A stretch of DNA of 64,000 nt from Andreprevotia chitinilytica DSM 18519 (lineage in GTDB: Bacteria; Pseudomonadota; Gammaproteobacteria; Burkholderiales; Chitinibacteraceae): positions 62,001 through 126,000 of the forward strand of contig NZ_JONM01000003.1 of NCBI RefSeq assembly GCF_000711875.1. The letters run 5' to 3'. Below are positions 1 through 64,000 of the stretch, piece by piece. The notes beneath the pieces were generated by a model, which was not told the DNA's origin, did no database searches, and was given only the letters and a program-made list of their open reading frames with translations. A program made the translations under genes and the position numbers. How positions within the stretch are numbered: the stretch's first letter is position 1; each line of letters starts with the position of its first letter.

Positions 1-184
1 CTACGCCCAGCAATTGTTGGCTGATGGCGGATTGCGGCACTTGCATGTGGTGGGCGAGCGGGGCGGAGAACCAGAGCTTCCAGGCCCCCCACAGCAGGAA
101 CACTTTGATGACGAGGATCAGGGTGATTTCCAGCCACAGAGGCAGGCTGGTGCGCAGCGGGCCGCGGCGGGTCGCGGTGGTCAT
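1..184 (-). CDS. cydP: CydP-like cytochrome oxidase small subunit (3' end beyond window)
   Basis: Sixty-one codons are visible before the window edge, so the C-terminus is missing. The product has a short basic N-terminus (TTATRRGPLRTSLP) and one clear membrane segment (about residues 17-36). It then has a SAPLAHHMQVP stretch, the pattern I associate with the small CydP proteins encoded before cydAB of cytochrome bd oxidases. Its ATG overlaps the stop codon of the upstream regulator (ATGA), so the two are translationally coupled. I expect cydA and cydB just outside the window. The alternative is an unrelated single-span membrane peptide; recognition is from memory of a short family. Confidence 0.6.
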   Translation of the reverse strand, partial: MTTATRRGPLRTSLPLWLEITLILVIKVFLLWGAWKLWFSAPLAHHMQVPQSAISQQLLGV

Positions 185-735
185 GCGTCATCCTTGTTGC
201 CGCGTAGCTTGTCGGCAAAACCGAGGACTTTCTGCACTTTGGCGCCTAGTTTCATCAGGTTTTCCAGCGTCTCAGGCGAAAGTCGGTGTACTTCGTCAAA
301 CCAGCCACTCGCGAGTTCAACGAGGTCGTACATTTCACGCATTCGCACTTGGGCGTGGCGCTCTGCCTCATTGGCCGGCGTATCCAGTAGCGCATCGCGC
401 AGCAGGGTGAGGGTTGGCTCGATCTCGCGGCGGCGTTTTTCTTCCGCGAGAGTGCGGAAAATTTCCCAGACGTCCTTGGGGGCTTCGAAGTAGTCCCGCC
501 GATCGCCCGGTAGATGGACGAGCTTCACCAGCCGCCATGCCTGCAGCTCCTTCATGCCCATGCTGACGTTGGAGCGCGACATGCCGAGTTGCTCGACGAT
601 TTCATCGGCATTCAATGGCTTGGGTGAGATGAACAGCAGGGCATAGATTTGCCCGACGGTGCGGTTGACGCCCCAACGGCTGCCCATTTCCCCGAAGTGC
701 AGGACAAATCGTTCGTTCAGTGGTGATAGGTTCAT
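181..735 (-). CDS. GbsR/MarR-family transcriptional regulator
   Basis: This 184-residue protein has a winged helix-turn-helix near residues 25-90, including ALLFISPKPLNADEIVEQLG and SRSNVSMGMKELQAWRLV. A charged helical C-terminal half probably dimerises. The length and the NVSMGMKEL recognition helix fit the GbsR subgroup of MarR-like repressors. It overlaps the CydP-like gene by four bases, so it probably controls that (cytochrome bd?) operon and itself. A perfect 9-bp inverted repeat lies about 20 bases upstream of its start (756-781). The effector is unknown. Family is sure; the link to cytochrome bd is inferred from context. Confidence 0.85.
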   Translation of the reverse strand: MNLSPLNERFVLHFGEMGSRWGVNRTVGQIYALLFISPKPLNADEIVEQLGMSRSNVSMGMKELQAWRLVKLVHLPGDRRDYFEAPKDVWEIFRTLAEEKRRREIEPTLTLLRDALLDTPANEAERHAQVRMREMYDLVELASGWFDEVHRLSPETLENLMKLGAKVQKVLGFADKLRGNKDDA

Positions 736-755
736 GGCTTGTTTTGTGAATTGTT

Positions 756-781
756 GAATTTTCAGTAATTATTGAAAATTC
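756..781. promoter_or_regulatory. Perfect inverted repeat, candidate GbsR operator
   Basis: GAATTTTCA and TGAAAATTC form two perfect 9-base arms separated by 8 AT-rich bases. The site lies 20 bases upstream of the regulator start codon, in the divergent region shared with the fmdB-like gene. This position and symmetry are what an autoregulating MarR/GbsR dimer needs. Direct binding is inference. Confidence 0.5.
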
Positions 782-960
782 TAAATTTCGCCGTGAGTTT
801 GTGCAAGATCAATGTGTGGGAACGAAATTTGTGGGGATAGCCTCAGATGCAAAGCGCTTGATTTGGTCGTTGTTTGCCTAAGCCCATGTCTCGACAGGGG
901 CGCGCAGCACGGAAGGCATCGGCTTCCGGTATAATCGTCCGCTTTTGGAGGACTGCGCCC

Positions 961-1218
961 ATGCCGATCTATGCTTACCGCTGCTCGTCCTGCGGGCATG
1001 AAAACGACCACATGCAAAAGTTGGCCGATGCACCGCTGACTGAATGCCCGTCGTGTCACGCCGACACGTACCAGAAAAAAATTACCGCCGCCGGTTTCCA
1101 GCTCAAGGGCACCGGTTGGTATGCGACTGATTTCAAGGGCGGCACCAGCGGATCATCCGCAGCCAGCTCAAGCGAAAGCGCGCCGGCTTGCCCGGGTGGC
1201 AGCTGCGCATGTCACTGA
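961..1218 (+). CDS. FmdB-family zinc ribbon protein
   Basis: An 85-residue protein with the FmdB/CxxC_CxxC_SSSS signature: MPIYAYRCSSCGHENDHMQK followed by CPSC, two CxxC knuckles that should bind one zinc. The C-terminus is serine/alanine rich and ends in a third cysteine cluster (CPGGSCACH). The ATG at 961 has a good Shine-Dalgarno sequence (GGAGG) and matches the family's conserved start, so the longer upstream reading frame is rejected. Its position directly before the DUF502 gene and aspS is a common betaproteobacterial arrangement. The biochemical role of the family is poorly defined; regulatory or nucleic-acid binding roles have been proposed. Confidence 0.9.
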   Translation: MPIYAYRCSSCGHENDHMQKLADAPLTECPSCHADTYQKKITAAGFQLKGTGWYATDFKGGTSGSSAASSSESAPACPGGSCACH

Positions 1219-1271
1219 TGCTCGCCCGCTGATTGGGCAATGATTCAACGCACGTCTCACCAAGGACATCC

Positions 1272-1979
1272 GTGCTTAAAAAATACCTGTTAACCGGTTT
1301 GCTGATCTGGATTCCGCTGGGCATCACCATTTGGGTGCTGCAGCTCATCATCGGCACCATGGATCAGATCGGCAGCATCTTGCCGTCGGCCGCGCGACCG
1401 GATTACTGGTTGCTGCAGCATCTGGCCGAATACCTGCCAATTCTGAAAGACAAACAGCACATCCCGGGCTTTGGTCTCGTGTTTGCCGTGGCGGTAGTCT
1501 TCGTGACCGGCGTGATTGCCCGCAATGTGCTCGGCCGCCGGCTCTTGATCGTTGGCGAGCAACTGCTGAACCGCATTCCGATCGTGCGTTCGATCTATTC
1601 GAGCGTGAAGCAGGTCTCGGACACCTTGTTCTCCGATTCCGGTCAGGCTTTCCGCAAAGCCGTGCTGGTGCAGTTTCCGCACCAGGGTACGTGGGCCGTG
1701 GGTTTTCTTACCGGCCAGCCCGGTGGCGAAATTGCCGAACTACTTACCGACGACCTCGTTTCCGTCTTCGTGCCCACCACGCCAAACCCCACTTCCGGTT
1801 TCCTCTTCATGGCGAAGAAAACCGAAGTGCGTGAGCTCGCGATGAGTGTGGATGAAGCGCTCAAATACGTGATCTCGATGGGGGTCGTGATGCCCGGCAG
1901 TAAAGTTGCAGCTGCCCCGAAAACTGTTTCTGTATCCACCACTGAATCCGGCGAGCTTGTGCGCGCCGACCAAGCTTAA
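1272..1979 (+). CDS. DUF502 family membrane protein
   Basis: A 235-residue inner-membrane protein with two N-terminal membrane spans (about residues 5-30 and 60-80). These are followed by a DUF502 soluble domain with IPIVRSIYSSVKQ and FVPTTPNPTSGFLF, both typical of the family. I place the start at GTG 1272 (product VLKKYLLTGLLIWIPLG) because AAGGA sits at the right distance and the family normally begins with a similar LKKYLLTG. An ATG at 1233 is in frame but has no ribosome binding site. It is co-directional with fmdB and aspS, 18 bases before aspS, and probably in one operon. Function is unknown. Confidence 0.88.
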   Translation: MLKKYLLTGLLIWIPLGITIWVLQLIIGTMDQIGSILPSAARPDYWLLQHLAEYLPILKDKQHIPGFGLVFAVAVVFVTGVIARNVLGRRLLIVGEQLLNRIPIVRSIYSSVKQVSDTLFSDSGQAFRKAVLVQFPHQGTWAVGFLTGQPGGEIAELLTDDLVSVFVPTTPNPTSGFLFMAKKTEVRELAMSVDEALKYVISMGVVMPGSKVAAAPKTVSVSTTESGELVRADQA

Positions 1980-1997
1980 GCAAGGACTTTGAACTCA

Positions 1998-3788
1998 ATG
2001 CGTACCGACTACTGTGGCCTGATCGACAAACGTTTCCTCGGCCAGACCGTCACCATCCAGGGCTGGGCCCATCGTCGCCGTGACCACGGTGGCGTGATCT
2101 TCATTGACCTGCGTGACCGTGAAGGCATGGTGCAGGTGGTGATCGATCCGGATACCCCGGAAGCCTTCAAGACTGCCGATAGCAGCCGTTCCGAATATGT
2201 GTTGCAAATCACCGGTGTCGTGCGTGATCGCCCGGCTGGCACCACCAACAAGAACCTGATCTCCGGCGAGATCGAAATCCTTGCCAAAGACATCACGGTG
2301 CTCAATACCGCTGTCACGCCGCCGTTCCAGATCGACGACGAAAACCTGTCGGAGACAGTGCGCCTGCAAAACCGCGTGATCGACCTGCGCCGCGCACCGA
2401 TGCAAAAGAACTTGCGCCTGCGCTACAAGGTATCGCTGCTGGTGCGTAACTTCCTGGATACGCAGGGCTTTATCGATATCGAAACGCCGATGCTGACCCG
2501 CTCCACCCCGGAAGGCGCGCGCGACTATCTGGTGCCGAGCCGCGTGCATGACGGCCTGTTCTTCGCGCTGCCGCAATCGCCACAGCTCTTCAAGCAGTTG
2601 CTGATGGTGGCCGGCTTTGACCGTTACTACCAGATCACCAAGTGCTTCCGCGATGAAGACTTGCGTGCTGATCGCCAGCCTGAATTCACCCAGATCGATA
2701 TCGAAACCTCGTTCCTGAACGAGGAAGAGATCATGGATATCACCGAATCGATGGCCAAGCACGTGTTCAAGGAAGCCATCGGCGTCGATCTCGGCGACTT
2801 CCCGCGCATGCAGTACGACGATGCCATGTTCCTCTACGGTTCGGACAAGCCTGATCTGCGCGTTACGCTCAAGTTCACTGAACTGACTGACGTGATGAAG
2901 GATGTGCCGTTCAAGGTGTTCAGCGGTGCTGCCAATATGGAAGGCGGCCGCGTGGTGGCCTTGCGCGTGCCGGGCGGTGCTTCGTTCAGCCGTTCCGAGA
3001 TCGATGCCTACACCCAGTTCGTCAGCATCTATGGCGCACGTGGTCTGGCATACATCAAGATCAACGACGTCACCCAACTCAACGAAACCGGCCTGCAGTC
3101 GCCGATCGTCAAGAACCTCACGCCGGAATCGCTGGCAGCCATCGTCGAACGCACTGGTGCGCAAGACGGCGACATCGTGTTCTTCGGTGCGGACAAGCTG
3201 AAGATCGTCAACGAAGCCATTGGCGCGTTGCGTTTGAAGATTGGTCACGAGAAGGGCGAAGCTGGCGGTTACTTCACCAAGGGCTGGAAGCCGCTGTGGG
3301 TCATCGACTTCCCGATGTTCGAATACGACGAAGAAGACAAGCGCTGGAACGCGTGTCACCACCCGTTCACCAGCCCCAAGGTTGAGCACGTTGAGTTGCT
3401 CAAGACCGATCCGGGCAAGTGCAAGGCTCGCGCCTACGACATGGTGCTCAACGGCTGGGAAGTAGGCGGCGGTTCGGTGCGTATCCACCGTGCCGACACG
3501 CAATCGACCGTGTTCGATGCGCTGGGTATTGGCGAAGAAGAAGCCCGCAACAAGTTCGGCTTCCTGCTCGACAACCTGCAGTACGGCGCACCGCCGCACG
3601 GTGGCCTCGCCTTCGGTCTGGATCGTCTCGTGACGTTGATGACCGGCGCTGAGTCGATCCGCGATGTGATCGCCTTCCCGAAAACCCAGCGTGCGCAGTG
3701 CTTGTTGACCAATGCGCCGAACTCGGTGGACGAGAAGCAATTGCGTGAACTGCACATTCGCCTGCGGAATCCGACACCGTTGGCGTAA
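1998..3788 (+). CDS. aspS: Aspartyl-tRNA synthetase
   Basis: A class II aminoacyl-tRNA synthetase of 596 residues, the usual bacterial AspRS length. The N-terminal OB-fold anticodon-binding domain starts MRTDYCGLI and contains [15 protein letters not shown]. Class II motifs follow: motif 2 at [20 protein letters not shown] and motif 3 near [13 protein letters not shown]. The bacterial GAD insertion lies between them. The ATG at 1998 is chosen because AAGGA (1982-1986) is about eleven bases upstream; a TTG at 1989 would be too close. It charges tRNA-Asp, possibly also tRNA-Asn if the host lacks AsnRS, which cannot be judged here. A hairpin terminator follows 40 bases after the stop. Confidence 0.98.
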
Positions 3789-3827
3789 GAAAATACACCG
3801 TCCGTCAGGAATGTGTTGTCTATGTGG

Positions 3828-3855
3828 AAAGGCACCGAGAGGTGCCTTTTCTTAT
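3828..3855 (+). terminator. Rho-independent terminator after aspS
   Basis: AAAGGCACC-GAGA-GGTGCCTTTT forms a 9-bp stem with a tetraloop and runs straight into a T-rich tract. Confidence 0.85.
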
Positions 3856-3909
3856 TTATCGTTATTCCTTAAAATAGAACCAGTTTTTTACTTTTAAGGC
3901 TTGTAAGTA

Positions 3910-4392
3910 ATGGATCGCTTCACCGGTAGCCCCGTGCATCGTTGTGGCCACGCACTGGCCGATGTGCCGGCAGACTTTGATACCCACGAAGCATATGTGC
4001 TCCGCGCTGCTTTTCCGTGCCCGCATTGCACGGCTGAAACAGCTCGCCGGGCAGGGTTGAAAACGCGGGTCTTCGTCAATCTGCAGCAGCTCTCGCCGGG
4101 TATGGCAGCGTTCGTGGCAGAGATCAGCGAGGCGGGCTCCGAACTGGAAGATTTGCTGGCTGCGATTGGCTACGGTTGCCGGGCCAAATCGACCGATGAA
4201 TTACACCCCGGCACTGAAGTGATCGAGGCGGCGCAAGGCGGTGTGTGGCGTAAGGAATTCTGGTTTGCGACCAATGCCGACCCCCGTTTGGTGGTGGCAT
4301 TGATTCAGCACATCAAACTGGAAGTGAGCTGGTTGACCGGCTATCTTCCTGACGGGGAACAGGCAGTGGAGTTCTGCGCTTTCCCGAAATAA
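3910..4392 (+). CDS. Hypothetical 160-residue soluble protein
   Basis: No signal peptide or membrane segment. The N-terminal third contains a HRCGH motif and a later PCPHC, which could form a treble-clef or zinc-ribbon-like site (Cys/His at about residues 11-14 and 37-40). The rest is mixed alpha/beta with no motif I recognise. It is preceded by the aspS terminator and ends before a terminator shared with the convergent porin gene, so it is probably monocistronic. Codon use matches its neighbours. Coding is likely from length, position and composition; function is unknown. Confidence 0.65.
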   Translation: MDRFTGSPVHRCGHALADVPADFDTHEAYVLRAAFPCPHCTAETARRAGLKTRVFVNLQQLSPGMAAFVAEISEAGSELEDLLAAIGYGCRAKSTDELHPGTEVIEAAQGGVWRKEFWFATNADPRLVVALIQHIKLEVSWLTGYLPDGEQAVEFCAFPK

Positions 4393-4421
4393 AGCGGTGG
4401 GTGTTACCCAAACGTTGACGA

Positions 4422-4464
4422 ATAAAAACATGAAGCCCACAACTCAATTGAGCTGTGGGCTTCA
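4422..4464 (-). terminator. Terminator of the porin gene
   Basis: TGAAGCCCACA and TGTGGGCTTCA pair around a 12-base loop. On the minus strand the stem is followed by TGTTTTTATT, so it ends the porin transcript, and it may also limit read-through from the plus strand. Confidence 0.8.
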
Positions 4465-4501
4465 TTGCATTGCAACCGCTGAAACAGAATCCTGCGCGAA
4501 A

Positions 4502-5623
4502 TCAGAAGTCGCTGTGAATGCCCATCGAGAGCTGGGCGACTGTCTGGCCCGGCGTGGCAATCATGGAGCCGTTGCCGTTGATGAATGATGCGCCACCTTG
4601 CGCCGCATCGTTGTTCAGACGAGTTGCATAGGTATAGAGATAGGTGCGCTTGCTCACGGCGTAGGTCAGGCCAACGGTGGCGTGCTGACCGTTCTGGCCG
4701 CTGACGCCAAGGTAGTTTCTGGTCCAGGCGTAGAAGCCTTGTGCTTGCAACTTCGGATTCAGGTTGTAGCGGCCAATCACCACGAAGTTGTTCCAGTTGT
4801 TTTTCTGGTTGCTGAGCGCGTCCCCGGCATTTTCTTCGATACGTTCCCAGCCAGCACCGAGCTGGGCGCTGCTATCGAATTTGTATCCGCCCGCCAGTTG
4901 GATCGCCGTGACGGATGCACCGGGTGTCGTGTCGCCACCCTTGATGGAGGTCGACTGTTTGAAGTTGCGATTGGCGGCATATTCGCCAGCCAGACCGACG
5001 ACAAAACCACCGTTGGTATAGAGGCCCGTGGCTGCTGCGATTGGCGCTCCTTTGCCAAAACCGGCGTTGGCATCGGCACCGTATGTTGCGCGTGCCTGAA
5101 AGCCCGACCAGACCGGTGAATCGTAATTGATGCTGTTGTTCAGGCGTTTGCCGGCTTGCGAGAACATCCCTCTGCCACCGGCCTTGTAGTCCATATCGAA
5201 CGAATCGAAGAGCGACGACAAGTTGCTCGCGCCCAGCATGCTCTTGTAGGCGCTGTCGTAATGGCCCAGTCGTAGCGTGCCCAAGCTGTTGCTCTGCAGG
5301 CCGATGAAGGTATTGCGGGTGCCGAAAGGGGTATCGGTGCCGAAGCGCCGGTTACCGCTGGCATCCGAGCCTCTGGCCAGTGCGCTTTCGACTTGCCAGA
5401 TGGTGGAGATATCGCCGTCGTCCCACTTGTCGCTGCCGCGAATACCGATGCGGGAATGGCCGTCCGAAGTGGTGAATCTGTTGTTGCTGCCCGCGCCGGC
5501 GGCGTTGGCGGAATAGTGGCTGTAGTCCATCTCGTAACGGATGGAGCCGTAGAGGGATACATCGGCAAACGCTGCCGGCGCGAGCACTGCGGCGGCACCA
5601 GCGGAAGCGATCAGTTTTTTCAT
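4502..5623 (-). CDS. Gram-negative trimeric porin (Neisseria/Burkholderia type)
   Basis: A 373-residue outer-membrane protein with a cleavable signal peptide (MKKLIASAGAAAVLAPAAFA). The first strand DVSLYGSIRYEMDYSHYS is typical of betaproteobacterial general porins. The PROSITE-like porin region SRIGIRGSDKWDDG, alternating aromatic strands (FVVIGRYNLNPKLQAQGFY) and a C-terminal Phe required for Bam-dependent insertion all fit a 16-stranded barrel. Small polar solutes would diffuse through the trimer. The start has a GGAGAAT ribosome binding site. The gene stands alone with its own terminator. The specific ion selectivity cannot be read from the sequence. Confidence 0.95.
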   Translation of the reverse strand: MKKLIASAGAAAVLAPAAFADVSLYGSIRYEMDYSHYSANAAGAGSNNRFTTSDGHSRIGIRGSDKWDDGDISTIWQVESALARGSDASGNRRFGTDTPFGTRNTFIGLQSNSLGTLRLGHYDSAYKSMLGASNLSSLFDSFDMDYKAGGRGMFSQAGKRLNNSINYDSPVWSGFQARATYGADANAGFGKGAPIAAATGLYTNGGFVVGLAGEYAANRNFKQSTSIKGGDTTPGASVTAIQLAGGYKFDSSAQLGAGWERIEENAGDALSNQKNNWNNFVVIGRYNLNPKLQAQGFYAWTRNYLGVSGQNGQHATVGLTYAVSKRTYLYTYATRLNNDAAQGGASFINGNGSMIATPGQTVAQLSMGIHSDF

Positions 5624-5875
5624 GCAGATTCTCCGGATGCAGAACGTATGTTCTGTTTGCTTGTGAAGGCCGGGTAGAATCTGATGCTTTTGCCGGATGC
5701 GTTAAATCAGGCAAGGTTTAAAGGTTTTTGGCGGCAGCCGTGCAGGTCAATGACCAGCCAGCCCGTTATGAGGGCTGGCCGACCAAGTCAGGCGAGCGCG
5801 ACGGGGCGTATTGAGTAAGACGTTGAATGTCTTGGGATGGGTTGTGACAGGGCGGGGCATTTTGCCCACCCTGGA

Positions 5876-6715
5876 TCACAGGAAGTAATTCAACACCCCA
5901 TCCAGCCCGACCTGATTGATGCAGTACGGCGCTTCCGCTTGCACCTTGGGCTTGGCATGACAGGCGACGCCGAAGCCGGCTTCATGCAGCATCGGCAGGT
6001 CGTTCGCGCCATCGCCGATGGCAACGACTTGCTCCGGCTTCAGGCCGAGGGCTTCGCGCATGGCGATCAGCTCGACCTTCTTGCGCTCGCCATCGATGAT
6101 GTCGCCATTCACGCGGCCGGTGAGTTTGCCGTTTTCGATTTCCAGCACGTTGGCGACGGTGCGGGTGAGTTGCAAGCGCGTTTGCAGCCGCTCGGTGAAG
6201 TAGGTAAAGCCGCCGGACACCAGCAGTGTCTTCGCGCCGGCCCCCTGAAAGCCTTTCAGCATTTTCTCGGCCCCTGCCATCAGCTTGAGGCGTTCTTCAT
6301 AAACGGGCCCAAGTGCGGTCTCATCCAAACCAGCCAGCAACGCCACGCGGCGGGTGAGGCTTTCCTTGAAATCCAGCTCGCCGCGCATGGCTGCCGCCGT
6401 GATGTCGGCCACTTGCGGCTTGATGCCGACCATATCGGCGATCTCGTCGATGCACTCGATGGTGATCAGCGTCGAATCCATATCCATCACCACCAGGCCG
6501 ATATCGCGCACGGTGAGGTCTTCCGGGATGAAGGCGAAATCGAGCTGGTTGGATTCACAGAAATCCGTCACCGCTTCTTCGTTATCGATATGCGCGCCCA
6601 ACAGCTTGAATGCCTGCTGGTTGATCGCCTCGATCTGATAGGCATCGGACAACCGCGCGAGCTGTTTGAGGTCTTGCGTGGCGATATTGGGAGCTTGGAT
6701 GACGAGACGGTGCAT
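5876..6715 (-). CDS. serB: Phosphoserine phosphatase
   Basis: A 279-residue HAD-superfamily phosphatase for the last step of serine biosynthesis. Motif I is VMDMDSTLI (nucleophile Asp 78, acid/base Asp 80), motif II is LLVSGGFTYF, and the motif III/IV region ends with VAIGDGANDLPML. The first 70 residues form the regulatory ACT-like N-terminal part seen in longer SerB proteins. I start at 6715 (MHRLVIQAPN), where homology should begin; the 17 residues possible upstream look non-coding. The gene is not in an obvious operon; the intergenic DNA upstream is occupied by palindromic repeats. Confidence 0.96.
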   Translation of the reverse strand: MHRLVIQAPNIATQDLKQLARLSDAYQIEAINQQAFKLLGAHIDNEEAVTDFCESNQLDFAFIPEDLTVRDIGLVVMDMDSTLITIECIDEIADMVGIKPQVADITAAAMRGELDFKESLTRRVALLAGLDETALGPVYEERLKLMAGAEKMLKGFQGAGAKTLLVSGGFTYFTERLQTRLQLTRTVANVLEIENGKLTGRVNGDIIDGERKKVELIAMREALGLKPEQVVAIGDGANDLPMLHEAGFGVACHAKPKVQAEAPYCINQVGLDGVLNYFL

Positions 6716-6817
6716 GGCGGCGCTTGGAGAGCAAAAACCGCCATTATATCGGACAGCCGCCATCACCCGCCGCCGCAGTGCCGGGTGGTTCGCGATGTTA
6801 GATGGGCCGCTGTATAT

Positions 6818-6965
6818 GTAGGGGCGAGCTTGCTCGCGATGGCGGCGGTGAATGCATCGGTTCCGTAGCCCGGACGGCTTTGCCGGCCGGGGTCAATGCT
6901 GCGATGCACCTGGGTCAGGAGTGATTCACGCGGTGGCCCCCGGCCGGCAAGCCGTCCGGGCTACG
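6818..6965. repeat. Half of repeat family C followed by a full family D inverted pair
   Basis: Bases 6818-6840 read GTAGGGGCGAGCTTGCTCGC and are a single copy of family C. From 6864 to 6965, GTAGCCCGGACGGC...GGCCGGGG and its inverse CCCCGGCCGGC...GCCGTCCGGGCTAC flank about 45 bases. This is REP/BIME-like, sitting between convergent 3'/5' gene ends. Confidence 0.75.
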
Positions 6966-6991
6966 GTAGTGGTGCGCTATCGAAGTCGCCG

Positions 6992-7936
6992 CTATTTGGG
7001 CAACAACCCACCCAACACTTTCGGCAAATCCGGCTTGGCAAAGCGATCTGGATAAAGATAATGCACCGCCTCGAACAGGGTCGCCTGCCGGCCGAGTGGC
7101 CCGAAGGCTTCGATCCAGTGATCCTGCACGTAGATCACCCGCCCGTTTTTCACCGCCTTCAGCGTCTTCCACAGCGGGTTCTGCTCGAATGGCCGCGCCG
7201 CGCCGTAGTCGTAGATAAAGATCACGTCCGGATTCGCAATCAGGATCGCCTCCATATTCATCTCGAACGCCGTGTTGTCCGGCACTTGCGGCGTCGGGTT
7301 GCCGCCGGCGACGTTTATGCCGCCCAGCCGGTTCAGCAGCGTGGACGTGATGTTCTCGTTGTAAAACGCCCACGGCGCTTCACCGCCGCCCCACAGGAAC
7401 AGGTAACGCGGTTTGCGCTCTTGCGGCGCTTTGGCGGCGAAATCTGCCAGCGTGGTGCGGAAGCGGGCATTGAGCGCTTCCGCCTCGGTGCGGCGGCCGA
7501 CCGCATCGCCAAACAGTCGTATCGAACGCTCGCTATCTGCGAAGGTTTCCAGCCGTAGCGCGAGGTAAGGGGCGACTTTCTCCAACCGCGCCGCGTTGGC
7601 CTCGGTATAGCGGCGCATGGCGACGATCAGGTCGGGCTTGGCCTGGCTCAGCCGCTCCAGATTTGGTGCCGCACGCTGGCCCAGATCGGTGGCCTGATTG
7701 AGTCGGCCGAGCAGGAACGCGGGGCTGCGGCCTTGCACCATGTGCGTGGTCGCGACCGGCGTCAGGCCCAACGCCAAAGCAGTATCCGCGCCGAAATACG
7801 ATACTGCCGCGATGCGTTGCGCCGGCGCGGGCAAGTTGAGCGTCTTGCCCCGGTCATCCTTGACCGATAACGCATTGGCGGTGCCGGCGAGGCACAGCAG
7901 AAAAACGATCAGATGACAGAAGCGGGAACGGCGCAT
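6992..7936 (-). CDS. Periplasmic iron-chelate substrate-binding protein (BtuF/FepB type)
   Basis: A 314-residue class III periplasmic binding protein with a signal peptide (MRRSRFCHLIVFLLCLAGTA) and the cluster's characteristic ALSVKDDRGKTLNLPAPAQRI start. Two lobes are joined by a long helix around residues 130-150. The start at 7936 lies inside the end of the ATPase gene (28-base overlap), placing it last in the operon. It should deliver the chelate to the two FecCD permeases. The relatives include haem, vitamin B12 and siderophore binders. The diaminopropionate enzymes and Fur-box-like site upstream favour a siderophore or related metallophore; the ligand itself is not readable. Confidence 0.9.
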   Translation of the reverse strand: MRRSRFCHLIVFLLCLAGTANALSVKDDRGKTLNLPAPAQRIAAVSYFGADTALALGLTPVATTHMVQGRSPAFLLGRLNQATDLGQRAAPNLERLSQAKPDLIVAMRRYTEANAARLEKVAPYLALRLETFADSERSIRLFGDAVGRRTEAEALNARFRTTLADFAAKAPQERKPRYLFLWGGGEAPWAFYNENITSTLLNRLGGINVAGGNPTPQVPDNTAFEMNMEAILIANPDVIFIYDYGAARPFEQNPLWKTLKAVKNGRVIYVQDHWIEAFGPLGRQATLFEAVHYLYPDRFAKPDLPKVLGGLLPK

Positions 7937-8778
7937 GGCGAACTCGTGGAGATGGATGGGGAAGTTACAGCGGCCGGGGCCGGTTGCAGGGAAAGCGGGC
8001 GTTCCGGATGGCATACCGGCAGGCCATCGGCCGCGCCGCTCAGCAGGCTGGCCTCGACCTGATACACCGCGGCCAGCAAGCCCGGCTCGATAATTTGGGC
8101 TGGGTTGCCTTGGGCGATCAGGCGGCCGGCTTGCATCACGACGGCGTGATCGGTGTAGCGGATCGCCTGATTCAGATCGTGCAGCGACATCACCAGCGTG
8201 ATGCCGTGGCTGCGGTTCAGCTCACGCAGCAGCGTCATCACTTCCAGCTGGTGGCCAAGATCGAGATAGGTGGTTGGCTCATCCAGCAGCAGGATGTCCG
8301 CTTGCTGGGCCAGCGCCATCGCGATCCATACCCGTTGTCGTTCACCACCGGAGAGCGCATCCAGCCCGCGCTTGGCGTAATTTGTCAGCCCGGTGGCGGC
8401 CAAGGCCCAGCTGATGGCCTCGCGGTCGGCGCTCCCCAAGCCACCCCACGGCGGCCGATGCGGAAAACGGCCGTGGGCGACCAGCTCGGCCACGGTCAGC
8501 CCTTCCGGGTATTGCTGCTGTTGCGGCAAGAAGGCGAGCCGCCGCGCCAGTCTTTTTTTCGGCCAGCGGTGCAGCGGTTCGTCATCCAGGCTGACGCTGC
8601 CAGCGCTGGGCGGCAACAAGCCCGCCAGCCCGCGCAGCAGCGTGCTTTTGCCACAACCATTCGGGCCGAGCAGGGCAGTGATGCTGCCGTCGGGAATGGC
8701 CAGATCAAGGCCATCGATCACCGGGCGCTCGGCATAGCCCAAGCGCAGGCCGGTGCAGGCGAGGGAAGATTTCAGCAT
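7909..8778 (-). CDS. FecE/BtuD-type ABC transporter ATPase
   Basis: A 289-residue ATPase. Walker A is GPNGCGKST (residues 38-46), signature LSGGERQR (142-149), Walker B DILLLDEPT (161-169), with a switch His in SLHDLN. The layout and YPEGLTVAELVAHGRFPH match the iron-siderophore/cobalamin importers. The ATG at 8778 overlaps the upstream permease stop by 7 bases. The extra 30-residue tail, rich in Ser/Pro, overlaps the binding-protein gene and looks unstructured. It powers import of the metal chelate from the periplasm. Confidence 0.95.
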   Translation of the reverse strand: MLKSSLACTGLRLGYAERPVIDGLDLAIPDGSITALLGPNGCGKSTLLRGLAGLLPPSAGSVSLDDEPLHRWPKKRLARRLAFLPQQQQYPEGLTVAELVAHGRFPHRPPWGGLGSADREAISWALAATGLTNYAKRGLDALSGGERQRVWIAMALAQQADILLLDEPTTYLDLGHQLEVMTLLRELNRSHGITLVMSLHDLNQAIRYTDHAVVMQAGRLIAQGNPAQIIEPGLLAAVYQVEASLLSGAADGLPVCHPERPLSLQPAPAAVTSPSISTSSPCAVPASVI

Positions 8779-9785
8779 CGGGATTTGCTCAATAGATAGA
8801 GAAACAGCGGCGCGCCCAATAGCGGGGTCACTGCGCCAACGGGAATTTCGGTCGGGGCCAGCACCAGCCGGCCGAAGAGATCGGCCGCGATCGTCACGAC
8901 CGCACCCAGCAAGAGCGTCAGCGGCAAGCGTTGCGCCAATCCACCGGGGCGCAGCAGCCGCGCCAGATGCGGCGCGATCAGACCGACAAAGCCGAGCGGC
9001 CCGCAAATGCCGACTGCCGCCGCAGCGGCAATGCCGGCATAGGCCAGCGCTGCCAGTCGCCACAGTTCGACCCGCAAGCCAAGGCTACCGGCGCGGGCAT
9101 CGCCCAGTGCCATCACGCTCAGCGCCGGCAGCAACAGCGGCAACACCAACAGCAGCGCCACGCTCCACGGCCACAGCAGTGCCAGATGCGCCCAACTGCG
9201 GCCGTAGAGATTGCCGGCCAGCCACGTCAGCACCACCTCGACCCGGCTCGATCCCCAACCCGCGAGGATGCTCATCGCCAGTGCATACAAGGTCGCGCCG
9301 ACGGCAATGCCCATCAGGATCAGGCGCGATGGTGCCGTGCCGCGCTGCCAGCTCAGGCCGTAGACCAGCGCCAAGCCGCCAAGCCCGCCCAATTGCGCCA
9401 CTGCGGGCAGCCATTCGATACGGTAGGCGGCGAGCTGGCTGTTGTCGGTGGTGCCGGCGAAGGCATCGAACAGCAGGAACAGCATCACCGCCAAGGTCGC
9501 CCCGGACGAAATGCCGAGGATGCCGGGATCGGCCAGCAGGTTGCGCAACACGGCTTGCAGCACCAGTCCACTCAAGGCGAAATGCGCGCCGACCAACGCG
9601 GCGAGTAGCAGGCGGGGCAGGCGCAAATCCCAGAGAACGAGATGCGCGCCGGGATCGCTGCTGCTGTCGCGTAATGCTTGCCAGAGCGTGGTGGGGGAGT
9701 AGTCGGCTGCGCCGAGGAGGAGGCTGGCTAGGCCGAGTAGGAGGCCGATGGTGACAAGGGCCAATTCCAGATGATAGGAGCGCAT
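8772..9785 (-). CDS. FecCD-family permease, second copy
   Basis: A 337-residue inner-membrane permease with about ten predicted spans. Family landmarks are LRLPRLLLAALVGAHFALSG, LADPGILGISSGA and GFVGLIAPHLARL near the C-terminus (the ATPase-contact region). The ATG at 9785 is preceded by a G-rich ribosome binding site that is actually part of a family A repeat. It pairs with the other permease gene 386 bases upstream to form a heterodimeric channel; the gap between them is filled by a long inverted repeat. Confidence 0.93.
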   Translation of the reverse strand: MRSYHLELALVTIGLLLGLASLLLGAADYSPTTLWQALRDSSSDPGAHLVLWDLRLPRLLLAALVGAHFALSGLVLQAVLRNLLADPGILGISSGATLAVMLFLLFDAFAGTTDNSQLAAYRIEWLPAVAQLGGLGGLALVYGLSWQRGTAPSRLILMGIAVGATLYALAMSILAGWGSSRVEVVLTWLAGNLYGRSWAHLALLWPWSVALLLVLPLLLPALSVMALGDARAGSLGLRVELWRLAALAYAGIAAAAAVGICGPLGFVGLIAPHLARLLRPGGLAQRLPLTLLLGAVVTIAADLFGRLVLAPTEIPVGAVTPLLGAPLFLYLLSKSRC

Positions 9786-9791
9786 CACCGT

Positions 9792-10088
9792 CCCCCCCTT
9801 CCTATGCCTGAGCGAATCAGAAGATTCGTACGGCAAAGGGGGGCTAGGGGGGATTTCGACATCGGTTCAATATCCGCCGTTGTTCTTAAGTCTCCCCTTC
9901 GTGTCTGTTCACAAGCTTGTGTGCTCGTTTGTTCTAAGCCCTTTGAGTTTTCATTTCTCCCTGTGCTTAGCCATGAGTTGAGCGAGGGGGAGGTCAACGT
10001 CTGCTGAGATTGAAACGCAGCAGAAATCCCCCCTAGCCCCCCTTTGCCGTACGAATCTTCTGATTCGCTCAGGCATAGGAAGGGGGGG
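9792..10088. repeat. Family A repeat with perfect 66-bp inverted arms inside the permease operon
   Basis: Bases 9792-9857 are the exact reverse complement of 10023-10088, separated by 165 bases. Each arm carries the CCCCCC...GGGGGGCTAGGGGGGATTTC family A sequence, split by a small hairpin module GCCTGAGCGAATC-AGAA-GATTCGTACGGC. In RNA the arms would form a 66-bp duplex between two permease cistrons. The 165-base interior contains no gene that I can support. Confidence 0.9.
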
Positions 10089-10170
10089 ATGGTCGCGTGG
10101 TGTGCAGCTGGCATCTTTCTTGGTCTCAATCCTGAAGCGTTTGCATGAATAACTTCAAATACTTCAACCC

Positions 10171-11166
10171 TCATCCCACCTCCCCCCGCACCCGCCGCGC
10201 CAGCGCAATAAAAAACGGCGCAGCAAACAACGCCGTCAAAAAACCCAGCGGCAACTCTCTCGGCGCGGCCAGCGTTCGCGCCAGCAAATCCGCCCCACAG
10301 ACCAGCGCTGCACCAAGCAAGGCAGCGGCAGGCAGTAAACGTACATGAGCAGACCCCACCAGCAAGCGCGCCAGATGCGGCACCGCCAGCCCGACGAAAC
10401 CGACCGGCCCCGCCACCGCCACCACGCCAGCCGCCAACGCGACGGCAGCAAGGCCATGCCAGAGGCGCCAGCGGCCCAGTTGCACGCCAAGCGATTCGGC
10501 GGTGTCGTCGCCCAATTGCATGATGTCCAGCACGCGACAGGTGGCGAGCGTGGCGGCGATGCCGGCCAGCGCCCACGGCCAGATCACGGAGAATTGCGGC
10601 CAGCCGCGCCCGGCCAGCCCGCCCGACAGCCAGTAGAACAGGGGGCCGGCTTGCGGGCCGGCACGCATCAACAAGGCGGTGATGACGGCGCTGGCGAGCG
10701 CGGCGACGGTCATGCCGGCGAGCGCCAGCCGCGTGGGCGAGAGCCGATCCCGCCACGCCAAGGCCAGCGACAAGGCAGCGCTGGCAAACCCGCCGGCCAG
10801 CGCACACCACGGATACCAAGTCGTCGGCAGCTCCGGGAACAGGAGCGTGGCGGTTACGACCGCCAACGCTGCGCCGGAGACGACCCCGGTTAGCGTCGGG
10901 TCGGCGAGCGGATTGCGTGTCAGCGCCTGCATGCTGCAACCCGCTACCGCCAAGGCTGCGCCGACCAGTGCGCCGACCAGAAAGCGCGGCAGACGCAATT
11001 CGCGCACGACCAAGGCCAGCGGTTCCTGGCTGCTACCGGTGAGCGCATCGGCAATCTGCGGCCAACCGGCCTGCAACATGCCGTGCTTGAGGCCCAAGCC
11101 ACCGACGACGAGCAACGTTACGAGCGCAACGCTGCAAGTCAGCGCAAAACGCAGCCAGGCGCTCAT
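10171..11166 (-). CDS. FecCD-family permease, first copy
   Basis: A 331-residue permease with the same landmarks as its partner: LRLPRFLVGALVGAALAVAG, NPLADPTLTGVVSGA and GFVGLAVPHLARLLVG. The start at 11166 (MSAWLRFALT) overlaps the MATE gene stop in an ATGA arrangement, so it is coupled to the exporter gene. Export and import functions are thus read from one transcript. About ten membrane segments are predicted. Confidence 0.93.
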   Translation of the reverse strand: MSAWLRFALTCSVALVTLLVVGGLGLKHGMLQAGWPQIADALTGSSQEPLALVVRELRLPRFLVGALVGAALAVAGCSMQALTRNPLADPTLTGVVSGAALAVVTATLLFPELPTTWYPWCALAGGFASAALSLALAWRDRLSPTRLALAGMTVAALASAVITALLMRAGPQAGPLFYWLSGGLAGRGWPQFSVIWPWALAGIAATLATCRVLDIMQLGDDTAESLGVQLGRWRLWHGLAAVALAAGVVAVAGPVGFVGLAVPHLARLLVGSAHVRLLPAAALLGAALVCGADLLARTLAAPRELPLGFLTALFAAPFFIALARRVRGEVG

Positions 11167-12614
11167 GCCGCCAGCTCCAGTCGTCGCAGCTGCTGCGAGA
11201 ACCCACGTAGCAACAAAGCAGCGGTACTCGCCAAGCCAATCAGCAAGCCCAGCCAGATGCCGTTCAGCCCGTAGCCCAGCAGCACGCCGAAGCCATACGC
11301 GCACGGCAGGCCGATCAGCCAGTAGCCGATCAGCGATAGGCCGAACGGCCGCTTGGTATCGCCCAGTCCGCGTAGCAGACCGACGCCGATGTTCTGGCTG
11401 CAATCGAAGAACTGCAGCAGCGCGGCAATCGCCAGCAGGCTGGTCGCCAGCCGCACCGCTTCGGCGTTGGTAGCGGCGCGGGCATCGAGGAAGGGGGCGA
11501 TCACCCAGCCCGGCGCTACCAGATACAGCAAGGCCACCACCGCCATCGCCGCCAGCCCGAGTGCCAACCCGCTATGACCCAGCCGGCGTGCTTCGGCGTA
11601 ATCGCCTTGCGCCGTGGCCTGGCTGATGCTGATCGACGATGCATGCGACAGCCCGACCGAGATCATGAACACGATGTAGATCACCTGATTGGCGATGGCC
11701 TGCGCTGCCAGCGCATTCGCGCCCAGCGTGCCGATGATCAGCGTCAGCACGGTGAAGAAGGCCGCTTCCGAACCATAGGTGGCGGCAATCGGCAGGCCGA
11801 GTTTCCAGGTACGGACCAAGGCAACGCTGCTGCTGCGCCATGCGGCTAATGACAGATGCTCGCGCAAGATCGGATCGCGCCGCACCACCACCAGAAAGCA
11901 CAGGAAGGAGGCCAGATACACCACGCTGGACGACAGCGCGATGCCGGTCAGCCCCAGTGCCGGCAGGCCGAAATGGCCGAACATCAGCGCGTAGTTGCCA
12001 AGCAGATTCAGCCCGACCGACAGGATGGTGATCGCCAGCAGCGGACCGGGTCGCTTCAAGCCGACGGTGTAGTTGCGCAGGCTCTGGAACCACAGGCACG
12101 GCAACATGCCGGGTGCGGCGGCTTGCAGATAACCGGCCGCCAAGGTGACGACGCTTTCGTCTTGCCCGGCATAGCGCAACAAACCGCCACCGGCCGCCAT
12201 CAACAGCGCGAACGCCAATCCGATCAGCGTGGCGCTGGCGAAACTGGCGCGCACGAGGTCGCGGATTTCGGTCGGGTTGCCCGATCCATTCGCCTTGGCT
12301 TGTAATGCGCCATTTGTTTGGCGTGAACCATTCGGATTCGTTTGTAACGCGCCATTGGCGCTCGCCACCAGATTCCCGGTCGCCGTCACCACTCCGACCC
12401 CCATCGTGCGCAGCTGGTTGAACAAGATGGCGGCGAGCCCGCCGGCCGCCACCTCCTTGGCGCCCAGCAAGCCCATCATCACGATGTTGGTGGTGCTCAC
12501 CGCCACCTGGGCGAGCTGGGTCAGGATCAGCGGCCCGGCCAGCGCCGCAACGGCCCGCGCTGACCGCCAACTGAAGGCAAGGGGGAAGGCGGTGGGGAGA
12601 GACATCCCCTTCAT
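11163..12614 (-). CDS. MATE-family efflux protein, candidate metallophore exporter
   Basis: A 483-residue protein with twelve predicted spans and MATE landmarks: LAGPLILTQLAQVAVSTTNI in the first half and the AQAIANQVIYIVFMISVGL repeat. Substrates would be extruded against a Na+ or H+ gradient. It overlaps SbnA-like and permease genes on either side by four bases each, so it is embedded in the locus. That argues for exporting the locus product rather than general drug efflux. Residues 86-115 between spans 2 and 3 are an odd Asn/Gly-rich insertion containing an imperfect internal duplication (NGALQTNPNGS / NGALQAKANGS). Confidence 0.9.
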   Translation of the reverse strand: MKGMSLPTAFPLAFSWRSARAVAALAGPLILTQLAQVAVSTTNIVMMGLLGAKEVAAGGLAAILFNQLRTMGVGVVTATGNLVASANGALQTNPNGSRQTNGALQAKANGSGNPTEIRDLVRASFASATLIGLAFALLMAAGGGLLRYAGQDESVVTLAAGYLQAAAPGMLPCLWFQSLRNYTVGLKRPGPLLAITILSVGLNLLGNYALMFGHFGLPALGLTGIALSSSVVYLASFLCFLVVVRRDPILREHLSLAAWRSSSVALVRTWKLGLPIAATYGSEAAFFTVLTLIIGTLGANALAAQAIANQVIYIVFMISVGLSHASSISISQATAQGDYAEARRLGHSGLALGLAAMAVVALLYLVAPGWVIAPFLDARAATNAEAVRLATSLLAIAALLQFFDCSQNIGVGLLRGLGDTKRPFGLSLIGYWLIGLPCAYGFGVLLGYGLNGIWLGLLIGLASTAALLLRGFSQQLRRLELAA

Positions 12615-13681
12615 GCCGCCTCCACCTGGGTTGCTGCCGTCGATTCAAAGCGCGCAAAGATCGGGGCCAGCTCGGTCGCCACCGAGTCATCGATCAGATT
12701 GCGGGCGGCCATCCAGTCGTCGTTGAACACGGTGTCGAGATACTTCTCGCCACCGTCGCACACCAGCACCACCATCGTGCCGCCCGGCGGCAGGCGGTCG
12801 ATCAGCGACAGCGCGTGATAGATCACGCCACCGGCCGAGCCGCCGACCAGCAGCGCTTTCTTGCGGCCGAGATAGCGGGCGGTGTTGAAGGCGGCGGCGT
12901 CCGAGACTTTCACGCCTTCGTCCAGCAGCGAGTAATCCACCAACGCGCCAATCTCCGCGCCGGCTGGCGTGCCGGTGCCGGATTGATAGTAGTCCGCGCC
13001 TTCGCCGCCAAAGGCGATCGAGCCGACCGGTTCGACGCCGATCACCGTCATGGTGGGCAACCACGGTTTCAGTTCGCGGGCGGTGCCAAACAGCGATCCG
13101 CCCGTGCCGACCGCACCGACCAACAGATCGATGTGGCCATCGAGCGCGGCCAGCAATTCATGCGCGACGCGGGTATAGCCGCGACCGTTGGCCGGGTTGT
13201 TGTGCTGCTCGGTCCAGATCGCGTCCGGGTCGGCGTCGGCGATACGTTCCGCCAATGCTTCGCGATCTGCCGTGGCGAGCGCATCGCCATCGCTCACGTA
13301 GATCAGCTCCGCGCCGTAGGCCCGCATGGTGCGCAGCTTGTCCGCCGCCGCGTGGTGATCGACCACGGCGGTAAAGCGGTAGCCACGCTCGGCCGCCAGC
13401 AGCGCGAGGCCCATGCCGGTGTTGCCGGAAGTCGATTCGACCACCCGGCCACCGGGGCGCAAGGAGCCGTCCTGCTCGGCTTCATCCAGCATCTGCTGCG
13501 CCATGCGGATCTTGGCACTGCCGGTGGGGTTGGATTGCTCCAGCTTAAGCACGATGCGCCGGCCGTCTGCGGTGCGCAGCAGCTCGAATAGGGGGGTGTG
13601 GCCGATCAGGTCGGAGACACGGTTGACGATGGCTGGGCGTGCGGCGAGCACGGGCCGCGGGTTTTTCAGGGATGCGTTCAT
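12611..13681 (-). CDS. sbnA: SbnA-like PLP enzyme, 2,3-diaminopropionate precursor synthesis
   Basis: A 356-residue fold-type II PLP enzyme of the cysteine synthase family. The PLP lysine is Lys 57 in SNPTGSAKIRMA, and the phosphate loop includes VGTGGS. The VESTSGNTGMGLA substrate loop and C-terminal GGEKYLDTVFNDDWM resemble staphyloferrin B SbnA more than CysK. SbnA joins O-phosphoserine to glutamate, giving N-(1-amino-1-carboxy-2-ethyl)-glutamate. The neighbouring SbnB-like gene supports this over cysteine synthesis. The start has an AAAGGAA ribosome binding site. The assignment to SbnA rather than another OASS-like branch is fairly good but rests on context and a few motifs. Confidence 0.8.
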   Translation of the reverse strand: MNASLKNPRPVLAARPAIVNRVSDLIGHTPLFELLRTADGRRIVLKLEQSNPTGSAKIRMAQQMLDEAEQDGSLRPGGRVVESTSGNTGMGLALLAAERGYRFTAVVDHHAAADKLRTMRAYGAELIYVSDGDALATADREALAERIADADPDAIWTEQHNNPANGRGYTRVAHELLAALDGHIDLLVGAVGTGGSLFGTARELKPWLPTMTVIGVEPVGSIAFGGEGADYYQSGTGTPAGAEIGALVDYSLLDEGVKVSDAAAFNTARYLGRKKALLVGGSAGGVIYHALSLIDRLPPGGTMVVLVCDGGEKYLDTVFNDDWMAARNLIDDSVATELAPIFARFESTAATQVEAA

Positions 13682-13713
13682 GGGGTGTATTCCTTTGGGC
13701 TTGTTCGGTGTTT

Positions 13714-13852
13714 ATCCCCTCTCACTCGCGTGCAAGGCTTTAGCCTTGCTCAGCTATTAGTGGGAGAGGGTTAGGGAGAGGGTGGTGAGAAGGACGTTGC
13801 TCACGGAATGACCCTCACCCCCGGCCCCTCTCCCACAAGTGGGCGAGGGGAG
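13714..13852. repeat. Family B repeat with nested GCAAGGC hairpin
   Basis: Two arms of CCCTCTCCC-type sequence face each other around about 30 bases (CCCCTCTC...GGGAGAGGG, then ACCCTCACCCCCGGCCCCTC...GAGGGG). The left arm is interrupted by the hairpin GCAAGGCTTTAGCCTTGC. It lies between the decarboxylase and SbnA-like genes in the metallophore operon. Confidence 0.85.
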
Positions 13853-13871
13853 AAAAGCTTGCTCATCAGCC

Positions 13872-15266
13872 CTAACCCGGCCGATCCACCTGCCACCTCG
13901 GCCCCGCACCCTCCGTGCGGATCACCAGCTTGGTTGGCAGCGGCAGTTCATGGAACGGCGATTCGTTGGAATCCATCTGGTAGCCGGCGGTGTTCGGATA
14001 CACCAGCAAATCACCGGGAGCGGGGCGTTGCGGGAAGGCGATCTTGCGCCAGCTGAGCATGTCGCTATCCAGGCAGCTCGCGCCGCCAATGCAAGCGCGG
14101 AAGGGGGCGGCTGGGGTGGTGTGGCGCGGCAGCAGCAGGGGATCGGGCAGGAATTCGCTGTCGAACCACTGCTCGGACAAGCTCAGGCTGGTGCCATCGA
14201 CAGTGACGATGCCGTAGTCATCGCGCTCCCCGGTGCGATCCTTGACGCCCAACACGCTGAATACGCTGCAACCGGCCTGATCGAGCAGCGCCCGGCCCGG
14301 TTCCAGGATCAATCCCAGCTCATGCCGGTTCAGCAGCGTTGCCAGCGATGCGGCGGCGCCGACCGGAATGGCTGCCAGCAATTGCGTCAGCATGGCCGCG
14401 CCGGGGGCGGCGCTGTGGTAGGGGTAGAAACCGCCGAAGCGTTTGCCGGCGTGGTAGTCATCCGGCCCGTGGCTGGTGATGAAATCGCGCCAGCTGCTGG
14501 CATCGGCATACGAAACGGAAAACCCGCCGCCGATATCGAGCCAGTGCACCGGCAGACCGAGCGAGCGAGCGGTGAGCGCGTGGCTGATCAGCCGGCCGGC
14601 TTCGTTGCAGCGGGCTTGCGGGTCGTAACCGGAGAGATGGAACGACAAACCCTCCAGCCGCAGCCATTCTTCCTGATTGCGGCAGTAGTCGAACAGCTGC
14701 GGCAGCGCGGTTTCTTCCACGCCAAAACGGCTCTTGGGTTGGCTATTCGGTCGCAGGCGCAGCAGGATGCGGGCGGGTTTACCGAGCGTGCGGCTCAAGT
14801 TGGCGAGGCGCTCCAGTTCGTCCGCCGCATCGATGGCGATCAGGCTGCCGTGGTGCAGCGCCAGCCGGAGCAGCGCATCGCCCTTGGCCGGGCCGGAGAC
14901 GCCGATGTGCGCACCGGGAATGCCCGCTCCGACGGCCTCGCGCAATTCGCCAGCGCTGGCGACATCGATGCCGATGCCCAAGTCCGCTGCAGCAGCGGCA
15001 AAGCAACGTGCCTTGTTGGCCTTCTTGGCGAACAGGATCTGGCCATTGACGCCGGCTGCGCTCAACGCGGACTGGAAGGCGCGCACGTTGTCGGCAAACC
15101 GGGTCGGGAAGACCAGATGCAGTGGCCCGGCAAAGCCTTCGACCAGTTCGCGCAGCAGTGGCTGCTTGATGAAACCGAGCAAATCGGGGTGCCAATAAGC
15201 GGGCAGGGACAGCGTGGTTTTGTCGCGAACCGGCGCGGCGTTATCCATCACGGCGGCGCTTACCAT
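13872..15266 (-). CDS. PLP-dependent decarboxylase, fold type III (SbnH/DapDC-like)
   Basis: A 464-residue alanine-racemase-fold decarboxylase. The PLP lysine sits in LFAKKANKARCF (about Lys 82), the glycine-rich phosphate loop is LDIGGGFSVSY, and GLILEPGRALLDQAG plus the CIGGASCLDSDML active-site Cys/Asp loop complete the site. SbnH of staphyloferrin B decarboxylates citryl-diaminopropionate, and this protein may act on a diaminopropionate conjugate in the same way. A lysine, ornithine or diaminopimelate substrate cannot be excluded. The start at ATG 15266 has GGAGG at good spacing and overlaps the upstream stop by 7 bases, so it is translationally coupled. Confidence 0.85.
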   Translation of the reverse strand: MVSAAVMDNAAPVRDKTTLSLPAYWHPDLLGFIKQPLLRELVEGFAGPLHLVFPTRFADNVRAFQSALSAAGVNGQILFAKKANKARCFAAAAADLGIGIDVASAGELREAVGAGIPGAHIGVSGPAKGDALLRLALHHGSLIAIDAADELERLANLSRTLGKPARILLRLRPNSQPKSRFGVEETALPQLFDYCRNQEEWLRLEGLSFHLSGYDPQARCNEAGRLISHALTARSLGLPVHWLDIGGGFSVSYADASSWRDFITSHGPDDYHAGKRFGGFYPYHSAAPGAAMLTQLLAAIPVGAAASLATLLNRHELGLILEPGRALLDQAGCSVFSVLGVKDRTGERDDYGIVTVDGTSLSLSEQWFDSEFLPDPLLLPRHTTPAAPFRACIGGASCLDSDMLSWRKIAFPQRPAPGDLLVYPNTAGYQMDSNESPFHELPLPTKLVIRTEGAGPRWQVDRPG

Positions 15267-16243
15267 AGCGTGACCTCCCGTCCCAAGCCTTGCGCCCGCG
15301 CCCGTTCGGCCAGCAGTCGGCCCAGTGCCAGATCGGTGATGACCATGCCGCTGTTGTAGGCGAACACGCGTTCTTCGGGATTGCGGCGGGCTGGTTTGCG
15401 GCCGAGCAGGATGTCCGGCAATTCGGCATCGACCGGCGGCAGCTGGCCGTTGGCATCGACCAGATCGACGCCGGTGGTGCGCATCTGCTCTTCATTGGTG
15501 GCAATGCGGTAATCGGCTTTGTGCAGCAAGCCGGCATCCAGCCCGTAGCCAACCAGAATGGTGGTCGAGCCCGGAGCGGTATCGCCGATCTGCACCGAAT
15601 CCTTGCAGCCGGGGCCGGCCACGCCGAGGATCAGATCGGCTTCGCGGGCGGCAGCGTGCACGTCGCGAGAGAGTTCGATGCTGCGGCCGGGGCAGTGGGT
15701 TTGCAGCATTTCGCGCACGGCGGCGATGCCATCCGGGTGATGGCCGTGCACGATCAACCGTTCCAGTTTGGGCAGGGCGGCGAGCAGGAAAGGCAATGCG
15801 TAGCGACCCTGCGTGCCGGTGCCGACGATGAGGGCGGTGCGGGCATGCGGCGCGGTGGCGCGGGCCAGCAGCGCGGATACGGCCGGAGTGCGCAATGCGC
15901 CGACCAGGCTGCAATCCATCAGTGCCAGCGGCAGGCCGGTCTGGTCGTCGTACAGCGTGAGCGTGGTGTAGTAGTGCTGGTTAGCGCGGTCGTGCGCGGG
16001 GTCATATTTGTACGAAGTCTTGAAGCCGACCGTGCCGTTGCCGCCATCGCGGCCGAGCATGGCATAGGCGACGGAATGACCGTCGGCGGCCTTGCTCATC
16101 AGCTTGCCGGGGTTGTCCGAACGACCTTCGCCGAGCGCCTTGTAGGCGGATTCGATCACGCCGATCACTTCGGCCGGGCTCCAGCTCGCTTGCGCCAATG
16201 CGGCGCGGTCGAGCACCAGCAGATTCTTGGGGGTGGTGGTCAT
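15260..16243 (-). CDS. sbnB: SbnB-like ornithine cyclodeaminase-family dehydrogenase
   Basis: A 327-residue NAD-dependent enzyme of the ornithine cyclodeaminase/mu-crystallin family. It has an IVGTGTQGRYALPFL Rossmann motif and the LMDCSLVGALRTPAVSALLA substrate region. In staphyloferrin B synthesis SbnB oxidatively hydrolyses the SbnA product to 2,3-diaminopropionate and 2-oxoglutarate. The adjacent SbnA-like gene makes that the best reading, and the released 2-oxoglutarate is the cosubstrate of the neighbouring oxygenase. I start at MTTTPKN (16243), 11 bases after the oxygenase stop. The alternatives are ornithine or alanine dehydrogenase relatives. Confidence 0.85.
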   Translation of the reverse strand: MTTTPKNLLVLDRAALAQASWSPAEVIGVIESAYKALGEGRSDNPGKLMSKAADGHSVAYAMLGRDGGNGTVGFKTSYKYDPAHDRANQHYYTTLTLYDDQTGLPLALMDCSLVGALRTPAVSALLARATAPHARTALIVGTGTQGRYALPFLLAALPKLERLIVHGHHPDGIAAVREMLQTHCPGRSIELSRDVHAAAREADLILGVAGPGCKDSVQIGDTAPGSTTILVGYGLDAGLLHKADYRIATNEEQMRTTGVDLVDANGQLPPVDAELPDILLGRKPARRNPEERVFAYNSGMVITDLALGRLLAERARAQGLGREVTLW

Positions 16244-16254
16244 GGTGGAGGGCC

Positions 16255-17325
16255 TCAGAGGATTTCGCGGTGGCGTGGGCCTTGCCGGAACGGCAGGGTG
16301 TCGCGCAGGTTGGCGTGGACGTTGACGCGGCGCAGCCAGCGTTGGCGCGGGCCGTAATTGGGCTGGTAGATGGCACGGCCGTGCACGGTGCGTTTGTTGT
16401 CCACCCAGATCAGATCGCCCGGTTGCATGACGACGCTGCTGCGCTGCTGATAGAAGGCATCGATCAGCCACGCCAGCGCATCGGCGGCTTCGGTATCGCC
16501 AGCGCGGGCACGCATATAAGCCTCGTCGACCTGAATGAACGGCCGGTTGCGAGCCCCGGTCAGCACCGGCACCGGTTGCGGGTCGAGGTGCATCTGGCGG
16601 ATGCGGGCGAACGCGCCGTCATCTAGCCGCCAATGCGAGCTGACGTTTTGCTCCGGCAGGTGCGAGGTATCCGGCAGGATCTGGAAGCGCGGGGCGGAGA
16701 GCACTTGCCATTGCGCATCGGGGATATCGATATCGTCGATGCAGCACAGCAGCGTCTCGGCCGCTTCCTCGTTGCGGTAACACATGATGGAGAGGAAATC
16801 GCAGCGGTACTGGTGGAAGGCTTCTTCGTTGTGCCACACCAGCGTCACCTTGCTGCTGCCACCCAGTTGTTCGCCGGCATCTTTCTTGACCGGCACGATA
16901 TGGCGCAGAAAGCGGCCGTTTTCCTGCGTGCGCCAGCCGAACAGATCGCCCAGCAAGGCGGTGAGCAGGCATTGGCGAATCTCTTCCAGCAACGACGGCG
17001 GGTTGACCCAGGCGGCATCCCAATGCGCCGGGCTGGGGCCGATGTTGGTGTCGTCGACCGGGATACCGCGCAAGCGCACTACGCCGCACGGCAGTTCCAG
17101 TTGTTTGAAACGGTAAGCCAGCTCGCGCAGGCTGTACGGCAGATCGTGCGCGGCCAGGGCGCACGCTGCGGCGAATTCGGGTGTTTCCACGCTATCGAAA
17201 CGGGCGCGCAACAGCGCCGCGGTGGTATCCAGCCCGTCGATCTCGTGCGCGGTCAGGTGGTGGTCGTACAGCGTGCGCTGCTTGACCAGACCTGCCGCAG
17301 CGGGGTGCTCGGCGATCAGTTCCAT
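16255..17325 (-). CDS. Fe(II)/2-oxoglutarate oxygenase, clavaminate synthase/VioC-like
   Basis: A 356-residue non-haem iron oxygenase. The metal triad appears as His 165 and Glu 167 in WHNEEAFHQYRCDF plus His 315 in VHGRAIY. A following Arg (RQRWLRR) can bind 2-oxoglutarate. The HxE instead of HxD variant and the EAFHxYR context are those of VioC/AsnO-type amino-acid beta-hydroxylases. It probably hydroxylates or desaturates an amino-acid unit of the locus product. The start at 17325 (MELIAEHPAA) has a GAGGGA ribosome binding site. It is the first biosynthetic gene after the receptor. Confidence 0.85.
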   Translation of the reverse strand: MELIAEHPAAAGLVKQRTLYDHHLTAHEIDGLDTTAALLRARFDSVETPEFAAACALAAHDLPYSLRELAYRFKQLELPCGVVRLRGIPVDDTNIGPSPAHWDAAWVNPPSLLEEIRQCLLTALLGDLFGWRTQENGRFLRHIVPVKKDAGEQLGGSSKVTLVWHNEEAFHQYRCDFLSIMCYRNEEAAETLLCCIDDIDIPDAQWQVLSAPRFQILPDTSHLPEQNVSSHWRLDDGAFARIRQMHLDPQPVPVLTGARNRPFIQVDEAYMRARAGDTEAADALAWLIDAFYQQRSSVVMQPGDLIWVDNKRTVHGRAIYQPNYGPRQRWLRRVNVHANLRDTLPFRQGPRHREIL

Positions 17326-17441
17326 GACGAATCCCTCTTCAGTCAGCGGCCGGGATGGCCGCACGGCAAACAGGGGGGCGGGACGTGGCGTGGGGGCATG
17401 GGTGGGTTAGGGCTGCTTCAAATGTGACTTAAGGGTTTTAG

Positions 17442-17580
17442 TCCCCTCTCCCACTTGTGGGAGAGGGTTAGGGTGAGGGTGCTTATAAGGACTCTGCACT
17501 TGGCATGCACCCTCACCCCCAGCCCCTCTCCCACTAATAGCTGGGCAAGGCTGAAGCCTTGCACGCGAGGGCGAGGGGAG
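17442..17580. repeat. Family B repeat, mirror image of the copy at 13714-13852
   Basis: GTCCCCTCTCCCACTTGTGG and a GGGTGAGGGT arm face CACCCTCACCCCCAGCCCCT. Here the nested GCAAGGCTGAAGCCTTGC hairpin interrupts the right arm, so the element is inverted relative to the 13.7 kb copy. It separates the receptor gene from the biosynthetic genes and could terminate or process the transcript. Confidence 0.85.
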
Positions 17581-17598
17581 CGCAGTAGTGGTCGGGGC

Positions 17599-19683
17599 CT
17601 ACAAATCCACCTGCGCCGACACCGTATAAGTCCGCGATTTGCCGATCCACACGCTGTTGTAGCTGGCGGCGGCCCAGTAGCGTTTGTCGGTCAGGTTCTC
17701 GATGTTGAAGCGCCAGGTCGTCACGGTCTTGCCGATGCCGGTCACATAGCGCGCACCCACGTCGAAGCGGGTGTAGGCGGGCAGGCTGACGGTGTTTTGC
17801 GCATCCAGCTCGCGTTCGCCGACGTAGTACACGCCACCGTTGACGCTCAGGCCGCGTACGGCCGGGATGCGGTAATCGAGGAAGGTATTGGCCTGGAAGC
17901 GCGGTACGTTGGCGGCGCGTTTGCCGGTGGTGGCGGCATTGCCGGTATCGAGTTGCTTGGCATCGATGAAGGCCACGCTGCTGACCGCATACAGGTTGTC
18001 GCTCAGCTGACCGCGTGCGTTCAGCTCCAGCCCGCGATGGCGCTGTTCACCGTCTTGCACGTAGCGCTTGGCGCTGTTGACGTATTCCAGCGATTTCTGG
18101 ATCTGGAACAGCGCGGCAGACACGGACAGGCGTTGGTCCAGCTCGGCCTTCGCACCCAGCTCCCACTGCTGGCTCTTGATCGGCTTTTGCCATTCGCCTT
18201 CGTTGGTGGTGCCGAACGGCGCGACGCCGCCTTGCTCGAAGCCTTCGCTGTAGCTCACATAGGTCGAGATGTTTTGCGTCGGTTTGTAGATCAGTCCGGC
18301 CGACGGCACGGTGACGTTCTGCTCGTAGGTCTGCGTCACGCCGGTGCTGGCACGGGTGAAGTCGTTGCGATAGCGGATGTGGCGCAGACCGAGCATGGCT
18401 TCCCAATTGGCGGACAGCTGCACCATGTCACTCACGAACACGCTGGGCTGGCGGTTTTCGGTCGTGTTCTTGGCCGGGTAGGCGATGTTGGCCGGCTGGG
18501 CGGTATACACCGGGTTGAAGATGTTGCCGACCGTGATCGGCAGCACGGCAAAGCCGCCGTCGTGCGCTTCGTAATTACGCATCGACACGCCGGTGACGAG
18601 CTGGTGTTTCAACGCGCCGGTGGTGAAGTCGCCGGAGACGAAGGCATTGCCGGAGAGCGTCTTGAACGTTTGATCCGGCGAGAGGTAGATATCGCCGGAA
18701 GTGATGTTGCCGTTGGCCGTCACGGTGTAGATATCCGGGAAGGCGGCGGTGCGGGTGTTGGATGAATAACCGAGCTGCGCGGTGAAGCGCCAGTTCGGGT
18801 TGATGCGGTATTCGAAGCGGCTGCCGATGTTGTAGGTATCGGTTTCGTAGCGCAGCCACGGCTGGCCCAGCAAGGTGCGCGGGTCGACCACCGGCGGTAG
18901 GCTGCCGTCGCTTTGCGTGCCCAGCAGCGGTTGGGCGGCGAGGTTCTTGTGCTGGTAATCGGCATCGAAGCGCAGCAGGGCATCTTCGGTCAGTTGCCAG
19001 TCGATCGCGCCGGAGACGAACTTGCGGGTGAAGTCGCCGTTGTTGTTGAAGTCGCCGAGCTTCTGGCCGGCCACGTTGAGGCGATAGCCCACGCGACCAT
19101 CCCCGATCGGGCCGCCAAGATCGGCGCTGGCGTAGTAACCGTCATGATCGGACAGCTCGATCTTGCCGCTGGCAAAGCGCTCGGCCGTCGGGCGCTTGAG
19201 GATGTAATTGATGGTGCCGCCCGGCGCATTCACGCCATACAGGAAGCCGGACGGGCCTTTCAAAACGTCGATGCGTTCGATGTTTTCCAGCGGCACATCC
19301 ATATACGGGCTGAGCGACAGGCCATCGCGGCGCAGCGTATTGGCCCAATCCACTCCGAAGCCACGAATGTTGACGTTATCGAATGCACCACCGACCGAGG
19401 CGTTCTGCACCGAGGCATCGTTCTTGGTCACGTCCGTCAGCGTGTGCGCGGCCTGGTTGGCGATGAGCTCAGCCGGGTAGGACTGGATCGACAGCGGTAC
19501 ATCCAGCGGGTCTTTCGCGCCCAGTGCGCCGACGTTCACATCAGGCACTTTGTAGAGTGTCGGGCGGCTGGTCTGGATGGTGACGGTTTCAAGTTCGGTG
19601 TCCGCTGCGTGGGCGAATTGGGTCGCCAAAGCAGTGGCGATCAGCAGGGCGAGCGGGCGCAAAGGGGGTAAGGCGCGGGACAT
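17599..19683 (-). CDS. TonB-dependent siderophore receptor
   Basis: A 694-residue outer-membrane receptor with a signal peptide ending near AHA. A plug domain lies at about residues 40-160 (IRGFGVDWANTLRRDGL, VLKGPSGFLYG, GGTINYILKRP). A 22-strand barrel ends in a beta strand with terminal Leu (SAQVDL). There is no N-terminal signalling (STN) domain, so it should not control an ECF sigma factor. NIRGFG and VLKGPSGFLYG motifs place it with hydroxamate/catecholate or alpha-hydroxycarboxylate siderophore receptors. A Fur-box-like sequence lies 25 bases upstream of its start. It heads the locus and would import the metal chelate using TonB energy. Confidence 0.94.
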   Translation of the reverse strand: MSRALPPLRPLALLIATALATQFAHAADTELETVTIQTSRPTLYKVPDVNVGALGAKDPLDVPLSIQSYPAELIANQAAHTLTDVTKNDASVQNASVGGAFDNVNIRGFGVDWANTLRRDGLSLSPYMDVPLENIERIDVLKGPSGFLYGVNAPGGTINYILKRPTAERFASGKIELSDHDGYYASADLGGPIGDGRVGYRLNVAGQKLGDFNNNGDFTRKFVSGAIDWQLTEDALLRFDADYQHKNLAAQPLLGTQSDGSLPPVVDPRTLLGQPWLRYETDTYNIGSRFEYRINPNWRFTAQLGYSSNTRTAAFPDIYTVTANGNITSGDIYLSPDQTFKTLSGNAFVSGDFTTGALKHQLVTGVSMRNYEAHDGGFAVLPITVGNIFNPVYTAQPANIAYPAKNTTENRQPSVFVSDMVQLSANWEAMLGLRHIRYRNDFTRASTGVTQTYEQNVTVPSAGLIYKPTQNISTYVSYSEGFEQGGVAPFGTTNEGEWQKPIKSQQWELGAKAELDQRLSVSAALFQIQKSLEYVNSAKRYVQDGEQRHRGLELNARGQLSDNLYAVSSVAFIDAKQLDTGNAATTGKRAANVPRFQANTFLDYRIPAVRGLSVNGGVYYVGERELDAQNTVSLPAYTRFDVGARYVTGIGKTVTTWRFNIENLTDKRYWAAASYNSVWIGKSRTYTVSAQVDL

Positions 19684-19708
19684 ACATTCGATCCGATTTT
19701 TAGTTAAT

Positions 19709-19731
19709 AGGAATTGTTCTCATTATTAATA
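19709..19731 (-). promoter_or_regulatory. Candidate Fur box ahead of the TonB receptor
   Basis: On the minus strand this reads ATTAATAATGAGAACAATTC, close to the Fur consensus with its AATGAGAA half-site. The same TGAGAA half-site occurs before the tonB gene at 59112. Confidence 0.6.
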
Positions 19732-19844
19732 TGGGGCAATTCTTACCGGTTGTAAATATGTCGGGAACAATTTTCTGACTACAGTTGGGGGATTGGTGCA
19801 ATGAAACAGGTTTGAAACCGCGGGGGCGAGCAGCGTGCATTCAG

Positions 19845-20026
19845 GTAGCCCGGACGGCTTGCCGGCCGGGGCTGACGGTGAAAAAGATCCCGGCTGGTCA
19901 AGCCGTCCGGGCTACGGTTTTATGTGGCTTTGCGGGTGGGAGGTCGATGAACCTGTAGGAGCGAGCTTGCTCGCGATGGCAGCGACGGATGACCCACTGC
20001 GATCGCGGGCAAGCTCGCTCCTACAA
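19845..20026. repeat. Family D pair followed by family C pair
   Basis: 19845-19917 holds GTAGCCCGGACGGCTTGCCG and its inverse GCCGTCCGGGCTAC. 19954-20026 holds TGTAGGAGCGAGCTTGCTCG and its inverse CGAGCAAGCTCGCTCCTACA (one mismatch in the arm). Together they fill most of the 374-base gap before the TauE/SafE gene; the remainder shows only the Fur-box-like site. Confidence 0.85.
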
Positions 20027-20056
20027 ATTGCGCAAGATGCGTTACGCCAACGGCAC

Positions 20057-20857
20057 CTAACCAGCGTTACTCCGATACGCAACATACCCCGCAACCAGCA
20101 CCAGCAAGGCCGCGAACAGTGCATTGAGCACGCCTTTCTTGCGCGCCAACGCTTTTGCCGCCTGCCGGCCCAGTGTCCCGCCAATGATGCCGCCGCCGAC
20201 CAATGCCAGCGACAAGGGCACGCTGATCTTGCCGACGATGGCGTAATTGACGGCGGTGGTGGCACCGAACGCGGCGACAGACAACAGTGACGACGCGATG
20301 GCTTCCAGCGTCGATAGTCGCGTGATGAAATGCAGCGCCGGCACGATCAGAAAGCCGCCGCCAATGCCGAAGAAGCCCGATACGCCGCCGATGGCCAGCC
20401 CCGCGCCGGCAGTGGCGAATTGAGTGGAGGAACTTGCGTTCGCGGATGGCTGATGCTGCGCGTGGCTGGGGCGCAACTCGCCAAGCATCAATGCCGCCAC
20501 GCACAACATCAACACGGCCAGAAACAACATCAGCGCTTGTCCATCGATCAGCAGGGCGAGTGTCGAACCGGCAAATGCACCGGCCACGCCAGCAACCGCG
20601 AATGCCGATGCGATACGCCAGCGCACCAGTCCAGCCCGCGCATATCCGGCAAGGTTGATCAGCGCGGTCGACGCGACGGCCAGCGCAGCCGTGCCGATGG
20701 CCAAGTGCGGGTCGTTGACCTTGACCACATACAGCAACAGCGGCACGGCCAGAATGCCCCCACCCCCGCCGACCAGACCGAGCAGGAAACCGATCGACAG
20801 ACCGGACATGCCGGCGAGGGGCAGCTGGGTGCCTAGCCATGAGAGGTGCGTGAGCAT
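20057..20857 (-). CDS. TauE/SafE-family sulfite/sulfonate exporter-like permease
   Basis: A 266-residue membrane protein with eight predicted spans arranged as two repeats. Each repeat has a glycine-rich turn: GLVGGGGGILAVPLLL and GVSGFFGIGGGFLIVPAL, the hallmark of the family. Members export or import small organosulfur or sulfite-type anions and other substrates. The start at 20857 (MLTHLSWLG) has an AAGGA ribosome binding site. The sulfation operon lies just upstream on the same strand, which makes a sulfur-anion role attractive. However, a family A repeat separates them and there is no direct evidence for co-transcription. Confidence 0.88.
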   Translation of the reverse strand: MLTHLSWLGTQLPLAGMSGLSIGFLLGLVGGGGGILAVPLLLYVVKVNDPHLAIGTAALAVASTALINLAGYARAGLVRWRIASAFAVAGVAGAFAGSTLALLIDGQALMLFLAVLMLCVAALMLGELRPSHAQHQPSANASSSTQFATAGAGLAIGGVSGFFGIGGGFLIVPALHFITRLSTLEAIASSLLSVAAFGATTAVNYAIVGKISVPLSLALVGGGIIGGTLGRQAAKALARKKGVLNALFAALLVLVAGYVAYRSNAG

Positions 20858-20936
20858 GTTGGTTTGTCCTTGCGGGGAAGCACCCGCCGACTGAATTTGG
20901 TGCGCCTGTCCTTGCAAATCTCAGCGAATGTTTTCG

Positions 20937-21035
20937 TTCCCCCCTTTTTGAAGGGGGGCTAGGGGGGATTTCTGCGGTATCTCAATTTGCAACGATGTCG
21001 AAATCCCCCTCAATCCCCCTTCAAGAAGGGGGAAG
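20937..21035. repeat. Family A palindromic repeat
   Basis: CCCCCCTTTTTGAAGGGGGG continues to a TAGGGGGGATTTC arm facing GAAATCCCCCTCAATCCCCC, with about 30 bases between. It lies downstream of the sulfotransferase gene. Confidence 0.85.
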
Positions 21036-21099
21036 TGGAAACCTGCTGCGCTTCCGCAAATAGTTCGCGAGCCTTTGAACCGTTTTTTAGACAAAGCGC

Positions 21100-22224
21100 C
21101 TAGTCGGAAACTTCAAACACCGCATTCTTCAACTCATCCAGCTTGTAGACCGCCCCTTTGGCTATCGGCATTGGCGCTGCCAGTTCCAGCCGTTGCTTCA
21201 CCGTCGCGAGGTAATCCGCCCGGAATTTGCGCAACGCGTAGTCGCGGAAATTTGTTTGCTCCAGTTCGCGCCACGCCGCTTGCTTGCGGATTTCCGAGCG
21301 TTCGCGCGCCGCCGTCAGAGCGGCCTCATCGATCAACGCATTGGCATCGGTCATGGTCTCGTAGCCGTAAAGCTGCATGTATTCCTGCGCCGTCGTTTCG
21401 ATGGTTTCGATCTCGTCCAGCGTCAACTGCTGCTTGAACTTGTCGATGTTCGCCGCGATGGGCGAGAAACAGTTGGAGGCCCACAACGCAGACAGCTGGG
21501 AGATTTGCTGCGCCTCGGCCGAGCGTGAGATGTCGAGCATTTGCGGCAGATAGTCGATTTCGAAAAAGGCGCAGATCTGGCGCAGCGTCTGTTCCTGGTT
21601 GGCGAGGAAATCCTCATAGCGGATCGTCAGCACCCGCTCCGGATGCTGCGCAATCAGCGAACGCGCGGCGCGGTGGGCGGCGGCCAGCGTGCGTGCATTC
21701 AGGGTGGTGTCGAAGTCGTGGATGATGGCTTTGTTCATCGAGGCGACTTGTGCTCGCGGATCACGCACCACGTTCAGGAATAGCATCTCGGGGAACAGCG
21801 TCATCAGCTCGTCGGCGTAATGCACACTGTCGAGTGATTTATCCATGACGACGCGAGCGCCATGTTGCTCGCCCGCCCGCAGCAGCAATTCCCACACGAT
21901 GCGATGCACACTGCGCGGCTCATCGCGGATTGCCTCGAAGATGTCGACCGGATCGAACACCGCGCCAGACCACTTGACCATACTGGCCGCCTGCAAGCCG
22001 ACCACATCGACCACCATGCGGAAATAGGCGCGATCATCGGCGAGGTCGCCATACAGCGGCACCAGCGGCATGAAGTCGACGATATGCAGCGGATAGGGTG
22101 AGTGAAACTGATCGCTGAAGTTGAGCCGCAAGCGCAAGGCATGACTGCCACAACGTCGCAGGGGAATCATCAGGATCGGGCGTGGCCGGGTGGTGGCGCT
22201 ATTTCGTTCTACGTTGGCATTCAT
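21100..22224 (-). CDS. PAPS-dependent sulfotransferase
   Basis: A 374-residue cytosolic protein. The 5'-phosphosulfate loop appears as LMIPLRRCGSHALRLRL (residues 18-34), and the 3'-phosphate motif is VVRDPRAQVASMN (152-164), followed by a conserved RYEDFL. These are the two PAPS-binding signatures of the sulfotransferase superfamily. It should transfer sulfate to an unknown acceptor. The start has an AGGAG ribosome binding site. It is the last gene after cysC and a DHH phosphoesterase, so PAPS supply and by-product removal are encoded together. No acceptor-synthesis gene is adjacent, so I cannot name the substrate. Confidence 0.88.
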   Translation of the reverse strand: MNANVERNSATTRPRPILMIPLRRCGSHALRLRLNFSDQFHSPYPLHIVDFMPLVPLYGDLADDRAYFRMVVDVVGLQAASMVKWSGAVFDPVDIFEAIRDEPRSVHRIVWELLLRAGEQHGARVVMDKSLDSVHYADELMTLFPEMLFLNVVRDPRAQVASMNKAIIHDFDTTLNARTLAAAHRAARSLIAQHPERVLTIRYEDFLANQEQTLRQICAFFEIDYLPQMLDISRSAEAQQISQLSALWASNCFSPIAANIDKFKQQLTLDEIETIETTAQEYMQLYGYETMTDANALIDEAALTAARERSEIRKQAAWRELEQTNFRDYALRKFRADYLATVKQRLELAAPMPIAKGAVYKLDELKNAVFEVSD

Positions 22225-22285
22225 GACCTGGCTCCTGTGAAGGGAATTTCGGATGAGCGCGCTTGAGTGGTGTTGATCTGGGTCG

Positions 22286-23302
22286 TCAGGCCAGGGTGCG
22301 ATGTCCGCTCATGGCGAAGTAATCCGCGAACGTGTCAATGAAGTGGGGCACGTCGGCGGCGGGCAAATGGTTGATGCCCGCCGCCGCCTTTCTGCCGCCG
22401 CCGCTGGTGAATCGCTCACACAAGCCATTCGCGGCATGGGTGGTCGGCTGGCCCGAACGGACACTGGCAACGAATGAGCCATCGGTGTTTTCGGTCAGTA
22501 CGGCAAATGAATGCGCGGGGTGTTGTCCGGCCAGCTGGTTGGCGAACTGGCCCGATATCCGCCGTGCCCAGCTGGCGCTCGGCAGCAGATAGATCGCGCC
22601 GCCGGCCCATTGCATGTGCGGGGCAAGTTGCTCGATGCGAGCGGCATCGTCGCGGTAACCGTCGACGAGCAGGCGATACAGTGGCGAGCTGCCGATGAAA
22701 TCGAACGGATCGGCAAACTGGTGTACCGCCCGGTACAGCACGTCCGGCGCGACATGCAACACGTCCACACAATCGCCATAGGCGTTGTAATTGAGCATCC
22801 GCCCCAATTCGTCCAGCGCATGCGTGTCTTTTTCATCAAGACCGATTTCGCTCGCAAGGGCGCGTGCGGGCGCGGCGAGGTTGTCGCCGAAAGCCGCGAC
22901 GATCGCCCAAGGTCGGAAGCGACCTTGCAGATGGCGATCGACCAGCAGGCTGGTGCACACGTCCGGCGCGTCATTCCAGACCCATTGCAACTGCGGGTGG
23001 GCAAACGCCTGCTGCGCCGAATGGTGATCGAAGTAGCGGACACGTGCGCCGGCATCCAGCAAGCGCTGGAGTGGCAAGACGTTGACGTCGAGCGAGATAT
23101 CGAGCGCAACCACATCGATATCCGCCGCTGGCGGCACGCGTTGCAGCAACTCGATATCGCGTTTGACGCCGGTGATCAGCTGCGCGTCGCACGGATCGGC
23201 GAGCCGCAGCTGGTGCAGCGCGCAAATGCCATCGGCATCGCCGTTGAAGACGTCGTACGCGAGGTGATTTGGGGCGTCACGCAACGCCATTACCCGGTCC
23301 AT
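22286..23302 (-). CDS. DHH-family phosphoesterase, candidate PAP phosphatase
   Basis: A 338-residue protein of the RecJ/NrnA superfamily. Metal ligands are seen in FNGDADG (Asp 22, Asp 24) and in the DHH motif YFDHHSAQ (residues 92-94). The C-terminal DHHA1 domain carries GGGRKAAAGIN where NrnA-type proteins have GGGHxxAAG, so His is replaced by Arg. NrnA-like enzymes split oligoribonucleotides and 3'-phosphoadenosine 5'-phosphate (PAP). Lying between a PAPS-producing kinase and a PAPS-using sulfotransferase, PAP is the obvious substrate. That is inference from context. Confidence 0.85.
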   Translation of the reverse strand: MDRVMALRDAPNHLAYDVFNGDADGICALHQLRLADPCDAQLITGVKRDIELLQRVPPAADIDVVALDISLDVNVLPLQRLLDAGARVRYFDHHSAQQAFAHPQLQWVWNDAPDVCTSLLVDRHLQGRFRPWAIVAAFGDNLAAPARALASEIGLDEKDTHALDELGRMLNYNAYGDCVDVLHVAPDVLYRAVHQFADPFDFIGSSPLYRLLVDGYRDDAARIEQLAPHMQWAGGAIYLLPSASWARRISGQFANQLAGQHPAHSFAVLTENTDGSFVASVRSGQPTTHAANGLCERFTSGGGRKAAAGINHLPAADVPHFIDTFADYFAMSGHRTLA

Positions 23303-23311
23303 CGCCGTGGC

Positions 23312-23989
23312 CTAGTCGAAGTGTTGCGCGAGGTGGTCGTAGAGGACGGTGGTCGCCGCAGTGAGCGGCAATGCGTCCAGATCGAGCGTCAGCGCCGGGT
23401 TATGTGGCGCTTCATAAGGCGCGGAGATGCCGGTGAACGCCTTGATCTGCCCGCTACGCGCCTTGGCGTAGAGACCCTTTGGATCACGCGCTTCACACAC
23501 CTGCACCGGGGTGCTGACGTGGACTTCGATGAAGCGTTGCTCGCCAATGATGTCGCGCGCCATGGCTCGATCATCGCGGTGGGGGGAGATGAATGCCGTG
23601 ATGACGATCAGGCCGGCATCGTTCATTAGTCGGGCAACTTCCGCGGCGCTCCGAATGTTCTCGGTGCGATCCGCTTCGGAAAAGCCCAGATCCCGGTTCA
23701 GACAGTGCCGGATATTGTCGCCATCGAGCACGTAGCAAGGATGCCCGTCGCTGATCAGCGCTTCTTCCAGCTGGTAGGCAATCGTCGATTTGCCCGCGCC
23801 GCTCAAGCCGGTGAGCCAGACCGTGGTTGGGCTGTGAGCAAACTGGCGGGCCCGGGCTGCCGCGGTGATTCGCCCTAAATGCCAATGGATATTGGCGGTG
23901 GTGTTGTCGCCGCCAGTCAAAGGCTGCGCTAACGCCTGGGGTCGCTCACGGCTGGTTTCTACCGCGCGAACAAGTGCATTTCCTGTCAT
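23312..23989 (-). CDS. cysC: Adenylylsulfate (APS) kinase
   Basis: A 225-residue kinase making PAPS from APS and ATP. The P-loop is GLSGAGKST (residues 61-69), and [17 protein letters not shown] plus [14 protein letters not shown] are the CysC APS-binding and lid sequences. An N-terminal extension of about 50 residues is longer than usual and not conserved in what I know. The start has GGAGAAT. No ATP sulfurylase (cysDN) is adjacent, so APS must come from elsewhere. It leads the operon; the 160 bases upstream are strongly AT-rich and presumably hold its promoter. Confidence 0.95.
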
Positions 23990-23999
23990 GAATATTCTC

Positions 24000-24418
24000 C
24001 AATTGACAACACTTATTGCGGGTTTGTAAGTACATAACTGATTGTTTTTGTCATACTAATAAAAAATAATCATCTTATTATATAATTAATTGTTATTTTG
24101 ATCGTATTCATAATTTCATTAATAGTTAATGTGCGAACAAAATTTGAATTGAAACATTGAGCCAGACTGCCTTGTGGCCTTTCTGACAAATGAGGCTGGG
24201 CGCGGTGTCAGCTGATGAGCGGTTGTGAAAATGCGCCGTTCATCGCCAGAAAAAGGGCAAGTCGTAGAAAAGCGGAATCGAGTCCGGCAAGCGTGAGGTG
24301 GCTTGTTATTACTCGGTGGGCGCTCAGTGCGGGGGCAGATGACGGTAATGAGGTTTGCTGACAGCATCGCGAGTGTGTGTAAGGTCGCTGAGGCGATCAG
24401 TGATCGCTCGCCTGGGTA
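24000..24418. other. AT-rich intergenic region upstream of cysC
   Basis: About 24000-24160 is strikingly AT-rich compared with the window, with runs such as TTATTATATAATTAATTG. It is probably the promoter region of the minus-strand sulfation operon and a possible target for a nucleoid silencer. From 24160 to 24418 composition returns to normal and I see no gene, terminator or repeat. Confidence 0.5.
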
Positions 24419-25051
24419 TCAAGTGCCTTGGCTGACGGACTGCACGGGTGCAGGCACCAGGGCATTCCATGCCGTCATGGCCGCCGCCGCCATGCTGGCC
24501 AATACCTCGCGGCTGGCGCCGTCGAGCGCTTGCATTGCCATGCCTTGGCGGATGCCGATGTAGAACGCAGTCAGCATCTGCAAATCCACCGATGCCGGGA
24601 TATCGCCATCCGCCACGCCGCGCTCCAACCGTGCACGCAGCAGGCCCACAGCGCGTTCGCGACGTTCATGCAGGTGCTGCCAGACGCAGGCGTTTTCCGG
24701 TGTGCAGTTCAAGGCGGAGATCAGCACCATGCAGCCGGCAGGCTGATCGGGGTTGGAAACGCACTGCGCAGTGGCGCTCAACATGGCGGCAATGGCGTCA
24801 CGCGCACGGGGTTCGCCGTTCAGCACGGCGTTGATGACCGCACCTGCTTCGCTGTCGTACAGATCGAGCGCTTCCTTGTAAAGCGCCTCCTTGGAGCCAA
24901 ACGTGGCATAGAGGCTGGGCGAGTTGATCTGCATCGCCTCGGTCAGACAGGCCAGTGACGACCCTTCATAGCCGTGCTTCCAGAACACTTCCATGGCCCG
25001 GCGCAGTGCTTGATCGCGGTCGAAGCAGCGCGGGCGGCCTCGTTCAGCCAT
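24419..25051 (-). CDS. TetR/AcrR-family transcriptional regulator
   Basis: A 210-residue repressor with an N-terminal TetR helix-turn-helix: GRPRCFDRDQALRRAMEVFW, then SLACLTEAMQINSPSLYATFGSK-type residues ending at about residue 60. The C-terminal ligand-binding half contains PAGCMVLISALNC and fits the AcrR/YxaF subgroup. It is divergent from an MFS exporter gene. An 8-bp inverted repeat with 10-base spacer (25186-25211) lies between them, so it probably represses the exporter and itself until a toxic ligand binds. Confidence 0.9.
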   Translation of the reverse strand: MAERGRPRCFDRDQALRRAMEVFWKHGYEGSSLACLTEAMQINSPSLYATFGSKEALYKEALDLYDSEAGAVINAVLNGEPRARDAIAAMLSATAQCVSNPDQPAGCMVLISALNCTPENACVWQHLHERRERAVGLLRARLERGVADGDIPASVDLQMLTAFYIGIRQGMAMQALDGASREVLASMAAAAMTAWNALVPAPVQSVSQGT

Positions 25052-25185
25052 TGCGTTGATCTCTCTGAAAATCTTTTAAAAGCAGTTGGTTACGTCAAAC
25101 GTAATTGCAGCTGAATGTGCGTAAGCACAATTCTGTAATGATCATAACAGAAATGTATTGACAGACAGATTTGAATGCCTCGATC

Positions 25186-25211
25186 ATATTTGTGTCGATC
25201 AATACAAATAT
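25186..25211. promoter_or_regulatory. Inverted repeat, candidate TetR operator
   Basis: ATATTTGT and ACAAATAT are perfect 8-base arms separated by 10 bases in the divergent tetR-MFS region. A TTGACA -35-like element for the exporter lies just upstream (25159). Confidence 0.5.
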
Positions 25212-25267
25212 AAGGCGCGGCCATCCAGCTGCGTTTTTTAATGCATTCAAATTCACCGGAGATCCCG

Positions 25268-26812
25268 ATGACTTCTGCTCATTCCCATCCCAACGGCAAG
25301 TGGCTGGTTCTGGCTGCCGTCTGCCTCGCCGGCATGATGATGCCACTCAGCTTTACCGCGCCCGGCATTGCGCTGCCGGCCATCAGCAAGGACTTGGGCG
25401 GTAGTACCGTCGCGCTCGCCTGGGTCGTCAACGGTTTCATTCTTAGCTTCGGGAGTGCCGTGATGGCGGCCGGCGCGCTGGCGGATCGCTTCGGCCGCAA
25501 GCTGGTGTTCCGCAACGGCATCATCGTATTCGGCGTGTTGTCCTTGTTGCAGGGTTTGGCGCCGAATCTGCCATCACTCATTGTCCTGCGCGCACTGCAG
25601 GGCATGGCGGCGGCAACGGCGATGGCGGGTGGTGCTTCGTCGCTGGCACATGAATTCGATGGCAAACAGCGCACGCACGCCTATAGCTTGCTCGGCACCA
25701 GCTTCGGGATCGGGCTGGCGCTTGGCCCGGTGTGGGCGGGTTTTTTGATCGAGCACTTTGGCTGGCGCAGCATCTTCCTGACCAATGTGGTGATCAGCGT
25801 AATGGTGCTGGTGTTCGGCGTGCCACGCATGCACGAATCGCGCGATCCCGGTGCCAAGGGCGTCGATGTATGGGGAACGATCACGTTCTCCGCTACTTTG
25901 CTGCTGTTCACGCTCGGCATCATGCAAGGCCCGCAGTTGGGCTGGGGCAGCGCCTTGGTGATTGGCTTGTTGGTGAGTTCCGCCGTGTTTCTGGCGGCAT
26001 TCATTCAGGTGGAACGCTTGCATCCGCGTTCGATGCTCGACTTGAATCTGTTCCGCAACCGGCGCTTTCTTGGCGCGCAGGCATTGCCGCTGGGAACCGC
26101 GTTCAGCTACGTGGTGCCGCTGATCATCCTGCCGGTGCGCTTCATTGGCATCGAAGGGTATGACCCGGTGCGTGCCGGCATGATGATGATCCCGCTGTCC
26201 GCTCCAATGCTGTTCGTGCCGTTCATTGGCGCGCTGCTCACCCGCTGGCTGGCGGCGAGTACCTTGTGCGTGGTCGGTTTTGGTATCTCGACGGTATCGC
26301 TGTTGTGGCTGGCAACGATTGCGCCCGGAGCACCGGCCGTTGATTTCGTCGCACCGCTGTTCCTGATCGGCGTCGGCGCTGGCTTGCCGTGGGGATTGAT
26401 GGATGATCTGGCGATCAGCGTGGTGGCCAAAGAACGCGCCGGTATGGCGACCGGTTTCTTTGCGACAACGCGGGTGGCGGGCGAATCACTGGCGCTGGCC
26501 GTTGCAGGGATCATTCTGGTGGAGTTGCTGCAAGCGGGCCTTGGTCAGCAGTTCGGCGCTGGCGTACCGGCCGTGTCTATTGCGAACGCACTGGCTGCCG
26601 GGGATGTGTCGCAAGCGCATCGCATCCTGCCTGAGGTTGGCACGGCGGACTGGCTGCAAATCTATGGCAAGGCGTTCCACCATATGACACTCGCGCTGGC
26701 TGCATTGACCGCGACGGCTGGGCTGATTTCCTTTATCACGCTACGGCGGGCTCATGCTGCTCATGCGACTGCGCATCTGGAGCTGGCGGCGCAGGCGAAT
26801 GGTGGGGAGTGA
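25268..26812 (+). CDS. MFS drug efflux transporter, DHA2 family
   Basis: A 514-residue transporter with fourteen predicted spans. The family signatures LADRFGRKLVFRNGIIVFGV (motif A) and GTSFGIGLALGPVWAGFL (motif C) mark a 14-span proton antiporter of the DHA2 (EmrB/QacA) group. The start at ATG 25268 has GGAG at good spacing; the upstream in-frame ATG at 25241 does not. Control by the divergent TetR gene is likely. No membrane-fusion partner is adjacent, so it probably exports its substrate only to the periplasm. Confidence 0.93.
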   Translation: MTSAHSHPNGKWLVLAAVCLAGMMMPLSFTAPGIALPAISKDLGGSTVALAWVVNGFILSFGSAVMAAGALADRFGRKLVFRNGIIVFGVLSLLQGLAPNLPSLIVLRALQGMAAATAMAGGASSLAHEFDGKQRTHAYSLLGTSFGIGLALGPVWAGFLIEHFGWRSIFLTNVVISVMVLVFGVPRMHESRDPGAKGVDVWGTITFSATLLLFTLGIMQGPQLGWGSALVIGLLVSSAVFLAAFIQVERLHPRSMLDLNLFRNRRFLGAQALPLGTAFSYVVPLIILPVRFIGIEGYDPVRAGMMMIPLSAPMLFVPFIGALLTRWLAASTLCVVGFGISTVSLLWLATIAPGAPAVDFVAPLFLIGVGAGLPWGLMDDLAISVVAKERAGMATGFFATTRVAGESLALAVAGIILVELLQAGLGQQFGAGVPAVSIANALAAGDVSQAHRILPEVGTADWLQIYGKAFHHMTLALAALTATAGLISFITLRRAHAAHATAHLELAAQANGGE

Positions 26813-26835
26813 GTTGGAGCGCATCGGTGACAAGT

Positions 26836-26943
26836 TCCCTCTCCCGCTTGCGGGAGAGGGCTAGGGAGAGGGTGCCTGCGCAGGAAGCTGCTCGTGGTCC
26901 GACCCTCTCCCCCAGCCCCTCTCCCATAAAATGGGCGAGGGGA
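26836..26943. repeat. Family B palindromic repeat
   Basis: CCCTCTCCCGCTTGCGGGAG with a GGGAGAGGGTG tail faces GACCCTCTCCCCCAGCCCCT and GGGCGAGGGG. It lies just after the MFS gene, between convergent genes. Confidence 0.85.
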
Positions 26944-26975
26944 GAAAAAACAAAAACGGCCCGAAATGGGCCGCT
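26944..26975 (-). terminator. Terminator of the UPF0149/SEC-C gene
   Basis: On the minus strand, CGGCCC-ATTTC-GGGCCG is followed by TTTTTGTTTTTT. Confidence 0.8.
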
Positions 26976-26997
26976 TTGTTTTCAGGCGATGCAGTGA

Positions 26998-27699
26998 TCA
27001 CGCCCCGTGGCACTTCTTGTATTTCTTGCCCGAGCCACACGGGCAGGGGTCGTTACGGCCAACCTTGGGCTCATCGCGCTTCACCGTTTCGACCTTGCCG
27101 AAGCGGCGCTCCAGCCAGAAGAACATCACGTCCTCCACCAGCCACGGCAGTTCGGACAAGCGCTCTTCGCGGCCGGCAATATCGAGCAGTTGGGTTTCGT
27201 CTTCCGGGTGATGGCCGGCTTCCAGCGTGAGGATATCGGCGATCACTTCGAAGAAATCGTCATCCTCATCCAGCGCCGCTTGCCACAGGTCTTCGCGCGC
27301 CAGAATGCCGATGCGGAAACCGGACGCCCAATAGGCACCCAGCGTCTCGCGCCACTTTTCGTCCATGCCTTCGTCTTCGAGAATCACCGGGTAATACAGC
27401 GGCTCCTCGCCAACATTTTCGCGATGCTTGGGGGCAAATGCAGTGGTGACGGTGGCGGCGTGGCGACGGATCAGGTCGAGGACTTCATCGGCTTCTTTCT
27501 GATCGGAGAATTCGGGTGTCTGGCCGGCGAACACCTGCGGCAGCCATTCTTCCTCACCGATTTCTTCCGGGCCGATGGCGAGCGCGACGAGGAAACCGTC
27601 GAGCATTTCCAGGTCCATCGTCTCGTCCGGCGTACGCGGGGACATCAGGAAAGTGTCGAGGAATTCGAGTTCGTCGTCGGTCAGCGGGGTGTGGCTCAT
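26998..27699 (-). CDS. UPF0149 (YecA/YgfB) protein with C-terminal SEC-C motif
   Basis: A 233-residue acidic soluble protein. The first 190 residues match the YecA/YgfB fold ([35 protein letters not shown]). The C-terminus is the SEC-C zinc motif [20 protein letters not shown], the same zinc-finger tail as in SecA. YecA-like proteins are thought to be ribosome- or chaperone-associated accessory factors. The start at 27699 is where homology begins; the longer open frame upstream reads through a repeat region. It is followed by its own terminator. Confidence 0.92.
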
Positions 27700-27930
27700 G
27701 TGGGGTCCAGTCGGGGAAGGCTTGCGGTTGATCGATATCGGGCGGATTTTACCGGGGATTTCGCTGGTGCATGGGATTGAACCGTCAGCCGGATTCATGC
27801 GGCTGAACTGTCCGCCATGCGAAGCCTCTTTTCTCTGAATGAGCGAAACGGGGAACTGTGCGAGTGCTGTTGCCGTCCCTTCTTGGCCGCTTGTCGCTGC
27901 TGAACTCTCCATCGTGTGCCAAAGATATTT

Positions 27931-28444
27931 GCCTTGCTGGGCGACAGTGGGAGAGGGGCTGGAGGTAAGGGCTTTATGCAAGGAGATACCCGCAATGTTT
28001 ACCCCGCAGCGCCAGCGTAACTTCGCCGGATCCCTCCGGCAAAACCAGACCGATGCTGAATCCATCTTCTGGTATCACTTGCGTTCGCGTCGTTTCTTTG
28101 GGCTTAAGTTCAAGCGCCAGCACGCCCTCGGCCCTTATATCGTCGACTTCGTTTGCCTGGAAAAACAACTGATCGTTGAATTGGATGGTGGACAGCATGC
28201 CGCTCAGGTTCGTTATGACCAACGGCGTGACCAATGGCTGAAGGGACAGGGGTTTCTAGTGATCCGCTATTGGAACAACCAGGTTATTGAGTCGCTCCCC
28301 GCTGTGTTGGAAGATTTGGCGGGGCGTTGTCTGGGAGAGTCGTAGCGGATGGAAAATCACGGAACGATTGATAATGGCGGTCAGTGTGTGGATGAACATG
28401 GCAAGCCCTCACCCCCAGCCCTTCTCCCACAAGTGGGCGAGGGG
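27931..28444. mobile_element. Family B element carrying a DUF559 nuclease gene between its arms
   Basis: 27931-27971 (GCCTTGCTGGGCGACAGTGG, then a GAGAGGGGCTGGAGG arm) matches the left arm of the 13.7 kb family B copy. 28405-28444 (GCCCTCACCCCCAGCCCTTC, then CCCACAAGTGGGCGAGGGG) matches the right arm. The DUF559 gene fills the space that is only about 30 bases in the other copies. I read this as a possible parent element. Calling it mobile is inference. Confidence 0.5.
27995..28345 (+). CDS. DUF559 (Vsr-like PD-(D/E)XK) endonuclease domain protein
   Basis: A 116-residue protein almost entirely made of a DUF559 domain. The active-site pattern is seen in [20 protein letters not shown], then [20 protein letters not shown], giving the D...ExD residues of a very-short-patch-repair type nuclease. 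A final conserved [11 protein letters not shown] follows. The ATG at 27995 has AGGAG nine bases upstream. The natural role of stand-alone DUF559 proteins is not established to my knowledge. The arms of a family B repeat flank it on both sides. Confidence 0.88.
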
Positions 28445-28854
28445 AGCTAGAGCCCGCTGTTTCCGTAGCATTTGCGCCAATTGATCGGAGTAGTTTGCAT
28501 CGAATCTAGGAAGTTGGTTTCACTTGGCGATTGATAATGGCAGTCAGTGTAAGGACGAGCATGGCAAGCCCTCACCCCCAGCCCCTCTCCCACAAGTGGG
28601 CAAGGGGAGCTAGAGCCCGCTGTTTCCATAGCATTTGCGCCAATTGGCCGGAGTAGCCTGCGTCGAATCTAGGAAGTTGGTTTCACTTGGCGATTGATAA
28701 TGGCAGTCAGTGTAGGGACGAGCATGGCGAGCCCTCACCCCCAGCCCCTCTCCCACGGGTGGGCGAGGGGAGCTAGAGCCCGCTGTTTCCATAGCATTTG
28801 CGCCAATTGATCGGAGTAGTCTGCATCGAATCAAGGGAGTCGGTTCCCCTCGCC
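28366..28854. repeat. 163-bp tandem triplication containing family B arms
   Basis: Three head-to-tail copies begin at GATTGATAATGGC at 28366, 28529 and 28692, each 163 bases long and about 90% identical by eye. Each contains one family B right arm (CCCTCACCCCCAGCCC...GGGCGAGGGG) and a unique segment with CCGCTGTTTCC and TTTGCGCCAATTG. The third copy diverges at its end and meets another family B half (28855-28884). As 163 is not a multiple of three, a repeated protein is unlikely. Nothing else was seen in the 575-base gap before mfd. Confidence 0.9.
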
Positions 28855-28919
28855 CGTTTACGGGAGAGGGGCTAGGGGTGAGGGCGCCGTTCGGCGGAGC
28901 GTGAACCCCCAAGCAAAAC

Positions 28920-31900
28920 CTACCCCAACTCCCCCAGCAACTCCTTCACCCGCACCGCCCGCAGCACCGCCTCCGGCCAGTTGCCATCGATGCGCAGCCG
29001 ATCCGGCGGCACCATCTTGTAGTTCTTCTTCGACTGCACCAGCTGAATGATCTTGAACGGCTCGACCACGGTGTTCTTGGCAAAGGTGATCACGATGGCG
29101 GAATCGGCGGCGTCGATCTTGGCGATGCCGGCCGGTTTGGCGAGCATCCGCAGCTTGTGGCAATCGAGCAGCACGCGGGCGGCGTCGGGCAAGAGGCCGA
29201 AGCGGTCGATCAGCTCTTGCTGCATGTCGTCCAGCTCTTCCGGCGTATCGCAGTTGGCGAGGCGCTTGTACAGGCTCAGCCGCTCGTGCACATCCGGGCA
29301 ATAACTTTCCGGCAGCAGCGCCGGGGAGTGCAGATTGATTTCAGTGGTGACGCCCAGCGGCTGGCTCAGATCCGGCTCCTTGCCTTTCTTGAGCGCCTTG
29401 ACCGCTTCGCTGAGCATTTGCGAGTACAGCGAGAAGCCGATTTCCTGCATCTCGCCCGATTGCGAATCGCCCAGCACTTCGCCCGCGCCGCGGATTTCCA
29501 GATCGTGCATGGCGAGGTAGAAACCCGCGCCGAGTTCTTCCATCTGCTGGATCGCTTCCAGCCGCTTTTTCGCGTCCGCCGTCATGCCTTGCACATCCGG
29601 CACCAGCAGATACGCATACGCCTGATGGTGCGAGCGGCCGACGCGGCCACGCATCTGGTGCAGCTGCGCCAGACCGAACTTGTCGGCCCGGTTCATCAGG
29701 ATGGTGTTGGCGTTGGGGATGTCGATACCGGTTTCGATGATGGTGGTGCACAACAGCACGTTGAAGCGCTGCTGGTTGAAATCCCGCATCACGTGTTCGA
29801 GCTCGCGCTCGCGCATCTGGCCGTGGGCGACGCCGATGCGGGCTTCGGGCAGCAGCGCGGTGAGTTTCTCGCGCATGTTCTCGATGGTGTCGACTTCGTT
29901 GTGCAGGAAGAACACCTGCCCGCCGCGCTTGAGTTCGCGCAGCGCCGCTTCGCGAATGATGCCGTCCGAGAATTTGGCGACGAAGGTCTTGACCGCCAGC
30001 CGCTTGGATGGCGCGGTGGCGATCACCGAGAAATCGCGCAGGCCTTCGAGCGACATCGCCAGCGTGCGCGGGATCGGTGTGGCGGTGAGCGTCAGCACAT
30101 CCACATCGGCGCGCAGTGCTTTCAGCTGTTCTTTCTGGCGCACGCCAAAGCGGTGTTCCTCATCGATGATGACGAGGCCGAGCTTGCTGAACTGCACATC
30201 CGGTTGCACCAGCTTGTGCGTGCCGATGACGATATCGACCGTGCCATCCGCCAAGCCCTTCATTGCGGCGGCGACTTCCTTGGGCGAGCGGAAGCGCGAC
30301 AGCTCGACGATCTTGATCGGCCAATCCGAGAAGCGGTCGGTGAAGGTCTGGAAGTGTTGTTCGGCCAGCAAGGTGGTCGGCACCAGCACAGCGACCTGTT
30401 TGCCACCGACCACGGCGGCGAAGGCGGCGCGCAAGGCGACTTCGGTTTTGCCAAAGCCTACGTCGCCACAGACCAGCCGATCCATCGGCCGGTCGATGCG
30501 CATGTCGACCAGCACCGCTTCGATGGCAGCGGCTTGATCGGCGGTTTCATCAAAGCCAAAGCCGGCGGCAAAGGCTTCGTAATCGTGATGGCTCCATTCG
30601 AAGGCGTGGCCTTTGCGGGCGGCGCGGCGGGCGTAGAGGTTGAGCAGTTCGGCGGCAGTATCCCGCACTTGTTCGGCGGCTTTGCGCTTGGCTTTATCCC
30701 AGGAGCCGGAGCCGGAGCCGAGCTTGTGCATGGGCGCGGCATCGGCCGCACCGCCGGAGTAACGCGAAATCACATGCAGTTGCGACACCGGCACGTAGAG
30801 CTTGTCGTCCCCGGCGTATTCGATCAGCAGCAGCTCGGTAGGGCCTTCGCCCAAATCCATCGAGACGAGGCCCTGATAGCGGCCGATGCCGTGTGCTTCG
30901 TGCACCACCGCGTCGCCGATTTTCAGTTCGGAAAGATCGCGCAGCATCGCATCCGTATTGCTGCGCTTTTGCTGCTTCTTGCCGCGCGACTGCGCCACCG
31001 TGGCGTAGAGGCTGGCCTCGGTGATGATGGCGGTCTGGTTGGCCGTTTCGATGAAGCCGTTGTATAGCGGTGCAGCGGCCAGCATCACCGGCGCTTTGCT
31101 GGCAACGAAATCAGCCCAGTTTTCGACGACTTCCGGTTTCAAGCCATATTCGGCAAAGAACTGCGCCATCGTCTCGCGCCGGCCGAGGCTTTCGGCACAG
31201 ATCAGGGCGCGATGGCCGGCTTTGTTGTGGCGGGCGAGGAAATCGGTGAGTTTCTGGATCGGGTGTTCGGCACGGCGATCGACATCCAGTTGCGGGAGCG
31301 GGGCGGTCGAGAGCGATTCGGAAGCCTGGCCGATTTCACCAGCGGCAATTTCCAAACGCCGGAACGCCTTGAGCGCCGCGAACAACTCATCCGGCGGCAG
31401 GTAGATTTCCTTTGGCTGCAGGATCGGCCGGTCTTTCTCGCCGGCGAGGTTGCGGTAACGGTCTTGCGTATCGGCCCAGAAGCGTTGCGCGGCCAGATGG
31501 GCGTCGCCATGCAGCACGACCAGCGCATCCTTGGGCAGATAGTCGAGCAGCGTTGCGGTGCTATCGAAGAACAACGGCAGGTAGTACTCGACGCCAGCGG
31601 GCGTCACCCCGGCGCTCAGGTCTTTATATAAGCGGCTCTTGCTTGGGTCGCCCTCGAACACTTCGCGGAAACGCTGGCGGAACTTGGTGCGCCCGCCATC
31701 ATCCAGCGGAAACTCGCGCGCCGGCAGCAGGCGGATTTCTGGCACCGGGTAGAGGCTGCGCTGGGTATCGACATCGAAGGTGCGGATGGTTTCGATTTCA
31801 TCGTCGAACAGGTCGAGTCGGTACGGCAGCGTGCTGCCCATCGGGTAGAGATCGACCAGACCGCCGCGAATCGAGAACTCGCCGGGGCTATACACCTGTG

Positions 31901-32342
31901 TGACATGGCTGTAGCCGGCAAAGGCCAAGTCGGCACGCAGTTTTTCCGGGTCGAATTTCTCGCCTTTTTTCAGGAAGAAGGTATAGGCCGCCAGAAACTC
32001 GACCGGCGCCAGCCGGCTCATGGCCGTCTGCAGCGGCACCAGGATCACGTCGGCCTTTTGCTCGCGCACTTGCCACAGCGTTGCCAGGCGCTCCGAGATC
32101 AAATCCTGATGCGGGCTGAAATGATCGTAGGGCAGCGTTTCCCAGTCCGGCAGCTGCAGCACGGTTTTGCCGGGGGCGAAGAAGGCGATCTCATCCTTGA
32201 GCCGCGCCGCATCTTGCGCGCTGGCGGTGAGGATCAGCAGCGGGCGGACGGCATCGCTGTAATCGGCGAGCAGACGGGCATCGTAAGAGCCGTGCGGTTG
32301 GGCAAGTTGCAGGCGTTCGCCGGAGCGGGGCAGGGCTGGCAT
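28920..32342 (-). CDS. mfd: Transcription-repair coupling factor
   Basis: A 1140-residue DNA translocase, normal for Mfd. The N-terminal third is the UvrB-like UvrA-binding module (DWETLPYDHFSPHQDLISER). The RNA-polymerase interaction domain lies around HEAHGIGRYQGL. The helicase motor carries Walker A CGDVGFGKTEVA, a DEEH box (IIDEEHRFGV), TATPIPRTL and GRVGRSHHQAYAYLL. The C-terminal TRCF domain covers the last 130 residues. It removes RNA polymerase stalled at lesions and recruits UvrA. It stands alone between repeat regions. Confidence 0.98.
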   Translation of the reverse strand: MPALPRSGERLQLAQPHGSYDARLLADYSDAVRPLLILTASAQDAARLKDEIAFFAPGKTVLQLPDWETLPYDHFSPHQDLISERLATLWQVREQKADVILVPLQTAMSRLAPVEFLAAYTFFLKKGEKFDPEKLRADLAFAGYSHVTQVYSPGEFSIRGGLVDLYPMGSTLPYRLDLFDDEIETIRTFDVDTQRSLYPVPEIRLLPAREFPLDDGGRTKFRQRFREVFEGDPSKSRLYKDLSAGVTPAGVEYYLPLFFDSTATLLDYLPKDALVVLHGDAHLAAQRFWADTQDRYRNLAGEKDRPILQPKEIYLPPDELFAALKAFRRLEIAAGEIGQASESLSTAPLPQLDVDRRAEHPIQKLTDFLARHNKAGHRALICAESLGRRETMAQFFAEYGLKPEVVENWADFVASKAPVMLAAAPLYNGFIETANQTAIITEASLYATVAQSRGKKQQKRSNTDAMLRDLSELKIGDAVVHEAHGIGRYQGLVSMDLGEGPTELLLIEYAGDDKLYVPVSQLHVISRYSGGAADAAPMHKLGSGSGSWDKAKRKAAEQVRDTAAELLNLYARRAARKGHAFEWSHHDYEAFAAGFGFDETADQAAAIEAVLVDMRIDRPMDRLVCGDVGFGKTEVALRAAFAAVVGGKQVAVLVPTTLLAEQHFQTFTDRFSDWPIKIVELSRFRSPKEVAAAMKGLADGTVDIVIGTHKLVQPDVQFSKLGLVIIDEEHRFGVRQKEQLKALRADVDVLTLTATPIPRTLAMSLEGLRDFSVIATAPSKRLAVKTFVAKFSDGIIREAALRELKRGGQVFFLHNEVDTIENMREKLTALLPEARIGVAHGQMRERELEHVMRDFNQQRFNVLLCTTIIETGIDIPNANTILMNRADKFGLAQLHQMRGRVGRSHHQAYAYLLVPDVQGMTADAKKRLEAIQQMEELGAGFYLAMHDLEIRGAGEVLGDSQSGEMQEIGFSLYSQMLSEAVKALKKGKEPDLSQPLGVTTEINLHSPALLPESYCPDVHERLSLYKRLANCDTPEELDDMQQELIDRFGLLPDAARVLLDCHKLRMLAKPAGIAKIDAADSAIVITFAKNTVVEPFKIIQLVQSKKNYKMVPPDRLRIDGNWPEAVLRAVRVKELLGELG

Positions 32343-32416
32343 GAGGCAGGGAGCTGGCAGGAGGCGAAGACGCGATTATACGGCTTGCGGGTGACGGGTG
32401 ATCCGCCCACATGTTG

Positions 32417-32523
32417 TCCCCTCTCCCGCTTGCGGGAGAGGGTTAGGGAGAGGGGGGTGAAAAGGAAGCTGCCAGCGATGCAGCCCTCACCCCCGGCCCC
32501 TCTCCCACGCGTGGGAGAGGGGA
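32417..32523. repeat. Family B palindromic repeat upstream of mfd
   Basis: TCCCCTCTCCCGCTTGCGGG and GGGTTAGGGAGAGGGG face CAGCCCTCACCCCCGGCCCC and GTGGGAGAGGGG. It ends a few bases before the structured leader at 32541. Confidence 0.85.
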
Positions 32524-32540
32524 GTGTTTAGTCGATTGCT

Positions 32541-32826
32541 ACGGTTGCGTGGCTTGACCGGCCCCAAGCCGGTACGGAATACTTTGTGCGTTGTGTTTGA
32601 CGACGCAACACACGGGTTTGACGACCCGAACATAGAGGCGGACGACCGCTGCTCAGCGGTTTTTTATTGTCCGCAATACCCTTGGTACGTCCTCTTTGGC
32701 GGGCCTTGGCAGGGGCACCCTCGGGTGCGCCGGTTCCTCTATGCCGGTTCGTCAACCTTGCCTTGTGCCCGCCACCTTCGTTTGACGACGAAGTGGCGGT
32801 GTGAAACCGCAATAGAGGAGGCTCCC
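32541..32826 (+). ncRNA. Structured 5' leader RNA with repeated TTTGACGAC loops
   Basis: Three hairpins expose the same nine bases TTTGACGAC (32596, 32617, 32781) on different stems: GTTGTGT/ACGCAAC, GGGT/ACCC and a 12-bp stem CCGCCACCTTCGT/ACGAAGTGGCGG with one bulged C. An inner hairpin ACCGCTGCTCAGCGGT followed by TTTTTT (32645-32665) looks like an intrinsic terminator. It is enclosed by GCGGAC/GTCCGC. CCTCTAT (32736-32742) can pair with ATAGAGG at 32632 or at 32812, the latter touching the ribosome binding site. This looks like a cis-regulatory RNA for the following gene. The structure was worked out by eye. Confidence 0.65.
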
Positions 32827-33120
32827 ATGCCCAACGCACCTCAAGGTACGCCCGCACCACCAATCCCGCGTTACATTCCCGATTCCGGTCCGATTGGCCG
32901 CACGGCGGAAGACTTCGCCAGCTACGGCATGGACTGCGTGGACGAACTCGGCCGGCTGTTCCAAATCCTCGCCCGCATCGTGCCGCCTGGCTCCGCCGCG
33001 TATCAACTCACCCAAACGGGGATTTTTCTGGCGAACGAGCGGCGCTGTGCCATTAATATGGCGCGGGGATCGGCGAAGGAATTCAGGGAATTCAAGGTAA
33101 AGGAAAAAGACCGGAAGTAG
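32827..33120 (+). CDS. Small protein of unknown function controlled by a structured leader
   Basis: A 97-residue soluble protein beginning MPNAPQGTPAPPIPRYIPDS. A proline-rich N-terminus is followed by two probable amphipathic helices (SYGMDCVDELGRLFQILARI and QLTQTGIFLANERRCAINMA) and a lysine-rich tail. I recognise no family. The start is fixed by a strong AGAGGAGG ribosome binding site and by the leader that ends at it. A clear terminator follows 20 bases after the stop, so it is a single-gene unit. The lack of any neighbour in the operon gives no functional hint. Confidence 0.75.
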   Translation: MPNAPQGTPAPPIPRYIPDSGPIGRTAEDFASYGMDCVDELGRLFQILARIVPPGSAAYQLTQTGIFLANERRCAINMARGSAKEFREFKVKEKDRK

Positions 33121-33140
33121 TCGGTTTTTGGCAGGAATGG

Positions 33141-33169
33141 GCCAGCGCTTGAAAAGGCGCTGGCTTTTT
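33141..33169 (+). terminator. Terminator after the 97-residue gene
   Basis: GCCAGCGC-TTGAAAAG-GCGCTGGC followed by TTTTTA gives an 8-bp perfect stem and a U-tract. Confidence 0.9.
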
Positions 33170-33248
33170 AGTTTCCGGAGCCGGCTTGCATTTATCGGCA
33201 ATATTGGATTGATATCCGAAGCTGCGATGTAAATTCAATATCAATGCC

Positions 33249-33734
33249 ATGCGCTTTGCCGCCGAGATCGGCGTGCCCGAACACGTGATCGTCGATGCTG
33301 GCCATCCCAATGGCAAACGGATGCGCGACTACGGTGGTTTTGGCGATCCGGCCAGCCCCAAGAATGCCTTGCTGATCGAGACCGGGCAGCATTTCTCGAA
33401 GCGCAGCAGGGATGTGGCGCTGGATGCCGCGGGCCGCTTCCTGATCAAGACGGGCGTGCTGGATGTGGCCGACCTGGCGGGCTTTCTGCTACCCGCTGAA
33501 CCGGTAGCGCAACGCTTCTTCCGGGTTACGGAACCGGTCGTGGCAGGCACGATGGATTTCCAGTTCAGTGAAGACTGCCGGGGCATGGCATTGATCGAGC
33601 GTGCAGGCACCGTGATTGCTCGCGATCGCGCGCTGAAGATTGTTACCCCTTACGAAAATTGCACCATTGTCATGCCGTCGTTACGCCATCTTGGTCCGGG
33701 TGTGACCGTGATGCGGTTGGCGTATACGCTGTAA
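33249..33734 (+). pseudogene. 5'-truncated M14/AstE-AspA-like (succinylglutamate desuccinylase family) gene
   Basis: The 161 codons match only the C-terminal half of aspartoacylase/AstE-type M14 proteins: NGKRMRDYGGFGDPASPKNA, then LLIETGQHF, with the late beta-domain ending VTPYENCTIVMP. The N-terminal zinc-binding HxxE...H half is absent. In-frame sequence upstream is short and hits a stop at 33210, with AT-richer DNA before it. No ribosome binding site precedes the ATG. I read it as a remnant left by a deletion. A functional short protein is possible but would lack the active site. Confidence 0.75.
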
Positions 33735-33883
33735 AGCCAGGCTTCATGCAAGACATGGGGTCGCTTCTAATTCATCGAAGTGAATTCAACCGTCGCAAAT
33801 AGAATTCTTCTGAGCTTTTATGTGTAGCCAGTAGAGCGGCGCTATCCATTATCAGATATGGATAGCGCCATCCGCTTGTTTGG

Positions 33884-35191
33884 TTATTTTGCTGATTTTT
33901 TGGCGGATTTCATTGTGACGTGAGCTGGGCGGGTATGTAGCTTCCAATACCTTGTTTCGTAAAAAATCTTATCCCACTCTGCCATCGTAGTTGGCTTTGT
34001 TGCCAATTTGGCATAATCGATAATTTCTCCTCCGGTCACAAAGTAAGCATCAGGGTACTTGCTCTGTACTTCTTTGACAAAATCGATCATCCCTTGCAAC
34101 TGAAATTCACTATCTTTGTTGTCACCATGCAAGGATCTTAGATGAATATGGACACCAAATGGCGTTCTGTCATTGTTATAGTGATTCAGAAAATGAAACA
34201 TCCAGAAATCCTGCACTTGCTTCGCGTTATTGCAATCATTGAAACAATATGTCCAGGCTTGATCCATGGATGCAGCAACAGGCGTCGTGTGTTCAGGGGG
34301 AGTCCATGCTTTATTCATCAAGATATGCCATGATTTTTCTGGATCATCCGCCGTAGCATATTTGGGATAGCCGTAAGTTGGCCAGTCAAAGTCACTCTTG
34401 TTATGTATATCGCACCACTTCAGGTTATAGCTCTCTTTCGTTTCGCCACACACCCGTAACCCTTGCCTTGGTGAAGGGTCTGCCGGATTACTGGGTGCTC
34501 CTCGCATTTCCGAAAATGAGCTTTCATAGATAATGCCGTGGAGGTTGAAGAATTTCTGCAGTGCCGTCAATGCTTCATCCCTCGATGGAATAGAGTCTCT
34601 TCCCTGTACCTGATCTTCCGTATATGGCGCCCTGAACCCCCTGATGGCGGAGGCAGGTACCTTGCTGTTTGTTAAGTTTTGGAGGTTTAAGGTTAATTCC
34701 TCGGTAATTTCTTCAGGAAATATGACATCCTTATACTCCTTATCCTTTTGCACTAAATGATAGTGCGTATACGTATGCAATGCGATTTCATTTCCTTCAT
34801 TATATTTTTTTAGTATCAGGTCTGGCTCAGCGATGCATGGGTTGCCTGCCGTCGCATTTTTCTTGCCAGTGCTGTCTACACATTGCCATGCCCGCAACTT
34901 ATTGCGTTCCTCAGGCGTGCTCGCGTTACTGCCATCAATGAAGCTGACAAAAAAAGTCCAGGGCACGGGCAATTTCGCTGTGTATTCGGCCATTTCTGCC
35001 GTCACCCCATCATCAATGGAGAACATGATGAGTTGCGGCTTGGTGGTTTCCGCAGCCGGGCTCGCTCCCGCGCCAACCAGCATGACAAGCCCCAGCCCCA
35101 AGCCAAGCCGGGCCAGGTACAAGGGTAATTCGCGTGCCAGCCCATTGGGGCGGACATGATCGCAATGTGGATCTGCAGCCATTTTTTTCAT
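33884..35191 (-). CDS. Secreted polysaccharide (chitin) deacetylase, CE4-like
   Basis: A 435-residue protein with an N-terminal hydrophobic segment (LARLGLGLGLVMLVGAGASP) that should act as a signal. CE4 motifs are visible: FSIDDGVT (motif 1, metal and base Asp), ALHTYTHYHL (motif 2, HTxxH) and RGFRAPYTED (motif 3). The C-terminal half has FLNHYNNDRTPFGVHIHL and DAYFVTGGEIIDY, which look like animal/fungal chitin deacetylases rather than the short bacterial NodB type. The start at 35191 has GGAG six bases upstream; a TTG at 35203 is the alternative. Base composition is lower in GC than its neighbours. Substrate assumed chitin-like. Confidence 0.78.
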   Translation of the reverse strand: MKKMAADPHCDHVRPNGLARELPLYLARLGLGLGLVMLVGAGASPAAETTKPQLIMFSIDDGVTAEMAEYTAKLPVPWTFFVSFIDGSNASTPEERNKLRAWQCVDSTGKKNATAGNPCIAEPDLILKKYNEGNEIALHTYTHYHLVQKDKEYKDVIFPEEITEELTLNLQNLTNSKVPASAIRGFRAPYTEDQVQGRDSIPSRDEALTALQKFFNLHGIIYESSFSEMRGAPSNPADPSPRQGLRVCGETKESYNLKWCDIHNKSDFDWPTYGYPKYATADDPEKSWHILMNKAWTPPEHTTPVAASMDQAWTYCFNDCNNAKQVQDFWMFHFLNHYNNDRTPFGVHIHLRSLHGDNKDSEFQLQGMIDFVKEVQSKYPDAYFVTGGEIIDYAKLATKPTTMAEWDKIFYETRYWKLHTRPAHVTMKSAKKSAK

Positions 35192-35203
35192 GATCTTCTC
35201 CAA

Positions 35204-35830
35204 GCGGTATGTTCGATATCCCGGCGTAATCCGAATGTCGATATTGTCTGATTGAAATCGATATTTGATCGCGGTGAAGTCTTCCTTTAATTGGATTGAG
35301 ATCCAAATTTAGGCAGGAGAATTCCTTAATCAACTCCACGTGGATGAATGGACGTAATTGGAGTTTTCTTGCGTGGTTTGAAAGATGTGTTTAATGCAAA
35401 GGCCGATGGTCGGTTTCTGCTCATTGAAAATAGACGAGTGAAGATATCCAATCTATGGCTAGGTTTTTATATGCTCACTTATTATTTTGGCGATATCCAT
35501 GACATATAAAAATGAATCAACGGAATGACAAGGTTTGCCGGATAAGGCGTGTTCGTTGCTATTGCTGACAAAGATTTGCCGTCGATCGCAATGCGGGTGT
35601 CGCAATAGTCAGTAAATATGTAAGAAGGCGGCTCGTGTTGCAGTTGATCGGCCAAGCGTTGACGGAGCGCCTTGCATGCTTATATTTCATAGTACGTTCC
35701 GGCAACCAATAAGATGCGTGCACTTATTTGAATGGAAGATCAATCCATTTAATGGTGTTTGATGATTTGGAATGCAGGTATTGCAGGTCGAGCGACCGGC
35801 GCTGATAGCGGTATTTCCGAAGTAAAGGAG
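35204..35830. other. AT-rich 600-base intergenic region
   Basis: The stretch between the divergent deacetylase and solute-binding genes is clearly poorer in GC than the window. It contains two GATATCCA sequences (about 35435 and 35492) and no long open frame with a ribosome binding site. Promoters for both genes are expected here, but I cannot pinpoint them. Confidence 0.4.
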
Positions 35831-35835
35831 GGCAT

Positions 35836-36705
35836 ATGCTAATCGGACAACGTTCTGCACAAGTCGTGCTCTCCGTGGCGTGCGTATTTCTGATCGCGAC
35901 GGGCTGTCATGCCGCGAGGATGATTGTTTTCTATCCTCGGTCAGAGATGGGAGACGATCAGAGAAATACGTATCCAATCATGATATTGGATTTGGCATTA
36001 AAGAAATCAGGAATGGATTATGAATTGAAGCCTTGCAAACTCTTGATGCAACAGCAAAGAGCATTGACTCAGCTTGCGCATGGTATGGATGTCGATGTTT
36101 TCTGGTCGATGACATCGAAGCAACGGGAGGCGGACTTGATGCCGATCCGCATTCCGATCGATAAAGGTTTGTTGGGCTGGCGGCTCTTTTTGATCCGGAA
36201 AGGCAGTCAGGAAAAATTTGATCGTGTCACCGATCCGAATCAGCTCAAAGCGATGGTCGCGGCGCAAGGGCACGACTGGCCGGACATGAAGATCCTGCAA
36301 GGCAATGGTTTTACCGTTCAGGGGGTGTCGAGTTATGAAAGCCTCTTCAAGATGCTGCAGTCCGGCCGCATTGACTATATACCGCGCTCGGTAGGGGAAA
36401 TCTGGGGCGAAGCTGATAAATATGCAACTGATGATCTGGTGGTCGAGAATAACTGGGTCATTCAATATCCGACCGCTGAGTATTTCTTCGTCAACAAGGA
36501 AAATACGGTATTGGCCAGTGCGCTTGAACGAGGTCTGAAAATCGCGATTCGGGATGGCTCGTTTGAAAAGATATTTCTCCAATACTATGGGGCGTTGCTC
36601 AACCGGGCCAATTTGAAGGCGCGCCATCTGCTCAAGTTGGCAAACCCGCTGCTTGAAATTCCTATCTCGCTGGACAACACCGACTATTGGTTCAAGCCTT
36701 CCTGA
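35836..36705 (+). CDS. Periplasmic solute-binding protein (type 2 PBP)
   Basis: A 289-residue protein with a signal peptide (VVLSVACVFLIATGCHA), possibly a lipoprotein because of the ATGC box. The following domain resembles amino-acid-type PBP2 proteins: a DVFWSMTSKQREADLMPIRI segment and MLQSGRIDYIPRSVGEIWGE near the hinge. AAGGAGG precedes the start. No permease is adjacent. A membrane GGDEF protein follows 270 bases downstream on the same strand, so it may be a sensory ligand-binding partner rather than a transporter part. Ligand unknown. Confidence 0.8.
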   Translation: MLIGQRSAQVVLSVACVFLIATGCHAARMIVFYPRSEMGDDQRNTYPIMILDLALKKSGMDYELKPCKLLMQQQRALTQLAHGMDVDVFWSMTSKQREADLMPIRIPIDKGLLGWRLFLIRKGSQEKFDRVTDPNQLKAMVAAQGHDWPDMKILQGNGFTVQGVSSYESLFKMLQSGRIDYIPRSVGEIWGEADKYATDDLVVENNWVIQYPTAEYFFVNKENTVLASALERGLKIAIRDGSFEKIFLQYYGALLNRANLKARHLLKLANPLLEIPISLDNTDYWFKPS

Positions 36706-36977
36706 CCCTGCCTGATCGGGATGTGCTTGCTTGTCCGGCCCCGCCAGCCGTCGGATCACGACGCGGTCGGTCTCTCCGCTGCTACATCCCGGCGATGGCT
36801 GCTGAGGCGGATGCCTGTTGCGTGACAACGGATCGGCACAGCAAACCCAAACTGGCCGCTACAAACAATCTGCGCGCAAGCTGCCGCGTTTCAAACAGCC
36901 GGCCTGATAAAACTCCGCTCGTCTTCCGTCTGCGAGGCGCTGATCGGCAGTTGATTTTTCCCCTCAAGCACAGAATC

Positions 36978-38861
36978 ATGAGCGCTTGTTTTTCTTCCAT
37001 TTCTTTTGCAGTAGCCGCTCATATTCTTTCTGGAATATTTACTGACGTGAAACGCCAATCCTGGCCCGAACTGGTCGCTCTGGCTGTCTTGTATGCGCTG
37101 GCCCAATGGGGGACGCGCTACATCGCGCCACCAGACCACTACAGCTCGCTCATTGCCCCAGCGGCAGGCGTGGCGCTGGCCGGCATGCTGCTGATCGGGC
37201 CGCGCTGCTGGCCGGTCATCGCGGCGACGGCATGGTTGCTGCCAGCCATGCAAGGCTTGCCGCCGCTGGCCGTGCTGCAATTGACGGTGATCGCCACGGT
37301 GCAGCCCTTGTTGGTGGCGAGCCTGTTGCCCGGCTTTGCGCCGGATGGCGAATTGCGGGTGCGCGACGGCATGCGGCTGGTGGCCACCGGCCCGTTGCTG
37401 GGGGCCGGGCTGGCGGCGATTTGCGGCTGTATTGTGCTCCGGCTGTTCAAGCCGGAGCTGATCGGCGCGGGTTTCGACCAATGGCTGCTGTGGTGGCTGG
37501 GCGATGCGCTCGGCATGCTCGCCATCGTGCCGATGAGCTTGGCGTTGCGCGCCGAGCGGCAAAGCATCCGCGCCAACTGGGTGATCGAGCTGACGCTGGT
37601 GGTGGCGGTGGCCGCCGCCAGTTCGATACTGATCTACCGTCGCATCGACCTTGGCTTTGCCGATCTGCAGTTCCTGCTGTTTCCGCTCATCATCTGGTCC
37701 GCCTTGCGCCTGGGGCACATCGGCAATGGCTGGGTGGTGCTGACGACCGGTGCGGTGGCGGCGGTGACGGTGAATGCCCGTGGCTACGTGAGCATCGTCG
37801 AGCTTTCCATCCTCTTGCTGCTGGTGAGCGTGGCCGTTACCGGCCTGTTGCTGGCGGCATCCAGCCGTGAAGAGGCGAAGGCCAGCAAGGCGGCGAAGCT
37901 GGCGGCGCAAGTGTTCGACAACGCCAGCGAAGGCATCGTGATCACCGATGCCAGCGCCAATATCGTGGCGGTCAATCCGGCGTTCAGCCGCATCACCGGT
38001 TTCCCGGCGGCCAAGGCCATCGGCCGGGTGTCGCGTATTTTCGATACCCACGGCAAGGTGCGTGAATTCAATCAGGACGTGCTGACCCAGCTGGATATCC
38101 ACGGCATGTGGCAGGGCGAAACGCTGGATCGGCGCAAGAACGGTGATATCTATTCGGCTTGGCTGTCGATCAGCGCGGTGCGCGATGACTACGGCGACAT
38201 CAGCAACTATGTTGGCGTGTTTTCCGACTACACCAGCCGCAAGGAAGCCGAGCAGCGTTTGCTGTTCATGGCCAGCCATGACCCGCTGACGGGGCTGCAC
38301 AACCGGGCGGCGATGAACGATGCGCTGGTGCGTGCCGTGCAGCGGGCCGAGCAGGAAAACCGCCAGCTGGCGCTGTTCTTCATCGATCTGGATGGCTTCA
38401 AGCCGATCAACGATACGCTGGGCCATGATGTGGGCGACGAGCTGCTCAAGGTGATCGCATTGCGGCTCAACAACGGTTTGAAAGAGGGTGATGTGATCGC
38501 CCGTTTGGGCGGCGATGAGTTCACGGTGCTGGTCGAAAATGTCCGTTACGACGACGAACTCGCCAGCATCGCGCAGCGCATGCTGACTGATCTGGCGCAG
38601 CCGGTGGTGCTGCGTGATCAGCCGCTGTCGGTCAGCGCCTCGATCGGCATCGGGCGCTATCCGCAGACAGCGCATGATCCGGTCGAGCTGCTCAAGCACG
38701 CAGATCTGGCGATGTATCAGGCCAAGCAGGGTGGCAAGAACAACTTCTGTTTTTATCAACCGCCGCGCTCGGTGCCACCTCTGGCGCAGCAATCAAGCGA
38801 CGTCGCGATGAAGCGGATGGCAGCGGCGCCGGCGCAACAGTCGCTGGATTCGCCGGGCTAA
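36978..38861 (+). CDS. MASE1-PAS-GGDEF membrane diguanylate cyclase
   Basis: About 627 residues. Eight or so N-terminal spans form a MASE1 sensory domain (IAPAAGVALAGMLLIGPRCW). A PAS domain follows (QVFDNASEGIVITDASANIV, then AVNPAFSRITGF). A complete GGDEF domain comes next, with LTGLHNRAAMNDAL, FFIDLDGFKPINDTLGHDVG and an intact RLGGDEF active site. It should make cyclic di-GMP. No EAL domain is present. The start is uncertain: ATG 36978 is used, GTG 37047 is possible, and the open frame reaches back to 36687 without a ribosome binding site. Confidence 0.9.
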   Translation: MSACFSSISFAVAAHILSGIFTDVKRQSWPELVALAVLYALAQWGTRYIAPPDHYSSLIAPAAGVALAGMLLIGPRCWPVIAATAWLLPAMQGLPPLAVLQLTVIATVQPLLVASLLPGFAPDGELRVRDGMRLVATGPLLGAGLAAICGCIVLRLFKPELIGAGFDQWLLWWLGDALGMLAIVPMSLALRAERQSIRANWVIELTLVVAVAAASSILIYRRIDLGFADLQFLLFPLIIWSALRLGHIGNGWVVLTTGAVAAVTVNARGYVSIVELSILLLLVSVAVTGLLLAASSREEAKASKAAKLAAQVFDNASEGIVITDASANIVAVNPAFSRITGFPAAKAIGRVSRIFDTHGKVREFNQDVLTQLDIHGMWQGETLDRRKNGDIYSAWLSISAVRDDYGDISNYVGVFSDYTSRKEAEQRLLFMASHDPLTGLHNRAAMNDALVRAVQRAEQENRQLALFFIDLDGFKPINDTLGHDVGDELLKVIALRLNNGLKEGDVIARLGGDEFTVLVENVRYDDELASIAQRMLTDLAQPVVLRDQPLSVSASIGIGRYPQTAHDPVELLKHADLAMYQAKQGGKNNFCFYQPPRSVPPLAQQSSDVAMKRMAAAPAQQSLDSPG

Positions 38862-38916
38862 GGCCTGTTCACGATCTTGCGGAGTAAGTCTGTTTCAAAT
38901 GCCACTGGTTTTTGCC

Positions 38917-39042
38917 TCCCCCTTTTTGTGCCGTGTGAATCTTTGATTCATCCAGGCATAGGGGAGTGAGGGGGATTTAGACGTTGCTGCAAATTGAGAT
39001 GCCGCAGAAATCCCCCCTAACCCCCCTTCAAAAAAGGGGGGA
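38917..39042. repeat. Family A repeat with a hairpin module
   Basis: CTCCCCCTTTTTGTGCC, then GAATCTTTGATTC and CAGGCATAGG, leads to GAGGGGGATTT; GAAATCCCCCCTAACCCCCC closes the pair. The GAATC/GATTC hairpin resembles the module in the 9.8 kb arms. It fills most of the gap before rlmB. Confidence 0.8.
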
Positions 39043-39168
39043 ACAACAGCGTCTTCCATGACTTTGAAGTATGGCAAGCAACATCTGTCCATAAGTTAGT
39101 CCGGGTGTTGCTGGACGCCCGTGCGCCGCTCGGGTAACGTCCCGCGCCTGACTCGTCCGAGATTTTCC

Positions 39169-39918
39169 ATGCAAAACAACAAGCTCATCCACGGTTTCCA
39201 TGCCGTCTCCACCCGCCTCAAGCGCTTTCCGGACAGCATTACCGAGCTGTATCTGAACGCCAGCCGGCTCGACAACCGCATGCGCGAGTTGATGAAACTG
39301 GCCGAGGCGCAGGGTGCCAAGGTGTTGCTGGTGGATGAAAAACGTCTGGATGGGCTGACTGCTGGCGGCAAGCATCAGGGCGTGGCGGCGTTGATCGATG
39401 CCGGCAAATCCTACATCGCCATCGAGGACGTGCTGGATGACCTGACCGAGCCGCCTTTCCTGTTGGTGCTCGACGGCATTACCGATCCGCACAATCTCGG
39501 CGCTTGCTTGCGGGTTGCCGATGCGATGGGTGTGCATGCAGTGATCGCGCCAAAGGACAAATCGGTGGGCGTCAACGCCACCGTTTCCAAGGTGGCCTGC
39601 GGTGCGGCCGAGGTGATGCCATATGTGATGGTCACCAATCTGGCTCGTACGTTGCGTGACCTGAAAGAGCGGGAAATCTGGATTGCCGGCACAGCGGCCG
39701 ATGCCCACGTCGATCTGCATCACTTCGACGGCGGTGCTGGCCCGATTGCCTGGGTGCTGGGCAGCGAAGGCGAGGGCATGCGCCGCCTGACGCGTGAGCA
39801 CTGCGATGTGCTGGTGTCGATCCCGATGTTCGGTTCGGTGGAAAGCCTGAATGTGTCGGTGGCGACGGGGATCGTGCTGGCGGAATCGCGCCGGCAGCGG
39901 ACGTTGGCGAAGGGGTGA
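39169..39918 (+). CDS. rlmB: 23S rRNA (guanosine-2251-2'-O)-methyltransferase
   Basis: A 249-residue SpoU/TrmH-type knotted methyltransferase. The N-terminal substrate domain starts [17 protein letters not shown]. The three SPOUT motifs are visible: [20 protein letters not shown] (motif 1), [19 protein letters not shown] (motif 2) and [20 protein letters not shown] (motif 3). It methylates G2251 in the ribosomal P-loop. The start at 39169 matches the family; the open frame upstream is rejected. A single gene, followed by a family C repeat pair. Confidence 0.97.
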
Positions 39919-39938
39919 GTCGTACTTCACGATTTTCT

Positions 39939-40014
39939 GTAGGAGCGAGCTTGCTCGCGATAGCAATGGTGGATTGATTTCACCGGAGTCATCGCGAGCA
40001 AGCTCGCTCCTACA
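39939..40014. repeat. Family C inverted pair
   Basis: TGTAGGAGCGAGCTTGCTCG and CGAGCAAGCTCGCTCCTACA are perfect inverses around about 35 bases, between the ends of convergent genes. Confidence 0.9.
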
Positions 40015-40034
40015 ATGTTTCAAACCGTGGTTTG

Positions 40035-40781
40035 CTACTCACTCAACGGCGGCACGGCATCCAGGTAATGCGCCAGGATGCGTGCATAGCTGCCGTCCTG
40101 GCGCATTTGCGTAATGGCTTTGTCGAAGGCGTCGCGCACTTTCGGGTCGCGGAAGGCTACCCGGTAGGGCTTGGGCGGGAAGATATGGTGGACGCGAACC
40201 GGGTGGGCAGCGGATTCCGGCAGCTGCGCCATGATGACGCGGAAAATCCGCTCGTCGCCGACCGTGACATCCACCACGCCGTTGTACAGCAGCCGGTTCA
40301 AGTCGACGTCGTTGTTTTCTTCGCGGTAATCCGGGCTGGCGTTGGCTGCTGCGGCAAAGCGCGGGCCGAGGAAGTTGGTGGCGCGGCGGAAAGTGACGAT
40401 CCGGTAATTGCGTAGGTCGTCGATGTTCCGCAGCTCCAGTTTGCGTGATTGCAGGCTGAAGGCCGCGTGCTGGAATTCGATATACGGCACCGAGAACGCC
40501 GCTTTCAAGCCGGATGATTCGTCCATCGTGCCGGCCGCATCGATCTGGCCATTCTGATAGCCCCAGATCACCCGTTCCAGCGGCGTATAGACCATTTTGG
40601 CTTCGTAGCCGCTCCGGCGTAGCGCCTCCCGGATCAGGTCGACCTCGATACCGCGATCTTCCTTGGCATACACATAGGGTGGAATTGACGCGATCAGGCC
40701 GACCCGGATTGGCTCGCCGCCGTGTGCCAAGGCGCTAAAAAGGGTAAGGGCGGCCAGCCCCGCCCCAATCCAGGTTCTCAT
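40035..40781 (-). CDS. Periplasmic amino-acid-type solute-binding protein
   Basis: A 248-residue type 2 PBP with a signal peptide (MRTWIGAGLAALTLFSALAH). The ligand-binding domain has LIASIPPYVYAKEDRGIEVDLIREALR and a GVVDVTVGDERIF hinge. Small solitary proteins of this kind often feed amino acids to a transporter encoded elsewhere or to a sensor. It starts 26 bases after mltB on the same strand and is probably co-transcribed with it. Ligand unknown. Confidence 0.85.
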   Translation of the reverse strand: MRTWIGAGLAALTLFSALAHGGEPIRVGLIASIPPYVYAKEDRGIEVDLIREALRRSGYEAKMVYTPLERVIWGYQNGQIDAAGTMDESSGLKAAFSVPYIEFQHAAFSLQSRKLELRNIDDLRNYRIVTFRRATNFLGPRFAAAANASPDYREENNDVDLNRLLYNGVVDVTVGDERIFRVIMAQLPESAAHPVRVHHIFPPKPYRVAFRDPKVRDAFDKAITQMRQDGSYARILAHYLDAVPPLSE

Positions 40782-40806
40782 TGCGGTTCCCTGCTTAACG
40801 ACCTGC

Positions 40807-41847
40807 TCACCAGTGCGATTTACGCTTTGCGGCCACTTTGGGCTGCGGCGTCGTCAAATCCTTGGTCTCGGTATACGCCTTGCGGATCTGATCCGCCAAG
40901 CCGGCGACGGCGCTCGCGTACAAGGTGCTCTTGTTGTAGCGGGTGAGCGCGTAGAAATTGGTGAAGCCGAGGTAATGGCGCGTGAAGCCCGGTTCGGTTT
41001 CCAGCGTGAACAGCACCGCTTGCTGCGCCGGGTCGGTTTCGGTCAGCGGTGTTACGCCTTTCTGCATCAGCGCTTCCACCGTGTAATGCAGATTGAATTT
41101 GTCCGCCAGCAAGGGCTCGATCTGGTCGCCGGCCACGTTCACCGGTTGCATGATCGCGCCGCCTTTTTGCCAGCCATAGGCGACGAGGAAGTTGGCAACG
41201 CTGGCCATGGCATCGACCGGTGTCCCCCAGATATCGCGATGGTGGTCGCCATTCCAGTCGACGGCGTATTTGCGAAAGCTCGACGGCATGAACTGAGGCC
41301 AACCCATCGCGCCGGCGTAGGAGCCCATGAAGGACAGCGGATCGGCGTTTTCTTCGCGCGCCAGGATCAGGAATTCGGTCAGCTCGTTCATGAAGAAATC
41401 AGCGCGGCGCGGGTAATCGAAGGCAATGGTGGTCAGCACATCCAGCACGCGGAAGCTGCCGGTGTTGCGGCCGTACAGGGTTTCGCAGCCGATGACAGCG
41501 GTGACGATCTCCGGCGGCACACCATAGCGTTCTTCGATGGCGTCGAGCTCGGTCTTGTAGCGGCGCATGAAACGCGCACCGCCAACGATGCGGGTCGGGT
41601 TGATGAAATTATCGCGGAACTGATACCACGGCCGGCTGGTGGAGGGCCGGTCGAGGATGTCCAGCACGTTTGGCTTCGTATTGACGCGCTTGAAGAGGGC
41701 GTTCAGCTCGGCACGATCGAAGCCTTGCTCGGATGAGACCTGGTTCAGGTATTCCTGCACTTCCGGGCGCGCCAGCAGGGCCTCGTCGGCGTGAGCAACA
41801 GAAAAGGGCAACAGCGCGAACAGCGCCGTGATGAGGGTTTTACGCAT
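40807..41847 (-). CDS. mltB: Lytic murein transglycosylase B
   Basis: A 346-residue periplasmic peptidoglycan lyase with a signal peptide (MRKTLITALFALLPFSVAHA) lacking a lipobox, so it is soluble. The catalytic Glu 122 lies in VIGCETLYGRNTG, and SFMGSYAGAMGWPQFMPSSF is the GH103 substrate-cleft signature. It releases 1,6-anhydromuropeptides. The gene is co-directional with hrcA, separated from it by a family E palindrome. Confidence 0.95.
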   Translation of the reverse strand: MRKTLITALFALLPFSVAHADEALLARPEVQEYLNQVSSEQGFDRAELNALFKRVNTKPNVLDILDRPSTSRPWYQFRDNFINPTRIVGGARFMRRYKTELDAIEERYGVPPEIVTAVIGCETLYGRNTGSFRVLDVLTTIAFDYPRRADFFMNELTEFLILAREENADPLSFMGSYAGAMGWPQFMPSSFRKYAVDWNGDHHRDIWGTPVDAMASVANFLVAYGWQKGGAIMQPVNVAGDQIEPLLADKFNLHYTVEALMQKGVTPLTETDPAQQAVLFTLETEPGFTRHYLGFTNFYALTRYNKSTLYASAVAGLADQIRKAYTETKDLTTPQPKVAAKRKSHW

Positions 41848-41883
41848 GGGGATTCCGGGATAAGGCGCGCTGGATAACCGTTA

Positions 41884-41971
41884 CCCAGCAAAGCGGTGCT
41901 GGCAAGGCACGCGAAACGCAGGCAGTACATAAGGTACGGCAAGTGAGCGTAACGCAGCCAGCAGGGTTTTG
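41884..41971. repeat. Family E palindrome
   Basis: CCAGCAAAGCGG...GCGAAACGCAGGCAGTAC faces GTACGGCAAGTGAGCGTAAC and ends in CAGCAGGGTTTTG. Its reverse complement closely matches 48445-48547. It lies between hrcA and mltB and may also terminate hrcA. Confidence 0.75.
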
Positions 41972-41981
41972 TTAACGGCGC

Positions 41982-43001
41982 TCATTGGGACAGCGCGCTC
42001 GATAGCAGCTTAGCCGTGATATTTACAATGGGGATGACGCGCTCGTAGGCCATCCGGCTCGGGCCGATGACGCCGAGCGTGCCGACAATTTCGCCGTTGG
42101 CGTGATAGGGCGCGGCGATCACCGAACAATCGTCTAGCGGTGCCAGGCCTGATTCACCGCCAATAAAGATCTGCACCCCTTCCGCTTGGTTCCCGAGTTC
42201 CAGCAATTGCAGCAACGCCGTCTTGCGATCGAACAGATCGAACAACTGGCGCAAGCGTTGCACGTTGGCCGCCAGATCATCGCTATCGAGCAGATTGCGT
42301 TCGCCGGAAATCAGCAGGTGCTCGCCGCCGGTAGCCGGGCTGACGGCGGCATTGAGCAACGCCACCATTTCGCCCTTGAGCGCAAAGACGTCTGCCTCAA
42401 CGAAGGCCCGCAGATGGCTCAGGGTGTGGCCAGCGCAATGCTGGTTCAGGAAATTGGCCGCCTCGATCAGTTGCGCTGCCGAATAGACCGTTTGCGTATG
42501 CAGGATGCGATTTTGCACATCGCCGTCGTTGGTCACCAGGATCAGCAGGATGCGGTTGTCCGAGAGGCGCAGGAACTCTACATGTTGCAGAACAGCCTCT
42601 TGCCGCTTGCCCATCACCACCACGCCGGCAAAGTGCGTGAGTTGGGATAAAAGCTGCGATGCGGCGGCGATGCTGCGCTGCGGACTATCGCTGGGAATGC
42701 TGGCCGACGACATCTGCGCCGCCATGACGCGGGCTGGATCAAACAACTCGCGCTGCTGCGCAATCATCAGCGAATCGACAAAGAAACGATAACCGCGCGA
42801 GGTGGGAATGCGCCCGGCCGAGGTATGCGGGCTGGCGATGAAACCGAGGTCTTCCAGCTCCGCCATCACGTTGCGGATCGTCGCCGGGCTGACGTCGAGG
42901 CCCGCCGCCTGGGCCAGCGTTTTCGAGCCCACGGGTTGGCCGTCGGCGATGTATCGCTCGACCAGCGTACGCAACAGGATTTGGGCGCGTTCATTCAGCA
43001 T
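41982..43001 (-). CDS. hrcA: Heat-inducible transcription repressor HrcA
   Basis: A 339-residue repressor of chaperone genes. The N-terminal winged helix includes LAQAAGLDVSPATIRNVMAE and GFIASPHTSAGRIPTSRGYR, the classic HrcA signature. A GAF-like domain follows with GVVVMGKR and VIAAPYHANGEIVGTLGVIG near the end. It would bind CIRCE elements. I see no CIRCE sequence in its own upstream region or elsewhere in the window, so its targets lie outside. Confidence 0.97.
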   Translation of the reverse strand: MLNERAQILLRTLVERYIADGQPVGSKTLAQAAGLDVSPATIRNVMAELEDLGFIASPHTSAGRIPTSRGYRFFVDSLMIAQQRELFDPARVMAAQMSSASIPSDSPQRSIAAASQLLSQLTHFAGVVVMGKRQEAVLQHVEFLRLSDNRILLILVTNDGDVQNRILHTQTVYSAAQLIEAANFLNQHCAGHTLSHLRAFVEADVFALKGEMVALLNAAVSPATGGEHLLISGERNLLDSDDLAANVQRLRQLFDLFDRKTALLQLLELGNQAEGVQIFIGGESGLAPLDDCSVIAAPYHANGEIVGTLGVIGPSRMAYERVIPIVNITAKLLSSALSQ

Positions 43002-43320
43002 GACCGGATTCTAAGCGATTGTGCCGTGACTCTGGGGCGGGGGATTGGTGCTGTGGGTTGCTTGCGACATGAGAAAAAGATGTGGGTGGGATGGCGTGAT
43101 TGCAATGGCTGACTGCCAGTCGCACAAATGTCAGGGTGATTTGACCGCAGTTTTGCAGTTTTTCAATGGTTTAGTTCTGGAAAGTACCTACATATAAAGA
43201 ACAATGTGCTGTTGTATTGTGATTGTGCAGATGAAGTATGACGTCGTAGGTGTGTTTGCCAGTTCAAACGACCAAGCGAGCGCCAACGATCAACCGGCCT
43301 ATTTCTTGAGTGCCCACGCA
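43002..43320. other. Intergenic region between hrcA and putA
   Basis: About 320 bases between divergent genes. I see no repeat, CIRCE-like palindrome or supported small gene. The putA promoter should be here; the AT-richer part is near 43150-43210. Confidence 0.4.
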
Positions 43321-46300
43321 ATGAACAAGTCGCACCCCATCATGGATACCGCCGCCCTGCGTGCCCGCATCCACGACCGTTTCCGTATCGACGAAACCGA
43401 TTGCATGGTCAATCTGATCGCCAAGGCGCGTTTTTCCGCAGCGGAAAGCAGCGAAATCGCCCGCCGCGCCAAACCACTGGTGGAAAGCGTGCGTGAGCAT
43501 CGCCTCTCCAGTGGTGGCATCGATGCCTTCATGAATACCTACGATCTGTCGTCCCGCGAGGGCATCGTGCTGATGTGTCTGGCCGAGGCGCTGCTGCGTA
43601 TTCCAGATGCCGACACCATCGATTTGCTGATTCGCGACAAGATCGGCTCGGCGGATTGGGAAAAGCGTCTGGGCGCCTCGCAAAGCACCTTCGTCAATGC
43701 CTCGACCTGGGGCTTGATGCTGACTGGTCGCATCGTTGGCGTGGATGGTGACGGCGCAGGCATCTTCCGCCGCGCGCTGGCTCGTCTGGGTGAACCGGTA
43801 ATCCGCCAGGCTGTTGCCGCCGCCATGCGCATTCTCGGCAAGCAGTTCGTCATGGGCCGCACCATCGTCGAAGCGCTGGATCGTGCCAAGGCAGCCGAGA
43901 AGGTCGGCTATCGCCATTCCTACGACATGCTGGGCGAAGGCGCCCGCACCATGGCGGATGCGCAGAAGTATTTCGTCTCCTACACCAACGCCATCGCCGA
44001 AATTGGCAAAGCCGCTGCTGGCTTGCCGCCGCTCGAAGCCCCGTCGATCTCGATCAAGCTCTCCGCGCTGCACCCGCGTTACGAGGTGTGGCAAACCGAA
44101 CGCGTGATGCAAGAGCTGCTGCCCAGTGTCAAAAAGCTGGCGCTGCAAGCCAAGGGTCTTGGCATCGGCTTCACCATCGATGCCGAAGAAGCCGACCGGC
44201 TGGAAATCTCGCTCGATCTGATCGAAGCGCTGGCGCTCGATCGCGATCTGGCGGGCTGGGATGGCTTGGGTCTGGCGGTACAGGCGTATCAGAAACGCGC
44301 TTTGCCGGTGCTCGACTGGCTGGCCGATCTGGCCCACCGCGCCGGCCGCCGCATCATGGTGCGGCTGGTGAAGGGGGCGTATTGGGATGCCGAGATCAAG
44401 ATGGCGCAAGAGCGTGGTCTGGACGGCTATCCGGTATTCACCCGCAAGCTCAATACCGATGTGTCCTACATCGCCTGCGCCCGCCGCCTGCTGGCCGATC
44501 CGGTCGCGTTCTACCCGGCCTTCGCCACGCACAACGCCCACACCTTGGCCGCGATTGCCGCTATCGCTGGCGACCAGAGCGAGTGGGAATACCAGCGGCT
44601 GCACGGCATGGGCGAAGAGCTGTACCGCGAAGTGGTCGGCGCGGACAAATGGAACCGCCCGTGTCGCGTCTACGCCCCGGTCGGCAGTCACGAAGATTTG
44701 CTGGCCTATCTGGTGCGCCGCCTGCTGGAAAACGGCGCCAATACCTCCTTCGTCAGCCGCATTGCCGATGCCGATATGCCGATCGAGCAACTGATCGCCG
44801 ATCCGGTCGAGAAAGCCGCCACCCTGGCCGAACAACGCGCCAGCGCCCACCCCCGTATTTTCCTGCCGCGTGACCTGTTCGGACCCTCGCGCGCCAACAG
44901 CCAAGGACTGGACATGTTCGATACGCAAACCCTCAAGCAACAAGCCGATGCCATCGCCCGCAGCAAGCAGGTGGTTTACACCGCCCAGCCGGTCATCAAT
45001 GGCAAAAGTGTCGATGGTCAATTCCAGCCGGTGATGGCACCGGGCAACCGCCGCGAAGTGGTCGGCCGCTGTGCTGATGCCACGTCGGCGCAAGTCGACC
45101 AAGCGATGCAAAGTGCCGCTGCTGCTTTCCCGCGTTGGGAGCGTACGCCGGCAGTCGAGCGTGCCGCGGCATTGAACCGCGCTGCTGCGCTGATGGAGGC
45201 CCGCCTGCCGGAGCTGGTGGCGCTGGTGGTGCGCGAAGGCGGTCGCACGCAAGCCGACGCGTTGTCTGAAGTGCGTGAGGCGGTCGATTTCCTGCGCTAT
45301 TACGCCGCCCAGTCGGTCGAGAAGTTCGCCGAGCCGATCACGCTGCCGGGGCCGACCGGCGAGTTGAATACCTTGTCGCTGCATGGTCGCGGCGTGTTCG
45401 TCTGCATCAGCCCGTGGAATTTCCCGCTGGCGATTTTTGCCGGGCAGATCGCGGCGGCTTTGGCGGCGGGCAACGCTGTTGTCGCCAAGCCGGCCGAACA
45501 GACACCGCTGTGTGGTGCATTGGCGGTGGCCTTGCTGCACGAAGCGGGCGTACCGGGCGACGTGTTGCACTTCCTGCCAGGCGACGGTCGCGTTGGTGCC
45601 GCGCTGACGTCGCATCCGCTCTGTGGCGGCGTGGCGTTTACCGGTTCGACCGAAGTCGCCCGCCTGATTGCCATGGCGCTTGTCTCCAAGCCCGGCCCGA
45701 TCGTGCCGTTGATCGCCGAAACTGGTGGCCAGAACGCGCTGATCGCCGATTCATCCGCCTTGCCGGAACAGGTGGTGCGCGACGTGCTCGCCTCCGCGTT
45801 CAACTCGGCCGGTCAGCGGTGCTCGGCGCTACGTGTGTTGTTCATTCAGGACGACGTGGCCGACAAGGTGACCGGCATGCTGCGCGGCGCAATGCAGGAA
45901 CTGCGCATCGGCAACCCGGAAGATATCCGCACCGACGTCGGCCCGGTGATCGATGAAGAGGCTCGCACCACGCTGGTCGAGCACGCCAAGGCGATGGATG
46001 TTGCCGGCAAGTTGATCCACGTTTGCGAGATCAATGGCCTGGATGCAGCGGCGGCTGCCAATGGCACCTACTTCGCGCCGCGTGCCTATGAAATCGCCGA
46101 GTTGTCATTGCTCAAGCGCGAAGTATTCGGCCCGATCCTGCACGTGATCCGCTGGAAATCCGATCAACTGGACGCTGTGTGCGATGCCATTGCCGCTACC
46201 GGTTACGGCCTCACGCTTGGCATCCATAGCCGCATCGATTCCACCGTGCAGCGCATCACTCGGCGCTTGCATGTCGGCAATACCTATGTGAACCGCAACA

Positions 46301-46476
46301 TCATCGGCGCGGTGGTGGGGGTGCAGCCGTTCGGCGGTGAAGGCTTGTCCGGCACCGGCCCGAAGGCGGGCGGCCCACATTATCTGTACCGTTTCGCTTG
46401 TGAGCGCACTCTGTCGGTGGATACGACGGCGGCTGGGGGCAATGCCAGCTTGATGTCGATGGAGGAGGGGGCATAA
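43321..46476 (+). CDS. putA: Bifunctional proline dehydrogenase / P5C dehydrogenase
   Basis: A protein of about 1051 residues oxidising proline to glutamate on one chain. The FAD-dependent barrel lies at about residues 180-470, with IGFTIDAEEADRLEISLDL and MVRLVKGAYWDAEIK. The aldehyde dehydrogenase lies at about 520-1040, with ISPWNFPLAIF, GGQNALIAD and catalytic Cys in FNSAGQRCSALRVL. There is no N-terminal ribbon-helix-helix domain, so this is a shorter, non-repressor PutA. The start is not certain: ATG 43321 is used, ATG 43342 is an alternative, and neither has a strong ribosome binding site. A good terminator follows. Confidence 0.96.
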   Translation: MNKSHPIMDTAALRARIHDRFRIDETDCMVNLIAKARFSAAESSEIARRAKPLVESVREHRLSSGGIDAFMNTYDLSSREGIVLMCLAEALLRIPDADTIDLLIRDKIGSADWEKRLGASQSTFVNASTWGLMLTGRIVGVDGDGAGIFRRALARLGEPVIRQAVAAAMRILGKQFVMGRTIVEALDRAKAAEKVGYRHSYDMLGEGARTMADAQKYFVSYTNAIAEIGKAAAGLPPLEAPSISIKLSALHPRYEVWQTERVMQELLPSVKKLALQAKGLGIGFTIDAEEADRLEISLDLIEALALDRDLAGWDGLGLAVQAYQKRALPVLDWLADLAHRAGRRIMVRLVKGAYWDAEIKMAQERGLDGYPVFTRKLNTDVSYIACARRLLADPVAFYPAFATHNAHTLAAIAAIAGDQSEWEYQRLHGMGEELYREVVGADKWNRPCRVYAPVGSHEDLLAYLVRRLLENGANTSFVSRIADADMPIEQLIADPVEKAATLAEQRASAHPRIFLPRDLFGPSRANSQGLDMFDTQTLKQQADAIARSKQVVYTAQPVINGKSVDGQFQPVMAPGNRREVVGRCADATSAQVDQAMQSAAAAFPRWERTPAVERAAALNRAAALMEARLPELVALVVREGGRTQADALSEVREAVDFLRYYAAQSVEKFAEPITLPGPTGELNTLSLHGRGVFVCISPWNFPLAIFAGQIAAALAAGNAVVAKPAEQTPLCGALAVALLHEAGVPGDVLHFLPGDGRVGAALTSHPLCGGVAFTGSTEVARLIAMALVSKPGPIVPLIAETGGQNALIADSSALPEQVVRDVLASAFNSAGQRCSALRVLFIQDDVADKVTGMLRGAMQELRIGNPEDIRTDVGPVIDEEARTTLVEHAKAMDVAGKLIHVCEINGLDAAAAANGTYFAPRAYEIAELSLLKREVFGPILHVIRWKSDQLDAVCDAIAATGYGLTLGIHSRIDSTVQRITRRLHVGNTYVNRNIIGAVVGVQPFGGEGLSGTGPKAGGPHYLYRFACERTLSVDTTAAGGNASLMSMEEGA

Positions 46477-46502
46477 ACGCTGCTGAGCTGATCGCTTGAA
46501 GC

Positions 46503-46542
46503 AAAAAAACGCCGCTCTCCTTCGAGGAAAGCGGCGTTTTTT
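46503..46542 (+). terminator. Terminator after putA
   Basis: AAAAAACGCCGCT and AGCGGCGTTTTTT pair around CTCCTTCGAGGA. The stem has A- and T-tracts on both sides, so it could work in both directions. Confidence 0.92.
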
Positions 46543-46550
46543 GTTGCCCA

Positions 46551-46623
46551 TGTAGGAGCGAGCTTGCTCGCGATGGCACTGTTTCATTCGCCATTGCCAT
46601 CGCGAGCAAGCTCGCACCTACAA
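46551..46623. repeat. Family C inverted pair
   Basis: TGTAGGAGCGAGCTTGCTCG and CGAGCAAGCTCGCACCTACA flank about 30 bases, directly after the putA terminator. Confidence 0.9.
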
Positions 46624-46631
46624 AAACCAGA

Positions 46632-46680
46632 TTCGGGCCGGCATATATGCCGGCCCGAACTGTATATGCGGGGGCATATA
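46632..46680. repeat. 28-bp perfect palindrome plus a second small inverted repeat
   Basis: Bases 46632-46659 are their own reverse complement (left half TTCGGGCCGGCATA). Eighteen bases at 46663-46680 form TATATGC-GGGG-GCATATA. Both share the GCATATA core and lie about 145 bases before the chemoreceptor start, in the 348-base gap. Confidence 0.85.
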
Positions 46681-46823
46681 ACCGTGGAAATCACTTATCC
46701 GAAACTACCAATAGGAAGCGATTGAAACGGCGGGGGAGAATCGGCCGCAATATTTTCATGTCATACGAATAGCATCGGCTGTTCACCCCCCTTAACTTGC
46801 TGCCCACAAGGCCCGGAGTGACC

Positions 46824-48440
46824 GTGAAGCTGTCCCACCGCCTGAGCGCCGTCATTGGCGCTGTTTGTCTGTTGTTCGTGGCGACCGCGCTGATCTCTCT
46901 CTGGGGTCTCCATAACAGCCGTGCCCGTATTGACCGCTTCGTCGAGCGCGATCAGGCCGAGTTGCTGGCGGTGAATCGGCTGTACGGCTTGGCGCAGGCC
47001 AGCAGCTTGTCCTTGCGCAGTTTCTATATCGATCCGACTGATGACAAAGCGCTTGCCAGCCTCAATGCCGCATCGGCTGCCATTGATTCGGCTGCAGCGA
47101 CGCTAGGTACATTGGTCAGCAATGACGAAGGCGACAAAAAGCGGCTCACCAAATTTCTCGCCCTGCGCAAGTTGCAGCAGCAATACCAAACCGAAGCACG
47201 CGACCTGATCACCGCGGGTTCGCTCGACGATGCGCGCGATCATATTTCCCAGTTCGAGAATTTCCTGGCCTGGGCACCGATGCAGGTGCTGTTGAACGGC
47301 TGGATCAAGGACACCGAAGCGCAGGTGGCGCGCGCGCATGATGAATCCACGGCGGCGACGCAGCGCATCGAGGCGGTGGTGATTGCCGTTTCTGTCGTGG
47401 CCGTGGTGTTGGCGGCGTTGCTGGGTAGCTGGCTGGTGCGTTCGGTGATGCGCCAGATCGGCGGTGAGCCCGACGCTGCCCGCGCCATCATGCGCGATCT
47501 CGCGGCCGGTGATCTTAGTCACGCCGTAGTACTGAAACACGGGGACCGTGACAGCGTGCTGGCCAGTGTGGAAGCGGTGCGCCTGAGTCTGGCCGGCAAT
47601 GTGAAGACCTTGCGTGCGCTGGCCGAGCAGCTTAACGGCGAGGCGGTCGGGGCCAGCGCGGGTGCGGGGCGGATTTCCGATAGTGCACGCGGCCAGAGTG
47701 ATGCGGCAGCGGCGATGGCTGCGGCGATCGAACAGCTTAGTGTTGGCGTCAATCATCTGGCCGACAATGCTGGCACTGCGTACGGTCTATCCGAGCGGGC
47801 CGGCAAGGCTGCGGAAACCGGCGGCGAGAACATCCGCCGCGTGGGGGATGATATCGATCGCGTGGCCGGCAGCATCCGGCAGGCCGCAGTCACCATCAAC
47901 ACCTTGAGCGAGGAAACCGGCCGTATTTCCGGCATCGTGGCGGTGATTCGCGAGATTGCCGATCAGACCAATCTGCTGGCGCTGAATGCGGCCATCGAGG
48001 CGGCGCGAGCCGGGGAGCAGGGGCGGGGGTTTGCGGTGGTGGCCGATGAAGTTCGCAAGCTGGCCGAGCGCACCAGTCAGGCCACGGCCGAGATCGGCAA
48101 GCTGATCAGCGACACGCAGTCGTCGACCGTCATCGCGGTGCGGGACATGGAAGCGACCGTCGACCAGGTCGAGGACAGCGTGAGCGGCGCGCGCGTGGCC
48201 GAGGCTTCAATGGGGGACATCCGGACCGGCAACCGGGAGCTGGTGTCCGTCGTCAACGATATCTCGCTGGCCTTGCGCGAGCAGTCCTCCGCCAGCCAGG
48301 ACATCGCCCGCAACGTCGAGCGTATCGTCCACATGGTTGGCGCTACCTCGACTGCTGCTGAAGAAGGAACGGCGGCGGCTCGCCGACTGGAAGGTGTGGC
48401 GCAGGAGTTGCGTACCAGCGTGGCTCATTTCAGGCTTTGA
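46824..48440 (+). CDS. Methyl-accepting chemotaxis protein
   Basis: About 538 residues. The N-terminal span (residues 8-30) is followed by a helical periplasmic domain to about 185, then a second span, and a HAMP domain with [20 protein letters not shown]. The cytoplasmic signalling tip is present ([20 protein letters not shown]). No CheR-binding pentapeptide is at the C-terminus. The best start is GTG 46824 (product [10 protein letters not shown]) with GGAG five bases before; GTG 46818 and TTG 46797 are alternatives. Ligand unknown. Confidence 0.93.
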
Positions 48441-48444
48441 TCGG

Positions 48445-48547
48445 AGCCACCCACAAAACCCTGCGGACTGCGTTGCGCTCACTTGCCGTACTCAATGTAC
48501 TGTCTGCGTTTCGCGCGTCTTGTCAGCAGGGTTTTGTGGGCGGCTCT
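48445..48547. repeat. Family E palindrome
   Basis: GAGCCACCCACAAAACCCTGC faces GCAGGGTTTTGTGGGCGGCTC, around an interior with CTGCGTTGCGCTCACTTGCC and GTACTGTCTGCGTTTCGCGC. It is very similar to the reverse complement of 41884-41971 and lies after the chemoreceptor gene. Confidence 0.85.
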
Positions 48548-48605
48548 CAATGATCCTTGAATAGTAATAATCGGCAGACTTAGGTAGTCGGGACGGAGGA
48601 TTCAG

Positions 48606-48628
48606 GAAAAGGGGGCGATTCGCCCCCT
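48606..48628 (-). terminator. Terminator after the DUF1177 gene
   Basis: On the minus strand, AGGGGGCG-AAT-CGCCCCCT is followed by TTTCC. The stem is strong but the T-tract short. Confidence 0.65.
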
Positions 48629-48678
48629 GTCTCATCTGGCAGCCCCAGGTACCCGTGGGCCTTGATGTTACTGCGATA

Positions 48679-49635
48679 TTACTGGTTGCCGTAGGTCTGG
48701 AACACCGAAAGATCCGGATAACGGCTACGAATCTTGGCCCATTCCGCCTGGCTGTAGAACTGGCAGGTGCCACTGGTGAATTGCTTGGCGACTTCCACGC
48801 AGAAGCGCACCGCTTCGGCCAGATCGATTTCGTGGTTGGCACTGGAGTCGCTACCGCCCACCACCGATTGTGCCGTGATCGCCACACCAACAACCGGCGC
48901 CTTGGTCGCGATATGCGGCTGCATGATGCTGTTGAAGTGATACAGCCCGTTGTCGTACGGCGTGATGTCTTGCTGCGAGATCGGGAAGGTGACAGCAGGC
49001 TGGCCGGTGGTCGATTCCATGATGGCGACCAGGTCGGCTGCCACACGCAGGATGTAGCCATCTCTGGCGGTTGGCGACAAGGCGAAGCCACGATGCTTGA
49101 CGATGCGGTTGCCCTTGGAGGCATCGAGCGACAGGATCGCATCCATCTCCGGCGAGACTTCATACACGTTCATCGTTTCCGACGACACTGGCATACCCAT
49201 GAAGGCCACGCCGTCGTTCACGCTCATCGAGACATCAGTAGAGATATGCGTGGTCACGATCACGTCGCCCGGCAAGTGATCGCCTTTCGCTTTCATTTGC
49301 GCCAGTTTCAGCGCCACGGCAATCGCGCCGATGGGGCCGTCGGCATCCGACACCATGCCGACCTTGTGCGGGCGCGCGCCAATCGCGCCGTTGCGGCCGA
49401 TCACGCCCAGCGTGGGCATATGCTTGCCGGCGGTTTTGCCAGCGGTGCCGGGAATCAGGATCGACACGAAGTCGGTGGTCTTGGACGTATCTTCGGGCGG
49501 CTCGTCGTGGACGGTGGTGACGGTGACTGTCACGCCAAGTGCTGCATAGGGTTCAAGCAGTTTTTCGATGGATGCGCCATTGACGGTGGCGCTGTCGAGC
49601 AACTCGTACACAACCAGGGTTTGTTGCAAAGCCAT
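48679..49635 (-). CDS. DUF1177 family protein
   Basis: A 318-residue soluble protein matching DUF1177: starts MALQQTLVVYELLDSATVNG, with GVIGRNGAIGARPHKVGMVS and VVTTHISTDVSMS. Many acidic and His residues (DGPIGA, HEIDLAEA) could form a metal site, but I know of no assigned activity. It starts 49 bases after peptidase E and is the last gene of the peptide operon. GGAG precedes the start. The family is, from memory, usually found beside OPT transporters and peptidases, so a hydrolase or amidase role in peptide use is plausible. Confidence 0.85.
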   Translation of the reverse strand: MALQQTLVVYELLDSATVNGASIEKLLEPYAALGVTVTVTTVHDEPPEDTSKTTDFVSILIPGTAGKTAGKHMPTLGVIGRNGAIGARPHKVGMVSDADGPIGAIAVALKLAQMKAKGDHLPGDVIVTTHISTDVSMSVNDGVAFMGMPVSSETMNVYEVSPEMDAILSLDASKGNRIVKHRGFALSPTARDGYILRVAADLVAIMESTTGQPAVTFPISQQDITPYDNGLYHFNSIMQPHIATKAPVVGVAITAQSVVGGSDSSANHEIDLAEAVRFCVEVAKQFTSGTCQFYSQAEWAKIRSRYPDLSVFQTYGNQ

Positions 49636-49683
49636 GGGATTACTCCAGTCGATGAGGAAAGGGAGGTACGGTGGGCAGGCGGA

Positions 49684-50442
49684 TCAGATCGTGAAGTCTG
49701 GCCAATCGCTGAAGCCTGCCGGCCCTTTGACTGACGAAAATTGAAATGTTTCGTTTTCACCGATGGCGACAGTCGATCCATCAGTGGCAAAACGCAGCGC
49801 GCCGCGCTCGCCCAGCACTTTGGCCGCATCGTCGCCACATAGCAGCGCAGAGCCTTCCGACAGAGCGATCAGCGTTTCCGGCGCGTTGATATGCAGGAAC
49901 TCGGCCAGCCGCTCTTCGCGGCTTTCGCCGTTGTGGCCAGCCGGTTTGCCGCTGATGAAATGCGGGTTGATCTGGAATGGCACCAGCCCGAGCGAACGCA
50001 GGGTTGGCGGTTGCACGATGGGCATGTCGTTGGTGGTGCAGATGGTGGGGCAGGCCACGTTGCTGCCGGCGCTCCAGCCGATATAGGGCGTGCCAGCCCT
50101 TACCTTGCGGCGGATCAGATCGACGATGTTCGCATCGTACATGCGCTTGAGCAGGGCGAAGGTGTTGCCGCCACCGACAGCGATGGCATCGGCTTCCTCG
50201 ATGGCTTGGCACGGGTCGATATTGCGGTGATGGATCGAGCTGAGCGAATAACCGAGCTGCTCGAACACCGGTTTCACGCGGCCTTCGTATTCATCAAAGC
50301 TGAAGGTCACGCCGGCATAGGGCACGAAGGCGATCCTGGCCGGTTTCTTTTCCAGCAGGGCGTGGATTTGCTCGGTGGCATGCTCCAGGTAACCAAGGTT
50401 GTCCTTGCGGGAGCTGCTCATCAGAAGAACACGTTGCGTCAT
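49684..50442 (-). CDS. pepE: Peptidase E (alpha-aspartyl dipeptidase)
   Basis: A 252-residue S51 serine peptidase. The nucleophile Ser 124 is in YIGWSAGSNVAC, and the acidic loop AIAVGGGNTFALLKRM plus NPHFISGKPAGHNGESREER complete the fold and substrate-Asp pocket. It cleaves N-terminal Asp-Xaa dipeptides in the cytoplasm. GGAGG lies upstream of the start. It follows a class V aminotransferase and OPT transporter gene, so imported aspartyl peptides may be the substrate. Confidence 0.93.
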   Translation of the reverse strand: MTQRVLLMSSSRKDNLGYLEHATEQIHALLEKKPARIAFVPYAGVTFSFDEYEGRVKPVFEQLGYSLSSIHHRNIDPCQAIEEADAIAVGGGNTFALLKRMYDANIVDLIRRKVRAGTPYIGWSAGSNVACPTICTTNDMPIVQPPTLRSLGLVPFQINPHFISGKPAGHNGESREERLAEFLHINAPETLIALSEGSALLCGDDAAKVLGERGALRFATDGSTVAIGENETFQFSSVKGPAGFSDWPDFTI

Positions 50443-50549
50443 TTGGGGGCCTCCTTGGGCGGTGTCGGTAGTGAGTTGGGTTAGGGAATGGCTTGGAGCC
50501 TGTTTCAGGTATTTGCGAAGCAGTTTGCTTCAAATGCCCGCGGTGTTTA

Positions 50550-50646
50550 CCTCCCCCTTTTTGAAGGGGGATTGAGGGGGATTTCGACGTCATTGCAAGT
50601 TGATATGCCGCAGAAATCCCCCCTAGCCCCCCTTCAAAAAGGGGGG
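50550..50646. repeat. Family A palindromic repeat
   Basis: CTCCCCCTTTTTGAAGGGGG and GAGGGGGATTTC face GAAATCCCCCCTAGCCCCCC and AAAAAGGGGGG, inside the peptide operon between pepE and the aminotransferase gene. Confidence 0.88.
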
Positions 50647-50680
50647 AACAAAGGCTGTCACCTCTCCCAAAAGGGGTCTT

Positions 50681-51865
50681 TCAGGAAATCGCTTTGCGGA
50701 TGAGTTCGGCCACGCGGTCGATCTCGGCATGGGTATTGAAGTAATGCAGCGACACCCGCGCCATGCTGCTCACGCCATAGCGGGCGAGGATCGCGCCGGC
50801 CATGAAGTGACCGGCTTCGATGATGCAATCGGCCGCTTCGAGTGCGGTGACCAGTTGCTGCGGATCAGCGCCACGGATATTGAATGGCACGATGCTGATG
50901 CGGTACTGCGTGGCGGCCGGGCCATATAGCTCGAAACCCGGCAGCAGGGAGAGCTGCCGCACTGCATAGGTAGTCAGATTGCGTACGCGGGCTTCGATGG
51001 CGTCGATGCCGATGGCTTGGGCGTATTCGATCGCTGCGCCCAAACCCAGCAATGCCGGCACGTTGGGGCAACCGGCCTCGAAACGGCGGGCGTTGGCGAC
51101 GAGGGCGAGTTGGCCGCTCTCGCGGTCGTAGGCCCCGTTCCACCAGCCGGTGAGGCAGGGTTCCAGCTGGGTAATCAGCGGCTCGCGCACATACAGCACG
51201 CCAGCGCCTTCGATACCGCGCAGCGCCTTGCGGCTGCAACTGGTGAGGAAGTCGCATCCCAAGGTCTGCACGTCGGTCTGCAGCATGCCCAGGCTCTGCG
51301 CACTGTTCACCAGCGATAACACACCATGAGCACGCGCCACGGCGCAGATGGCCTCGGCCGGTTGTACCGCACCGGTGGAGTTGGGCAGGTGCGAGAAGGT
51401 GATCAGGCGGGTGCGCGGCGTGATGGCTTGCTCGAATGCTTCGGCCGAGAGCAATCCTTCGCCATTGGCCGCCACGCTTTTGACCACGATGCCGCGTGTT
51501 TCGGCCAACCGTTGCCACGGCAACAGATTGCTGAGCATTTCGGTATCGGCGACCAGTACTTCGTCGCCGGTTTGCCAGGCTATGCCTTGCGCGATGAGCG
51601 AGATGGCGACAGTGCCGTTCTGGGTGAAGGCGATTTCCGCTGGCTTGGCGTTGAGCAGGCTGGCCACTTGGCTGCGTACTGCTTCGACGCGTTGATAGGT
51701 CTCTTTGCGAAAGCGCGGCAGGTAGATGCCGATGTGGCCGGTGTCGAGCACGTAATCACGCACGGTATCGAGCACGCAATCGGGCGGGATCGATGCGGCG
51801 GCGGTGTCGAGGTAGATGGTCTTGGCGGTGAGCGGGGTATCCGCCCGGATCTGGTCGACGTTCAT
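50681..51865 (-). CDS. Class V aminotransferase-like PLP enzyme (epimerase/desulfurase superfamily)
   Basis: A 394-residue fold-type I enzyme. It has IYLDTAAASIPP at the start, FTQNGTVAISLIAQGI (PLP phosphate region), TFSHLPNSTGAVQP and the PLP Lys 213 in TSCSRKALRG. The position that normally carries the Asp bound to the PLP ring nitrogen (usual pattern D-x-A-Q) is Asn 187 in LVNSAQSLG, which is unusual. Relatives include isopenicillin-N epimerase-like and cysteine desulfurase-like proteins. Set in a peptide-uptake operon, an amino-acid racemase/epimerase or lyase is plausible. The start at 51865 has GGAGAAC. Confidence 0.85.
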   Translation of the reverse strand: MNVDQIRADTPLTAKTIYLDTAAASIPPDCVLDTVRDYVLDTGHIGIYLPRFRKETYQRVEAVRSQVASLLNAKPAEIAFTQNGTVAISLIAQGIAWQTGDEVLVADTEMLSNLLPWQRLAETRGIVVKSVAANGEGLLSAEAFEQAITPRTRLITFSHLPNSTGAVQPAEAICAVARAHGVLSLVNSAQSLGMLQTDVQTLGCDFLTSCSRKALRGIEGAGVLYVREPLITQLEPCLTGWWNGAYDRESGQLALVANARRFEAGCPNVPALLGLGAAIEYAQAIGIDAIEARVRNLTTYAVRQLSLLPGFELYGPAATQYRISIVPFNIRGADPQQLVTALEAADCIIEAGHFMAGAILARYGVSSMARVSLHYFNTHAEIDRVAELIRKAIS

Positions 51866-51925
51866 GGTTGTTCTCCGGTGCATCTGAAATTGAAACAGCT
51901 GCTTTCAAAATATTTGCGCTGCGGT

Positions 51926-52047
51926 TCCCCCCTTTTGAAAGGGGGGCTAGGGGGCTGCGGCATCTCAAATTTCGCCGACGCCGAAATCCTCTGGCTGAGC
52001 GAATCAAAGATGCGCACGCGCACGATCCCCCTTCAAAAAGGGGGACG
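51926..52047. repeat. Family A repeat, degenerate
   Basis: CCCCCCTTTTGAAAGGGGGG and a short arm face GATCCCCCTTCAAAAAGGGGG, with a partial GGCTGAGCGAATCAAAGATG hairpin module in the right part. It lies between the OPT and aminotransferase genes. Confidence 0.8.
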
Positions 52048-52056
52048 TGAAAGCTG

Positions 52057-53628
52057 TTATTTGCGCAGTTTCACGATCGAGTTGATGAAGTTGTAAATGG
52101 CATCGCCCGCAATCACGCCACCCGCAAACGCGCTCATTTGCGCGCTATAGCGATCGCCATATTTGCGATTCACCACGTAGCGCAGCAGCAAGCCGGCCAA
52201 TACCGCCCAGCCAGCGAGCGCCGAGCTGATCAACATGCCGGTGGAGAGCAGCACGCCAAGCTGGCGCTTGGAGCCGCCCAGCCATTGCAGTAATGCGCCG
52301 GGGATGGCCCACAGGATCAGCGTGCGGGCGATCTCGGCCGATGAGCCGGCATTGATCGATGCGGCGTACACCTTGTCGATCGGCGGCAGCAGACCGCGTG
52401 CGAAGAACATCTGGTGAAAGCCGATGACCACGATGGCAGCCACGGCAAAGCCGGTCATCGCGGCGAGGTATTGCTGGCGGCGGCCGGCGCGTTCCAGCGC
52501 CATATCCGAGCCAGACCCACGCAGCAGGTAGCCGGTTTTCAGGTCGTAACCCATGTCGGCAAAAGCCGGGCCGGTGGCGGCGGAGAAGCCGGCCAGCATC
52601 GCCAGCGCGGGGGCGGGGAAGCCGATGACGATGCCAACGGTCAGTGTAATCAACGCGACGGCAAACGCCGGGAACCAGCCGGAATGCATGGCGGCGATGC
52701 CGACGATCAATTCATGTACATAAGCGGCCAGCGCGGCATAGAGCATGAAGGCCAGGAACATGCCGAGCGACATGTCGGTGATCAACCCGGCCATGACCGA
52801 GATCAGCATCGCGATGGCGAGGTAAACCAGAAAGCCACCGGACAAGATACAGCCGGCCTTCTTCGGGGAGACTTCCTGCGCGCCAGCCTCCAGATCGGTC
52901 GTCTTGCGCGAGCGGGCGATTTCGGCCGCCACCTGAAACAGCGCCACGATGCCCGCGCCAACCATCAGCCCGTGCGGGATATAGAGCTTGACGATGTTTA
53001 CGCCGAACAGATTGGGCGCATAGCCGGAGGTGACGAGGCCGATGCCGAACATGGTCAGCGCAGCGAGGTTGCCGAGGAAAGCCGTACCGAATGCCGACAT
53101 GGGGATGCCAAACCATGCGCCTGCTACACCCGCCGCGACGCCCACACCAAGGAAACCGGCCTTGCGCCCGCCTTGATCGCCGGCCCAGATCGCTTCGGCC
53201 GTGGCAACGCCCGCGGGCCAGGTGCCGGTGGTGGGGAAGGTGCGGCTACCGAACAGCAAGTAGAGCATGGTGCCGTCCACGAACATGGCGACCACCGCGC
53301 CGATCATCATCGGCAGCGCCAGCTCCGGCATGCCCATGGCGTAGGGCACGCCGATCGGGATCATCAGCGAATTGGCCGCACCAAAGGTGGCGGACGAGAT
53401 GGCCGTTTGCATCAGGTTCTGCCGTTCCAGCACGCGGAAGCGGCGGGTGATTTCCAACGGAATGCGCGAGAACACGATGGCGATCAGTGCACCAATGATC
53501 GAGGTGTTGGCCGAAATGCCGAGCGAGACGATGAGCTGCATACCGATCATTGCGCCGAGCACCGAAAGCGCGGCGCTGGCCAATAGCAGGAAGGGTTCGA
53601 AGAAACGAGCTTGGGTACGTGTTTTCAT
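52057..53628 (-). CDS. OPT-family oligopeptide transporter
   Basis: A 523-residue permease with about fourteen predicted spans. OPT features include GVPYAMGMPELALPMMIGAV, GTWPAGVATAEAIW and GFSAATGPAFADMGYDLKTG. OPT proteins import short peptides or metal-chelates using the proton gradient. It begins 45 bases after the IclR gene on the same strand, with AGGGA before the ATG, and precedes three likely peptide-processing genes. Peptide import is the best guess from context. Confidence 0.93.
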   Translation of the reverse strand: MKTRTQARFFEPFLLLASAALSVLGAMIGMQLIVSLGISANTSIIGALIAIVFSRIPLEITRRFRVLERQNLMQTAISSATFGAANSLMIPIGVPYAMGMPELALPMMIGAVVAMFVDGTMLYLLFGSRTFPTTGTWPAGVATAEAIWAGDQGGRKAGFLGVGVAAGVAGAWFGIPMSAFGTAFLGNLAALTMFGIGLVTSGYAPNLFGVNIVKLYIPHGLMVGAGIVALFQVAAEIARSRKTTDLEAGAQEVSPKKAGCILSGGFLVYLAIAMLISVMAGLITDMSLGMFLAFMLYAALAAYVHELIVGIAAMHSGWFPAFAVALITLTVGIVIGFPAPALAMLAGFSAATGPAFADMGYDLKTGYLLRGSGSDMALERAGRRQQYLAAMTGFAVAAIVVIGFHQMFFARGLLPPIDKVYAASINAGSSAEIARTLILWAIPGALLQWLGGSKRQLGVLLSTGMLISSALAGWAVLAGLLLRYVVNRKYGDRYSAQMSAFAGGVIAGDAIYNFINSIVKLRK

Positions 53629-53673
53629 ACGTGGTCCCTGGTTGGCTGAAGGTGGGTTGAGGGAGGGGGCAGA

Positions 53674-54426
53674 TCAGCGGAGCAGGCCGATGACCCGTTC
53701 CAGTTGATCGCGTGCCAGAAGCAGTGGCGCCAGCAGCTTGGGAATTGCCGTGCGATTGAGTCGTTCATCCGGCCCGGCAATCGCTACGGCACCGATGACC
53801 TGGCGATCGCGTGTGCGCAGCGGCACGGCCAGACCGGCGACGTGCGATGCGGTTTCGTTCTCGGTGTAGGCCCAGCCGGCTTCGCGAATCAGTCCGAGCG
53901 AGGCTTCGATGGCCGCCCGATCGAGCGGACTCAGCTCGGGGAAGCCGGCCACGCCACGGTCATAGACTACATTGCGGAAACTTTCGGATTGGAAGGCCAG
54001 CATGGCCTTGGCGTGCGAGCCGGCATGCAGCGCAAAGCGCTCGCCCGGTTCGATGCTGAAACGGAGCGGGTATTGGCTGTGCACCATGTCCAGGCACAGT
54101 CCTTCCAGACCATCGAGCCAGGACAGGAAGACGGTCTCGCCGCTTTCCCTGGCCAGTGCTTCGAGCATCGGTTGCACTACGTCGTTGGGCGAGATGGTCT
54201 TGTGAACCAGTTGGCCCAGTTCGTACAGGCGCAGGCCCAGCGAGTACTTGCTGGTAGTCGGGTTCTGCAACAGGACGCCGTGCGCTGCGAACGTAGCCAG
54301 AACCCGGTGCACTACCGAGTAATGCACTTCGCTTTCCTTGGCGAGTTCGCGCACGCCCCAAATGGGGCGTTTGGCCGAGAAAAAACCGAGCAGATCCAGC
54401 GCCCCGTCCAGTGTCTTCAGCGTCAT
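53674..54426 (-). CDS. IclR-family transcriptional regulator
   Basis: A 250-residue regulator. The N-terminal winged helix is TLDGALDLLGFFSAKRPIWG, then VRELAKESEVHYSVVHRVLA. The C-terminal GAF-like effector domain has RFALHAGSHAKAMLAF and SHVAGLAVPLRTRDRQVIGA, the IclR signatures. The ATG at 54426 has GGAG upstream; the longer open frame is rejected. It heads the peptide operon and probably controls it with a peptide or amino-acid derivative. Confidence 0.93.
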   Translation of the reverse strand: MTLKTLDGALDLLGFFSAKRPIWGVRELAKESEVHYSVVHRVLATFAAHGVLLQNPTTSKYSLGLRLYELGQLVHKTISPNDVVQPMLEALARESGETVFLSWLDGLEGLCLDMVHSQYPLRFSIEPGERFALHAGSHAKAMLAFQSESFRNVVYDRGVAGFPELSPLDRAAIEASLGLIREAGWAYTENETASHVAGLAVPLRTRDRQVIGAVAIAGPDERLNRTAIPKLLAPLLLARDQLERVIGLLR

Positions 54427-54655
54427 GCCATTTCTCCGCTTTTGTCTCTCATGCCGAGACTGTGTTTCGCACTCGGAGCATGGTAGGGGGAGGGTGTATG
54501 GCTTCGCAGTCAGACAAACCTTATTCGTTGTTAGGGATGTCGCCAGTATTGGATTGCCGCAGGTGTCGGTGCAGAACCGGCCGGCAGCCCGCCCGATGCG
54601 TTCGTAGTTTGCTGTTCTATACCGCTTGTATCCGGGTAGGTCGGCGGGTGGGCAT

Positions 54656-56203
54656 ATGTTTACCAATTTCAGGGTCGGGGTACGCTTGGGGCTGGGCTTC
54701 GGCCTGGTCGTGTTGCTCTTGCTGGTGATCGCTGCCAATGCGCTCTATCAGTTGGCGCGGATCGATAGCGCGCTCGAAGCGGTGATGCATGATCGCTGGC
54801 CGAAAACGGCCATGGCGCATGACATCACCCGCCATGTCGATAACATCGCAATTTCCCTGCGAGACATGGTGCTGGCCGCGAATGCCGACGAAGCTGCGCA
54901 GCACAAGGAAACGGTGCTGGAGAACCGAAAAAAGATCGGTGGAATCCTGCAGCAGTTTCAAAAGATCATCGTGCTGCCGGAGGGCAAGGCCTTGCTGCAG
55001 AAGATCGTTGCGGTGCGGGGGCGTTATATCGCTGGCCAGGACAAAGTCATCACCTTGGTGGAAGGCGGCAACAAGCAGGCGGCACGGGATTTTCTGGCTG
55101 GTGAGTTTCGGCCCACATTGGTGGAGTACGTCGCTGCAGTCGACCGGATGGTCAAGTTTCAGACCGACTTGATGGAGGCTTCAGGGCAGGAAGCTGATCA
55201 GTCTTACCAGAAAGCGCGGCAAATCATCCTTGCGCTCAGTCTGCTGGCGGTGGTGCTCGCCATGGTTGTGGGCTGGGTCATCACGCGGGGTTTGCTCAAG
55301 CAACTGGGCGGCGAGCCGTCCTATACCGCCGAGATCGCCCGGCGGGTGGCGCAAGGCGATATGACGGTGGAAGTCGTTGTGGCCCAGGGGGACAGCGCCA
55401 GTATCCTGTTCGCGGTCAAGCATATGGTGGAGCAGCTGTCCGGCATCATCGACGAGGTGCGCAGCTCGGCGGAATCGCTGTCCGCCGCTTCGGAGCAGGT
55501 CAGCGCGTCGTCGCAATCGTTATCGCAATCGGCATCCGAGCAGGCGGCCAGCGTGGAGGAAACGAGTGCGTCGATGGAAGAAATGGCGGCCTCCGTTTCT
55601 CAGAACGCCGACCACGCACGAGCCAATGACGCCATTGCGAACCAGGCGGCAAAAGATGCCACCGACGGCCGCGAAGCCGTGCTCCAGACCACGAGCGCGA
55701 TGAAGCAGATTGCCAAGAAAATCAGTGTCATTGATGAGATCGCCTATCAGACCAACCTGTTGGCGCTCAACGCGGCCATCGAGGCGGCCCGGGCCGGTGA
55801 ACACGGCAAGGGCTTTGCGGTGGTGGCATCCGAAGTGCGCAAGTTGGCCGAGCATAGCCAAGCCGCTGCGCAGGAAATCGGGCAGCTGGCGGGCGGCAGC
55901 GTGGAGCTCGCAGAGCGGGCGGGGCAGCTGCTGGAACAGATGCAGCCATCGATCCGCAAAACTGCTGATCTGGTGCAAGAGATCGCGTCGGCCTCATCCG
56001 AGCAATCAACCGGTATTGCGCAGATCAATCAGGCCATTGACCAGTTGTCTCAAACGACCCAGAGCAATGCGTCGTCGGCCGAAGAATTGTCTGCAACCGC
56101 CGAGGAAATGAGTTCACAAGCGGAGCAATTGCAGCAATTGATGGCGTTTTTCAAACTGGGGAATCAACAGGGGCGGAGGCGGCCGGCGGGTTTCGCGGCG
56201 TAA
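54656..56203 (+). CDS. Methyl-accepting chemotaxis protein with 4HB sensor
   Basis: A 515-residue receptor beginning [20 protein letters not shown]. Its four-helix-bundle periplasmic domain covers about residues 35-185, flanked by two spans, and a HAMP follows with [20 protein letters not shown]. The signalling region has [20 protein letters not shown]. There is no CheR pentapeptide. It is divergent from the IclR gene. As with the other receptor no flagellar sigma-28 promoter is obvious. Ligand unknown. Confidence 0.94.
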
Positions 56204-56223
56204 TACGCGCTTTCCAATGCCAC

Positions 56224-56250
56224 AGCCCGGCCGGCTATGCCGGCCGGGCT
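56224..56250. repeat. Family D-like hairpin after the chemoreceptor
   Basis: AGCCCGGCCGGC-TAT-GCCGGCCGGGCT is a perfect 12-bp stem with a 3-base loop, between convergent genes. Confidence 0.85.
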
Positions 56251-56281
56251 ACGCGCAACGATTCTTGTCGTGCATACCCGC

Positions 56282-56839
56282 TTACATCGGCGGTTCGCGA
56301 TGTTTGCCTTCCTTGCCATCTTTGAATTTCTCGCGCATCTGCTGGGCTTTTTGTCGTTGCTCCGGCGTGAGAATCGCAAATGCCTTTTGCTCGAACTCCA
56401 CGCGCAGCACGGTCAGATCGGCCATGGCTTTGCCTTCCGCATCCGCCAGTTTGCGAATCTGACCAGCATCGGCACCCGGCTTGGTGGTCAGGTCGCGCAA
56501 GGCTTCGTGTGCTTGGCGTAGCGCCTTGCGCTTTTCATAGAGTGCCGGCTCTTGTGCGTGCTTGAGCTGGAACAACTGGTCTTTCTGCTGCTGGCTCAAA
56601 TCGAGATGTTCGAAGAAGTCGCCATGGTGACCGCGCGGGCCATGCTCGAAGCCTTCCTTGCCGCCGTGGCCTTCGTCTTCATCAAAGTCGGCGTGACGCA
56701 GGCCGAAATGGCCATCATGCTGTTTGACTTGCGGCGGCTGGCCCATTGCATCGGAGGCGGTTGCCGCAAAACTGTAGGCGCCGCCGCCCAACAGCGCCGC
56801 GGACAGGGCGGCGATACCAAAACGGTGTTTGATGTTCAT
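56282..56839 (-). CDS. Spy/CpxP/ZraP-like periplasmic LTXXQ protein
   Basis: A 185-residue secreted protein (signal MNIKHRFGIAALSAALLGGG). Two LTXXQ-type helices are present (LDLSQQQKDQLFQLKHAQEP and ILTPEQRQKAQQMREKF). Between signal and helices lies a His/Asp/Gly-rich stretch (residues about 40-80, with HGGKEGFEHGPRGHHG) that could bind Zn or Cu. Such proteins are chaperone-like sensors of envelope or metal stress that restrain the partner kinase. It is divergent from the two-component genes. The much longer open frame upstream is an artefact of the neighbouring genes. Confidence 0.88.
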   Translation of the reverse strand: MNIKHRFGIAALSAALLGGGAYSFAATASDAMGQPPQVKQHDGHFGLRHADFDEDEGHGGKEGFEHGPRGHHGDFFEHLDLSQQQKDQLFQLKHAQEPALYEKRKALRQAHEALRDLTTKPGADAGQIRKLADAEGKAMADLTVLRVEFEQKAFAILTPEQRQKAQQMREKFKDGKEGKHREPPM

Positions 56840-56919
56840 GGTCTGGCTCCTTGATAAGGGGACGCGATGGGGAATCGGTCGATCCGTTTCCCATGGCAAC
56901 CAGTTTGCTTCGGCGCAAT

Positions 56920-56946
56920 GTAAACAGGGGTTAGCGAAGCGTAAAC
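56920..56946. promoter_or_regulatory. GTAAAC direct repeat, candidate CpxR-type operator
   Basis: GTAAAC occurs at 56920 and 56941, exactly 21 bases apart (two helical turns), between the divergent cpxP-like and cpxR-like genes. Classical CpxR sites are GTAAA tandem repeats with shorter spacing, so this is only a candidate. Confidence 0.4.
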
Positions 56947-57025
56947 GTTTCGAAAAAACGTCTGGGCGAGGCTTGGCGTGGAGAGGGCGATGGCCGATCA
57001 TCGTTTTAATTGACGGAGATTGATG

Positions 57026-57712
57026 ATGGAAGGCGTGCGCGTGTTGTTGGTGGATGACGATGCCGACTTGTGTGCGATGCAAGCGGAGTACCTTGCGAGC
57101 GAGGGGTTCGGCGTGGATACCGCATTCGATGGCGAGGCGGGCGTCAAAGCCGCGCTGACCGGCCAATACGCCGCCGTGGTGCTGGATGTGATGATGCCCA
57201 AGCTCAACGGGATCGATGCACTCAGGCAAATCCGCCAGCAATCGCAGGTGCCGGTGATCATGCTCACTGCCAAGGGCGACGGCGTGGACCGGATCGTGGG
57301 GCTGGAGCTGGGGGCGGATGACTATATCCCCAAGCCCTGTATGCCGCGCGAGCTGGTGGCGCGACTGCGGGCGATCCTGCGCCGCACGCGAGGCGACGAG
57401 GTGACCAACAAGCTGCAGCAACTCGGCCCGTTGGTGCTGCACCCCGAGTACCGCCGCGCTGAATGGGATGGCGTCGCGCTCGATCTCACCAATTCCGAAT
57501 TCCAGTTGCTCGAACTCCTGCTGGCGGCATCCGGCCGCGTGCTGACCAAGCACGAGCTGTGCGAGCGTGCGCTGGGCCGGCCACATACCCGCTATGACCG
57601 CAGCGTGGACGTACACATGAGCAACTTGCGCCAAAAGCTTGGCACTTACACCGACGGCCGCTCGCCGATCCAGACCGTGCGCGGCGTCGGCTATCAGCTT
57701 GTGGGCGAATGA
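57026..57712 (+). CDS. OmpR/CpxR-family response regulator
   Basis: A 228-residue regulator. The receiver domain has acidic pair DDDAD, phosphoacceptor Asp 54 in VVLDVMMPKLNG and Lys in ADDYIPKPC. The winged-helix output is HTRYDRSVDVHMSNLRQKLG. The closest look is CpxR (GLELGADDYIPKPCMPREL). ATG 57026 has GGAG seven bases upstream. It overlaps the kinase start (ATGA). It probably controls the divergent cpxP-like gene. Confidence 0.93.
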   Translation: MEGVRVLLVDDDADLCAMQAEYLASEGFGVDTAFDGEAGVKAALTGQYAAVVLDVMMPKLNGIDALRQIRQQSQVPVIMLTAKGDGVDRIVGLELGADDYIPKPCMPRELVARLRAILRRTRGDEVTNKLQQLGPLVLHPEYRRAEWDGVALDLTNSEFQLLELLLAASGRVLTKHELCERALGRPHTRYDRSVDVHMSNLRQKLGTYTDGRSPIQTVRGVGYQLVGE

Positions 57713-59070
57713 TGGGGCGCTTGTTCTGGAAAATCCTGTTCGGGTTCTGGCTGACGCTGGTGCTGGTGATGGGCATCGTCGATGCGCTGGCCTCGCACTA
57801 CAACGAGGCCCGGCAGCGGGAAGCCAATGAGGTAGCGCAAGGCGGGCGCGTGGCAATGATGACGTCCGCCGTCGGCGCATCGCTGCATCATGGCGGCATC
57901 CCCGCCTTGCAAGCCTTGTTCGATGCCTGGCCGCCGTTCGTGCGCGACCGCGTGATGGTGGTCGATGCCGATGGGCAGGATGTGTTCGGCCGGCCGGTCT
58001 CGCCAATGGCGCTGGCCGAAGCGCGGCGTGTGCTGGATGATCCGCCGCCCGGCCCGTTATCCGTGCAGCAAGTCCATACGCCGGAGGGCAATGACTATCT
58101 GCTCTTTGTGATGGGGGAGCGCCATGAACCGCCACCGGGCCGGCGCGGTTTGCCGCCGTCGCTGCTGATCTGCGTCGGCATTGGCAGTCTGGCATTCAGC
58201 GCGGTGCTGGCGTGGTATCTGGCGCGGCCGTTGCATGTGATCTCCAGCGCGTTTGGCCGCGTTGCCGAAGGTGATTTAAGTGTGCGGGTTGGCCCGCGCA
58301 TCGGCCGTCGGCGCGACGAGATTGCCGATCTTGGGCGCGATTTCGACAGCATGGCGGATCGGCTGGCGCAGCTCGTCGATTCACAAAAGCGGCTGCTGCA
58401 TGATGTCTCGCACGAACTGCGTTCGCCCTTGGCCCGCTTGCAAGTGGCGGTTGGTTTGGCACGCCAGCAACCGGAGAAAATCGCCGCCACCCTGGATCGG
58501 ATCGATCTGGAAGCACACCGGCTGGATGCCATGGTCGGCGAGCTGTTGACGCTCTCCCGCCTTGAGGCAGGCGCCAAGCAAGAGTGGGACGACTACTTCA
58601 GCCCGGTCGAGCTGGTGGAGGCGATTGCCGACGATGCACGTTTCGAAGCCGAGGCGAGCGGTATCCGCATCGATACGGCGATGACCGACCCTGCCTTGAA
58701 TGAACGCGTGATCCACGGCCGGGCGGAGCTGCTGCATCGCGCCTTTGATAACCTCGTTCGCAACGCGATCAAGTATTCCATCACCGGGCAGACCGTGTGG
58801 ATCGCTGTGGAAGCCGCCGATGGCGGCAAGGCAGTGTTGGTGCGCGTGACTGACCAAGGCCCCGGTGTGCCGGAAGACCAACTGGCGCGCATTTTCGAAC
58901 CGTTTGTTCGCTTGGGCGGCGAGGGGAGTGGCGGTTACGGACTGGGGCTGGCGATTGCTCAGCGGGCCGTGGTTGCGCATGGCGGCACCATTGTCGCGGC
59001 CAATGCCGCTGGCGGCGGGCTGGCGATTACGGTGACGCTGCCTTTGGCACAGGCGGTGATGGGGGCGTAA
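57709..59070 (+). CDS. CpxA-like sensor histidine kinase
   Basis: A 453-residue kinase. Spans at about residues 8-30 and 151-173 enclose a periplasmic sensor. A HAMP domain with AFGRVAEGDLSVRVG follows. The HisKA site is His 235 in LLHDVSHELRSPLARLQ. The ATPase boxes are FDNLVRNAIKYS (N), VTDQGPGVPEDQL (G1) and GGYGLGLAIAQRAV (G2). It is translationally coupled to the regulator gene. The nearby Spy/CpxP-like protein suggests envelope or metal stress as the signal. Confidence 0.93.
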   Translation: MMGRLFWKILFGFWLTLVLVMGIVDALASHYNEARQREANEVAQGGRVAMMTSAVGASLHHGGIPALQALFDAWPPFVRDRVMVVDADGQDVFGRPVSPMALAEARRVLDDPPPGPLSVQQVHTPEGNDYLLFVMGERHEPPPGRRGLPPSLLICVGIGSLAFSAVLAWYLARPLHVISSAFGRVAEGDLSVRVGPRIGRRRDEIADLGRDFDSMADRLAQLVDSQKRLLHDVSHELRSPLARLQVAVGLARQQPEKIAATLDRIDLEAHRLDAMVGELLTLSRLEAGAKQEWDDYFSPVELVEAIADDARFEAEASGIRIDTAMTDPALNERVIHGRAELLHRAFDNLVRNAIKYSITGQTVWIAVEAADGGKAVLVRVTDQGPGVPEDQLARIFEPFVRLGGEGSGGYGLGLAIAQRAVVAHGGTIVAANAAGGGLAITVTLPLAQAVMGA

Positions 59071-59107
59071 GCCACTTTTCCCGTACCTACCTAATATCGC
59101 ACGATTG

Positions 59108-59130
59108 TTCTTGAGAATCTTTCTCATTAA
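59108..59130 (+). promoter_or_regulatory. Candidate Fur box ahead of tonB
   Basis: TGAGAA-TCT-TTCTCA is a perfect 6-3-6 palindrome ten bases before the tonB start and shares its TGAGAA half-site with the sequence before the TonB receptor (19709-19731). Confidence 0.6.
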
Positions 59131-59139
59131 AATGCAGCG

Positions 59140-59850
59140 ATGACTTCCAATGCTGCAGCGATGTCGGTGTCCGCACCGCGAATCTCTCTACCTTCTCCTC
59201 GCGTCGGTGTAGTGGCCGCCGTAATACTGCTCCACGCCGCGCTCCTGTTTGCGGTGCTGCGCGCCAGCAGCGACCAGCTGCCCGAGCCGATCGAACCGCC
59301 ATCGCTGACCTTTATCGAACTGCCGATTGCTGCAACGCCTGCGGTCAAACCCGAGCCACCCAAGCCGCAGCCAGCCCCCCAGCCCCAAGCAGCCCCCAAG
59401 ACACTGGCAAAGCCACCGGTTCCTCTGCCCAAGAGCGACACTGCACCAGTCGCGCCGCCAGAAACGGCCAAGCCGCATGAAGTAGCCAAGGAAGCTGCGC
59501 CAGAGCCAGCGAAGGAATCGGCTCAGAAAGCTGCGGAAGCCAAGCCTGCCGCAGTACCAGCCAAGGAAGAAGAAACCGGTGCCAGCGCGCAAGCCAGTTA
59601 TCTGTCCCGTCCGGTGCGCTACCCCGAGCAATCGCGGGTGCTGGGTGAAGAGGGCACGGTGGTGGTGCGGATCAAGGTGGGTGAGGACGGCGTGCCGCAA
59701 GAACTGGAAGTCGCGAAGAGCAGCGGCTTCGAGCGGCTGGATGCCGATGCGATGCGCACGGTCAAGAAATGGCGTTTCAACCCGGCCAAGCGGGGTGGCA
59801 AGCCGATTGCGGGTTGGGCCACGGTGCCGCTCAACTACAGTCTGAAATAA
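59140..59850 (+). CDS. TonB-family energy-transducing protein
   Basis: A 236-residue periplasm-spanning protein. A membrane anchor (VGVVAAVILLHAALLFAVLR, about residues 22-42) is followed by a long Pro/Ala/Lys linker rich in KP and EP pairs. The C-terminal TonB domain runs from SYLSRPVRYPEQSRVLGEEG to VKKWRFNPAKRGGKPI. It would couple the proton gradient (through ExbB/ExbD) to outer-membrane receptors such as the one at 17.6-19.7 kb. exbB and exbD are not adjacent. A Fur-box-like palindrome precedes it. Confidence 0.92.
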   Translation: MTSNAAAMSVSAPRISLPSPRVGVVAAVILLHAALLFAVLRASSDQLPEPIEPPSLTFIELPIAATPAVKPEPPKPQPAPQPQAAPKTLAKPPVPLPKSDTAPVAPPETAKPHEVAKEAAPEPAKESAQKAAEAKPAAVPAKEEETGASAQASYLSRPVRYPEQSRVLGEEGTVVVRIKVGEDGVPQELEVAKSSGFERLDADAMRTVKKWRFNPAKRGGKPIAGWATVPLNYSLK

Positions 59851-59876
59851 GCCCTGAAATAAGCCCGGCGCGGGAT

Positions 59877-60551
59877 TTATTGCAACGGCGGTTCAGACTT
59901 CAGACCGACAAAATCCGGGTAGTCCGTGATCAGCCCATGCACGCCGAATTCACGGCATAGCGCGTGTTCGTACTCGGTCAGCGCACCATAGACAAAATTG
60001 CGGAATCCCAGCGCATTGGCTTGATTGAGCAGGTAAGGATCGAGCGCTTCGTAATCCCATACGACGGTGCGCAAGCGTGGCAACGGCATGGCGGGATAAA
60101 GCAGTGTGTTGAGTGCCGGCGGGCGATGAGCGATGAGGAAGCCGCATTCGGCATCCAGATGCTCGGCCGCCATCAGCACGACTTCATGCCGGAACGAGGT
60201 GATTAGCACCTGCTGTTCGATGCCGCGCGCGGCAATTTCCGCAAACGCGGCCGGGGCGGCGGCGGGGGTCTTGATTTCCAGATTCCAGAACGTATCCGGG
60301 AAGGCCTCCAGCGCTTCGGACAAGGTCGGAACCAGATAACCGGCTGCTTGTGACAATTGGCGGCGGGTCAGCGATGCGACCGGCTCGCCCAAGGGCGATA
60401 GCCGGTCATGGAACAACACCACTTCACCATCCGCACACAAACGCAAATCTGTTTCTATGCCATGAAATCCGGCGGAAAGCGCCGCTGCAAAGGCAGCGAG
60501 CGTATTTTCTGGAGCGCCGCGAGACAGGCCACGATGGGCAATCAAACGCAT
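59877..60551 (-). CDS. Glycerophosphodiester phosphodiesterase
   Basis: A 224-residue GDPD-family hydrolase, the size of cytosolic UgpQ. The active-site start is MRLIAHRGLSRGAPENTLAA (His 6, Arg 7, Glu 16), followed by GIETDLRLCADGEVVLFHD with the metal Glu and Asp and catalytic His. WNLEIKTP and VHGLITDYPD complete the barrel. It hydrolyses glycerophosphodiesters to glycerol-3-phosphate and an alcohol. No signal peptide, so it is cytoplasmic. It is divergent from the patatin gene with only 45 bases between starts. Confidence 0.94.
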   Translation of the reverse strand: MRLIAHRGLSRGAPENTLAAFAAALSAGFHGIETDLRLCADGEVVLFHDRLSPLGEPVASLTRRQLSQAAGYLVPTLSEALEAFPDTFWNLEIKTPAAAPAAFAEIAARGIEQQVLITSFRHEVVLMAAEHLDAECGFLIAHRPPALNTLLYPAMPLPRLRTVVWDYEALDPYLLNQANALGFRNFVYGALTEYEHALCREFGVHGLITDYPDFVGLKSEPPLQ

Positions 60552-60596
60552 GGGGTACACTACCGAGCACGATAAATCGAGTGTAGGCATTCCCGG

Positions 60597-62837
60597 ATGC
60601 GAATGGCAGTAATTCTTGGCGGATTTTATCGAATTGTGGGCGCGCAATTCGTGCTAGCGATGGTGCTGGCGATGGCAGCGCCGATCTTGGTCAATGCGGC
60701 TGATGCGCCCATTGGCACCGCCAATGCGCCACGGGTCGCGCTGGTGCTTGGCGGTGGCGGTGCGCGGGGTCTGGCGCATATCGGCGTACTCAAGGTGCTG
60801 GAAGAAGAACACGTGCCGCTCGTCTGCGTGATCGGCACCAGCATGGGCGCACTGGTCGGTGGGGGCTACGCAGCAGGCCGCACGCCAGAAGAACTGGAAG
60901 CTCGCGTGCTGAAGGCGGATTGGCAAAGCTTGCTGAGCACCCAGGCGCCGCGCGCTGAAAAAATCTATCGACAAAAAGAAAACGATCGCATTCAGGTGAC
61001 CCAGCTCGAAATCGGCCTCGGTGATGACGGCAAGCTCGGCTTGCCCGGCTCGGTGGTCAGCTCGCAACCGATCGAACGCTTTCTGCGCGAGATGACCCTG
61101 GCCGGCACGGTGCAGCATTTCGATCAGCTGGCGACGCCGTTCCGTGCTATCGCCTCCGATCTCGAAAACGGCAACATGGTGGTCATGAACGATGGCGACA
61201 TCGTGACCGCCATGCGTGCGAGCATGGCCGTGCCCGGTCTGTTTGCCACAGTCGAGCGCAACGGGCATACCTTGGTCGATGGCGGAATCTCCCGCAACCT
61301 GCCGGTCGATATCGCGAAGTCGGAATGCCATGCCGATGTGGTGATTGCCGTCGATGTCGGCACGCCGCCGCTCAAAAGCGAGCAGATTCGCAGCGTGCTG
61401 GATGTGGCCGATCAACTGGCCCGCCTGATGGTGGTGCAGAACACCAAGATTCAGGAGCAGGCCATGACATCGCGTGATGTGCTGCTGCAACCTGATTTCG
61501 GTGGTTTGGCCTCCACCGATTTCGATAAAGCCAAACCGATGATCGCCGCCGGTGAAAAAGCTGCCCGCGATCAGCTGGCCGCCATCAAACGCTACACCGC
61601 CCCGGCCGAGCAATATCGCGGCTGGTTGATCGCCCGCCAGGACAGACGCCTTGCCCCCAAGCCGATCGATAGTGTGGAGTTGGCCGGCCTCAAACGCGTG
61701 AACCCGGATGTGGTGCGAGAAGCGCTGGATGTCACGCCGGGCAAGCCACTCGACGTGGAGCATCTGGATCAGCAATTGAGCCGCGTTTACGGCCGTGGCG
61801 ATTTCAGCCGCCTGACCTACGAGCTGACCGACACCGGCGCAGGCCAGCATCTGAAATTGATTCCGCTCGAAAAAGACTGGGGCCCGAACTACCTGAGTTT
61901 TGGCCTCTCGGTCGGCACCGATTTCGCCAGCTCGAACCCCTACAGCCTGACCGCGCGCTATCGCCGGCCGTGGGTCAACAGCCTGGGTGCGGAGTGGCTG
62001 GCGGCGGTGCGGGTCGGTGAGGATCGCCTGATCGGCACCGAGTTCTATCAACCGCTGCAACTGGATGGTCTCGCCTTCGTGGCGCCATTCGCCTACACGC
62101 GAGAGCGGCCGCTGGATTTCTGGCAGGGCGGTACACGGCAAGCGGAATACCAATATCAGCAGACGAAAGCCGGTCTGGATATCGGCTCCAGCTGGAACAG
62201 CTACGGCGAGGTGCGGGCTGGCGTGCAATACCAATCAGGCAGCTTGCGGCTGTCGGTGGGCAGCCCGCAGCTGAACGGCAGCGGTTATGGCTACGACTAT
62301 GGCCTGCATGCCAGCCTGAATTTCGATCAACTCGATTCGCTCAACTTCCCCACGCACGGGCAGCAAGTCCAGCTCTATGGCTACCGCGCCATCGGCCACG
62401 GCGGCGATGTCTCGGAAAACTCGCAGATCGGCGGATTCCGCATTACCCAAGCGGCGGAGTGGGGCAATGTGGCCGGGCACGCCATGCTGCGCGGGCACTT
62501 TCAGAAGGGCGATTCGATTTCCGATCTGGATTGGCTCGGCGGCCTGTTCAAGCTATCGAGCTATCGCAGCCAGGAGCTTGCGGGGGAGTCGCTGTTGTAC
62601 GGGCGCCTGTCGGTCTACCGGCCGTTCGACTTCTTCGGGCAGAAGCTGGGCAATATCGGCCTCGCCCTGGAAAGTGGCCGTGTCTATGGCCCGGTCGGCC
62701 CTTCGAACGAGTCATGGCATTACTCGACGACCGCGTTCTGGGGCATGGAAACCTTCCTTGGCCCGATCTATCTCGGCGGCGCCTATGGCGACAATCGCAT
62801 GGCGCGGTTCTACTTCACGCTCGGCAATCCATTCTGA
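60597..62837 (+). CDS. PlpD-type patatin phospholipase autotransporter (type Vd secretion)
   Basis: A 746-residue protein. Signal peptide (QFVLAMVLAMAAPILVNA), then a patatin domain with oxyanion GGGGARGLAHIGV, Ser 82 in GTSMGA and Asp 228 in VDGGISR (Ser-Asp dyad). A POTRA-like domain around residues 350-420 (DSVELAGLKRVNPDVVREAL) and a 16-strand barrel end in LGNPF with C-terminal Phe. This order is that of type Vd patatin autotransporters. It should cleave phospholipids at the cell surface or in the medium. ATG 60597 is used; M3 at 60603 is possible. Confidence 0.92.
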   Translation: MRMAVILGGFYRIVGAQFVLAMVLAMAAPILVNAADAPIGTANAPRVALVLGGGGARGLAHIGVLKVLEEEHVPLVCVIGTSMGALVGGGYAAGRTPEELEARVLKADWQSLLSTQAPRAEKIYRQKENDRIQVTQLEIGLGDDGKLGLPGSVVSSQPIERFLREMTLAGTVQHFDQLATPFRAIASDLENGNMVVMNDGDIVTAMRASMAVPGLFATVERNGHTLVDGGISRNLPVDIAKSECHADVVIAVDVGTPPLKSEQIRSVLDVADQLARLMVVQNTKIQEQAMTSRDVLLQPDFGGLASTDFDKAKPMIAAGEKAARDQLAAIKRYTAPAEQYRGWLIARQDRRLAPKPIDSVELAGLKRVNPDVVREALDVTPGKPLDVEHLDQQLSRVYGRGDFSRLTYELTDTGAGQHLKLIPLEKDWGPNYLSFGLSVGTDFASSNPYSLTARYRRPWVNSLGAEWLAAVRVGEDRLIGTEFYQPLQLDGLAFVAPFAYTRERPLDFWQGGTRQAEYQYQQTKAGLDIGSSWNSYGEVRAGVQYQSGSLRLSVGSPQLNGSGYGYDYGLHASLNFDQLDSLNFPTHGQQVQLYGYRAIGHGGDVSENSQIGGFRITQAAEWGNVAGHAMLRGHFQKGDSISDLDWLGGLFKLSSYRSQELAGESLLYGRLSVYRPFDFFGQKLGNIGLALESGRVYGPVGPSNESWHYSTTAFWGMETFLGPIYLGGAYGDNRMARFYFTLGNPF

Positions 62838-62917
62838 CCGGGGTTTCTGCCACGCTTCGATCTCTTCGACGAGGCGCGGCAGATGACGCGCTCAGGTTGT
62901 TTCAGCAGGCGCGATCA

Positions 62918-64000
62918 TCATTGGGCCGGATGAGGCATCTGCACCTCGCGTTCCAGCGGCAGCCACAGCGTGAAACGCGTCCCCCTTGCTTCTGAATGCC
63001 ATGTCACCGTGCTATCGATGGCCTGGGCGCGGCGACGCTGGTTGTGCAGGCCGCGTCCTGCCGTCGCGCCCAAGGTTTTTTCAACATCGAAGCCCTGACC
63101 GTTGTCTTCGATGCTCACCCGTACCCCGGCCCCTGCCAATGCGGTGCTCACCCTGATCTCGCTGGCCTGGGTGTGATGCAGGATGTTGGCGATGCTTTCC
63201 TGAACGATGCGCAGGATATGCAGCGCGCTGGAAGGATCAAGCCAAGGCAAGGTCGGCACCTCGCGTACCTCCCACTGCAATGCAATGCCCGTGCCTTCCA
63301 GACGGGGCTCCAGCCGGAAACGCAGCGTGGCCAGCAACAGCAGCAGATCGGCTTCGACCGGCTCCATCGAGTCGATGGTCAGCTTCAGGTCGTCCAGGCA
63401 GCCCTTGAGGATTTGCGAGACCTTAAGCTCGCTGATCTCGCCATGCTCCACGGAGCGGATCGCACTGATCAGCGATGAGCCCAGGCCATCGTGCATGTCC
63501 TGCATCAGCCGCTGGCGCTCATCGCTGATCGTTTGTCGCAGCTCCGCCTTGCGCAATTGTTGGTGGCTCAGCTCAAGTTCGGCTTCGCGCGCTTGCAGGC
63601 GTTGCGCCAGGCTGGCGTTGATCTGCTCCACTTCGCCAATGGCGTTGACGTAGCGCCGATACATCAGCATGCCGAAGGTGCCGAACGTGACGGCATTGGT
63701 ATAGGCCCCCAGAAACCAGCCTTCCGGACCGATGAGGTTGGCGTATTGCAGCCAATCAGACAGGCCCAACAAGGTGCAGATACCGACACCAGCGGCGACC
63801 AGCCATCCCTCCCTGGAACGGTTCCAGGCACAGAATCCCCCCACCAAGGCGACGATTGCGCCCATCAATACGGCGATGGCATAGACCACCTGAACGAGTA
63901 CCGAAGGGGACGGATACACCGGCAAGATCGCCACCGTGGGTAGCGTCAGCACGCTGATCAGGACCGTTATCCCGGTCACGGCACGCGTCAATCCCTTGAG
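62918..64000 (-). CDS. Membrane sensor histidine kinase, NarL type (N-terminus beyond window)
   Basis: At least 360 residues, open to the window edge with no start ATG. Several N-terminal spans lead to a coiled coil. The HisKA_3 phosphoacceptor is in DERQRLMQDMHDGLGSSLIS. The ATPase has ILRIVQESIANILHHTQ (N box) and VSIEDNGQGFD (G box), typical of NarX/UhpB-type kinases. The membrane part may be the end of a 7TMR-DISM sensor, whose periplasmic domain would lie outside. A TTG at 63991 could be an internal start but the frame continues upstream. The partner regulator is not visible. Confidence 0.88.
   Translation of the reverse strand, partial: LKGLTRAVTGITVLISVLTLPTVAILPVYPSPSVLVQVVYAIAVLMGAIVALVGGFCAWNRSREGWLVAAGVGICTLLGLSDWLQYANLIGPEGWFLGAYTNAVTFGTFGMLMYRRYVNAIGEVEQINASLAQRLQAREAELELSHQQLRKAELRQTISDERQRLMQDMHDGLGSSLISAIRSVEHGEISELKVSQILKGCLDDLKLTIDSMEPVEADLLLLLATLRFRLEPRLEGTGIALQWEVREVPTLPWLDPSSALHILRIVQESIANILHHTQASEIRVSTALAGAGVRVSIEDNGQGFDVEKTLGATAGRGLHNQRRRAQAIDSTVTWHSEARGTRFTLWLPLEREVQMPHPAQ

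Follow-up and report, generated by a model that had tools for sequence, protein, structure and literature searches.

The leader and its C4 antisense RNA

A unit lies between positions 32541 and 33166 of the window, by which the whole 64,000-nt stretch of DNA analysed is meant; all of its parts are on the + strand. A putative sigma70-like promoter (32554-32583; TTGACC, 18 nt, AATACT) was found by consensus scan. It is followed by hairpin H1 (GTTGTGTTTGACGACGCAAC, 32590-32609), by hairpin H2 (32613-32628), which carries target a1 (TTGACGA), the complement of C4 a', and by target b1 (CATAGAGG, 32631-32638), the complement of C4 b'. An intrinsic-terminator-like hairpin with the tract TTTTTT (32644-32665), recognized by scan and in the alignment of 29 units, lies between b1 and the C4 antisense RNA (32692-32779). 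Inside the C4 RNA, b' (CCTCTATG, 32736-32743) is an anti-Shine-Dalgarno segment complementary to both b1 and b2, mostly in an unpaired loop of the predicted fold, and a' (TCGTCAA, 32749-32755) is antisense to the TTGACGA loops. Hairpin H3 (32769-32799) presents target a2 (TTGACGA, 32782-32788), and the 3' strand of the C4 stem P1 is also part of the extended H3 stem. Target b2 together with the Shine-Dalgarno sequence (ATAGAGGAGG, 32812-32821) precedes the putative regulated gene of 97 aa (32827-33120, ATG at 32827), behind which the consensus scan placed a second intrinsic-terminator-like site (33139-33166). Long GC-rich inverted repeats (CCCTCTCCC...GGGAGAGGGG) occupy 32400-32530, just upstream of the unit; they are partly alike in the flanks of units L011 and L014 and gave weak miRNA matches under the cut-off.

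The original prediction had described this leader from its repeats, and those observations hold. TTTGACGAC occurs three times, at 32596, 32617 and 32781, each time on top of one of the hairpins H1, H2 and H3, and the terminator-like hairpin with six T residues lies between the second and third loop. A fourth copy is present at 40850 on the - strand; shuffles gave a whole-window expectation of 0.46 copies, and none of 100 shuffles reached four. CCTCTAT at 32736 faces two copies of ATAGAGG, at 32632 and 32812, the second of which continues into GGAGG at 32817. The two pairings are mutually exclusive, and the description as a regulatory RNA leader with an attenuator-like terminator is correct.

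An Rfam scan of the window gave a single match above its cut-off, the C4 antisense RNA (RF01695) at 32692-32779 (+), with a score of 64.9 bits against a cut-off of 45. The predicted fold of this segment had a minimum free energy of -50.7 kcal/mol (z -5.7) and corresponds to the C4 fold, in which a long closing stem is accompanied by two hairpins, one with a tetraloop and one with a loop that contains CCTCTAT; GG is visible in the sequence at the 5' end of stem P1. TCGTCAA lies in the unpaired segment after the b' hairpin and is exactly complementary to the TTGACGA that each of the three loops contains. Because the C4 RNA holds this a' segment at 32749, the TTTGACGAC loops are a-type targets, and the loops and the CCTCTAT/ATAGAGG pairings are therefore two halves of one antisense interaction. 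The window contains upstream complements of TCGTCAA and CCTCTATG and downstream complements of TCGTCAA and TCCTCTAT, which is the target arrangement of a C4 RNA. Judged by its sequence, which supports family membership, predicted fold and matched targets, the locus belongs to a known family, the C4 antisense RNAs, and its leader has P4-type architecture.

The leader of the satellite phage P4 (X51522, - strand) shares this layout. RF01695 scored 74.9 bits there, a' and b' were complementary to sites on both sides, and the order is the same as in the window, with a1, b1, terminator, C4, a2, b2 with the ribosome binding site, and a small gene. The P4 terminator, a hairpin with a T run, resembles that of the window by eye. 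The small protein is different, however, and the window copy has a second upstream a-type loop in H1. The upstream target region of P4 also matched isrK (RF01394) with 60.8 bits, whereas window positions 32593-32666 gave a weak match of 24.4 bits against a cut-off of 50. The C4 RNA of P1/P7 has, in the published descriptions by which it is likened to the window unit here, a' and b' segments antisense to an upstream site and to the ribosome binding site (passages in PMC5320573 and PMC12197685); in contrast to P1/P7, no ant gene was seen next to the window unit.

According to passages in PMC5320573, the C4 RNA of P1/P7 is made by RNase P, its b' covers the ribosome binding site and its a' sets the specificity. 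The CI RNA of P4 is reported to terminate transcription prematurely through its pairing with seqA and seqC (PMC4825925). From the P1 and P4 systems and the covariation described below, we infer a similar mechanism for the window. A single transcript would carry H1, the a1 hairpin, b1, the terminator, the C4 RNA, the a2 hairpin, b2 with the ribosome binding site, and the gene. The C4 RNA is probably excised from this transcript and would fold with a' and b' exposed. Other transcripts of the unit would then be targets of the C4 RNA in trans, with a' binding the TTGACGA loops and b' binding ATAGAGG. At a2 and b2, such pairing would hide the ribosome binding site, and at a1 and b1, next to the terminator, it would favour early termination; both would silence the 97-aa gene. 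Very probably, then, a C4 antisense RNA is embedded in the 5' leader of a single-gene transcription unit and silences this gene.

Matched targets in 29 host units

The host genome (5.15 Mb in 61 contigs) contained 29 matches to RF01695, 28 of them over the cut-off. The window unit and all 28 other host units were compared with their flanks, and the order of parts was identical in all 29. TTGACC was present at the corresponding promoter place in 27 units and absent from L021 and L036. A second upstream a-type site was found only in the window copy and L013, where the H1 loop is an a-type target; each of the other 27 units has one upstream a' complement, and its H1 loop is no such target. H1 and H2 align with the Rfam family c4-a1b1 (RF03163) and correspond to it in position and shape, with a covariance model score of 19 bits that lies below the cut-off of 46.7.

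Matches of at least 6 nt between the C4 RNA and the targets of its own unit were observed for a'-a1, a'-a2 and b'-b2 in 29/29 units each, and for b'-b1 in 22/29. Between different units, such matches were found in only 122 (a1), 112 (a2), 55 (b2) and 48 (b1) of 812 combinations, and none of 20,000 permutations reached any of the four observed own-match sums. Since b1 fails the 6-nt test in seven of the 29 units, pairing of b' with its upstream site may sometimes fail.

All 29 units were aligned with plain MAFFT, and covariation was counted. For the C4 stems together with a'-a2 and b'-b2, 91.2% of cells were paired, compared to 39-46% when the partners were slid. Both-sided changes were observed in 24 of 42 pairs, including five of seven a'-a2 positions. 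Compensatory changes in CCTCTAT/ATAGAGG, proposed as a check on the original prediction, were observed as well, since this b'-b2 pairing had changed on both sides at seven of its eight positions. The prediction had also held that the loop is the conserved part while the stems vary. This describes the three loops inside the window copy, but among the 29 paralogs the loops themselves vary and follow the a' of the C4 RNA. Homologous leaders with varying loops and uncompensated stems had been named as evidence against the proposal; variation of the loops was indeed seen among the homologs, but it parallels that of the antisense segment.

The proposed logic of a riboswitch, attenuator or protein-binding leader stands as far as a regulatory leader with an attenuator-like terminator is concerned, but in place of ligand or protein binding there is a C4 RNA between its own targets. 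A cis-regulatory leader that binds a ligand or protein through a conserved loop, as the three identical loops on differing stems of the window copy might suggest, was rejected as extremely improbable, since the loop sequence differs between paralogs and tracks the a' of the same unit instead of forming a binding core conserved independently of its antisense partner, and since the first hairpin has no site in 27/29 units.

Ten variants of a' and 18-19 of b' were found among the 29 units, in 29 distinct a'/b' combinations. Because chance gives 29 distinct combinations in 15-16% of shuffles, no selection for isolation or diversification can be claimed from this number, and selection for unique combinations was discarded as an explanation. 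At both a2 and b2, matches of at least 7 nt were found in 25/29 own and 1/812 cross pairs, and of at least 6 nt in 29/29 own and 8/812 cross pairs. Insulation between the units is therefore imperfect, given the shared a' and b' variants and the eight cross pairs at 6 nt. Still, each of the 29 units carries its own a'/b' "address", and silencing would thus be mostly of the unit's own gene.

A candidate inner switch was also seen. The 3' strand of the C4 stem P1 can alternatively pair downstream, extending the a2 hairpin (32769-32799). Over the 29 units, 83.8% of cells in the outer helix of this alternative and 87.2% overall were paired, compared to 38-58% when slid, and the outer helix had both-sided changes in three of six pairs. 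The number of both-sided pairs was matched by 74 of 500 shuffles and the number of further pair types by 211 of 500, while the remaining measures were never matched. This sequence signal is weaker than that of the main pairings, and the switch between P1 and the a2 hairpin is considered a candidate only. A pairing of CCTCT near 32690 with the ribosome binding site as an anti-Shine-Dalgarno, which appears in the minimum free energy fold, was dismissed because visual inspection showed no conservation of this segment among the paralogs.

Small proteins, surroundings and other genomes

The 97-aa protein of the window has a Pro-rich N-terminus and a predicted two-helix hairpin. The AlphaFold2 model had a mean pLDDT of 80.9, with low confidence for the Pro-rich start. 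No match was found in Pfam (E up to 1), NCBIfam or PHROGs (E up to 0.1), and none to viral structure models at E <=0.001; a helical hairpin is a generic shape. The paralogs fall into a one-gene class and a two-gene class (L010, L012, L016, L017 and others), in which the first gene ends a few bases inside the second and translational coupling is likely. In L032, both genes lie within one frame of 178 aa. The second protein of the two-gene class had a single weak PHROG match, to a family of unknown function (E 0.0094). Some genes look altered or broken, namely those of L031 (a 28-aa frame), L027 (48 aa) and L013, with ATA where the start codon is expected.

A simple Nei-Gojobori count, from which L027, L031 and L032 were excluded, gave a median dN/dS of 0.14 for 91 pairs of 14 first genes in the two-gene class and of 0.34 for 65 of 66 pairs of 12 genes in the one-gene class. 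The ratio was below 1 in every pair computed, and at the sequence level the small proteins look conserved. Median dS values of 0.8 and 1.3 argue against a very recent burst.

Relatives outside the host genome were few. When 300 genomes of the order were searched with a profile, four gave matches, namely the host's own genome, two of the same family and a weak one. Relatives sought by pattern gave 25 matches in genome contigs and 69 in viral contigs, none of which was confirmed, and the L025 paralog protein as a query found no match in phage or plasmid records. A further relative of the small proteins (L103, G000:C53:531-797) lies on a short contig with no listed RF01695 match.

The C4 family itself was found in 12 of 41 genomes searched, the host's own included, the two congeners having one and no match. 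In congener G002, DNA similarity ends at window position 32345, the start of mfd, and resumes 97 bases further on at window position 36935; in congener G001, it ends at 32343 and resumes after 824 bases at 37668. The window thus has about 4.5 kb, including the C4 unit, that are extra compared to both congeners. By eye, a GGDEF motif was recognized in the following gene. A frame of 161 aa (33249-33734), for which neither Pfam nor PHROGs gave a match, separates the C4 unit from a polysaccharide deacetylase-like gene and is part of the 4.5 kb absent from the congeners. Units L018, L022, L025 and L015 matched the two congeners with one flank or scattered pieces only.

From the flanks of the units, 52 open frames were picked mechanically, and 29 distinct proteins were scanned (20 against Pfam, 10 against PHROGs, one in both). 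Among these 29, no phage structural or integrase family was matched, so that linked phage genes, as in a prophage immunity region of P4 or P1 type, were not seen. PHROG matches in the flanks of L018 and L034 were to a "kinase" and to families without an assigned function. Pfam matches included glycoside hydrolases 18 and 8, RHS, CdiI, HipA_C and PIN, as well as a restriction-type protein with nSTAND3, beta-lactamase, YcaO, TraB and AzlC.

In a sample of the phylum, C4 RNAs were detected in 46 of 299 genomes, the own genome included; 14 candidates were scored per genome, and the counts per genome are hence lower bounds. Seven genomes chosen among the richest were rescored and contained 36, 24, 22, 15 (11 above cut-off), 14, 13 and 10 C4 RNAs. 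At 49 loci in other genomes, own matches were observed for a1 in 40, a2 in 43, b1 in 41 and b2 in 40, and for each type of site none of 10,000 permutations was as high.

The original prediction pointed to similar leaders before small genes in pseudomonads, and such leaders were found in pseudomonad-like genomes. The single-contig genome G270, presumably a Pseudomonas, carries 24 units (L175-L198). By the 6-nt test and after a crude automatic extraction, own matches were found at a2 in 23, a1 in 18, b2 in 15 and b1 in 11 of the 24; 14 own pairs and 6 of 552 cross pairs were matched at a2 and b2 together. Nine of ten proteins scanned, with their first 75 residues, matched DUF6124 or DUF3077 at E <=0.01, seven of them above the Pfam cut-off. 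These units resemble those of the host in their number, in their mostly small proteins and in the many Pro-rich starts, but the proteins have no detectable homology to the window proteins; with hhalign probabilities of 0.5% and 4.2%, homology of the window-type proteins to DUF3077 and DUF6124 was not supported. In the open-access full-text literature searched, DUF6124 was not found and DUF3077 occurred in a single paper.

Possible roles of the solitary C4 units

In phage P4, one leader of this kind was present in the stretch read; the host has 29 units dispersed over its chromosome. New here are the 29 C4 matches in one host chromosome, in self-matched units that lack a phage-gene context in the proteins scanned. 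What is unusual is the use of the C4 RNA, in many solitary, chromosomal, self-matched copies ahead of small proteins. Their likely role is the silencing of small, possibly toxic proteins, which would be harmful or conditional enough to need silencing.

The silencing of the 97-aa gene would gain a role if the unit worked like a type I toxin-antitoxin system, with the C4 RNA as RNA antitoxin and the small protein as a growth inhibitor. We consider this to have a little less than an even chance of being correct. As far as can be read from the DNA, the RNA and the transcript of its linked gene are complementary, as in type I systems. Further evidence comes from SymE toxins, of which 24 matches were found in eight of 60 genomes and 20 loci were scanned. 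C4 RNAs were present at four of these 20 loci. In three of the four, L139, L144 and L145 (genomes G268 and G588), SymE lies directly behind a C4 RNA whose a' and b' both have upstream and downstream matches. In the fourth, L130, a small frame lies between C4 and SymE, and b' is matched downstream only. SymE also follows a C4 RNA in L051 (G030), where the agreement is partial, a' having its match downstream only and b' upstream only. The low dN/dS across many copies and an Icd-like gene, resembling a cell-division inhibitor, behind the C4 RNA of L065 also argue for growth inhibition. On the other hand, 12 of the 20 SymE loci have sRNA-Xcc1 instead; C4 RNAs also precede RadC, Bro-N and HTH (HTH_35) genes, which are not classical toxins; the window protein belongs to no family in Pfam, NCBIfam or PHROGs; and its helical-hairpin model says nothing for toxicity. 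The RNA antitoxin of SymE in E. coli is SymR, which is different from C4. The variety of RNAs hints that the antitoxins of SymE loci are interchangeable. SymE and "C4 antisense" were not found together in the open-access full-text literature searched, and the SymE loci link a phage immunity RNA to toxins of this family.

Alternatively, the units could form an immunity repertoire, in which the C4 RNAs silence C4-controlled genes of incoming phages or satellites with the same a'/b' address and the small gene serves to keep the address. This is judged unlikely. It would agree with the specificity set by a' in P1/P7 (in the passages of PMC5320573 referred to above), with the different a'/b' combinations of all 29 units and with the absence of the 4.5 kb around the window unit from both congeners. 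However, chance alone yields as many combinations in the share of shuffles given above, the L025 protein had no counterpart in phage or plasmid records, and a pure RNA immunity has no need of the protein, which is conserved.

Decayed P4-like satellites or prophage remnants without a present function are improbable. C4 RNAs are known from phages, and the genes of L031, L027 and L013 look broken or altered, but the 29 distinct flanking proteins scanned, of 52 picks, contain neither phage structural proteins nor integrases, the dN/dS medians are low with all computed pairs below 1, and the a1, a2 and b2 matches persist in every unit.

Co-option of the C4 RNAs for unlinked host mRNAs is given a similarly low probability. 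It has been proposed for A. baumannii, where passages of PMC5320573 describe 21 C4-like RNAs in Group 1 with differing a' segments and suggest that they act on bacterial transcripts. To judge from these passages, this is the nearest published case, with many C4-like RNAs per chromosome and a variable a' as in the host. No cis targets are named in them, whereas the host units have matched targets and a linked small gene, and the targets of every host C4 RNA in its own leader argue against co-option.

Returning to silencing of linked genes, a wider reading is offered as a conjecture, possible but short of probable. C4 may mainly be a portable, re-addressable RNA silencer of bacterial chromosomes instead of a phage RNA, with dozens of largely insulated switches per genome, each restraining a small protein that is toxin-like or interferes with phages (the window family, DUF6124, DUF3077 or SymE). 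The whole would be either an array of toxins guarded by RNA or a heritable repertoire of immunity to phages and satellites that carry C4. DUF6124, DUF3077 and the window-type small proteins gain a likely regulator and therefore a testable role. About 29 natural antisense pairs occur in one cell, and these should be useful for studying how the specificity of RNA pairing evolves.
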